From positions 1 through 34,351 of the forward strand of contig JAGQGZ010000009.1 in the NCBI GenBank assembly GCA_020432105.1: a DNA stretch of 34,351 nt, in the 5' to 3' direction. A model generated the notes under the pieces. It worked only from the letters and a program-made list of their open reading frames with translations. It searched no databases and was not told where the DNA came from. Positions within the stretch are counted from its first letter, which is position 1; every line of letters starts with the position of its first letter. Origin of the DNA: Dehalococcoidia bacterium (GTDB lineage: Bacteria > Chloroflexota > Dehalococcoidia > Tepidiformales > Tepidiformaceae). A program made the position numbers and the translations under genes. Below, piece after piece: positions 1 to 34,351 of this stretch.

Positions 1-658
<658 letters not shown>

Positions 659-699
659 TCAGTTCACTCTCCCGGGGCAACCGCCCCAATCCTTGTTGT

Positions 700-1296
700 T
701 TATTGCGCCCCTGGCGCCTTTTCTCCGTTGCCGACAATCACCATCGCCGGCCGAATCACTCGTTCCCCAAGCCTGTATCCGGGCTGCACCACGTGAAGAA
801 TCCGTCCATCCTCACCGGGCTGCCTGCCCACAGCCTCATGCTCCCCCGGGTCGAACATCGCGCCTTCAGCCTCAAGCGCCGTAACGCCCATCGCCTCCAG
901 CAGCCGCCCGAACTTCCGGTAGATCGCGTCGATCCCCTGCACCCAGTTCAGCCCCGCCAGGTTCGCATCAACCGTCGCGATCGCTCGCTCCAGGTCGTCG
1001 AAAACAGGCAGAAGGTTGATAACCAGGGCCGCATTCGCCAGCCGCGCAGTCTCCCCCCGCTCCTCCTCAACCCGCCGCTTGTAGTTGATGAAGTCCGCCG
1101 CCGAACGCTGCCAGTTGGCATACATCTGGTCCGCTCGCTCCTTCAACGCTTCCACACTGCTTTCATCATTGCTGCCGGCCTCCGCCACGGGCTCATCGCT
1201 CGTGGCCCCCGGCTCGTCCTGCCGGGCTTTCTCTGATTCATCTTTCATTCGCGCCGCCGCCCGGCGGTCCACGATTCTTTCGTCTTCGTCAGACAT
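700..1296 (-). CDS. grpE: Nucleotide exchange factor GrpE
   Basis: GrpE releases ADP from DnaK and so resets the chaperone cycle. The 198-residue protein has an acidic, disordered N-terminal third, a helical central part (LKERADQMYANWQRSAADFINYKRR), then NLLPVFDDLERAIA and the beta-domain with GVTALEAEGAMFDP and VVQPGYRLGERVIRPAMV, all typical of GrpE. The frame is also open to a GTG at 1320 that overlaps the hrcA stop, but the ATG at 1294-1296 has a strong AAAGGAGGAGCT ribosome site directly before it, so this start is preferred. The gene sits between hrcA, 23 bases upstream, and dnaK. Heat-inducible control through HrcA is expected. Confidence 0.96.
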   Translation of the reverse strand: MSDEDERIVDRRAAARMKDESEKARQDEPGATSDEPVAEAGSNDESSVEALKERADQMYANWQRSAADFINYKRRVEEERGETARLANAALVINLLPVFDDLERAIATVDANLAGLNWVQGIDAIYRKFGRLLEAMGVTALEAEGAMFDPGEHEAVGRQPGEDGRILHVVQPGYRLGERVIRPAMVIVGNGEKAPGAQ

Positions 1297-1319
1297 AGCT
1301 CCTCCTTTCGTCTCGTCCA

Positions 1320-2354
1320 CTACTCCACCTCCCCATAGAACTCCCGCAACAGCTCCGTCAGCACATCGCTCACATAGCGCACGTGCGACACAGCATCGCT
1401 ATATCCCATCCGCGTCGGACCCAACACCCCCACAATCCCCCCGGCCCCAACGTCACTCCCGTAGCGCCCCAGCACAAAGCTCATGTTCGTGTACGGACCT
1501 TCCTTGTTCTCATCACCGATCACCACAGCCACACTCCCCGCCGCCACATCGTCCGCCGGGATCGCCGACCGCAGCTTCCGCTCCTCCACCGCCTCCAGTG
1601 CATCCAGCATCGAATCCGCACCCTCAAACTCCGGCTGACGCAGCATCTGCCGCACACCTTCCGTCACCGGCGTCTCCACCGCCGCCCGCTGCGCCTTCAA
1701 CAACTCATCCGCCACCGTCGCAATCACCAGGCCCTCCACGCCTCCCAGCGCATCATCCGCCAGCTCACTCGGCAGCTCCGAAGCCAGCTTCCCTCCAAAC
1801 TGCTCATTCAACCGGTTCGCCAACCGCGAAAGCCGCTCCTGCGTTACCGCCACCGGGAACTCCAGCGTCCGCTGATGCACCGCCGCGTCATTCGTCACCA
1901 CCACCAGCAGAGCACTCGTTTCCGCCAGCTCCACCAGCTGCACCTGCTTCAATCGCACCTGCTTCAGACGCGGCTCCGTCACCAGCGCCATATTCCCCAC
2001 CGCATTCGCCAGCACACTCGCCGCCAGCCCAATCCAGTTCTCCAGATCCCGCGCACTCTGCCGGAACTGGTGCAGAATCGTCATCTGCTCATCCCGCGTC
2101 AGCGCCTGCTCCTCCATCAGCGAACTCACGTAGTAGCGGTACCCCGGGTTCGAAGGGATCCGCCCCGCACTCGTATGCGGATGCGTCAGCATCCCCTGCC
2201 CCTCCAGCGCCGCCATCTCGTTCCGCACCGTCGCGCTCGAAAGCCCCAGCCCATGCCGCTGCACCAGCGAAGCCGAACCCACCGGCGTCGCCGAATCCAC
2301 ATAGTCATCTACCACAAACGCCAGGATCCTCGCACGACGGTCTGACAAAGCCAT
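1320..2354 (-). CDS. hrcA: Heat-inducible transcription repressor HrcA
   Basis: HrcA binds CIRCE operators and represses class I heat-shock genes; its folding depends on GroEL in studied bacteria. The 344-residue protein starts with a winged-helix domain (LSDRRARILAFVVDDYVDSA, then SSATVRNEMAALEGQGML and HTSAGRIPS, the hallmark HrcA motifs, within residues 1-80). It ends with a GAF-like part containing SFVLGRYG and GIVGVLGPTRMGY followed by a C-terminal helix. The first ATG, at 2352-2354, fits the family start; a TTG two codons upstream is the alternative. A perfect CIRCE lies 21 bases before the start, so the gene should repress itself along with grpE and dnaK. Confidence 0.96.
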   Translation of the reverse strand: MALSDRRARILAFVVDDYVDSATPVGSASLVQRHGLGLSSATVRNEMAALEGQGMLTHPHTSAGRIPSNPGYRYYVSSLMEEQALTRDEQMTILHQFRQSARDLENWIGLAASVLANAVGNMALVTEPRLKQVRLKQVQLVELAETSALLVVVTNDAAVHQRTLEFPVAVTQERLSRLANRLNEQFGGKLASELPSELADDALGGVEGLVIATVADELLKAQRAAVETPVTEGVRQMLRQPEFEGADSMLDALEAVEERKLRSAIPADDVAAGSVAVVIGDENKEGPYTNMSFVLGRYGSDVGAGGIVGVLGPTRMGYSDAVSHVRYVSDVLTELLREFYGEVE

Positions 2355-2375
2355 TATCAACCAGACCCCACACCC

Positions 2376-2402
2376 TTAGCACTCGTTACAGCAGAGTGCT
2401 AA
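2376..2402. promoter_or_regulatory. CIRCE operator, HrcA binding site
   Basis: TTAGCACTC, nine bases, GAGTGCTAA: a perfect match to the CIRCE inverted repeat with the standard spacer. It lies just before hrcA on the minus strand, where it would overlap the promoter or leader of hrcA-grpE-dnaK. A convincing -10/-35 pair for that operon is not obvious in the AT-richer stretch 2384-2420. Confidence 0.97.
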
Positions 2403-2448
2403 TCAAGCTAAATCAAGCGTACCCGAGGGGGGTGAGGGGGGCAAGGGT

Positions 2449-3861
2449 TCACACGCCTCGTTGGAGCTCGGCCGCCAACAGCTCCAACGGTTCTGGCGAG
2501 GTTGCCATTGGAACGGCAGTGAGCATCAAATCGACCTGGCGATTTCCGGCTGCTACGCCCGCCCGATGCGAAGTACGTCCTCGATCACGCAGCGATTCCC
2601 ACGTGTTCCATGTACATGGATAGATCAAGCAACACACGACTTTTGGACTTTGAAACAACGTCGAATAGGCCAGTATCTGAAGGAGATCGTCGCGATGTCT
2701 CTCCCGGATCACATCCTCTACTTCGAACCACGACGATGCATTCAGTTCTTCGAAATGAGTCTTGTATTTTGCATCGAACACAAACGTTGTATCGGCACGC
2801 TCCAGCACAACATCTGGGAGGAGATATCGTTGCGATCCGAGGAATGGAGGGTCCCAGCGTAATGGCGCGAGCGTTTGCAGTTGCCGACCCGCACGAACTG
2901 TCCCCCCAATTCGCGCAGAAATTCGGCTCGCGAGAGTTTCAACCCACGCTTCAAAGAGGGTCTCCATGCTCATTGTCCAGGGCAGACCACGAAGGTCGGC
3001 AAGCCCACCCAATCCCCGTTCCTCCGCAGTCCAGCCGATCGCTTCTATGCCGTCGTGGAACGATTCGGACGCGAGACCGGTGCGTAACCACCGTCTTAGC
3101 GTTCCTGCGACAGGACGCTCAGGCGGAATATCGCGCACCTGCTGTAACAAGCCCTCAGCAAGTGTCAGGAGTGATAGAACGGCTGCGCCGCCGGTGCCTC
3201 GCTGACTACCTAGGCTTCCGGCATGGATTCGCAACACATAGTGAATCGCGGCAAGCAGGCTCCGGTCGCGTTCCAGTTCGGGGAATCGACACGGCACAGC
3301 ATCAGGCCGCCCTCGCACCAGGGATTCCGAAGCGTACCGAGTCCAGTTGATCTGACCGCGCGGGGCTGAGACCGTCTCCTCCGCCATCGCGAAACGCCGG
3401 TGCGTGGCCCGCAACATCGCCTCCATTCGTGCGAGCACAATTGAAGAAAGCACCCATGCCGGGATTCGTCTATCTGATCGAGGCAGATTCGGAAGCCGAG
3501 CCACGTTTGGAGTGATCCTCCAACCCATCGTGGCCATCATCGGTCCTAGTCCAGCCCAGCCATATCTTGGGCGGACTACCAGCCCGTATTCGACATCGCC
3601 GGACGATGGAGATCGAAGCGGCACGGAGCCGATCGTTGTTCCACTGGTCAGGTGTACCCTGACCGCGTCGCCATCAAAGTCCGTGCGGGCAGACACCCCT
3701 ACGGCTGAAAGTGCCGCTTTGTTGATCTCGATGAACTGCCGCCCGAGTCGTGCCGCAGCTGGAGCCGGGTCGCGCCCCGAGCGAATCACGAGAGATTTCG
3801 CGTCAAACCAAGTGCTACCTGAGTCGGACACTTCGACAGAAAACGAAGCTCTCGCGGTCAT
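2449..3861 (-). CDS. McrC-like restriction nuclease subunit
   Basis: Likely nuclease partner of the AAA+ protein encoded just upstream, as McrC is to McrB in type IV (modification-dependent) restriction. The 470-residue protein has an N-terminal beta-rich region typical of McrC, including GLVVRPRYGW near residues 94-102. The C-terminal half carries a PD-(D/E)XK nuclease core: PD at 349-350, then FDAKYK with D363 and K365, and DDLLQILAYS from 391 with a following Gln. Its ATG overlaps the upstream stop as ATGA, so translation is probably coupled. The stop lies close to the hrcA promoter region, with which it is unlikely to share function. Family assignment is good; the modification recognised cannot be read from the sequence. 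Confidence 0.87.
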   Translation of the reverse strand: MTARASFSVEVSDSGSTWFDAKSLVIRSGRDPAPAAARLGRQFIEINKAALSAVGVSARTDFDGDAVRVHLTSGTTIGSVPLRSPSSGDVEYGLVVRPRYGWAGLGPMMATMGWRITPNVARLPNLPRSDRRIPAWVLSSIVLARMEAMLRATHRRFAMAEETVSAPRGQINWTRYASESLVRGRPDAVPCRFPELERDRSLLAAIHYVLRIHAGSLGSQRGTGGAAVLSLLTLAEGLLQQVRDIPPERPVAGTLRRWLRTGLASESFHDGIEAIGWTAEERGLGGLADLRGLPWTMSMETLFEAWVETLASRISARIGGTVRAGRQLQTLAPLRWDPPFLGSQRYLLPDVVLERADTTFVFDAKYKTHFEELNASSWFEVEDVIRERHRDDLLQILAYSTLFQSPKVVCCLIYPCTWNTWESLRDRGRTSHRAGVAAGNRQVDLMLTAVPMATSPEPLELLAAELQRGV

Positions 3862-5330
3862 GAGGTCTGAGCATCAATCCACTGGAGATAGCCCGCTATC
3901 TCTCCGGCGAAGCCAGCCACGTACCCCTGCGCCAGGTACTCGGTGAGCAGCGGCTGTAGTTCTGTTTGCAACGCCAGCTTCGCACGGTCAGTATCCTGCT
4001 CAAGAAAATACGAATGCCCCGGCATGAGACTCATTGCCTCGCCGGAGGCATGATCGACGAAGATGTTGAGCAGCCGGTCGAAAGCATCCTTCATCAGGTC
4101 ACAAGCCAGCTCATTCACCACCGTCTTCTGGGGCCAGAGACTCACGAAGGCAAAACGGCGGCGGATTGCCAGGTCTAGAATCGCGACACTCCGATCCGCT
4201 GAATTCATCGTTCCCAGCACGTGTAGATTCTCCGGCATCTCCACAACCTGCCCATCAGCTCCAAGGAACTGATGCTCGAGGGTGATCGACCGCGCAGCGT
4301 CCGCTTTGGGCTCGAAGAGATAGATGGCCTCGCCCAGAACCTTGGCGAGATCGGCCCGGTTGATCTCATCGATGTGGAGCAGATATGGCCGCTCAGGAGT
4401 CGCCCGGGCCGCTGCTATTGCGGTGAGTAAGGCACCCGGCTTGGGGTAGAAGGAGAGGCCAGTCGGCCCGTGGGCGGATTGCGGCGACAAGCCACCGATA
4501 AACGCTTCGTACGTCGTGTTCGGGTGGAACTGAATCGATGTACCGTTGCCAACATAGTGGTTGTCAATGAGGTCGATGGCCATACGCGTTTTCCCGGTCC
4601 CGGGTGGACCCTCGACGACCACGAAGCGGCGCGTTGCGAGCATACTTGCAAGTTCGGAACCTGTGAGGTCGGGCATGAGGTGCGCCATGTAGCTGGCCTC
4701 GATTTCGGCCGCCTCTTTGCGTTCCGGCTTGAGAGTAGCCACCCCATGCCCCGCCATGAAAACGTCCAGCATGGCCTTTAACGCGATAGTCGTGAGCACT
4801 CTGTCAGGAGTCACTAGTGACATCGCATACATCACGTCGCCATATTTCTTAGAGGTCGCTGCCAAAGATTCTCCAAGCCATGAAGCGACTGACCCTGGTA
4901 ATGGTTGATCGATCCGAACAGGGTCTTGCTTCGCCCAGGCAACGAGATCGCCGTGGCCGAACTCCCGATTCAACCACCGGGCGATGGCTTGCGTGCGTCT
5001 CGCATGCCCCGGTCTTGTTAGGACATCCTCATCCGGACTCAGTCCCTGAGTTCCCACGACAAGTCCGAAGCAAGTTGAGCCACTAACGCTCGGAAAGACC
5101 ACAAAGCTCATTCCGCCATACGCACCAGCGTTTGGAGCAGCATGATTGATGAGGGCGGCAAAGGGTGCACCATCTGAGTCGAGTCGAGGGGCTCGTATCT
5201 GGACCTCACGCTTCAGAGCAGTTTCGGGATATCGATTGCCACCTCCAAAGAGAGCCTCAAACGCGAGTTCCGCGTCCCCATGCCACGTTTCGTCGTGTGG
5301 CCGATACAGCAAATCAACAAGTTGTTCCAT
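3858..5330 (-). CDS. McrB-like AAA+ NTPase of a type IV restriction system
   Basis: Motor subunit predicted to work with the McrC-like nuclease encoded next. Residues 241-248 are the Walker A motif GPPGTGKT; IQFHPNTTYEAFIGGLSP (266-283) is the characteristic McrB segment; LLHIDEINRADLAKVLGE (317-334) holds Walker B; GTMNSADRS (373-381) corresponds to the McrB NTAD guanine-specificity motif with Ser in place of Thr; RRRF near 390-393 gives arginine-finger candidates. Residues 1-230, where McrB proteins carry varied DNA-reading domains, match nothing I recognise. The ATG at 5328-5330 has GGAG about ten bases upstream. Third-base usage is more balanced and more AT-rich than in hrcA or nadD, as expected for an acquired defence cassette. 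A GTP- rather than ATP-driven motor is inferred by family analogy. Confidence 0.85.
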   Translation of the reverse strand: MEQLVDLLYRPHDETWHGDAELAFEALFGGGNRYPETALKREVQIRAPRLDSDGAPFAALINHAAPNAGAYGGMSFVVFPSVSGSTCFGLVVGTQGLSPDEDVLTRPGHARRTQAIARWLNREFGHGDLVAWAKQDPVRIDQPLPGSVASWLGESLAATSKKYGDVMYAMSLVTPDRVLTTIALKAMLDVFMAGHGVATLKPERKEAAEIEASYMAHLMPDLTGSELASMLATRRFVVVEGPPGTGKTRMAIDLIDNHYVGNGTSIQFHPNTTYEAFIGGLSPQSAHGPTGLSFYPKPGALLTAIAAARATPERPYLLHIDEINRADLAKVLGEAIYLFEPKADAARSITLEHQFLGADGQVVEMPENLHVLGTMNSADRSVAILDLAIRRRFAFVSLWPQKTVVNELACDLMKDAFDRLLNIFVDHASGEAMSLMPGHSYFLEQDTDRAKLALQTELQPLLTEYLAQGYVAGFAGEIAGYLQWIDAQTS

Positions 5331-5456
5331 GCCTAACTCCGGTCAGTTCCGTGAAGCAAACACGGCACGTCACGAAATTGCAATTCCATCGCATCTCCCG
5401 TTACCTTCCAGCCCCGCCTCGAGTACCGAGCAAGCACCGGCTGTTAGCTTTCCCAT

Positions 5457-5504
5457 TCACTCCCCTCTCCCACTGGGAGAGGGGCCGGGGGTGAGGGACA
5501 CCCC
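5457..5504. repeat. Dispersed GC-rich hairpin repeat
   Basis: An 11-base inverted repeat, CCCCTCTCCCA at 5462-5472 and TGGGAGAGGGG at 5474-5484 around one central base, followed by CCGGGGGTGAGGG. This matches a repeat seen in many unrelated bacterial genomes, where it is mis-annotated as small proteins with the string PHPRPLSQWERG; the minus strand here encodes exactly that string. It lies in the 235-base non-coding gap 5331-5565, between the McrB-like gene and the next plus-strand gene; I see nothing else there. Mobility as a miniature element is only inference. Confidence 0.7.
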
Positions 5505-5565
5505 CTGACGCCCACCGCCATCCACCCCTCCAACCTCCCAACCCCAACCACCCAAACTCACCCGC

Positions 5566-6375
5566 ATGAACAGCCCACAACGTCGCAACCGTGGTCGCTT
5601 CGTCCGCCGCACTCCTCACTCCCCCTCCACACCCTCACCCACTCCTCCTTCGACACCCAACCAGTCACCCGAACCAGTCCTCCCGCCTCCCCCTCGCGAA
5701 TCTGAAGACATCGAAACCACTCCTTCAAGGAGTCACGATTCCCCCTCCCGCTGCTCCGCCCACACCATGGATGGCCAGCCCTGTCGTGCCTGGCCCCGCC
5801 GCCATACCGGCCTCTGCATCTTCCACGACCCCGACTACGACCCCGTCCACCGGGCCAACTCCGCCCGCGGCGGCTCCCGCCCCCGTCAGGACCAGACCGA
5901 AGTCGAAGACATCGCCCACCTCGCCGTCGACCTCACGTCGCCCAGCGGTATCCAGTCCATCCTCGATGTCATCCTCCGCCACCAGCTCCTCGGCCATCTC
6001 CCAGTCGCCCGCACCAATCAGCTCATCCAGCTCCTCCGCGTCGCCGCCTACAACGTCACCCGCATCCCCCAGCCCGAATCCGTCCTTACCGATGCCGAAT
6101 GGCACCAGGAGTGGTACCGCGACCACGTCCAGCAACTCCTCGCCGAAGCACCCACCGTCCGCAAATTCATCGCCGCCGAAGACGAAGCTGCCCGCCAGCA
6201 CCTCGCCATTCATGCCGGCCGCCGCCACGAACAGATCCTCCTCGCCCACGACCGCCTCTCGGCCGCCGTCAACCAACCCGGCAACCACCGTCCGTCCCGG
6301 CGCAAACATCCCGCACCACCACCCGTTCTCGATCCCATCCTCGAACGGCTCGAGGCCATGTTCCCCGAACCCTGA
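5566..6375 (+). CDS. Hypothetical protein with a Cys/His zinc-binding-like motif
   Basis: No function recognised. The 269-residue protein starts with about 60 residues of Pro/Ser/Thr-rich low complexity. Then comes a compact motif C63-x9-C73-x10-C84-x2-H87 with the spacing of a small zinc-binding knuckle (CSAHTMDGQPCRA, then CIFHDPD); similar C-x-G-x-P-C-R...C-x2-H motifs occur in many hypothetical and phage-linked bacterial proteins. The remainder is predicted helical and ends in a basic, Pro-rich tail. The ATG at 5566 has no clear ribosome site. Third positions are overwhelmingly C, and the plus strand is C-rich throughout, so coding is supported mainly by the intact reading frame and the Cys/His motif. 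It points away from nadD's direction and is probably a single-gene unit. Confidence 0.65.
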   Translation: MNSPQRRNRGRFVRRTPHSPSTPSPTPPSTPNQSPEPVLPPPPRESEDIETTPSRSHDSPSRCSAHTMDGQPCRAWPRRHTGLCIFHDPDYDPVHRANSARGGSRPRQDQTEVEDIAHLAVDLTSPSGIQSILDVILRHQLLGHLPVARTNQLIQLLRVAAYNVTRIPQPESVLTDAEWHQEWYRDHVQQLLAEAPTVRKFIAAEDEAARQHLAIHAGRRHEQILLAHDRLSAAVNQPGNHRPSRRKHPAPPPVLDPILERLEAMFPEP

Positions 6376-6392
6376 CCACGAACTAGAGATTC

Positions 6393-6944
6393 CTACCGGT
6401 ACAACCCGTGGTGTTCGATGTACGAAACCACCGCATCCGGCGCCAGGTAGCGGATGCTTAGCCCCTCCCGCACCCGCCGCCGGATCTCCGACGAACTGAT
6501 CCCGATCGATGGCATGTCCAGGACTTCGTATCCCGGGGGCGCTTCCGCAGAAGTACGCGGTGCCACCACAATGCGCGCCAGCGTCGGTAACTCCTCATGG
6601 CGGTGCCAGTGCCGCATATCCGCCAGCGCGTCCCCCCCTAGCACCAGGTAGGGCCGCTCGATTCCCTCCGTCGCCAGCTCCTCCAGCGTCTCCACCGTAT
6701 ACGTCCCGCCCGTCCGCCGAACCTCCCGGTCATCCACCCCGAACCCCGCATTCCCGGCGATTGCCAGCTCCACCATCGCCAGTCGTTGCTCCGCCCCCGT
6801 CACCCCCGAACCAGCCTTCCGCCACGGTTGCCCTGCCGGCATGAACAACACCCGTTCCACCCCCGGCAAATCCAGCGCCGCCTGCCCCGCCACCAGGTGC
6901 CCCATATGTGGCGGGTCGAACGTCCCTCCCAACAGCGCCAGCAT
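6393..6944 (-). CDS. nadD: Nicotinate-nucleotide adenylyltransferase NadD
   Basis: Converts nicotinate mononucleotide and ATP to deamido-NAD in NAD biosynthesis. The 183-residue protein has the nucleotidyltransferase signature LGGTFDPPHMGHL at its N terminus (the H-x-G-H site is HMGH), then VLFMPAGQPWRK, the LGGDALADM segment, and the C-terminal ISSSEIRRRVREG loop that corresponds to the ISSTxIR motif. The ATG at 6942-6944 is chosen over the GTG one codon before because a -10-like TAAGAT ends exactly six bases upstream and no Shine-Dalgarno is visible, which suggests leaderless translation. Length is normal for NadD. Its 3' end converges on the hypothetical gene at 5566-6375, with 17 bases between the stops. 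Confidence 0.95.
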   Translation of the reverse strand: MLALLGGTFDPPHMGHLVAGQAALDLPGVERVLFMPAGQPWRKAGSGVTGAEQRLAMVELAIAGNAGFGVDDREVRRTGGTYTVETLEELATEGIERPYLVLGGDALADMRHWHRHEELPTLARIVVAPRTSAEAPPGYEVLDMPSIGISSSEIRRRVREGLSIRYLAPDAVVSYIEHHGLYR

Positions 6945-6950
6945 CACGCG

Positions 6951-6956
6951 ATCTTA
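6951..6956 (-). promoter_or_regulatory. Candidate -10 element of a leaderless nadD transcript
   Basis: TAAGAT, then six bases, then the nadD ATG. The transcription start would fall on or next to the A of the start codon. No convincing -35 is seen. The same arrangement precedes three other genes in the window. Confidence 0.4.
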
Positions 6957-6978
6957 TGCCCACGGGCAAATTGGTGGG

Positions 6979-7221
6979 CTAACTCCTGTAGATGTCTCCT
7001 CGCGGGCCGATGTCGACAACCAGCAGCACGCTTTCGTCGTCCACAATCTGGAACAGCACTCTCAGGTCACCCACCCGCATACGGCGCATATCAGCCTTCC
7101 CACGAAGGGGAATCGCGAGGTTGGCGTCGTAGGGTCGTTCGGCGAGGAGCTGTTGCTGAGCTTCAGTCTGACACCGGTAGTAATTCGCGGCGCGCCGCGA
7201 GTACTCGACGCGGTAGGTCAC
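6979..7221 (-). CDS. RelE/ParE-type toxin
   Basis: An 80-residue protein with the RelE/ParE fold pattern: YRVEYSRRAANYY at the N terminus, PLRGKADMRRMRVGDLRVLFQI in the middle and VDIGPRGDIYRS at the end, in which the Arg residues and terminal Tyr-Arg match the R-x-G-x-x-R...R-x-x-x-Y-R signature of the family. Such toxins cleave ribosome-bound mRNA or inhibit gyrase; the sequence does not show which. It starts at a GTG that overlaps the stop of the upstream antitoxin as GTGA, the usual toxin-antitoxin coupling. Its stop is 34 bases from the nadD start on the same strand. Confidence 0.85.
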   Translation of the reverse strand: MTYRVEYSRRAANYYRCQTEAQQQLLAERPYDANLAIPLRGKADMRRMRVGDLRVLFQIVDDESVLLVVDIGPRGDIYRS

Positions 7222-7436
7222 GCTCCCTTGCGCTCGCTCCGCAACTGCTCAGCAGAAATCGTCTGGCCACGCCGAAGTTCTTTACGCGCCTCTTCGACAC
7301 TTGCCATCTCCTCGCTGGACAGTTCGTCATCATCCAGCCGCGTGTTGACAAGATCCACGAGATCCTGCAGCTCGTCGTCAGTCATCTCGTCAATGAGACG
7401 GTGCAGCTCTTCGCGCGTCGTGACTTCGGTAGCCAT
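7218..7436 (-). CDS. Antitoxin of the RelE/ParE-type pair
   Basis: A 72-residue acidic, helical protein (MATEVTTREELHRLIDEM, then ELQDLVDLVNTRLDDDELSSEEM). Size, charge and position directly before a RelE/ParE-type toxin with a four-base overlap mark it as the antitoxin. I do not recognise a ribbon-helix-helix or HTH signature; the first half could be a dimerising helical segment and the C-terminal basic stretch the toxin-binding tail. No Shine-Dalgarno is visible, and TAAACT ends six bases before the ATG, which suggests a leaderless transcript. Such antitoxins often repress their own promoter, but no operator repeat is evident here. Confidence 0.75.
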   Translation of the reverse strand: MATEVTTREELHRLIDEMTDDELQDLVDLVNTRLDDDELSSEEMASVEEARKELRRGQTISAEQLRSERKGA

Positions 7437-7442
7437 GCAACC

Positions 7443-7448
7443 AGTTTA
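7443..7448 (-). promoter_or_regulatory. Candidate -10 element of the toxin-antitoxin operon
   Basis: TAAACT, then six bases (GGTTGC), then the antitoxin ATG; no ribosome site in between. Same geometry as at nadD, the XdhC-like gene and the gene starting at 24806. Confidence 0.4.
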
Positions 7449-7460
7449 CTCGGTCCAGCA

Positions 7461-8345
7461 TCACTCGCCCTTCGAAGCCGGCGGAAAGTGCGACTTGTCC
7501 GGCTCTGGCAATCGCATGCCTGCTTGCGGGCTCGGCTTCCGTCGCCGCCATGCTTCGTCCCCATCCGGCTCCGCCATCGCATTCCACCGTCGTTGCAGTC
7601 CCGGCCACACGTACCGGTCAATCCCGATCGCCACCGCCAGCCCCGCAAACGACACTGCACCCCCGGCGACCGCATCGATGATCCAGTGGTTCGCCGTCAG
7701 CACCACCGCGAACAGCATCGCCACCGGCCACGCAATCCCAAAGGCCACGAACCACCACCGCCGTCCCACCCATGCCACCGCCGCCGCCAGCAGCAGCGAC
7801 CACCCGAAGTGCAGGCTCGGCATCGCTGCGAACGGGTTTACAAACGCCTGCGACTCCTGCGTCTGGTATCCCACCCGGTCGTATATCGCCATCGTGTCCA
7901 CGAACTCCCCACCCGGCATCAGCCGTGGCGGGGCCACCGGGTACAGCGCATACAGCACAATCGCTATCGCCCCCGAAGCAAGGAACGCCGTCCGAATCAG
8001 TCCATACGTATGCCGGTGTCGGAAGTACAGCCACACCGCGAATACCACCACCAGCGGCATATGCCCCCAGAAATAGATCCAGTTCATCACCCGGATCAGC
8101 GGCTCCGAGCCCAGGATCCAGTCCTGCATCGCGGCTTCCCAGTAGACCCCCAGCGCCTTCTCCAGGCTCACCAGGTCACGCGCATTGGCGAAGGCATCCG
8201 CCTCCCGGTCTACCACTGCCCCCCGGATGAAGAAGTAGAGGAGGAAGGCCACCACCACCCCAACCAGCTCGTGCAATCCCCACCGGTCGGCTGCCTGCCA
8301 CCACTGCCACGTCCGCCGTGCAAGGCTCTTACGTTCGAAGCCCAT
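7461..8345 (-). CDS. PAP2-family integral membrane phosphatase or phosphotransferase
   Basis: A 294-residue polytopic membrane protein with the PAP2 phosphatase signature: YPVAPPRLMPGG (135-146), AMPSLHFGWS (174-183) with catalytic H179, and TANHWIIDAVAGG (217-229) with H220 and D224. This arrangement, with a bulky hydrophobic N-terminal part and APPRL in place of the KxxxxxxRP motif, is that of the Aur1/Ipt1-like PAP2 subfamily, so it could move inositol-phosphate or another lipid head group rather than only dephosphorylate. Several TM segments are evident, around 28-45, 88-108, 115-137, 178-195 and 200-217. The ATG is at 8343-8345. It diverges from pepA across 92 bases; substrate unknown. 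Confidence 0.85.
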   Translation of the reverse strand: MGFERKSLARRTWQWWQAADRWGLHELVGVVVAFLLYFFIRGAVVDREADAFANARDLVSLEKALGVYWEAAMQDWILGSEPLIRVMNWIYFWGHMPLVVVFAVWLYFRHRHTYGLIRTAFLASGAIAIVLYALYPVAPPRLMPGGEFVDTMAIYDRVGYQTQESQAFVNPFAAMPSLHFGWSLLLAAAVAWVGRRWWFVAFGIAWPVAMLFAVVLTANHWIIDAVAGGAVSFAGLAVAIGIDRYVWPGLQRRWNAMAEPDGDEAWRRRKPSPQAGMRLPEPDKSHFPPASKGE

Positions 8346-8437
8346 CGTTCCCGCAGCGTATCGAACCTGTCTGCAAGACGCAGGGGTTACCCACCGGTAG
8401 ACTCACCCCCACCATCTCACCCAATCCGGAGGCCCTC

Positions 8438-9949
8438 ATGGAGGTCCGTGTCCAGGCCGGCGACATCGCCGCAATCCAGGCTGATATCGTCGTCGTCAAT
8501 CTCTTCGAAGGCATTACCGCACCTGGCGGCGGCACCGGTGCCGTCGACTCCGCCCTCAACGGCCGCATCACGGAACTCATCGCTCTCGGTGATATCACCG
8601 GCAAGAAGGGTGCCCTTTCCACATTCCACACGTTCGGCGCCATCCCTGCCCCCCGTGTTGCTGTGCTTGGTCTCGGCAAGCGCGAAGAGTTCGACAGCCA
8701 CAAGGTCCGCGACCTCGTGGCGGACATGGTCCGGAAGCTCCGGAAGCCGGGCATCAAGCACATCGCTACCCTCGCTCACGGCGGCGGCATCGCCGGTCTC
8801 GAGGCAGCGGCAGCAGCCCAATCCATCACCGAAGGTGCTTTGCTGGGCAGCTACCGGTTCGAGCAGTTCAAGACCAGGAAGAACGATGATGACGACAACG
8901 CTTCCGGTATCGAGACCCTCACGATTGTTGAGGACGACCAGGTGAAGCTCAATCCGCTCGAGGCCGGCGTCGCCCGCGGCAAGGCCTTCGCCGATGCCAC
9001 CAACTTCGCCCGTGACCTTGCCAACACTCCCGCAAACCACCTCTACCCATCAACCCTCGCCGATCGCGCCCGTGAGATGGCGAGCATCGCCGGACTCGAG
9101 TGCGAAATCCTTGAGGAAGCGGACATGCTAAGGAAGGGGATGGGCTCCCTTCTCTCGGTCGCTGCCGGCAGCGACCAGCCGGCGAAGCTCATCCGGATCA
9201 GCTACCACGGCACTGAAGGCGATGGCTACGATCTCGCTCTCGTCGGCAAGGGCATCACCTTCGACACTGGTGGTACCAGCCTGAAGCCTGCCGCGAACAT
9301 GCATGCCATGAAGGCCGACATGACCGGTGCCGCGTCGGTGATTGCAGCGATGCAGGCCATCGCCGCCCTCAAGCCCCGGGCCCGCGTCGTTGCTATAGCC
9401 CCCTGTACAGAAAACATGCCCGGGGCGCATGCCACTCGCCCCGGTGACGTGGTCACCGCCATGAACGGCAAGACCGTCGAGATCTTGAACACCGACGCGG
9501 AGGGCCGTCTCGTGCTCGCCGATGCCGTCTGTTGGGCAAACGAACTCGGCGCTCGCCATATTGTCGACGTCGCCACCCTGACCGGAGCGGTTACACAGGC
9601 TCTCGGCGACGTTTGCTACGCCGTCATGACCAATGACGATGGGTTCGCCAGCAGATTCGAGGCGGCGGCATCGGCCGCAGGGGAGAAGACCTGGCGGCTC
9701 CCGATGTTCGAGGAGTACGACGAGCAGGTGAAGAGTGATGTGGCCGATATTAAGAACATCGGCTCACGTGGTGCCGGGACGATCATGGGTGGCAAGTTCA
9801 TCGAACAGTTCGTTGGTGACACGCCCTGGGTTCACCTGGACATCGCTGGCATGGACACGATGCCAGCGGACAACGGCTGGATCGTCAAGGGCGTTAGCGG
9901 TGTGTCCGTGCGCCCTATGATCAATCTCGCCGAGAGCATCGTCGGTTAG
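8438..9949 (+). CDS. pepA: Leucyl aminopeptidase (peptidase M17)
   Basis: Cytosolic two-metal aminopeptidase that removes N-terminal residues from peptides. The 503-residue protein has a variable N-terminal macro-like domain (1-165) and the M17 catalytic domain: GKGITFDTGGTSLKP with K271 and D276, MKADMTGAA with D294, and the signature NTDAEGRLVLADA (351-363) with D353, E355 and R357. These are all metal ligands or catalytic residues. The frame is open further upstream, but the ATG at 8438 has GGAGG six bases before it and starts at the family's usual position, so that start is chosen. Single gene; a weak hairpin follows it. Confidence 0.96.
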   Translation: MEVRVQAGDIAAIQADIVVVNLFEGITAPGGGTGAVDSALNGRITELIALGDITGKKGALSTFHTFGAIPAPRVAVLGLGKREEFDSHKVRDLVADMVRKLRKPGIKHIATLAHGGGIAGLEAAAAAQSITEGALLGSYRFEQFKTRKNDDDDNASGIETLTIVEDDQVKLNPLEAGVARGKAFADATNFARDLANTPANHLYPSTLADRAREMASIAGLECEILEEADMLRKGMGSLLSVAAGSDQPAKLIRISYHGTEGDGYDLALVGKGITFDTGGTSLKPAANMHAMKADMTGAASVIAAMQAIAALKPRARVVAIAPCTENMPGAHATRPGDVVTAMNGKTVEILNTDAEGRLVLADAVCWANELGARHIVDVATLTGAVTQALGDVCYAVMTNDDGFASRFEAAASAAGEKTWRLPMFEEYDEQVKSDVADIKNIGSRGAGTIMGGKFIEQFVGDTPWVHLDIAGMDTMPADNGWIVKGVSGVSVRPMINLAESIVG

Positions 9950-9978
9950 TCGCGGGGCGGTAGAGACTCACATAGAAA

Positions 9979-10002
9979 CGGGCCACCCACTGGGGCGGCC
10001 CG
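9979..10002. terminator. Possible bidirectional hairpin between pepA and tatA
   Basis: CGGGCC at 9979-9984 pairs with GGCCCG at 9997-10002, and an inner CCC/GGG pairing extends the stem. It sits between two convergent genes, as a terminator should, but no U-run follows on either strand. Confidence 0.4.
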
Positions 10003-10031
10003 CACAGGAGTCCGAACTCTTGGCCTTCGGC

Positions 10032-10343
10032 CTAGAAGATGTTCTTCTGCGGCTCTTGAGTCCCCGATGCCGTCTCGCTTGGCGGATTCGAAGGCGCCGA
10101 GGACTGTGCCGGGGGAGGAGGCGATGCCTGGGTCTGCTGCTGCGGTGCAGGCTGCTGTACCTGGGCCTGTTGTACCTGCCCGGTGGTTTCGTCCGGCTTC
10201 TCTTCGTCCTTCACAGCTTTTCGGAACTCCTTGATCGAGGAGCCGAGCTCGCGACCGACGCCACTGATTCGGCCAACGCCGAAGATCAGGAGCACCACCA
10301 CGAGGATGATGACAAGTTCCGGGGTGCCGATTGGTCCCAACAT
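10032..10343 (-). CDS. tatA: Sec-independent protein translocase TatA/TatE family
   Basis: Pore-forming or membrane-weakening component of the twin-arginine translocase, which exports folded proteins. The 103-residue protein shows the TatA layout: a short periplasmic N terminus (MLGPIGTPEL), one TM helix at about residues 9-24, the FGVGRI hinge, an amphipathic helix (GRELGSSIKEFRKAVKDEE) and a long disordered tail rich in Gln, Pro and Ala. The ATG is at 10341-10343. tatC is not in the window. Its distance from the upstream XdhC-like gene (123 bases without recognisable features) suggests its own promoter. TatB is an alternative, but the short amphipathic helix fits TatA better. Confidence 0.92.
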   Translation of the reverse strand: MLGPIGTPELVIILVVVLLIFGVGRISGVGRELGSSIKEFRKAVKDEEKPDETTGQVQQAQVQQPAPQQQTQASPPPPAQSSAPSNPPSETASGTQEPQKNIF

Positions 10344-10466
10344 ACGTTGCCTACTTTCCCGCCCTCCACGGCGGCCTCTTCCATGCTACACCCAGCCGCG
10401 CGTTCACGGGCCTCTGCGTTTACCACTCGTTTTCTGTACGTCGTAATCCGCCGCAAGGGATCCCTA

Positions 10467-10778
10467 TCAGGCCATTCTCTCGACGAACACGTCCATAACA
10501 CCGCCACAGATTTTGTCTTCGCCGTCCGTTGGCTCCGTAAGGTCGACCGTCACGATCCGCGCTTTGCCGTCCGCGAGCACTTCCATAGCCTCCTGCCACA
10601 CTTCTGCTTCCCCGCATCCCCCGCCGATCGTGCCGAAGAACGAGCCATCCTTTCGGACCACCATCTTGGCGCCCGTCTTTCGAGGTGTTGATCCCCGGGT
10701 CCGTGCCACCGTCGCAAGCACGACGGGCTGCTTCTTTTCGATGGCTGACATCAGTTCGCGATAGATCTCATCCTGCAT
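10467..10778 (-). CDS. Short XdhC/CoxI-family protein
   Basis: A 103-residue protein matching only the N-terminal XdhC/CoxI domain: VVLATVARTRGSTPRKTGAKM, then GTIGGGCGEAEVWQEA and KICGGVMDVFVE. XdhC proteins handle molybdenum cofactor maturation and insertion for xanthine dehydrogenase and CO dehydrogenase-type enzymes; full versions add a C-terminal Rossmann domain, absent here. No molybdo-enzyme genes are nearby. The ATG at 10776-10778 has no ribosome site but has TAGGAT six bases upstream, so the message may be leaderless. A one-domain version may act with a separately encoded partner; this is inference. Confidence 0.82.
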   Translation of the reverse strand: MQDEIYRELMSAIEKKQPVVLATVARTRGSTPRKTGAKMVVRKDGSFFGTIGGGCGEAEVWQEAMEVLADGKARIVTVDLTEPTDGEDKICGGVMDVFVERMA

Positions 10779-10784
10779 GGTTCG

Positions 10785-10790
10785 ATCCTA
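10785..10790 (-). promoter_or_regulatory. Candidate -10 element of a leaderless XdhC-like transcript
   Basis: TAGGAT, then CGAACC, then ATG. The 24-base gap between the pheA stop and this start leaves no room for a conventional leader. Confidence 0.4.
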
Positions 10791-10802
10791 CCGCCTTGCG
10801 GC

Positions 10803-11624
10803 TTACTTCTGCCACCGCGGGTAGCTGCCAAAGATGTTCAGCATCGCGCACATCGGCCGAATCGCTTCCAGCGCGAGGCGGCAGTCTGGATCGGTGGCAT
10901 GCCCATCGAAGTCAATCAGGAAGATGTACTCACCGAAGGTCTCTCGCGTGGGACGGCTCTCGAACTTTGAACAGTTGATCCCCCGGCTGGCGAACTCGTT
11001 CATGACCCGGGCTACGAGGCCCGGCCGGTCATCGGCGAATCGGAAAGCGATCGAGGTCTTGTCCCTCCCCGTTGGCGGCTGCTCCCCCTGTCCGACAATC
11101 ACGAATCGTGTGACGTTCAGGTCCGAATCCTGGATGCCCTGAGCGAGGACAGTCGCTCCATGCAGCTCGGCCGCGCGCACGGTGCTTATCGCCCCGGCCG
11201 GCACCGGGCTCGCCATCATCAGTTCCACCGCCTGGGCAGTGGAAAGAGCAGCTTCTTGTTGCGCAGCCGGGAAGTGCTTCTCGAGGTACCCGCGGCACTG
11301 GGGAAACGCCGCCGGATGCGAATAGACGACCTGGACATCCTCGGCCTTGGTAGCTGGTGCTATGACCAGGTTGTGGACGACCGGGAGCAAGAGCTCGTGC
11401 TGGATTCGCAGCGGAGTTTCATGAATCAGGATATCCAGCGTCTCAGCCACCGAGCCGTTAAGGAGATTCTCGATGGCCATGACGCCTTCATCGGCCCGAC
11501 CATCCTCCACTGCTCGCGCAACCGCAGCATGCGACGCCATTGCCAGGAGATCGGCACTCCGGTCATACACCAGCGCCGCCTCTTCGCCAAAGGTTCCCGG
11601 TGGCCCCAGGTGGGCTAGCCGCAT
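10803..11624 (-). CDS. pheA: Prephenate dehydratase
   Basis: Makes phenylpyruvate from prephenate in phenylalanine synthesis. The 273-residue protein has the periplasmic-binding-like catalytic domain beginning HLGPPGTFGEEAAL, with GVMAIENLLNGSV and the catalytic triad motif NVTRFVIVG, followed by an ACT regulatory domain containing GLVARVMNEFASRGINCSKFESRPTR; the ESRP motif binds Phe in homologues. There is no chorismate mutase domain, so this is the monofunctional form. Its ATG lies one base after the stop of the upstream RCK gene, so it is translated as part of the UspA-RCK-RCK operon, an unusual setting for an aromatic amino acid gene. Feedback inhibition by Phe is expected from the ACT domain. 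Confidence 0.95.
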   Translation of the reverse strand: MRLAHLGPPGTFGEEAALVYDRSADLLAMASHAAVARAVEDGRADEGVMAIENLLNGSVAETLDILIHETPLRIQHELLLPVVHNLVIAPATKAEDVQVVYSHPAAFPQCRGYLEKHFPAAQQEAALSTAQAVELMMASPVPAGAISTVRAAELHGATVLAQGIQDSDLNVTRFVIVGQGEQPPTGRDKTSIAFRFADDRPGLVARVMNEFASRGINCSKFESRPTRETFGEYIFLIDFDGHATDPDCRLALEAIRPMCAMLNIFGSYPRWQK

Positions 11625-11625
11625 C

Positions 11626-12300
11626 CTAGGTGTCCATCCCGTGAGTCGACCCGATGAGCGCTTCCTTCAGCGATTCAACACCCTCGCGGCGGGTTACCAA
11701 CACAAGGGCATCACCCGCATTCACCACCGTATTACCGTCCGGGATCCTCGGCGACCCTCGCTCGTCAACTATCAGGGTAATCAGCGATTCCGGTGGCAGC
11801 AGGATGTTTCGCACTGCACGTCCAGCAGCCGGCGAGTTCACCGGCAGCCGCATCTCGACGACCTCAAGCCCGCTCTGCAACTGCAGGAGGGGAACCATGT
11901 CAGTCACCGGTAGTTCGACTTCGATCTGGGCAAGGATCGCCTGGGTGGCCGAGATCGTCGTTTCGAACCCCAGCCGTTTGAACAGCTCCTCGTTCCGAGG
12001 ATCATTGATCCGCGCAATGATCCGGCCGGCACCACGGCGGCGGGCAATCATGCATGAGACCAGGTTGTCTTCATCATCGCCGGTCACCGCGATCACCAGG
12101 TCGGCCCGGGCGATTCCCGCGCGGTCCAACGTTGCAACCTCGCAACAATCTCCCTCGATCACTGCATCTTCAATCTCGTCGTTGATAATGCGCACGCGAG
12201 ACGGATCCTGCTCCACGATGAGCACTTCGTGGTTTGCCCGGATCAACTCTTCGGCCAGGTAGTAGCCGACCTTGCCGCCACCACCGATCAGGACGTACAT
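11626..12300 (-). CDS. TrkA-like potassium uptake regulator, RCK_N plus RCK_C
   Basis: Cytoplasmic nucleotide-binding gating protein of Trk/Ktr potassium transporters. The 224 residues comprise an RCK_N Rossmann domain (MYVLIGGGGKVGYYLAEEL, IVEQDPSRV, VIEGDCCEVATLDRAGI and VIAVTGDDEDNLV) and a C-terminal TrkA_C domain (VVEMRLPVNSPAAGRAVRNI, then GDALVLVTRREGV). The acidic residue after the second beta-strand (VEQD) points to NAD(H) or ATP binding. Its ATG shares the A of the upstream RCK stop (TGATG), so the two are translationally coupled. The membrane subunit (TrkH or KtrB) is not in the window. Confidence 0.9.
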   Translation of the reverse strand: MYVLIGGGGKVGYYLAEELIRANHEVLIVEQDPSRVRIINDEIEDAVIEGDCCEVATLDRAGIARADLVIAVTGDDEDNLVSCMIARRRGAGRIIARINDPRNEELFKRLGFETTISATQAILAQIEVELPVTDMVPLLQLQSGLEVVEMRLPVNSPAAGRAVRNILLPPESLITLIVDERGSPRIPDGNTVVNAGDALVLVTRREGVESLKEALIGSTHGMDT

Positions 12301-12713
12301 CAGTCCACATCCTCAGTGAGGCCGAGCATCCCGAGCATTATCTCGGCGCCCACGCTTGTCGGGCTAAATGTTCGGAGAGCCGGTTCGTCAAACATCTCCT
12401 GCCGAATGGGGTCATAGATCCTGCACAGGACCTGCGGCACCCGGTACAACTCCTTCGCGATCTGGCTCGCCATGTAGTTGCGATTGTCACCCTGGGTCAC
12501 CGCCACGAAAGCATCCGCGCTCTCGATCCCCGCCCGTTCAAGGACCTTTGAATTGATCGCGTTTCCTGTGACCTTCGTCCCCTCGTAGTCAGTGGGCAAC
12601 CGTCGGAAGGCGCGTGGATCGAGGTCGATGACAGTGACGGTATGACCGTTCCCTGCCATGTGTGCGGCCATGCGGGCGCCGACCCGTCCGCATCCCATGA
12701 TCACCACCTTCAT
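12300..12713 (-). CDS. RCK_N-only TrkA-like protein
   Basis: A 137-residue single RCK_N Rossmann domain: MKVVIMGCGRVGARMAAHM, VIDLDPRAF, GNAINSKVLERAGI and FVAVTQGDNRNYMASQIA. It lacks the TrkA_C domain present in its neighbour. The two are probably a heteromeric pair in which one or both bind nucleotide and gate a transporter elsewhere in the genome. Its ATG overlaps the upstream UspA stop as ATGA. Length and intact ends indicate a genuine short form, not a broken gene. Confidence 0.88.
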   Translation of the reverse strand: MKVVIMGCGRVGARMAAHMAGNGHTVTVIDLDPRAFRRLPTDYEGTKVTGNAINSKVLERAGIESADAFVAVTQGDNRNYMASQIAKELYRVPQVLCRIYDPIRQEMFDEPALRTFSPTSVGAEIMLGMLGLTEDVD

Positions 12714-13147
12714 CGAGGGGCACCTTCCTCGCGGATGAGCCAGACCTCACACGGAGCCTTCCGCAGGATATATTCGGCGGTTCTTCCCAGGTTCAGGCTT
12801 CCATAATCGGCGGCGGGTACACCTATCACAATCACGCTGGCGCCACGGCGCGTGGCTTCGTCGAGGATTGCCCGCCCGGCGGATCTGGCCTGGAGCAAGT
12901 CGGCCTCAATCGAAAAATTCCCCTCTGTGGCAATCTGCTCGGCCTTGCGTAGCACGAGTTCGCCCCGTCTCGACTCCATGTCGAGGTCCGCATCGACCGG
13001 GTACTCCCGGCTCACTTCGACAACATAGGTTGCCAGGATCGTAGCTCGTCGGTGCCGGGCAGCCTCACCGGCAACGGCGAGCGCGTGCAGTGTCGCCGGT
13101 GTCGTACTGAGCGGTACCACGAAAACCTGTTCGCTACTCGCTGCCAT
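12710..13147 (-). CDS. UspA-family protein, first gene of the RCK operon
   Basis: A 145-residue universal stress protein fold: VFVVPLSTTPATLHALAVAGEAAR at the start, ILDEATRRGASVIVIGVPAADYG and a final strand APCEVWLIREE. The usual ATP-binding G-x2-G-x9-G-[ST] motif is not clean (GSLNLGRTAEYIL), so it may be a non-ATP-binding Usp. It leads an operon with two RCK proteins and overlaps the next gene by four bases. Usp domains elsewhere modulate cation and amino acid transporters, so a regulatory link with the RCK proteins is plausible. AAGGAG lies about 12 bases before the ATG at 13145-13147. Confidence 0.82.
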   Translation of the reverse strand: MAASSEQVFVVPLSTTPATLHALAVAGEAARHRRATILATYVVEVSREYPVDADLDMESRRGELVLRKAEQIATEGNFSIEADLLQARSAGRAILDEATRRGASVIVIGVPAADYGSLNLGRTAEYILRKAPCEVWLIREEGAPR

Positions 13148-13182
13148 GGCCGCGCGACGCTCCTTCTCCCAATATCCTGAAC

Positions 13183-13386
13183 CTACGCCTCATCATCTTG
13201 GGCGAACCAAATCCGGACTCCCCCATTGATCACCAGTAGAACTCCAATGGCCGTGCCGATTTGCCACTTCCACGGGAATATGTCGGACGCCGTCGAGGGC
13301 ATGCCCGACTGTGTCGCCACGAATAGAATGAGCGCGACGCCCAGAACGATCGAAGTCACTGAGAAGATGTAGTTGGCCGTTCGCAT
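13183..13386 (-). CDS. Small two-helix membrane protein
   Basis: A 67-residue protein with two likely TM helices (YIFSVTSIVLGVALILFVAT and IGTAIGVLLVINGGVRIWF) joined by a short loop. I do not recognise a family. The frame is open further upstream, but the ATG at 13384-13386 gives a sensible membrane protein, whereas the extension is Arg/Gly-rich and runs into the DUF4349-like gene. A 7-bp hairpin (13402-13408 with 13417-13423) lies between it and that gene. It may be co-transcribed with the lipoprotein gene upstream. Confidence 0.55.
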   Translation of the reverse strand: MRTANYIFSVTSIVLGVALILFVATQSGMPSTASDIFPWKWQIGTAIGVLLVINGGVRIWFAQDDEA

Positions 13387-13493
13387 GGCGTGCACACAAC
13401 TGCTGTCCACGTCGGCGGACAGCCTGCTCGTGATGGTACTTCGTCGCCCGTGAACACCCAACTTGAGACTTCTGCCCCGAAAGACTGGCGGGC

Positions 13494-14408
13494 CTACGCG
13501 GGTGGCTGTACCGCAGGAGTCTCCTTCCGCCTCGAGAACCATACCCCGACCACGGCCAGCACGCCGGGCACGATGAGCCACATAGCCGCAACAATAATGT
13601 ATGCGCTTCCTGCCAGAAGTCGTGCGAGCGCATCTCCTGACCAGCCAATCGCCTCGCTGAAATTGTCCACGAAACTCGGCTTACCGGACGACACCTCGGA
13701 GGTTGCAGCCGGCACCAGCGGTGAAATGCTCATGCTCACTGTCGCCAGGTCTGTGAGGTCGTCGAGCAGGTTCAATCGCCCCTGGATTTGTTCGATCTGG
13801 CTCCGCACTCCGTCAAGCCGGTCATTCACCGTAAGGATGTCATCGATTGTATCGGCCCGGTCCAGGAGGGTCAGATACTGCGCCTCCGTGCGTTCCAGGT
13901 TGCGGATACGGCTTTGGAGGTCGGTGTACTCCTCGGTCACCTCTGTCGAACTCGATTCCTCAGAGAGAACCTCGACGCCATTCATGGCCCTTAGGTCGTT
14001 GAGGACGTCGTCGTAGTGGACTACCGGGATACGAATGGTCACCGTCGCGTATTCGCGGGGCTGGCCGTCATCGTCGTCCCGGGTCGAAAGGCTCGATCGT
14101 TCGACGAACCCTCCCGATTGCCGTGCGATGAGCGCCGCCCGCTCGTAGGCGCCGCGGACGTGGGTAGCTTCCAGTCTCATGTCGGCTGTAAATATGATCT
14201 TGCGGTCGAGAAGGCTGCTCTGATAGCCGGGTGCTACGCCGTCATCGCCGCTCGATGCCTCTCCAGATGCCGGCACGTCTGCATCTCCAGCATCGTTGGC
14301 CGCACGAAAGGCGGTGGCACCGTCGTCATCATCGTCGTCGCCGCAGGCGGCGAGAGCCATACCGGCCAGGATTGCCAGGAGTACGGCCCCAAGGATTGAC
14401 TTTCGCAT
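13494..14408 (-). CDS. DUF4349-like lipoprotein
   Basis: A 304-residue lipoprotein: signal peptide with lipobox LAAC (C22), followed directly by a run of Asp and a Gly/Ala/Asp-rich linker. The core has the DUF4349 layout, DRKIIFTADMRLEATHVRGAYE, then GGFVERSS, VTIRIPVVHYDDVLNDL, a coiled coil (TEEYTDLQSRIRNLERTEAQ to about residue 210) and DLATVSMSI. It ends with a TM helix near 265-292 and a basic tail, so the protein is anchored at both ends with the coiled coil outside the membrane. Function of this family is unknown. ATG at 14406-14408, with GGGGGA upstream. Confidence 0.85.
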   Translation of the reverse strand: MRKSILGAVLLAILAGMALAACGDDDDDDGATAFRAANDAGDADVPASGEASSGDDGVAPGYQSSLLDRKIIFTADMRLEATHVRGAYERAALIARQSGGFVERSSLSTRDDDDGQPREYATVTIRIPVVHYDDVLNDLRAMNGVEVLSEESSSTEVTEEYTDLQSRIRNLERTEAQYLTLLDRADTIDDILTVNDRLDGVRSQIEQIQGRLNLLDDLTDLATVSMSISPLVPAATSEVSSGKPSFVDNFSEAIGWSGDALARLLAGSAYIIVAAMWLIVPGVLAVVGVWFSRRKETPAVQPPA

Positions 14409-14493
14409 TGCTGTTCCCCCGCGAAATCAGATGCTTTCCTCGACGGAAGTACGGAGGTAAAGGTTCCCCGGCCGGAAAGGTGACGAAAAGAAG

Positions 14494-14522
14494 AAGGCCC
14501 GGGCAACTTGCCCGGGCCTTCA
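14494..14522 (-). terminator. Intrinsic terminator of hsp20
   Basis: A perfect 12-bp stem (GAAGGCCCGGGC at 14494-14505 with GCCCGGGCCTTC at 14511-14522) around a five-base loop, followed on the minus strand by the T-rich TTCTTTTCG. It lies 19 bases after the hsp20 stop. Confidence 0.85.
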
Positions 14523-14541
14523 GTGAATACCCCTGCGAGGG

Positions 14542-15018
14542 TTAGCTCTTGCTCGCCTCGATGACGCCCTTTGGCGTGATCTTCAGGGTCCGTGAACGAG
14601 CCTCAGGCCGCTTCGGAAGAACGAGGCGGAGTATGCCGTGCTCGAACTGGGCATCTGCCTTTTCCGCGTCGATGGTCGGAGGCAGGCGCAGCGCGCGCTC
14701 GAAGCTGCCATAGTGCAATTCCTGGCGGATGTACTGCTCGCCCTGGGACTTGTCCTCGCGCTTGAACTCACCAGAGATGGTGAGGACATCGTCTTCAATC
14801 TCGATGTTCACGTCGTCGGGCGAGACGCCCGGGACGGCTGCGGTGACGACGAACTCGTCATTGGTTTCGGTTACATCCATGGACAGGCCGGAGCCTCCAA
14901 GATCCTCATTGGTTGCCGCCCGGAAGGTGGGCCGCAGTCGCTCGTCGAACACTCGGTCCATGGCGTTGCGGAATTCCATCAGTTCATTGACGGGGTTCCA
15001 GCGGGTGATGGTGGTCAT
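14542..15018 (-). CDS. Hsp20/alpha-crystallin small heat-shock protein
   Basis: ATP-independent holdase that keeps unfolding proteins soluble for the DnaK and Clp systems. The 158-residue protein has an N-terminal RWNPVNELMEFRNAMDRVFDE arm, the alpha-crystallin domain (LSMDVTETNDEFVVTAAVPGVSPDDVNIEIEDDVLTISGE, then SFERALRLPPTIDAEKADAQFEHGILRLVLPK) and a short tail; ITP near the end is the I-x-I/V-like anchor. The ATG at 15016-15018 has GAGGAG nine bases upstream and is preferred over the open upstream extension. It diverges from the dnaJ-hspR-clpC operon and may share its heat control. Confidence 0.94.
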   Translation of the reverse strand: MTTITRWNPVNELMEFRNAMDRVFDERLRPTFRAATNEDLGGSGLSMDVTETNDEFVVTAAVPGVSPDDVNIEIEDDVLTISGEFKREDKSQGEQYIRQELHYGSFERALRLPPTIDAEKADAQFEHGILRLVLPKRPEARSRTLKITPKGVIEASKS

Positions 15019-15054
15019 TTGCTTGCTCCTCGTGGGTAAAGTCTTCCCTCGTAG

Positions 15055-15107
15055 GGTATCGCACCGGAAGTGCCATTTGCAAGAGACTTGATAAGCAGAT
15101 GATAAAG
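15055..15107. promoter_or_regulatory. Candidate divergent hsp20/dnaJ promoter region with HAIR-like site
   Basis: The palindromic hexamer TTGCAA at 15077-15082 could be a -35 for both directions: GATACC (minus, 15060-15055) follows at 16 bases and GATAAA (plus, 15101-15106) at 18. At 15087-15107, CTTGATA-N7-GATAAAG matches the HspR operator consensus CTTGAGT-N7-ACTCAAG at 9 of 14 positions with the right spacing. All are weak matches. Confidence 0.3.
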
Positions 15108-15151
15108 GAATCTCATGTTCTAGCGTTTGCCCACCTGCTGGGTGGATTGCT

Positions 15152-16180
15152 ATGATGGTCCGGGTAATGGCTAGCAATCTCTACGACGTTCTTGGCGTCT
15201 CCCGAACCGCTTCCGATAAGGAGATACGCACCGCCTACCGCAAGCTGGCGCGGAAGTTCCATCCCGATGTCAACCCGGGCGACAAGGCAGCTGAAGCACG
15301 CTTCAAAGAGATTGCGGCCGCCTACGAGGTTGTCGGCGACGAAGACAACCGGAAGAAGTACGACAAGTACGGAGACCAGTGGGAACACGCCGATCAGATC
15401 GAGGAAATGCAACGCCAGCGCGGCGGTTCCTGGAGTTTCACAACCGGCAACGGAGCCGGCGGCGACGCCGACTTCGGCGGCGGTGACTTCGGGTCAATAT
15501 TTGAGAATCTCTTTCGGCGCGACCGTGGTGGACCACGACGCCAGCGCGGGCCACGACCCGGCCAGAACATCGAGACGCCGATACAGGTCAGCCTTGAGGA
15601 AGCCTACCGGGGCACCACGCGAATGCTGCAGTTCGACTCGATGCAGCCCTGCCAGACATGTAAAGGCACGGGCGAAAGCTCTGGGGCGGTCTGTCTCACC
15701 TGCGGAGGTGCGGGCCAGGTATCGCGACCGCGTCGAATTGAGGTCAAGGTGCCCGCTGGCGTTGCCACAGGCTCACGCGTCCGGATAGCCGGCGAAGGTC
15801 ATCCCGGAATCGGAGGGGGCCCGAAGGGCGATCTGTATCTCCAGGTAACGGTTGCCGGCCACCCCCGCTTTGAACGCAAGGGTGACGACCTCTACGTGGA
15901 CGTGGACGTTCCGGTTGTCGACGCTGTTCTCGGTGGCGAAGTTGAAGTCCCCACCATTGACGGTCGGGTTGCCTTGCGCATCAAGGAGTTGACCCAGAAC
16001 GGAGCCTCAATCCGGCTGGCCGGCAAGGGTATGCCGAAGCTCGGGAAGTCGGGTGAGCGTGGGGATATGTACGCCAGGATCCGCGTCCAGGTGCCTCGTA
16101 GTCTCACCGACGAACAGCGCGCGCTCTTCGAACAGATGCGAGGGAGTGCTGCCGAGGCCGTGAGCGCCAAGGAAGGATAG
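15152..16180 (+). CDS. dnaJ: DnaJ-family co-chaperone with reduced zinc domain
   Basis: Hsp40 that delivers substrates to DnaK and stimulates its ATPase. The 342 residues contain a J-domain ([20 protein letters not shown] at 37-39), a Gly/Phe-rich linker (about 91-125), and the C-terminal peptide-binding domains ([14 protein letters not shown], then [19 protein letters not shown] and GDLYLQVTV). Only two CxxCxGxG repeats occur (C167/C170 and C181/C184) where classical DnaJ has four, so it would bind one zinc instead of two. The ATG at 15152 has GGTGGA before it; the ATG at 15167 (MASNLYDV) is an equally family-like start. It heads an operon with hspR, five bases downstream, and clpC. Confidence 0.92.
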
Positions 16181-16185
16181 TCCAA

Positions 16186-16548
16186 ATGGCTGACATGCCC
16201 CTCGACCAATCCGACGAGATTTCCGACGACGAGCCTTGCTACGTCATCTCCATTGCCGCACGCCTTGTCGGGATGCATCAGCAGACGCTTCGGTACTACG
16301 AGCGAGCCGGCCTGGTTTCACCGTCACGCACAGGTGGGAACATCCGGATGTACTCCAACGCGGACATCCAGCGGATTCGTCAGGCCCAGCGGCTCATCGA
16401 TGAACTCGGTGTCAACCTTGCCGGAGTCGACATCATCCTTCGCATGGGTGAGCAAATCCGCGAGCTCCAGGAGGCAGTGGAGCAGACGCGCCGGGAGCTC
16501 GATCGCCTGCGCAGTACAAGGCTCCCCGCGCCGTACGAACCGCGGTAG
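16186..16548 (+). CDS. hspR: MerR-family heat-shock repressor HspR
   Basis: HspR binds HAIR operators (CTTGAGT-N7-ACTCAAG) and, in Streptomyces and Helicobacter, represses chaperone operons with DnaK as co-repressor. The 120-residue protein shows the family hallmark CYVISIAARLVGMHQQTLRYYERAGLV (winged helix-turn-helix), the wing GGNIRMYSNADIQRIR, and a coiled-coil dimerisation helix (EQIRELQEAVEQTRRELDRLR). Position between dnaJ and clpC repeats the known dnaK-dnaJ-hspR arrangement and indicates autoregulation of this operon. A short gap, five bases after dnaJ, has GAAGGA as ribosome site. Confidence 0.92.
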   Translation: MADMPLDQSDEISDDEPCYVISIAARLVGMHQQTLRYYERAGLVSPSRTGGNIRMYSNADIQRIRQAQRLIDELGVNLAGVDIILRMGEQIRELQEAVEQTRRELDRLRSTRLPAPYEPR

Positions 16549-16606
16549 TGCCAGCCCGACTCAATAGCATTTCGTCCACCAAGCCCGTTAGGAAGGGAGC
16601 GCCATC

Positions 16607-19048
16607 ATGATGCGCCAGGATCGTTTCACCCAACAAGCACAACTTGTGCTTGCACAATCACAGGAATTCGTCCGCCAGCAGCGGCACCCGCAGTGGGGTG
16701 TTCCGCACGTCCTTGGTGCGCTGCTGTCAGTTGAAGAGGGTCTCGCCGAACAGGTTCTGCGGAGGCTAGACGTTGATATCGATTCGCTCCGTTCGCGGGT
16801 GGGAGACCTCCTCGACGCGATGCCGCGCATCCAGCACGACGTGGTCCAGGTGTACACGACACCGGAAGTGGTTCGAATGCTGGAGATGGCGAACGCTGAG
16901 GCAGATCGTCTGAAGGATGAGTACGTGGGTGTGGAGCACTTGCTCATCGCCATTGCGGACAACGAGGAGAGCGGTGCGACACGCCTCCTGGCCGAGTTCG
17001 GTGTCACCAAGGAGGGCATCTATCGCGCGCTGCAGGAAATCCGTGGTTCCAGCCGCGTAACCAGCCCGAACGCCGAGAGCCGCTACCAGAGCCTCGCCCG
17101 CTACTCGACCGACCTCACCGAATTGGCCGCCCAGAACAAGCTCGACCCCGTGATCGGTCGAGAGGTCGAGGTCCGCCGCGTCATGCAGATTCTCAACCGG
17201 CGAACAAAGAACAACCCGGTGATCATCGGTGAGGCGGGGGTCGGCAAGACCGCCATCGTGGAGGGGCTTGCCCAGCGCCTGAAGGCTGGAGACGTACCCG
17301 ACAACCTCAAGGACAAGCGCCTGCTTGCCCTCGACATGGGTGCATTGGTCGCCGGCTCTAAGTTCCGGGGCGAGTTCGAGGAGCGGCTTAAGGCCGTCAT
17401 GGAAGAGGTCAAACAGTCGAATGGCGAAGTCATCCTCTTCATCGACGAGCTGCATACGGTCATGGGTGCCGGTGGCGCCGATGGTGCCATCGATGCGAGC
17501 AACCTGATGAAGCCGGCCCTTGCTCGTGGCGAGCTGCACGCTATCGGGGCCACGACTCTCGACGAGTACCGCACGAGGATCGAGAAGGACCCGGCATTGG
17601 AACGCCGCTTCGCACCGGTCTACATCGATGAGCCCTCGGTGACCGATACAGTCGCGATTCTCAAGGGACTCCGCCCCCGCTACGAAGCCCATCACCGCGT
17701 CGAAATCCTCGATGAAGCGCTCGCCGCTGCGGCCAACCTCTCGTCGCGGTACATCACCGAACGCCACCTTCCCGACAAGGCAATCGACCTTATCGATGAA
17801 GCAGCCAGCAAGCATGTGATTGACTCTCAAGAGCTTCCTGAAGACCTGCGAGGGCTGCGCAAACGGCTTGAGGGGCTATCGCTCGAAGCCGATGCTGCGA
17901 TCGAGAAAGATGACCACCAGCGCGCAGCCGAGATCAAGCAGGAGGTGCTCCAACTGCAGGAAGAGTACGGTCGCGCGCGCCACGAATGGGCACAAGAGCA
18001 TGATGTTGATCTGCGCGTCACGGCCGAGGACATCGCCAGCCTCGTCGGGCAGATTACCGGTATCCCGGTCTCGCGGCTGGAAGAGAGCGAGAGTGACAAG
18101 CTCTTGAAAATGGAAGACCAGTTGCACAAGCGTGTCGTTGGTCAGGAGCGGGCGATCGAGAGCCTCTCTGATGCCATCCGGCGAGCACGGGCGGGACTCA
18201 AGGATCCCCGCCGCCCCATCGGCTCGTTCATCTTTCTCGGCCCGTCCGGCGTGGGAAAGACGGAACTTGCCCGGACGCTGGCGGAGTACTTGTTCGACGA
18301 CGAGGACGCGATGCTCCGGCTCGACATGTCGGAGTTCCAGGAGCGTCACACGGTGAGCCGTCTCATCGGTTCGCCACCGGGCTACGTTGGCTATGACGAA
18401 GGTGGCGGCCTGACCGAAGCAGTCCGGCGACGCCCGTATCGAGTGATCCTCTTCGACGAAATCGAGAAGGCTCATCCCGATGTTTTCAACACGCTGCTCC
18501 AGATCCTCGACGATGGTCGCCTCACCGACGGCCACGGCCGCACCGTGGATTTCCGCAACACGGTCATCATCATGACCAGCAACCTCGGCACCGGCTTGCA
18601 GGAAAAGGCGACGCTCGGTTTCACCAGGCGGGCGGATGGCGAATCCGACTATTCCCGGCTGCGCGATTCCGTTGACCGCGCCCTCCGTGAGCATTTCCGG
18701 CCAGAGTTTCTTAACCGGATCGACGAGATAATTATCTTCGAGCCGCTCACCCACGATGAGCTGAAGTCGGTGGTCGAGCTCCTGGCTAACGAAGTCCGTG
18801 GCCGGCTTGCCGATCGCGGCGTCGACTTCGTCCTGACTGATGCGGCTCGTGACCAGCTCGTCACCGAGGGCTACGATCCCGCGTTCGGCGCCAGGCCAAT
18901 GCGGCGGACGATCCAGCGGAATGTCGAGAATGAGTTGGCCCGGCGCATCCTGGCGGGCGAGATCCCGGAGGGAGCGCGGGTGACGGTCGACTACCGCGAG
19001 GGCGCCTACGTCTTCGATGCCTCAGCAAAGGAATCGGCAGCAGCCTGA
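16607..19048 (+). CDS. clpC: ATP-dependent Clp unfoldase, ClpC type
   Basis: Hexameric AAA+ unfoldase that feeds substrates to ClpP. The 813 residues have an N-domain (two Clp_N repeats, 1-145), D1 with Walker A GEAGVGKT (208-215) and Walker B ILFIDE (276-281), a short middle domain (about 410-465) with a UVR-like segment [20 protein letters not shown], and D2 with Walker A GPSGVGKT (545-552) and sensor motifs. The short middle domain and the LGF loop (670-672), which docks ClpP, indicate ClpC rather than the disaggregase ClpB. Two ATGs lie at 16607 and 16610 after GGAAGGGAG. It is the last gene of dnaJ-hspR-clpC; clpP is not in the window. Confidence 0.94.
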
Positions 19049-19070
19049 TCTTTTCGGCGCAAGAAGTCAC

Positions 19071-19100
19071 CAGCGGGCCCGGATCCTTCCGGGCCCGCTG
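19071..19100 (+). terminator. Hairpin terminator after clpC
   Basis: Perfect 13-bp stem (19071-19083 with 19088-19100) around the loop TCCT, 22 bases after the clpC stop. No T-run follows, so it may act as a weak or Rho-assisted terminator, or protect the 3' end. Confidence 0.7.
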
Positions 19101-19113
19101 ACTGTCCGGCCTG

Positions 19114-19119
19114 TAGACT
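19114..19119 (+). promoter_or_regulatory. Candidate -10 of the MFS transporter gene
   Basis: TAGACT, 12 bases before the ATG. The same TAGACT with a following TC lies upstream of pepA at 8399-8404. No clear -35 is seen. Confidence 0.3.
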
Positions 19120-19131
19120 CTCACCTGTCCC

Positions 19132-20502
19132 ATGAGCTTTATCGATACGTTGCGGCAGCCCGGCGCCGGCGCCGTACGCGCGGTGCGCAATCCGTCCCAG
19201 GTGTTCTACGGCTGGTGGATGGTGTGGGCGGGGCTCACCATCCAGGTGCTCGTTGGTGGTCTCATCATGCAGGCCTTCAGTTCCTATGCCGCAATCCTCC
19301 GTGCTGAGTTCGGTTGGTCGAAGACCATGCTCTCTTCGGCGTTCGCCATGACGCGGGTGGAAAGCGGCATTCTTGGCCCCTTCCAGGGTTGGGCGATCGA
19401 CAGGTTCGGTCCCGGGCGCATCGCCCGCGTGGGCGTGTTGATCATGGGCCTTGGCTTCTTCGCCTTCAGTCAGATCCATAGCCCCTGGCAGTTCTTCGCC
19501 TCCTATTTCTTGATCGCCGTCGGTTCGAGTCTTGCCGGCTTCATGACGCTCACCGTCGCAATTGTGAACTGGTTCGAAAAGAAGCGGGCCATGGCACTTG
19601 GCTTGATGTCTGCCGGGTTTGCCATCGGTGGCCTCTTTGTCCCTGCGGTGATTTTCTCGATGGAACACTGGGGATGGCGAGAGACGTCATTCGGCTCGGG
19701 TGTCCTCGTCCTCATCGTTGGAAACATCCTCGTCACCTTCATCCGGCACCGGCCCGAAGACCATGGATTCACCGTTGATGGCGCACCGGCGAAGCAACCT
19801 GAACCGGCCGAGGACGGAAGCGTGGTCGAGAGTCCTATGCGGAGGGACTTCACGGCCCGGGAAGCACTCCGGACTCCGGCGTTCTGGTTCATCTCGCTGG
19901 GGCACGCCTCGGCACTGCTGGTGGTGAGTGCGGTGATGGTGCACCTGGTGCTACACCTCAACGAGAACCAGGGCTATTCGTTGAGCGTGGCCGGCCTGGT
20001 CGTGGCGATGCTTACGGCGATGCAGATCGTTGGCCAACTGGGTGGCGGCTTTCTTGGCGACCGGATTAGCAAGCGTTTCATCATCGTCTGTTGCATGGTG
20101 GCCCACATGATCGGGCTGCTGGTACTTGCTTACGCGAGCGCTTTCTGGATGCTCATCGTGTTCGCCGTACTGCATGGAACTGCCTGGGGAGCCCGTGGCC
20201 CTCTCATGCAGGCAATCCGGGCCGACTACTTCGGGCGCTCCTCCTTCGGGACGATCATGGGATTCTCGTCGATGATCGTGATGCTCGGAATGACCACGGG
20301 GCCGATTGTGGCGGGGATCATGGCTGACGTGACCGGGAGCTACGAGCTTGGCTTCACTATCCTCGCGATACTCGCGGGGATGGGCTCGGTCTTCTTCATC
20401 CTGGCCACGCCTCCGAAACAGCCGGGTACGCCGATCCCGGCTTCCCGTGCCGAGCCACATGCGGCGTCGTCAACCGCAGCTTCGCCGGCTGGCGGTCGCT
20501 AA
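19132..20502 (+). CDS. MFS transporter
   Basis: A 456-residue major facilitator transporter with about 12 TM helices. Typical marks are FYGWWMVWAGLTIQ at TM1, the loop 2-3 motif GWAIDRFGPGRIARVG (G-x3-D-R-x-G-x-R), WFEKKRAMALGLMSAG after TM4, and a matching GFLGDRISKRF in the second half. The YGWW opening and the WF-x-K-R motif resemble the oxalate-formate antiporter/monocarboxylate group, so a carboxylate substrate is likely but unproven. The stop overlaps that of the convergent methyltransferase gene by three bases. No Shine-Dalgarno is visible before the ATG. Confidence 0.9.
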   Translation: MSFIDTLRQPGAGAVRAVRNPSQVFYGWWMVWAGLTIQVLVGGLIMQAFSSYAAILRAEFGWSKTMLSSAFAMTRVESGILGPFQGWAIDRFGPGRIARVGVLIMGLGFFAFSQIHSPWQFFASYFLIAVGSSLAGFMTLTVAIVNWFEKKRAMALGLMSAGFAIGGLFVPAVIFSMEHWGWRETSFGSGVLVLIVGNILVTFIRHRPEDHGFTVDGAPAKQPEPAEDGSVVESPMRRDFTAREALRTPAFWFISLGHASALLVVSAVMVHLVLHLNENQGYSLSVAGLVVAMLTAMQIVGQLGGGFLGDRISKRFIIVCCMVAHMIGLLVLAYASAFWMLIVFAVLHGTAWGARGPLMQAIRADYFGRSSFGTIMGFSSMIVMLGMTTGPIVAGIMADVTGSYELGFTILAILAGMGSVFFILATPPKQPGTPIPASRAEPHAASSTAASPAGGR

Positions 20503-21146
20503 CCGATCCGCTTCTCGCCTACGATTGCCCCCATCGTCATGCGGCCGAATGGTCCACGGCCCTGCAGGTGGCGCAGCCTCGCCCTCAGGTTGACCAGACC
20601 GGCAACGGCGCACCTGTTTCTGAGACCAACGATAGAGAGTGAAGATGGCGTGCCACTGCCTCCATTGCTCGCAACGTGCCATTCGTCCATTTCGTCCCGA
20701 CCGGCGCGGAAGCCGATCACGAGCCGCCCGCCAGGCTGGAGGACCCTGACCACCTGGCCGAGGTCGGCATCGAGGTCTGGCCAAAAGTAGATGGTGTTCG
20801 TGGTCACCACACCATGGAAGCTCCCACCGTTGAAAGGGATTGCCGAGACGCTACCGTGGCGAATATCGAGCCTCCCTTCGCCGGCAAGTGTCTGATTGCG
20901 CCGCGTGGCCAGGCGGACCATGTCGGCTGAAGGGTCAACCCCGGCCAGCTGGACTTCGGGCACGCGGGCGGCCATGCGTTGGATGAGTGCCCCGTGGGCG
21001 GGGCCGATCTCGAGCACGTGGTCGCCGGGCTGCGGATCGAGGAGATCAATCGCCCATTCGTGCATGGGACCCCCGATTCGCGCCATCAGGAGTGCACCGA
21101 GTCGACCTGCCACACCCGCCGGCTCCTCGAAGGTTCGGCGAAGCAC
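20499..21146 (-). CDS. SAM-dependent class I methyltransferase
   Basis: A 215-residue Rossmann-fold methyltransferase. DHVLEIGPAHGALIQRMAAR is motif I (SAM-binding; GPAHG replaces the usual GxGxG), then LAGVDPSADMV with the acidic ribose-binding Asp, GSVSAIPFNGGSFHGVVTTNTI, and LQPGGRLVIGF. The N-terminal helix segment (VAGRLGALLMARIGGPMHEWAIDLL) is typical of small UbiE-like enzymes. It starts at a GTG two bases after the stop of the cyclase-family gene, so the two form an operon. The substrate cannot be told. The C terminus (FGRMTMGAIVGEKRIG) runs into the convergent MFS gene by a few bases. Confidence 0.86.
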   Translation of the reverse strand: MLRRTFEEPAGVAGRLGALLMARIGGPMHEWAIDLLDPQPGDHVLEIGPAHGALIQRMAARVPEVQLAGVDPSADMVRLATRRNQTLAGEGRLDIRHGSVSAIPFNGGSFHGVVTTNTIYFWPDLDADLGQVVRVLQPGGRLVIGFRAGRDEMDEWHVASNGGSGTPSSLSIVGLRNRCAVAGLVNLRARLRHLQGRGPFGRMTMGAIVGEKRIG

Positions 21147-21148
21147 AA

Positions 21149-22078
21149 TCAGAAGACCGCAATCGGGTTGACGGGGCTACCCGTGCCTCCGCGAATGTTG
21201 AGCGGGTTTACGGTGAGCATGAACTCCCACGTTCGTTCGTCGCTGCATGCCTCTGCCAGTGGTTGGAGGAGCGAGTTATCGAGCAGTGGCATGCCCATGA
21301 AGACGATCGCCAGGACATGCACACCGAGTCCTGCCATCCGGGAGTCGAATATCTGATAGCCGCAGGGCCCCGCATCCATCAAGTCCCAGACGAGTAACGC
21401 GGCATCCTTGTCCTTGAGTACCGGGACTGTATCGACATGGAGTCCCGGCGAAGGATGACCGCCGGGCACGTGCTCGGGGTTCGCGGCGTAGAACTTCTCG
21501 CGGCCGCTGTACACACAAACCGCGTCGCCGGGGCGGAGCTCGATGCCCTCTGCTTCGGCAGCGGCGAGAAGTTCGTACCCACGGACGGGATTGTCGACGT
21601 CAACGTATTCGGTGCCGCGCAGGCGGGGGATATCGAGAAGTGCACCGCGGGTCGTGATCCCATTGCTCCAGGCGGAGACGTCACCGGACTTGGCGCCGAG
21701 GGAGGTAACCTCGCTCATCGAGTCCTTGCCATTCCACATCTTGCCGTCCCAGAAGATGTGACAGAGGGCATCGATATGCGTAGTGGCATACCCGTGGTAG
21801 CTGATGCCGATATAGTCGACACTCGCCTCCCGCCAGGTGCGGACGTAGTGCTGAGCGGGATTCTGGTTACCTGGCCCGCCGACCGTGTTCCACTGCCGGG
21901 CCAGGGACACAGCCCGACCGCTGGTGACGAGCCTGGCAGCCTCTTCCCGCTTCTCCGGGGTAATAAGGTTAATCGTGCCGGCACTGTCCCCGGGTCCCCA
22001 GCGACCCCAGTTCGAACAACGGTCGAAGTAGGTCAAAACCTCATCTTCGGTTGGCAAGGGATGAGAATCGGTGGCCAT
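21149..22078 (-). CDS. Cyclase-family metal-dependent hydrolase
   Basis: A 309-residue protein of the cyclase/kynurenine formamidase family (PF04199-like): SNWGRWGPGDSAGTINLITPEKR at the N terminus and the metal motif HGYATTHIDALCH with H101, D103 and H107, then GTEYVDV and RPGDAVCVYSGR. Members hydrolyse N-formylkynurenine, isatin or similar amides; the specific substrate is open. The ATG at 22076-22078 has GGGAG seven bases upstream; the in-frame extension to 22138 lacks such a site. It is followed by the methyltransferase gene, two bases downstream. The next 101 bases upstream hold nothing I recognise. Confidence 0.88.
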   Translation of the reverse strand: MATDSHPLPTEDEVLTYFDRCSNWGRWGPGDSAGTINLITPEKREEAARLVTSGRAVSLARQWNTVGGPGNQNPAQHYVRTWREASVDYIGISYHGYATTHIDALCHIFWDGKMWNGKDSMSEVTSLGAKSGDVSAWSNGITTRGALLDIPRLRGTEYVDVDNPVRGYELLAAAEAEGIELRPGDAVCVYSGREKFYAANPEHVPGGHPSPGLHVDTVPVLKDKDAALLVWDLMDAGPCGYQIFDSRMAGLGVHVLAIVFMGMPLLDNSLLQPLAEACSDERTWEFMLTVNPLNIRGGTGSPVNPIAVF

Positions 22079-22179
22079 GCGGTGCTCCCGAGGCGAACGT
22101 GCGTTGGCGATGGTACCCGGAGAACGGAGCGGTCGCACGCCGCTTGCTTGCTGGTAATGCAGACACGGCGGGTGTGAGG

Positions 22180-22947
22180 TTACGAGCCCTCATTGTCGTC
22201 CCAGGTGACGTCGGATTCGGGACACTGGGAGCGCCAATCGCAGAACTTGCAGGCGGGTCCGGGGGTTGCCGGGAACTCGCTTGTGCGCTGCATGCGGTCA
22301 GCGTTTGCAGCCATCAACTCCATCGTCGCCTGGGCATCGGCGCGGACGAGCTCGCGTACGCGTTGTTCATCCTTGCGGAGATTCCAGCCGATAGCCGTGA
22401 CGTGAACCTCGCGGCCGAGGCGGAGTGTCCGGCGGGCGGCCACGTGGCCAATATCGAGCTGAATGTCCGTCTGGTCTTCGTCTTCGTAGTTCCCTGTCTT
22501 CCAGTCGATGACGACATAGTGGCTACTGGTTTTGCGGTCGACGCGGTCGACGCGTGCACTGACTTCGACGCCCCGGCTGGGCCAGGGGGCAAGGGTTTCT
22601 CGCTCAGCCCAGCTCTCTTCGGCATCCAGGGACCGGTGGGCCTGGATGCCTTTCTCAAAGAGCTCCCTGGCCTCGTCGTACGATTCTGTCCCGGGCGCCG
22701 CGCATGAATGCTTGGGCATGCGTAGATAGATATCGAGTTGCTGCCGTGCGACGTCCTCGTTTTGGGACTGCGTGAGGATGTGCATCGCCCTGTGGACTGC
22801 CTTGCCAATAACCAGCGGAGCCTCGTTGTCGTCACGCTCTGGCCAGCTCTGACCGCTGAGGTAACGGAACCAGTACTGCTTCATGCAGGTATGGAAAGAC
22901 CGAAGTTTGGCGGGAGTGATGCGGAACAGCGATGGCGATTCGCTCAT
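22180..22947 (-). CDS. RecB/Cas4-like PD-(D/E)XK nuclease with probable Fe-S site
   Basis: A 255-residue stand-alone member of the RecB/AddB/Cas4 nuclease superfamily. It opens with SKLRSFHTCMKQYWFRYL-type residues (C21), followed by GKAVHRAMH with H52, the catalytic core ARVDRVD (D134), VVIDWKTG (D148, K150) and QLDIG (Q163), and ends with CKFCDWRSQC (C233, C236, C242). One early Cys and three late Cys in this order is the layout that holds a 4Fe-4S cluster in Cas4 and AddB. No helicase or cas genes are adjacent. The first residues are MSESPSLFRITPAKL. Role in DNA repair or defence is inference. Confidence 0.85.
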   Translation of the reverse strand: MSESPSLFRITPAKLRSFHTCMKQYWFRYLSGQSWPERDDNEAPLVIGKAVHRAMHILTQSQNEDVARQQLDIYLRMPKHSCAAPGTESYDEARELFEKGIQAHRSLDAEESWAERETLAPWPSRGVEVSARVDRVDRKTSSHYVVIDWKTGNYEDEDQTDIQLDIGHVAARRTLRLGREVHVTAIGWNLRKDEQRVRELVRADAQATMELMAANADRMQRTSEFPATPGPACKFCDWRSQCPESDVTWDDNEGS

Positions 22948-23007
22948 TTGTTCGCATGCTACGCCGCGAGGAAGGTCGCAGCCAGCGCAGACTGCGACGG
23001 ATTCCGC

Positions 23008-23616
23008 CTAAAGCGTCGCAGCGGTCATCCGCAGGGGGAAGGTTGCGACGATGTCGTATTCGGAGCCGCGGGGCGTGAGGCGGCTTCGCATCAGCGTGAT
23101 CTGGCTCGTGCGCCATTCGGCTTCGGGTACGGCCAGGCGGCCAACATCGACCTCGATCTCGGCCCGGCGCCGGGTGGGCACGGTGTCGCGCACGCGGCCG
23201 AGAGTGAGGTGGGGCCGAAATGGTCGGCGTTCTGGTTCGAATCCCACCACCGAGAGTGCCCGGTTAACGTCGCGCACCATCGCCTCGAGACGAAGAACAT
23301 CACCGGCGATGCCGACCCACATGGTGCGGAGTCCTTCGCGGCCGCCAAAGGTCCCGATGTTCGAGAGTTCGAGATTGAATGGCGAGTGGCGTACGACGGC
23401 TTCCTGAAGGGCCATCTTGATCGCCGGCAGTTTCCTGGCGGGGACTTCGCCGAGGAACTTGAGGGTCACGTGAACACTATCGGGGCGCACCCAGCGGACG
23501 TCGTCACCGCTGGTCACCTTGAGTTTGTCGGTGATTTCTCGAATGGTCCGTTGGACTTCGGCCGGAACCTCGCACGCAACGAAAACCCGAGCGGTGTCGG
23601 GTGCTGGGTCAGTCAT
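23008..23616 (-). CDS. thpR: RNA 2',3'-cyclic phosphodiesterase ThpR
   Basis: Member of the 2H phosphoesterase family (formerly 2'-5' RNA ligase, LigT), which opens 2',3'-cyclic phosphates on RNA. The 202-residue protein has both tandem motifs: HVTL at 49-52 (SVHVTLKFLGEV) and HLTL at 136-139 (RPHLTLGRV), about 85 residues apart as in the family. The start MTDPAPDTARVFVACEVP is typical, and the ATG overlaps the stop of the amidohydrolase gene as ATGA, so it is in an operon with the two genes upstream. A 60-base gap separates it from the nuclease gene. Confidence 0.93.
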   Translation of the reverse strand: MTDPAPDTARVFVACEVPAEVQRTIREITDKLKVTSGDDVRWVRPDSVHVTLKFLGEVPARKLPAIKMALQEAVVRHSPFNLELSNIGTFGGREGLRTMWVGIAGDVLRLEAMVRDVNRALSVVGFEPERRPFRPHLTLGRVRDTVPTRRRAEIEVDVGRLAVPEAEWRTSQITLMRSRLTPRGSEYDIVATFPLRMTAATL

Positions 23617-24452
23617 GATGTAAATCGCTCAAAGAACAGTCGTTTCGCGTTGTCGCCCCCCACAGCCGATCGGGTATCTGTATCCAGGTGCTTGACCGTT
23701 TTCGCATACTGATCGGCTATGCCGAGCATCGGGTAGTCAGACCCGAACAGTACGCGCTCCACCCCCACCGCGTCGATAAGCCGCGAAACGCTTTCTTGAT
23801 CATACAGGAGTGTTGTGGCGGCGGTATCGAAAGATATCGATAGGAGAGATTCACGAACCTCGGGCATCTGGGCGGCCCAGGCGAGGCCCCCTCCCTGGTG
23901 TGCGGCGACCATCTGTGTCCACGGGTGGGCAACAGCAAGTTTCCATAACTCCACAGGGGTAATGCCGCCCCACTTGCCCGGGTATTCGTGACCGAACTGT
24001 TCGGAGACGTGCCATAGCAGGACGGCACCATGTGCGGCCGCGAGTTCGCATAGGGCGTGACCCCGAGGCCCCAGCGGGTCCCAGCCCTGGTTCCAGGGGC
24101 GAAGCTCTCCGAATCCAGCCGCCCAATCGAGTGCGGACTCGGCCATAGATTCCCAACCGCTGACGCTGGGATTCACTGTTGCGAGGGCCACGAATCGGGG
24201 ATCGCTTGCAAGGATGGCGAGGGCATCATTCTGGCAGGCGATCTCATCCGGGGATGAAAACGCGAACCCGGCAGTGACGGCACCGTCGAATGATGCTGCC
24301 TCAACAGCTGCAACAACCTCTGCAGGGGTGGCCAGCCGAGCATTTGGGCTTTCATACATCTCGGCGAATGTTGCGTCGGAGTCCGCTATGGCGGCCCGCC
24401 GATTCACCTGTTCTGGCGCGAATGCGTGCACATGCGCGTCAATCCGCACCAT
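23613..24452 (-). CDS. Amidohydrolase_2-family metal-dependent hydrolase
   Basis: A 279-residue TIM-barrel protein of the amidohydrolase 2 group (decarboxylases and hydrolases such as ACMSD relatives). Metal and catalytic motifs are DAHVH (H7, H9), LLWHVSEQFGHEYPG (H148), VAAHQGGG (H185) and FGSDYPML (D239). The enzyme could hydrolyse or decarboxylate a small organic acid; no substrate clue exists. ATG at 24450-24452, three bases after the stop of the small protein gene upstream; it overlaps thpR downstream. All three genes are translationally linked, although no common function is apparent. Confidence 0.88.
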   Translation of the reverse strand: MVRIDAHVHAFAPEQVNRRAAIADSDATFAEMYESPNARLATPAEVVAAVEAASFDGAVTAGFAFSSPDEIACQNDALAILASDPRFVALATVNPSVSGWESMAESALDWAAGFGELRPWNQGWDPLGPRGHALCELAAAHGAVLLWHVSEQFGHEYPGKWGGITPVELWKLAVAHPWTQMVAAHQGGGLAWAAQMPEVRESLLSISFDTAATTLLYDQESVSRLIDAVGVERVLFGSDYPMLGIADQYAKTVKHLDTDTRSAVGGDNAKRLFFERFTS

Positions 24453-24455
24453 CGA

Positions 24456-24806
24456 CTAGGTGCGCCCCGCCCATACGAGGCCGGAGGTGAGCAGATCGGC
24501 ACCGTCGTGCTGGCCCTCGACGATCGCCTCAACCTCAAAGATGCGGGCGGTTGGCCGCTTTCCGGTGAGTTCCACAACGGGACTATCGCTGAGATGGCCG
24601 ATGACTGCCTCGGCTTGGTCCCGCCGTTCGAAGACGTAGAGGGCACCCCATTCGCCGGTGTCGCTGCTCGAAATCCAGGTCTTCTGGCGGAGTCCTTCCA
24701 TCTCGCGGAAGCGGGGCATGGAGCGGGTCCAAAGGTACTCGCGCAACTCTTCGAACGTTGCCTTCGAATCGGTGGAAAGGTCCCAGAGGACGAGCAGTGC
24801 GTGCAT
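24456..24806 (-). CDS. Small YdhR/ABM-like ferredoxin-fold protein
   Basis: A 116-residue protein beginning MHALLVLWDLSTDSKATFEELREYL, followed by MPRFREMEGLRQKTWISSSDTGEWGALYVFERRDQAEAVI. The pattern of strand, helix, G-L-R-x-K-x-W-I strand, and G-x-x-Y-V-F strand plus helix fits the dimeric alpha-beta barrel of YdhR and antibiotic-biosynthesis monooxygenase-like proteins. That is a fold-level assignment only. It is the first gene of an operon with the amidohydrolase and thpR. TATAGT lies six bases before the ATG and there is no real ribosome site, so the message may be leaderless. It diverges from the M20 peptidase gene by 45 bases. Confidence 0.75.
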   Translation of the reverse strand: MHALLVLWDLSTDSKATFEELREYLWTRSMPRFREMEGLRQKTWISSSDTGEWGALYVFERRDQAEAVIGHLSDSPVVELTGKRPTARIFEVEAIVEGQHDGADLLTSGLVWAGRT

Positions 24807-24812
24807 GCCACC

Positions 24813-24820
24813 ACTATACT
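24813..24820. promoter_or_regulatory. Overlapping divergent -10-like elements
   Basis: ACTATACT reads TATAGT on the minus strand (24818-24813, six bases before the ATG at 24806) and TATACT on the plus strand (24815-24820, 31 bases before the M20 peptidase ATG). The two would compete for polymerase. -35 elements are not evident. Confidence 0.4.
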
Positions 24821-24851
24821 CCGGGCACACCTCCCTCCCGGATACGCAAGC

Positions 24852-26150
24852 ATGGATTGGCAGCCTGTTTACGCCGAAGCACTCGACATCTTCGTGCGCT
24901 ACCTTCAAATCGATACAAGTAATCCACCCGGCCGCGAAGCCCCGGCGGCGCGCTTCCTCGGGTCGCTGCTCGAAGCCGAAGGCATCGAGTGCGAGTACAT
25001 CGAGATCCAGCCCGAGCGTGAGGCTGTGGTTGCGCGAATCAGGGGCGACGGATCGAAGCGTCCTCTCATGCTTTGCAACCACACGGACGTCGTGCCTGTG
25101 GAATCGCAGTACTGGACCTATCCGGCTTTCGAGGGGCATGTGGAGGACAGCAGGGTGTATGGCCGCGGTGCCGTAGACATGAAGGGCTGCGGTGTGATGC
25201 AGCTGATGACCTTCCTGCAGCTGTGGCGCAACAAGGTGCCGTTGACGCGCGATGTTGTGTTCCTCGCTGTGCCGGACGAGGAAGCGGGGAGCGTCTGGGG
25301 CATGGAATGGTTGTGTAAGAATCGGCCGGACCTGATGGATGTCGAATTCGAGCTGAGTGAGGGCGGCGGTGGGGCCTCCAGCTTTGCCGGCCAACCGACC
25401 CGGCTGTTCAGTGTGGCAACCAACGAGAAAGAGGTGTGCTGGCTGAAGCTGACGGCCGTCGGAACACCTGGCCATGGGAGCCGTCCTCACGAGGACAACT
25501 CAGCAGTACGGCTCATGGAGGCCCTGCTCAAACTCCACGCAATGGAACGGCCGTTCACGTGGACACCGGACACTACCGCCTATGCAAAGAACCTGGCCGA
25601 CGCCGGGCTGCTGCCGGCATTCGATGACCGTGCTTCGATCGAAGCACATATCAGGAAGTCGCCAGAATTGCTTGCGATGTTCACCAACACCCTGAACATC
25701 ACCATGCTGAACTCGGGTATCAAGGCGAATGTGATCCCGGCGAAGAGCGAAGCTGTTATCGATTGCCGCCTGTTGCCGGGACAAACCAAGGAAGCATGGA
25801 TCGAGCACCTTCGGAACGTGATCAACGACGAGAACGTGGAGATTGAACTCTATCTCCAGGACCAGGGTGCAAACGAGCCGGTCGAATGGGACACCGAGCT
25901 CTATCGGACGATTCACGCCGTCATCACCGATGCGATGGAGGACGCGATCGTGACACCGACGATGACGGTGGGGGGCACCGACAATCGCTTTCTTCGCACA
26001 CAGGGCATCCCGGCATATGGGTTCATCCCATGCCTCCTGAGCCGTGAGGAACGGGCGGGATTCCATGGCAACGATGAGTTCCTGACGATCGACAACCTGA
26101 ACATGGGCACGGAGCTCATGTACGAGATCGTCCACCGGTTCTGCACCTAA
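24852..26150 (+). CDS. M20-family metallopeptidase (ArgE/DapE-like)
   Basis: A 432-residue zinc hydrolase of the M20/M28 group. Metal and catalytic residues are visible: CNHTDVVPV (H77, D79), RGAVDMKGCG (D109), VPDEEAGS (E143/E144), and the dimerisation-domain motif GTPGHGSRPHEDNSAV; GGTDNRFLRTQGIPAYG near the end fits the last metal-binding region. M20 members remove N-acyl groups or cleave dipeptides; the substrate is unknown. The ATG at 24852 is the family-like start (MDWQPVYAEALDIFVRYLQIDT); the frame's upstream extension runs through the divergent small gene and is rejected. Single gene with a hairpin over its stop codon. Confidence 0.92.
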   Translation: MDWQPVYAEALDIFVRYLQIDTSNPPGREAPAARFLGSLLEAEGIECEYIEIQPEREAVVARIRGDGSKRPLMLCNHTDVVPVESQYWTYPAFEGHVEDSRVYGRGAVDMKGCGVMQLMTFLQLWRNKVPLTRDVVFLAVPDEEAGSVWGMEWLCKNRPDLMDVEFELSEGGGGASSFAGQPTRLFSVATNEKEVCWLKLTAVGTPGHGSRPHEDNSAVRLMEALLKLHAMERPFTWTPDTTAYAKNLADAGLLPAFDDRASIEAHIRKSPELLAMFTNTLNITMLNSGIKANVIPAKSEAVIDCRLLPGQTKEAWIEHLRNVINDENVEIELYLQDQGANEPVEWDTELYRTIHAVITDAMEDAIVTPTMTVGGTDNRFLRTQGIPAYGFIPCLLSREERAGFHGNDEFLTIDNLNMGTELMYEIVHRFCT

Positions 26151-26155
26151 CCGGT
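26134..26155 (+). terminator. Possible terminator overlapping the M20 peptidase stop
   Basis: ACCGGTT at 26134-26140 pairs with AACCGGT at 26149-26155; the loop is eight bases, and TCTTT follows. The right arm includes the two As of the stop codon. Short for a terminator. Confidence 0.45.
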
Positions 26156-26205
26156 TCTTTCCCCGGCCACGACTGAGCCGGCCCGAATCTGCTGCTGCCA
26201 CCGCC

Positions 26206-26272
26206 AGAGTTTGCAGAGAGTTTGCCGGATGTAGCTGACGCGGTTATCCGGCACAGTCTACGGTCGTCTACG
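26206..26272 (+). promoter_or_regulatory. Direct repeats upstream of the secreted-protein leader
   Basis: AGAGTTTGC occurs at 26206-26214 and 26217-26225, an 11-base period; GTCTACG occurs at 26256-26262 and 26266-26272, a 10-base period. Helically phased direct repeats of this kind are used by OmpR/PhoB-type regulators, but no regulator is encoded nearby. A 7-bp hairpin (26224-26230 with 26246-26252) lies between the two pairs. Confidence 0.35.
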
Positions 26273-26275
26273 ACA

Positions 26276-26518
26276 GGGCCCGGAGGCCCCGTCACTGACC
26301 ACGAAGAAGCCCCGGTTCGGCGGTAACCGTTCCGGGGCGGACGCAAGGGGAGAACGGTAGTCCGCCCTTGCAGGATCGGATTCTAGCACTGCCGCGGTGA
26401 AGTTCCGCGGTGAAACGCTACCGATCTCTTGTCTCCCCTGTGTCCGGAAAGGAGCGCCGGACCAGATCCCATAGCAGTCGAAATGTGAATCCGTCGGGGC
26501 CGAATGGCCTCCGGCCAT
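26276..26518 (+). ncRNA. Structured leader RNA candidate, unassigned
   Basis: Between the M20 peptidase and the secreted protein gene is a 416-base stretch without a gene, with many potential stems: GGGCC/GGCCC (26276-26289), CCCCGG-TT-CGG paired with CCG-TT-CCGGGG (26310-26337), a crossing pair CGGAC/GTCCG (26338-26342 with 26360-26364) and GCAAGGG/CCCTTGC (26343-26349 with 26365-26371) that would form an H-type pseudoknot, GTCCGG/CCGGAC (26442-26462) and ATGGCC/GGCCAT (26504-26518). CCGCGGTGAA is repeated at 26392 and 26405. I do not recognise a known riboswitch; transcription of the region is inferred. Confidence 0.4.
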
Positions 26519-26566
26519 GCCGCGGCATATCTGCCGCACAACGATTCAGAGAGGAACGAGAACCTG

Positions 26567-27943
26567 GTGAATCAACTCTCGATGAAACTGACAGGGGCAG
26601 TCGCGCTCTTTGCGGTCCTCCTCGGTGTCGGCGCATTCGCGTCAGCCGCCCGGGCAGAAGATGTGCCCACGTCAGGCAACGTCAACAATTCCAACGGTGG
26701 TGGTGCGCATATCGCCAACATCGCCGACCTCAAGTCTCCGCTCGATGCCAGCGATTACGATGACGACCCCGGTGGCGAGCCCGGCTCCGAGTGGTTCCAT
26801 GTGGCGCCAAACCTCGGTGACGAGCCGCTGCAAATGGTCGACAAGTACGTCGTTGTCTATAACCCGGCCGACGTTGCCGAACTTCAGGTAACGCTACGCA
26901 CGCGCCCCGGTGGCACAGTGGTCTGGGAGACGCTGCTCCCGGGCGAAGACGGCGTCTCCGGCAGCGAGTGCAACGCGATGCTTGCTATCGGTGAAGGCGG
27001 CACGGTTGGCAGCGGCTTGCTTGTTACCGGCCAGAAATCGACGGAAGAACTCACGGAGATCCGCAACCGCTGTACACAGCGCACGGCCGGCGTCTGGCAC
27101 GCAGCATTCCCTGTGAGCAAGCACCTCCCCCCGGGCTGGTACGACCAGTGCGTGGCAATCTCCCACCTCGGTGGTGGAAGCACGCCGCGCGAGTGCGTAC
27201 CGATCCGCATCGTCCCGATCACCGGCTATGCAACCGATGTTGAAGGCCTCGACTTCGGGACCCTGAAGCAGAACATCCGCAACGTCGACGAGGGCAACTT
27301 TGAACTCGGCGATGACATGGGCACCGTGATGGGAACCGGCAACACTTCGCCGGTGCTTTCGCTGGCTTACAGCTGGATGAAGAACGATACCTTCGATCCT
27401 GGAACATCGAAGTACATCAAGAACGACTTCGACGCCCAGATCAATCGTCGCGACGGCTCTGGTCTCATCGTCGATTTCGACGAAGCCGATGGCCTGCTGG
27501 GTGGTGCCGATCCGGATTCGACGGACCCGTTTGACGGTGCCGATATCGCTTCGCTCAATGGCATCTGCCTTGAACCAAATGAGCCGCTGAAGCTCGACTT
27601 CTCGGTGACGCCGCGCCAGGTGTTGTATGACGGTGCCTATCGCGGATTGGTCCGCCTGAGCATCGGTGAAGCCGAAGAGGGATGCGAACCGAGCCTTGGC
27701 TCGGGTGAGAATGCCGGCGGCGATAGCGACGGCGTCTTCAACAACCTCCCCGGTGAGCCGGTTGAGCAGGACTACTCCGGTGGTGAACCGGAGCCGACCG
27801 TCACGCCGGAGCCGACAGCCGAACCCACCGAAGAACCTACTCAGGAACCCACTCAGGAACCGACCGTGGAACCCACCGAGGAACCGACCGTGGAGCCCAC
27901 TGAAGAACCAACGGTGGCACCAACCGAAGAAACCACGCCGTAG
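26567..27943 (+). CDS. Secreted protein with Glu-Pro-Thr repeat tail
   Basis: Unrecognised family. The 458-residue protein has a signal peptide (hydrophobic KLTGAVALFAVLLGVGAFA, cleavage after ARA near residue 31), then a 390-residue beta-rich, acidic body with six Cys that could form disulfides, and a C-terminal tail of about 50 residues built of P-T-E/V-E repeats with an eight-residue period (EPTVEPTE). No LPXTG, TM helix or other anchor is seen, so the tail may work as a stalk or glycosylation site. The GTG at 26567 (GAGG 12 bases upstream) gives MNQLSMKL; the ATG at 26582 is the alternative. A strong terminator separates it from the next surface protein gene. Confidence 0.8.
   Translation: MNQLSMKLTGAVALFAVLLGVGAFASAARAEDVPTSGNVNNSNGGGAHIANIADLKSPLDASDYDDDPGGEPGSEWFHVAPNLGDEPLQMVDKYVVVYNPADVAELQVTLRTRPGGTVVWETLLPGEDGVSGSECNAMLAIGEGGTVGSGLLVTGQKSTEELTEIRNRCTQRTAGVWHAAFPVSKHLPPGWYDQCVAISHLGGGSTPRECVPIRIVPITGYATDVEGLDFGTLKQNIRNVDEGNFELGDDMGTVMGTGNTSPVLSLAYSWMKNDTFDPGTSKYIKNDFDAQINRRDGSGLIVDFDEADGLLGGADPDSTDPFDGADIASLNGICLEPNEPLKLDFSVTPRQVLYDGAYRGLVRLSIGEAEEGCEPSLGSGENAGGDSDGVFNNLPGEPVEQDYSGGEPEPTVTPEPTAEPTEEPTQEPTQEPTVEPTEEPTVEPTEEPTVAPTEETTP
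27787..27942 (+). repeat. Imperfect 24-base coding repeats
   Basis: The 3' end of the secreted protein gene repeats units encoding EPTVEPTE and close variants. The unit GAACCGACCGTGGA with CCCAC recurs; third-base differences show the copies have diverged. Confidence 0.75.
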
Positions 27944-27990
27944 AGCAGGTTTCGACATCGAACCGGGTGGCCACGATTCCACCCCCACAA

Positions 27991-28016
27991 CCCCCGGCGG
28001 CGATCGCCGCCGGGGG
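27991..28016 (+). terminator. Strong intrinsic terminator
   Basis: A perfect 26-base palindrome (13-base arms, GATC at the centre) followed by CTTTT. It ends 20 bases before the next gene's ATG, so the downstream gene is expressed either by read-through or from a promoter inside or beyond the terminator. Confidence 0.88.
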
Positions 28017-28025
28017 CTTTTCACC

Positions 28026-28031
28026 AGGAGG
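28026..28031 (+). promoter_or_regulatory. Ribosome-binding site of the surface protein gene
   Basis: AGGAGG, five bases before the ATG at 28037; a near-perfect Shine-Dalgarno, the strongest in the window, placed right after a terminator. Confidence 0.85.
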
Positions 28032-28036
28032 CTGCG

Positions 28037-29251
28037 ATGCGTTCGCTACTGTGGATCGCGGTGCCTGTGCTCGTTTTCGGCTTGGTCGCCGTACACGAGA
28101 CCCAGGCCCAGTCGGTGGGCTTCTTTCCTTCAGCTATTGAACTCGAGAACGCTCTGCGCGGCCAGGAGTACCAGACGCGCACGACGCTTGTGAACCAGGA
28201 TGACGAAGCTCGGATCTTCACGATGCTTGCGAGCGGCGATACTGCCGCCTGGACCCGGTTCACGCTCCTGGAAGAACCAGGTGAGCCGGTCGGACAGGTG
28301 CTGGTTCCACCGGAAAGCGAGGCTGTGGTGCTCGTCACCGTCGCAGTGCCCGACACCGCACCCAACGGGGCCGTGGTCGGGAAGAACGCGTACGACGGGT
28401 ACACGGAAAAAGCGTTCGAGAGCCGCGAGGGTCTCGTTTCGGGATTTGAACAACCGGTCCGGATCAGAGTCACCGGCGACCAGGTCATCGATCTTCGGGT
28501 CGGTGACGTGTCAGCCCGCAATGTCGAGGTTGGGCAGCCGCTGAGAGTTACCGCGGCCCTGGCGAATCAAGGTAATGTGGACGTCAAGCCCGACCTGACC
28601 TTCGACATCTACAAGCTTCCCGGCGATGCCGCGGCGGACCCCCTCGATACTGTCTCTGCCGAGCTGGTGATGGTGCCGCCGGGACAGAGCCGCACGCCAT
28701 CAGCAACATGGGACACGGCAGGGCGCGCCCCCGGGCACTACCGTGCTGACTATGTTCTGAGCCTGGATGGCGAGCGATTGGCACTGGGGAGCTTTCAATT
28801 TACCCTGGCGCCTGCTGGGAGCGTTACTCCGAGCGGTTCAATCATAGCTGTGGATCTCGTTCGACCCTTAATTCCTGGGGCTGTGAACCGGGCGGACGTG
28901 ACGTTCGAGAATACCGGAGGGGTACCCGTCCGGGCCCATTTCACGGGTTATATCTACGCCGGAGCTACTGCTTTGAGCGAGGCGGCTACTCCCGATTCGC
29001 TCACTGTGGATCCGGGGGAGAAGGTTACATTGAGTGCCTACTTCGACCTGCCAAAAGCCGAGGATCAGTATGAGCTCCGGGGTCGCGCTTACTTTGAAGG
29101 CGAACAGACTGACGAGGTGGCCGTTGGGTTCGCCCTCGGTACCGACGGTGAGACGTCAGTGACGAAGTGGCTGGCACTTGGTGGCTTGGCCGTGGTCGCC
29201 GCGGGGATCCTGGCGATGAGTACAGCCTGGTTCATTCGGCGCCGATCATGA
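28037..29251 (+). CDS. Membrane-anchored surface protein with Ig-like domains
   Basis: Unrecognised beyond fold level. The 404-residue protein has a signal peptide (MRSLLWIAVPVLVFGLVAVHE, cleavage probably after TQA), three predicted beta-sandwich segments (about 25-160, 160-265 and 275-370), and a C-terminal TM helix (WLALGGLAVVAAGILAMSTAWFI, about 378-400) ending in RRRS, so the body is outside the cell. The first domain (VGFFPSAIELENALRGQEYQTRTTLVNQDDEARIF) resembles the chaperone-like or DUF916 Ig fold; the next ones contain CARDB-like N-x-G-N-V and N-x-G-G-V turns. It follows the secreted EPT-tail protein and may tether it or another component. Confidence 0.78.
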   Translation: MRSLLWIAVPVLVFGLVAVHETQAQSVGFFPSAIELENALRGQEYQTRTTLVNQDDEARIFTMLASGDTAAWTRFTLLEEPGEPVGQVLVPPESEAVVLVTVAVPDTAPNGAVVGKNAYDGYTEKAFESREGLVSGFEQPVRIRVTGDQVIDLRVGDVSARNVEVGQPLRVTAALANQGNVDVKPDLTFDIYKLPGDAAADPLDTVSAELVMVPPGQSRTPSATWDTAGRAPGHYRADYVLSLDGERLALGSFQFTLAPAGSVTPSGSIIAVDLVRPLIPGAVNRADVTFENTGGVPVRAHFTGYIYAGATALSEAATPDSLTVDPGEKVTLSAYFDLPKAEDQYELRGRAYFEGEQTDEVAVGFALGTDGETSVTKWLALGGLAVVAAGILAMSTAWFIRRRS

Positions 29252-29301
29252 GGGCCAGGCGGTGCGTTGCAGCCAGCAGTGCGCCGCCTCAAACTTGCGA
29301 G

Positions 29302-29763
29302 ATGGCACCACCGGAAGTCCCCATCAATCCGCGTACGGGCGAACCGATGACCGCGGAGAGCCTCAACCAGGGTTCTGAGGGGCGGCTCCCGGGACTCATC
29401 GGCCTCACAATCACTGACGTTGACCCGGCGGGCCGAACCGTATCCGCTCGCCTCCCCATTCGAGGTGAGCTGCTCGCACCGAATGGCTATCTCCACGCAG
29501 CCTCCGTAATCGCTCTCGCAGACACGATCTGTGGGTACGCCTCTCTTGCCTTTCGTGCTGAAGGTGCAACCGGATTCACAACGATAGAAGTGAAGAGCAA
29601 TTTTGTGGGCACTGCCCGTGAGGGTGCTATTCGCTCAACCGCGAGATTGCTGCACGGCGGCCGCAGCACTCAGGTGTGGGAGGCGACGGTCGAAAACGAA
29701 GCAGATGGGGCGCCGATTGCCTTCTTCCGGTGCACGCAGATGATGCTCTACCCCAGGGGGTAG
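29302..29763 (+). CDS. PaaI-family hotdog thioesterase
   Basis: A 153-residue hotdog-fold protein of the PaaI group: GRLPGLIGLTITDVDPAGRTVSARLPIRGELLAPNGYLHAASVIALADTICGYAS, in which the N-G-x-L-H-A/G and A-D-x-x-x-G residues are the acyl-CoA thioesterase active site, then TTIEVKSNFVGTAREG and WEATVENEADG. It is likely to hydrolyse an acyl-CoA, possibly aromatic. The start is uncertain: an ATG at 29248 overlaps the stop of the previous gene by ATGA, 29302 (MAPPEVP) is used here, and 29347 gives a more typical N terminus. It is convergent with the aldolase gene; the 50 bases between hold no clear terminator. Confidence 0.85.
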   Translation: MAPPEVPINPRTGEPMTAESLNQGSEGRLPGLIGLTITDVDPAGRTVSARLPIRGELLAPNGYLHAASVIALADTICGYASLAFRAEGATGFTTIEVKSNFVGTAREGAIRSTARLLHGGRSTQVWEATVENEADGAPIAFFRCTQMMLYPRG

Positions 29764-29813
29764 CTGGCTGGTTCAGCGTGGGTGGGCTGCCAGAGAGCGG
29801 GTTTGCCACCGTT

Positions 29814-30365
29814 TCATTCCTTCATCGCCCGACGCAGCCAGGTGATGTGGGCGCTCTCCTCCAGCGCCGTGATCCAGTGGAGGGCTTCCCAGAGTGTTTG
29901 GCCGCGGGCGTAGGCGCCGTGCCCTTCAAGCACCACGACCAGCTTCGATTGAAGACTCGCCGCGATCTCGACCGCCTGGCCCGAACCCTGTTTCACCACC
30001 GGCACCGTGCCAAGATGGAGCTGGCCTTCGAGATCCTCCGGCTGGAATTCGTCGAGGCCGAAGGTGACGGCGACGGCGTGGTGCGGATGGGCGTGGACCA
30101 CGGCCTGCGCCCCGCCCAGCGCAAAGATGGTCGAGTGCAGCACCGTATCGCTCGATGGTGGCGGTCCTTCGTGGGAGCCGCTCGCGGTGACATAGGAGAT
30201 GTGCCTGCTCTCAAGCCTGCCAAGCATCGTCCCCGTGCCGGTAATCCACATACCATGACCGTCACGGAGGCTGAGGTTGCCTCCATGGCTGCTGACCAAT
30301 CCCAGGCGATACAGGTCGTTGCCAACTTGCTGCATCTCCCAGAGAGTGCTTTCCGGCACAGGCAT
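29814..30365 (-). CDS. Class II aldolase/adducin-family protein
   Basis: A 183-residue zinc aldolase of the fuculose-/rhamnulose-phosphate group: RLGLVSSHGGNLSLR, WITGTGTMLG, SSDTVLHSTIF and the metal motif VVHAHPHHAVAV with H91 and H93 plus a third ligand H149 in LEGHGAYARG. The catalytic acid position, normally Glu in the S-S-E motif, is Asp here (SSD). The enzyme probably splits a sugar phosphate or a related alpha-hydroxy compound. It starts five bases after the SDR stop, so the two are an operon. The frame's upstream part overlaps the SDR gene and is rejected. Confidence 0.88.
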   Translation of the reverse strand: MPVPESTLWEMQQVGNDLYRLGLVSSHGGNLSLRDGHGMWITGTGTMLGRLESRHISYVTASGSHEGPPPSSDTVLHSTIFALGGAQAVVHAHPHHAVAVTFGLDEFQPEDLEGQLHLGTVPVVKQGSGQAVEIAASLQSKLVVVLEGHGAYARGQTLWEALHWITALEESAHITWLRRAMKE

Positions 30366-30370
30366 GGGGG

Positions 30371-31129
30371 TCAGGCACCGCCTCCGTCGACGTAGATCCG
30401 TTGGCCGGTGACGTAACGGGCGGCATCGGAAACAACGAAGCGAACGACGTCGGCAATCTCCTCTGGCTGGCAAACGTGGCCGAAGGGCATGGAGGCGTCG
30501 AGTTCGCGGAGGTCGGTTACCCCGCGAGTGGCCCGCATGAGGCGCGAGCCCATTTCCGTCTCGACGAGTCCCGGGGCGACGATGTTGACGTGGATGCCGT
30601 TCTTCCGCTCTTCCTTTGAAAGGCCAACTGCCAGAGCTTCCATGGCGGACTTCGCCATGTTGTACGGCGCTCCGTTGGCGCCCAGGCCTTTGGTGGCTCC
30701 ACTGGTGATCATGACGATATCGCCTCGTTCTTGCTCGCGCATGCTGGGGATACACAGCTTCGAGAGATAGTGAGCGCCAAATGCATGGGTAGCGACAACG
30801 CGGCGCAGTTCCTCTGGGTCCGTATCGGCTACGGTCTGTCCGCGGCTGGCAATACCGGCGTTGTTCACGAGGATACCGATGCTGCCGAAGTCGGCGAGGA
30901 TGCTTTCCACCATCGTCTTGTCAGCCTCGAAGTCGTCGACGGAGGCTGAGTACGCCTTCGCTCTTCGGCCGAGGGACTCGATCGCCGCCACCGTTTCCCG
31001 GGCTGCGTCATCGTCGCGGCGGTAGTTCACCGCCACGTCTGCTCCATCGGCCGCAAGTCCAAGGGCAATAGCGCGTCCGATACCGCGACCGCCTCCAGAT
31101 ACCAGTGCTACTCGTCCTTCAAGGGTCAT
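30371..31129 (-). CDS. Short-chain dehydrogenase/reductase (FabG-like)
   Basis: A 252-residue classical SDR that reduces or oxidises a carbonyl or alcohol with NAD(P). Visible motifs: SGGGRGIGRA (11-20) nucleotide-binding, NNAG (89-92), catalytic S143 in ITSGATKG, Y156 and K160 in YNMAK, and NIVAPGLVETEMGSRL after. The two Arg in NYRRDDD (35-41) suggest NADPH. The ATG at 31127-31129 has AAGGAG about 13 bases upstream and a -10-like TAGAAT further out at 31162-31167 (minus). It pairs with the class II aldolase gene, so the two may act on the same carbohydrate-derived substrate. Confidence 0.92.
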   Translation of the reverse strand: MTLEGRVALVSGGGRGIGRAIALGLAADGADVAVNYRRDDDAARETVAAIESLGRRAKAYSASVDDFEADKTMVESILADFGSIGILVNNAGIASRGQTVADTDPEELRRVVATHAFGAHYLSKLCIPSMREQERGDIVMITSGATKGLGANGAPYNMAKSAMEALAVGLSKEERKNGIHVNIVAPGLVETEMGSRLMRATRGVTDLRELDASMPFGHVCQPEEIADVVRFVVSDAARYVTGQRIYVDGGGA

Positions 31130-31278
31130 AGGTTCGTGGGGTCTCCTTCTTGTAGGTCTCGATTCTACGCAGGTCGGGCCAGACCGGACGCTCGCACGGA
31201 TTGGGCCCTCGTGTGGGATTCAGCGGGCCGACCGCGTACCGTGGACAGGTAATTGCCGCAGTTGTGAGGAGTGGACCT

Positions 31279-32139
31279 GTGCCCGTTCTTGTTGCCATAG
31301 ATGGATCCGAGGCGTCGTGGGCGGTGTTACCCCACGCAAACCGTTTTGCGCAGGCTCTGGGTTTGCCACTTAGCGTGGTGCGGGTCCTCAACCCGCTGCT
31401 GGATGTTGGCGACGAGTTCGGCCCGTCGATCAGCGATGCAGCGGACTCGGTGGCAGCCCGCTGGGACAGTGAGATCACCGAACGGCTGAAGAGCCGGGAT
31501 ATAACAGCCAACACTCGCGTGGAGATCGTCGGCCGCAAAGAGTCGATCTCCGACGCCATCGTTCGGCTAGGTGAGGAAGCCGGGGCCGAAGCCATAGCAA
31601 TGAACTCCCGTGGCACCGGGACCATCCGTCACGTCTTCCTCGGAAGTACTGCCCTGGCCGTTCTTGGCAAAGCCGGCCGTCCCGTGCTTCTCACCGGGCC
31701 AGGCATCGAGCCCTCACTGGCAAGCGACGCCTATCGAGTAGCTATTACGAGTGATGGTTCACCGGCTGCAACTGCCGGCGTCGCGGCTTTTGCCGCGCTC
31801 TTCGCTGGCACCTCAGTGGAGCCGATTCTGGTGGGAGCGTACTCGCGCGCAATTGGTGACGACGAGCCGATGAGGGAGATGGGCCGTGCGCGGGCGCATC
31901 TCGAGGAGCTTCGAGCACACTTCGCTGACGATGTGCCCCTGCAGACTCGCATCTTTGAATGCGAAGGAAACGAATCGACGTCCCATGCCATTGTCCGGGG
32001 CGCCAATGAGCTGGAGGCTTCCCTGATCGCGATGTCGACGCATGGGCACAGCGCCCTGAGGCGGATTGTCGCCGGGAGCACTGCCATGGGGGTCCTGAAG
32101 CAGTCGACGCTGCCGGTGCTGTTGGTCCCCGCCGAATAA
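31279..32139 (+). CDS. Tandem UspA universal stress protein
   Basis: A 286-residue protein of two Usp domains: residues 1-140 (MPVLVAIDGSEASWAVLPHA, MNSRGTGTIRHVFLGSTALAVL) and 148-286 (YRVAITSDGSPAATAGVAAF, MSTHGHSALRRIVAGSTAMGVLKQ). Both halves keep the G-x2-G/H-x9-G-[ST] ATP-binding motif (second half GHSALRRIVAGST). GTG at 31279 is chosen because AGGAG ends seven bases before it; the open upstream part has no good start. The stop is followed by a strong palindromic terminator shared with the convergent copper chaperone gene. Domains of this kind respond to stress; no regulator is visible nearby. Confidence 0.9.
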   Translation: MPVLVAIDGSEASWAVLPHANRFAQALGLPLSVVRVLNPLLDVGDEFGPSISDAADSVAARWDSEITERLKSRDITANTRVEIVGRKESISDAIVRLGEEAGAEAIAMNSRGTGTIRHVFLGSTALAVLGKAGRPVLLTGPGIEPSLASDAYRVAITSDGSPAATAGVAAFAALFAGTSVEPILVGAYSRAIGDDEPMREMGRARAHLEELRAHFADDVPLQTRIFECEGNESTSHAIVRGANELEASLIAMSTHGHSALRRIVAGSTAMGVLKQSTLPVLLVPAE

Positions 32140-32142
32140 CGA

Positions 32143-32172
32143 CGAAGCCCGGGTCCATGGACCCGGGCTTCG
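32143..32172. terminator. Bidirectional terminator between convergent genes
   Basis: A perfect 30-base palindrome (arms CGAAGCCCGGGTCCA and its complement), between the tandem UspA stop (plus) and the PCu(A)C gene stop (minus). No long T-run follows. Confidence 0.8.
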
Positions 32173-32200
32173 TATTCCGGTTTCTCAGGACGCGGGAGTG

Positions 32201-32740
32201 CTACTCCTTGTCGTCGTCCATGTCGTGGTCCATTTCCCCGTCACCGTTGAGTGCCTGAACAGGGGCTGTGAGCTCAACTGAGCCCGCATTTTCGAAGGTA
32301 AGGGTCAGGTGTACCTCGGTGCTATCGGCCTTGAGGCCGCCCTCGATGCCGAGAATCATGACGTGCAGGCCGCCGGTCTTCAGTGTTACCTCGCCGTTCT
32401 CCGGGATGGGGATGCCCCCCTCCATCTGGCGCATGCTGCTGTCGACAACCTCGTGAAGCTGAGCCTCCGAACCGACATCGGCACTGACCGACAACAGAGT
32501 ATCAGCGGCACCGCTGTTCTTGATGGTCATGTAGACGGCGGCGACGTCGGTAACGCTCTCGCGGGCGTACGCTCCCTCAATCGCGATATCGCCGATGGTT
32601 GCGGATCCCGTGGAATGGTCACCGCCATTGCTGTCTCCGTCATCATCATCGTCGTCGCCACAGGCGACGAGTGCCAGCGAGACGAGAGATACGAGCGCAA
32701 GGGCGACGAAGCCCCGGCGGACTAGCGTGATACGGTTCAA
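32201..32740 (-). CDS. PCu(A)C copper chaperone lipoprotein
   Basis: Periplasmic-type copper(I) chaperone that metallates the CuA centre of cytochrome oxidase, usually with Sco. The 179-residue protein has a lipobox LVAC (C27) followed by an Asp-rich stretch, then the PCu(A)C domain: GAYARESVTDVAAVYMTIKNSG, LHEVVDSSMRQM (H96, M103, M106), and GGLHVMILG (H126, M128), matching the H-x10-M-x~20-H-x-M copper motif. The C-terminal MDHDMDDD tail may bind further copper. The ATG overlaps the stop of the upstream Sco gene by four bases (ATGA). It is the last gene of the CtaG-Sco-PCu(A)C operon. Confidence 0.92.
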   Translation of the reverse strand: MNRITLVRRGFVALALVSLVSLALVACGDDDDDDGDSNGGDHSTGSATIGDIAIEGAYARESVTDVAAVYMTIKNSGAADTLLSVSADVGSEAQLHEVVDSSMRQMEGGIPIPENGEVTLKTGGLHVMILGIEGGLKADSTEVHLTLTFENAGSVELTAPVQALNGDGEMDHDMDDDKE

Positions 32741-33426
32741 CTTTCAGTCCATCCTTCTTCAACAAGCTTCTTGATGTCGTGTGCCCAGGCATCTCGGGTG
32801 ACACCGAGGGGATACACGAGGTGAGCGAGGTTGTCCTCGGCCGTGAATGCGAGCACGTAGGCGCCATGGTCGACGGCATAATCGCCCTTGTCGTTGAGCG
32901 GCACCTTCTGCGCAGGATTCATACCGAGCTGGCGTTGGAGGTTTTCGAGGTCTTCGGTGTCGCCGGTGAGTCCAATGAAACGCTCGTCGAATGCGTCCAG
33001 CCAGGTACGCATTGCTTCGGGCGTGTCACGCTCGGGATCGGAGGTTACGAAGACTACCTTCACCCGGTCGGCAATCTCGGGACCGAGATCGTCGAGGGTT
33101 CGAGCGATATCGAGCATGTGGGTTGGGCAAACGTCGGGACAGTGGGTGTATCCCACATAGAGAAGTGTGAGATAGCCTTCCGTCTCCGCCGTAATGTCAT
33201 AGTCCTCCCCCGAAGTATCCGTAAGCACAAAGTCGGGCTTTCGGGGCTGGGGAGAGACTTGCACGCCGAGGAAGGCGGGCTCGTCGTCACCGACGGTGAT
33301 TTCGGGAATGCTGGTTGCGGTAGGGTCGCCTCCGCCATCGTCATCGCTGCCACAGGCTACGAGGCCAAGGCTCGCGACTGCGATTGCTGCGAGAGCGAGG
33401 ACCAACCAGGAGCGTACTGTGCTCAT
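32737..33426 (-). CDS. Sco1/SenC-family copper-binding lipoprotein
   Basis: Thioredoxin-fold protein that delivers copper to or reduces the CuA site of cytochrome c oxidase. The 229 residues start with a lipobox LVAC (C25) and an Asp/Gly-rich linker, then the fold with YVGYTHCPDVCPTHM (C96 and C100, the CxxxC copper site), VVFVTSDPERDTPEAM and the third ligand H187 in VDHGAYVLAF. The ATG at 33424-33426 has AAAGGA nine bases upstream; another in-frame ATG at 33435 sits directly on that ribosome site. The gap to the CtaG stop is five bases. Confidence 0.93.
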   Translation of the reverse strand: MSTVRSWLVLALAAIAVASLGLVACGSDDDGGGDPTATSIPEITVGDDEPAFLGVQVSPQPRKPDFVLTDTSGEDYDITAETEGYLTLLYVGYTHCPDVCPTHMLDIARTLDDLGPEIADRVKVVFVTSDPERDTPEAMRTWLDAFDERFIGLTGDTEDLENLQRQLGMNPAQKVPLNDKGDYAVDHGAYVLAFTAEDNLAHLVYPLGVTRDAWAHDIKKLVEEGWTES

Positions 33427-33431
33427 GGAGT

Positions 33432-34337
33432 TCATCCTTTCGTTGTGGCTGTCTTCAGCCGTTTCTGACGGGCCAGTTCCCGGTCGTAGCGGGCGCCCTT
33501 GCGTTCTTCGTCGTTCGCCCACTGCACCGCCACCGCAACGAGTGCCAGCAGGCCCAGTGCTTCGCCTCCCACGAACATGAGAACTCCGGCGGCCTGCTGA
33601 TCGAGGAGGGGGCTTGGCCCCCACGCCCGAATCGTCTCCTGAAGTGCCGGATACATCACCTGGTCGGGCTCGTAAAAGAGCAAGCCCAGGAATGCATGGA
33701 TCGGCACGAGTGCCAGGAGGTAGAGAAGACGTATGGGATACGCGAGATTCCACCGCGTTGGATTCGCCGGTACGACCGGCCACCAGTAGTGAATACCGGC
33801 AAAAAGAAAGAGGCCGTAACCGCCGAAATGGAGCCAGTCGCGATCGAGGGACGCCTCGAAGATAGGTGTCAGGTACCACATGGTCGGGATCAGTGCGAAG
33901 AGCACAAGCCCGACCAGCGGGTGACTGAACACATGGAAGGGCCCTGAATGGAGGACCGGGTAGAGCCAGGTTTGCCTTCGCTCCCTTCCTGCCGCGATGA
34001 GCAGGAGGGTGAGCGGGGCCCCGGCCAGTAGTAGTGGCGGCGCGATGGTCACCAGGATGAAGTGTTGAAGCATGTGCACGAACAGGAAGGTGTGGTCATA
34101 GGCCGAGAGCGGGCCAAGTACCGTCAGCGATACCAGCGCCAGTCCCGCCATGAACGAGACCAGCCGCCAAACGGGCATCTGGCGCCGGTAGCCGGTGGCA
34201 CGGACGCTGCGGAACATGAGGTAGTACGCCACGGCCGTGGCCGCAATCAGGTAGACGAGGACCGGCTCCACAGCGACGGTGGTAAGCACCTGCGGAAAGC
34301 TGGGCGCGGGCACTGTTTGCACTGAGCAAACGACCAC
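33432..34337 (-). CDS. Cytochrome c oxidase assembly factor CtaG (caa3 type)
   Basis: Polytopic membrane protein of the caa3_CtaG family (PF09678-like), needed for aa3/caa3 oxidase formation in Bacillus. The 301-residue frame has about seven TM helices and conserved His residues: SAYDHTFLFVHMLQHFILVTIAPPLLLAGAP, HVFSHPLVGLVLFALIPTMWYLTP and IHYWWPVVPANPTRW, then the last helices with IHAFLGLLFYEPDQVMYP. It ends with a basic cytoplasmic tail and is followed by sco, then the copper chaperone. The reading frame stays open to the right edge upstream of the GTG at 34337, so the true start may lie outside the window. Confidence 0.87.
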   Translation of the reverse strand: MVVCSVQTVPAPSFPQVLTTVAVEPVLVYLIAATAVAYYLMFRSVRATGYRRQMPVWRLVSFMAGLALVSLTVLGPLSAYDHTFLFVHMLQHFILVTIAPPLLLAGAPLTLLLIAAGRERRQTWLYPVLHSGPFHVFSHPLVGLVLFALIPTMWYLTPIFEASLDRDWLHFGGYGLFLFAGIHYWWPVVPANPTRWNLAYPIRLLYLLALVPIHAFLGLLFYEPDQVMYPALQETIRAWGPSPLLDQQAAGVLMFVGGEALGLLALVAVAVQWANDEERKGARYDRELARQKRLKTATTKG

Positions 34338-34351
34338 GAAACCGAACGCCG

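Follow-up and report, generated by a model that had tools for sequence, protein, structure and literature searches.

The window analysed here, a 34,351-nt stretch of a Dehalococcoidia genome, contains a gap of 416 nt (26151-26566) between a gene for an M20 peptidase (24426-26150) and a gene for a secreted protein, and the question raised by this locus is whether the gap contains a cis-acting RNA and, if so, how it is folded and what it controls. The secreted-protein gene (26567..27943, plus strand) starts with GTG and encodes 458 amino acids with a signal peptide and a C-terminal PT-rich repeat. Its ribosome-binding site, AGAGGA (26550..26555, plus strand), is located at the same place as GGAGAGA-like sites in homologous genes. 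The second gene, on the same strand (28037..29251), encodes a 404-aa surface protein with a signal peptide and a C-terminal membrane anchor. A first-pass annotation had measured the gap correctly and had suggested a long structured leader that acts in cis on a surface-protein operon and contains a potential H-type pseudoknot. The RNA proved to be real and the fold drawn for it wrong: the 417-nt leader folds better than shuffled sequences (z -3.2), and the homologous leaders described below are all located in front of secreted-protein genes.

A DNA search of 60 relatives with the whole leader yielded one further match, L002 in genome G006, located upstream of a secreted protein other than that of the window, and searches with exact motif patterns recovered only this same locus. 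Relatives of the L002 secreted protein within the same bacterial family were preceded by leaders of the same kind, and further members were collected by a protein search from this neighbour followed by covariance models. The best place in the window for a model built from three sequences, with the window left out (R1), was 26336-26454, with a score of 24.4 bits (next best, 12.3). This match emerged when R1 was applied to the window directly; the pre-filter used for whole genomes had passed it over. A second model (R2) was built from 14 members. Using both models on 38 genomes of the family, we identified 19 members in 12 genomes of a single Chloroflexota family, including five members that were not in the R2 training set; several genomes contained two or three copies of the RNA, and the shorter L013 is a probable twentieth member. 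Three matches with E values of 0.05-0.08 (L049-L051) were left out of the reading, and low-scoring matches to either model (L026, L028-L030, L034, L035 and L048) were rejected as coding-like or lacking the stems. Outside the family, R2 had no match at E<=0.001 in 255 genomes of the class and 400 genomes of the phylum, using stricter filters with which weak matches are lost. Pattern matches in Actinomycetota, Salinivenus, Nitrospirae, Bacillota and Mycobacterium were rejected, their model scores resembling those expected by chance.

The distance from the end of the model match to the start codon was 83-182 nt in all 19 leaders. All 19 downstream products have a signal-peptide-like N-terminus, as judged by reading the N-termini, and many of the proteins start with MRKIFGGAM. 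The RNA is a conserved structured domain upstream of one gene class, which is one of the features of riboswitches. Protein-family searches mostly gave no name to the targets; the target at L036 clearly belongs to the SipW-dependent/TasA/camelysin type (PF12389 and TIGR04088, both above cut-off) and other targets contain VWA, DUF11 or CARDB domains. Several members are located in TasA/SipW-like operons, in which the next gene reads like a SipW-type signal peptidase. At L036, L038, L039, L042, L044 and L047, a short secreted protein, TasA/camelysin-like or similar, is encoded ahead of a SipW-type signal peptidase-like gene. For the operon of the window, with its PT-rich and membrane-anchored products, we found a weak relative with the same gene order in genome G010. 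At L040, a SAM riboswitch (RF00162, 80 bits; 2231-2340, plus strand) is located just 3' of the short secreted-protein gene behind the new leader.

A repeat or mobile element was rejected since the leader is present in a single copy in its own genome. That the element is a terminator belonging to the M20 peptidase gene was also rejected, since in 12 genomes it lies at comparable distances ahead of genes for secreted proteins. The promoter-like sequence CTGACG-N18-TACGGT (26235..26264, plus strand) is in the same place as a TTGAC (-35-like) that is located 98-113 nt upstream of the P2 helix (described below) in 12 of the 19 members, against a background of 7% per 110 nt; the match in the window is 7/12. 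The start of transcription predicted from this promoter-like sequence is very probably at about 26270, and not downstream of 26371. Near the predicted 5' end is a small hairpin, P0 (GGGCC..GGCCC; 26276..26289, plus strand), and several homologues have a variable hairpin at this place.

The elements of the family follow each other, from 5' to 3', as promoter, small variable hairpin, P1, 5' strand of P2, CCUUGC, the central hairpin P3, further central hairpins, mid strand and P4. To examine the helices we used a swap test, in which the pairing energy of strands from the same member is compared with that of strands exchanged between members, ignoring shared ancestry. P1 (26309..26338, plus strand) contains an outer helix GCCCCGG/CCGGGGC, an inner helix CGG/CCG and a hexaloop, CGGUAA, and directly abuts P2. 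This hairpin folds in all 19 members, in most of them with a hexaloop of the rough consensus CNGNNA (others have CUGGCA, CGGCAA, CUGCAA and more), while the sequence of the stem changes freely. The energies for P1 were -21.2 kcal/mol for self and -13.2 kcal/mol for swapped strands, and none of 5000 swaps was as good.

The 5' strand of P2, GGACGCAAGGGGAGA (26339..26353, plus strand; GGUCGCAAGGAGA in the family), covaries with the 3' or mid strand, UCUCCCCUGUGUCC (26432..26445, plus strand; UCUCC..GCGACCC in the family). For P2 as a whole the swap test yielded -21.3 kcal/mol for self versus -18.8 kcal/mol for swapped strands, with 0 of 5000 swaps as good; when the helix was split, 1 of 5000 swaps was as good for the inner arm and 67 of 5000 for the outer arm. 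Compensatory changes include GGAC/GUCC in the window versus GGUC/GACC in the type sequence, GAGCCG/CGGCUC in L058 and GGAuGACGG/CCGUCUCC in L045. In a column-wise count on the model alignment, 79% of the cells were paired and the covariation score was reached by 15 of 500 shuffles, a modest score that is partly explained by the window, L045 and L057 being placed one base off in the alignment. Sliding the P2 partner by one to three bases reduced the pairing to 41-57%.

Between the P2 strands is P3 (26373..26427, plus strand), in which GGAUCGG (26373-26379) pairs with CCGAUCU (26421-26427) around an inner hairpin. It contains AUUCUAGCAC (26380-26389, plus strand), which is conserved as a motif in the alignment of homologues, and nearly all members form a hairpin at this place, its sequence differing between them. 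The P4 hairpin, GUCCGG-AAAGGAGCG-CCGGAC (26442..26462, plus strand), has GUCC in common with P2. Its arms in the family are GACCCGG at the end of the mid strand (GUCCGG in the window) and CCGGGUC (CCGGAC in the window), and the hairpin folds in most members. The swap test for P4 yielded -10.4 kcal/mol for self versus -8.9 kcal/mol for swapped strands, with 1 of 5000 swaps as good (418 of 5000 in a first version with another strand cut). The P4 loop contains a Shine-Dalgarno-like AAAGGAG (26448..26454, plus strand) that has no start codon close behind it and is complementary to the UCUCC of the mid strand; AAGGAG is present in 15 of the 19 P4 loops and absent from 4. Taken together, we have little doubt that a conserved structured leader acts here in cis, and by these comparisons it is a real, uncatalogued and lineage-restricted RNA family.

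Variation within the family was also observed. Three loci (L037, L044 and L054) represent a second RNA subtype with GGGUCGC or GGGACGC..GGAGAGCG and without CCUUGC, located before MRKIFGGAM-type proteins, and with a P4 loop that lacks AAGGAG but contains GGAGA. L045 (1827-3080) and L057 (2-751, minus strand) have a variant inner arm of P2 (GGAUGACGG/CCGUCUCC and GGAUGGU/ACCUCC) and two related VWA-type secreted proteins downstream; their leaders are a possible subtype.

How, then, does the proposed pseudoknot compare with this architecture? The first-pass annotation had paired CGGAC (26338-26342) with GTCCG (26360-26364), here S1, and GCAAGGG (26343-26349) with CCCTTGC (26365-26371), here S2. 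The positions are exact, the segments are complementary in crossing order, and among 2000 dinucleotide-shuffled versions of the leader only one contained adjacent crossing stems of 5 and 7 pairs. Among the 19 homologues, however, S1 showed neither conservation nor covariation (-2.9 kcal/mol for self versus -3.2 kcal/mol for swapped strands; 4321 of 5000 swaps as good). For S2, GCAAGG and CCUUGC were both exact in 13 of 19 members and self equalled swapped, so that there was no covariation in this nearly invariant helix either. The directly adjacent segments moreover leave loops L1 and L3 of 0 nt, which makes an H-type pseudoknot sterically unlikely. The energies of the two stems are -6 and -11 kcal/mol, whereas the same bases can form a local alternative, GGGCGGAC/GUCCGCCC, of about -16 kcal/mol, or the long-range P2 of about -24 kcal/mol. 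GGAC/GGUC has its conserved partner about 100 nt further downstream, in the strand with GUCC/GACC at 26442-26445. We therefore regard the pseudoknot as highly improbable. S2 may on its own be a real alternative pairing, in which GCAAGGG (26343..26349, plus strand) would leave P2 for CCCUUGC (26365..26371, plus strand), the UGC of which, in most homologues, is also part of the base of P3.

The mid-strand bases GUCC/GACCC are used by the outer helix of P2 as well as by P4, and both helices covary. Because both need the mid strand, P2 and P4 are mutually exclusive, and selection, as read from the covariation, is keeping both. In the window, three strands have changed together, being GGAC, GUCC and GGAC where the type sequence has GGUC, GACC and GGUC. 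Predicted ensembles favoured P2 in some members (0.82 in the window) and P4 in L036, L038, L055 and L056, and folding predictions made sequence by sequence do not agree on the winning state. Our main reading, to which we assign a probability of roughly 0.6, is that this lineage-restricted family of leader RNAs is a bistable cis-regulatory switch for secreted envelope proteins. The exclusivity of P2 and P4 would seem, with similar confidence, to be what is used for switching, and the RNA probably switches cell-surface proteins on and off.

By comparison of the members, the leader folds P1, followed by either P2, which closes a multibranched domain, or the downstream P4. In the mechanism that we propose, P2 would in the first state hold the mid strand with its UCUCC, leaving free both AAAGGAG in the P4 loop sequence and the ribosome-binding site of the gene, which is of the GGAGA type, and expression would be on. 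In the second state, the 5' strand would pair with CCUUGC through S2 and P4 would form, and the freed UCUCC could pair either with the loop of P4 or with the gene's ribosome-binding site, turning expression off. A signal, whether ligand, protein or temperature, would be read by P1 and the junction and set the balance between P2 and P4. The pairing of UCUCC with the P4 loop (195 of 5000 swaps as good) and with the ribosome-binding site (289 of 5000) were both weak in the swap test, and the translational readout as drawn here is doubtful. An intrinsic terminator is unlikely because no U-run follows P4 in the member sequences listed; terminator-like sites in the leader of the window were at chance level only. 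That the signal is a small molecule, making the RNA a riboswitch, is conceivable but the less probable case. A shade more tentative is the full version of that idea, namely a new riboswitch class of one Chloroflexota family that would sense a putative small molecule or second messenger and coordinate the proteins of the cell surface (TasA/SipW-like and VWA/DUF11) by way of three strands that switch between P2 and P4.

Some of the same features could also belong to a leader that senses nothing and constitutively stabilises the mRNA or docks ribosomes, with AAAGGAG binding the 30S subunit without initiation in the STAB-SD manner and the stems blocking exonucleases. Envelope proteins are often abundant, and the targets look like envelope proteins. 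AAAGGAG is a near-perfect complement to the 16S rRNA, and its presence in most loops with no start codon close behind it is a feature shared with STAB-SD, an element by which non-initiating 30S docking stabilises the cry3A mRNA (PMC4113751). We nevertheless consider this explanation unlikely, since it does not account for the compensatory retention of a long-range P2 that excludes P4, nor for the conserved P1 hexaloop and AUUCUAGCAC. The four members without AAGGAG also argue against it, as does the location of the cry3A element near the 5' end, compared with about 180 nt into the transcript for AAAGGAG here. We give the same low weight to a binding site for an RNA-binding regulator, as in protein autoregulation, in place of a small molecule. 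Hairpins recognised by proteins often keep their loop on changing stems, much as in P1, which has an internal loop, the hexaloop stays similar and the stem changes freely, and the targets represent one functional class and not one metabolic pathway; yet we have no candidate protein and the consensus of the loop is loose.

A link to cyclic dinucleotides had to be considered for biofilm-type surface proteins. At the gathering score, no Rfam 15 covariance model matched the window or, in 18 homologous loci, the leader, and relaxing the threshold to E<=10 added nothing relevant, in agreement with the earlier description of the RNA as possibly uncharacterised and without a match to the cores of the c-di-GMP and c-di-AMP classes. 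The models for c-di-GMP-I, c-di-GMP-II and ydaO did not match four members even at E<=10; at this threshold RF01051 was not found in the leader of the window, and the model identified only other loci in the family. At other places in the family, and also in the genome of the window, there are canonical c-di-GMP-I riboswitches, some of which precede secreted-protein genes. They were detected in six family genomes (L070-L079; in the genome of the window L073, 725-818, minus strand, G000:C5), and some of their targets are secreted proteins with a common start, ..AWC..DPxIxVNGQ... Since the canonical class occurs separately in the family, before other genes, the leader is not of the c-di-GMP-I class. 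A divergent cyclic-dinucleotide riboswitch would fit the TasA/SipW-like targets, the company of c-di-GMP-I switches before secreted-protein genes, and the distribution of GGDEF proteins, which are encoded in all 12 genomes with the RNA, while the eleven genomes without GGDEF, a nine-genome genus and two others, also lack the RNA. But 15 genomes have GGDEF and no RNA, the absences are clustered phylogenetically, the pattern following genera, and a canonical c-di-GMP-I switch is already available in the family, as well as no cyclic-dinucleotide model matching. We judge this explanation to be less probable still than the stabiliser or the protein site. GGDEF is wholly absent from genus g12 (nine genomes), G014 and G007, as compared with 3-15 copies in the rest of the family, and the whole of genus g12 has apparently lost or lacks c-di-GMP signalling.

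The leader would represent, in a little-studied lineage, an uncatalogued family of cis-regulatory RNAs for which boundary, consensus and target set (secreted envelope proteins) are defined. It would provide a handle on cell-surface control in uncultivated Chloroflexota, and the covariation of three strands makes the switching model directly testable.

Among known systems, the leader resembles the orphan riboswitch candidates and cis-regulatory motifs that comparative genomics has brought to light (for example PMC2864571) in its conservation 5' of the gene, its covarying stems and alternative pairings and its fixed place before one gene class, but differs in being restricted to one family and without a match in Rfam 15. 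Like the Chloroflexi-1 motif (RF01698), it is a structured RNA candidate from Chloroflexota; that motif was reported from Chloroflexus aggregans and its model matches neither the window nor the homologous loci. Like the STAB-SD of cry3A (PMC4113751), it combines a strongly expressed gene with a long leader that contains a Shine-Dalgarno-like sequence not used for initiation, but here this sequence is located in a hairpin loop at a great distance from the 5' end, and the hairpin covaries and is in competition with a long-range helix. The c-di-GMP-I riboswitch (RF01051) is likewise found in this bacterial family and upstream of secreted-protein genes, but has another core and architecture, the new leader being distinguished by the long-range P2 and by P4 with its AAAGGAG loop.
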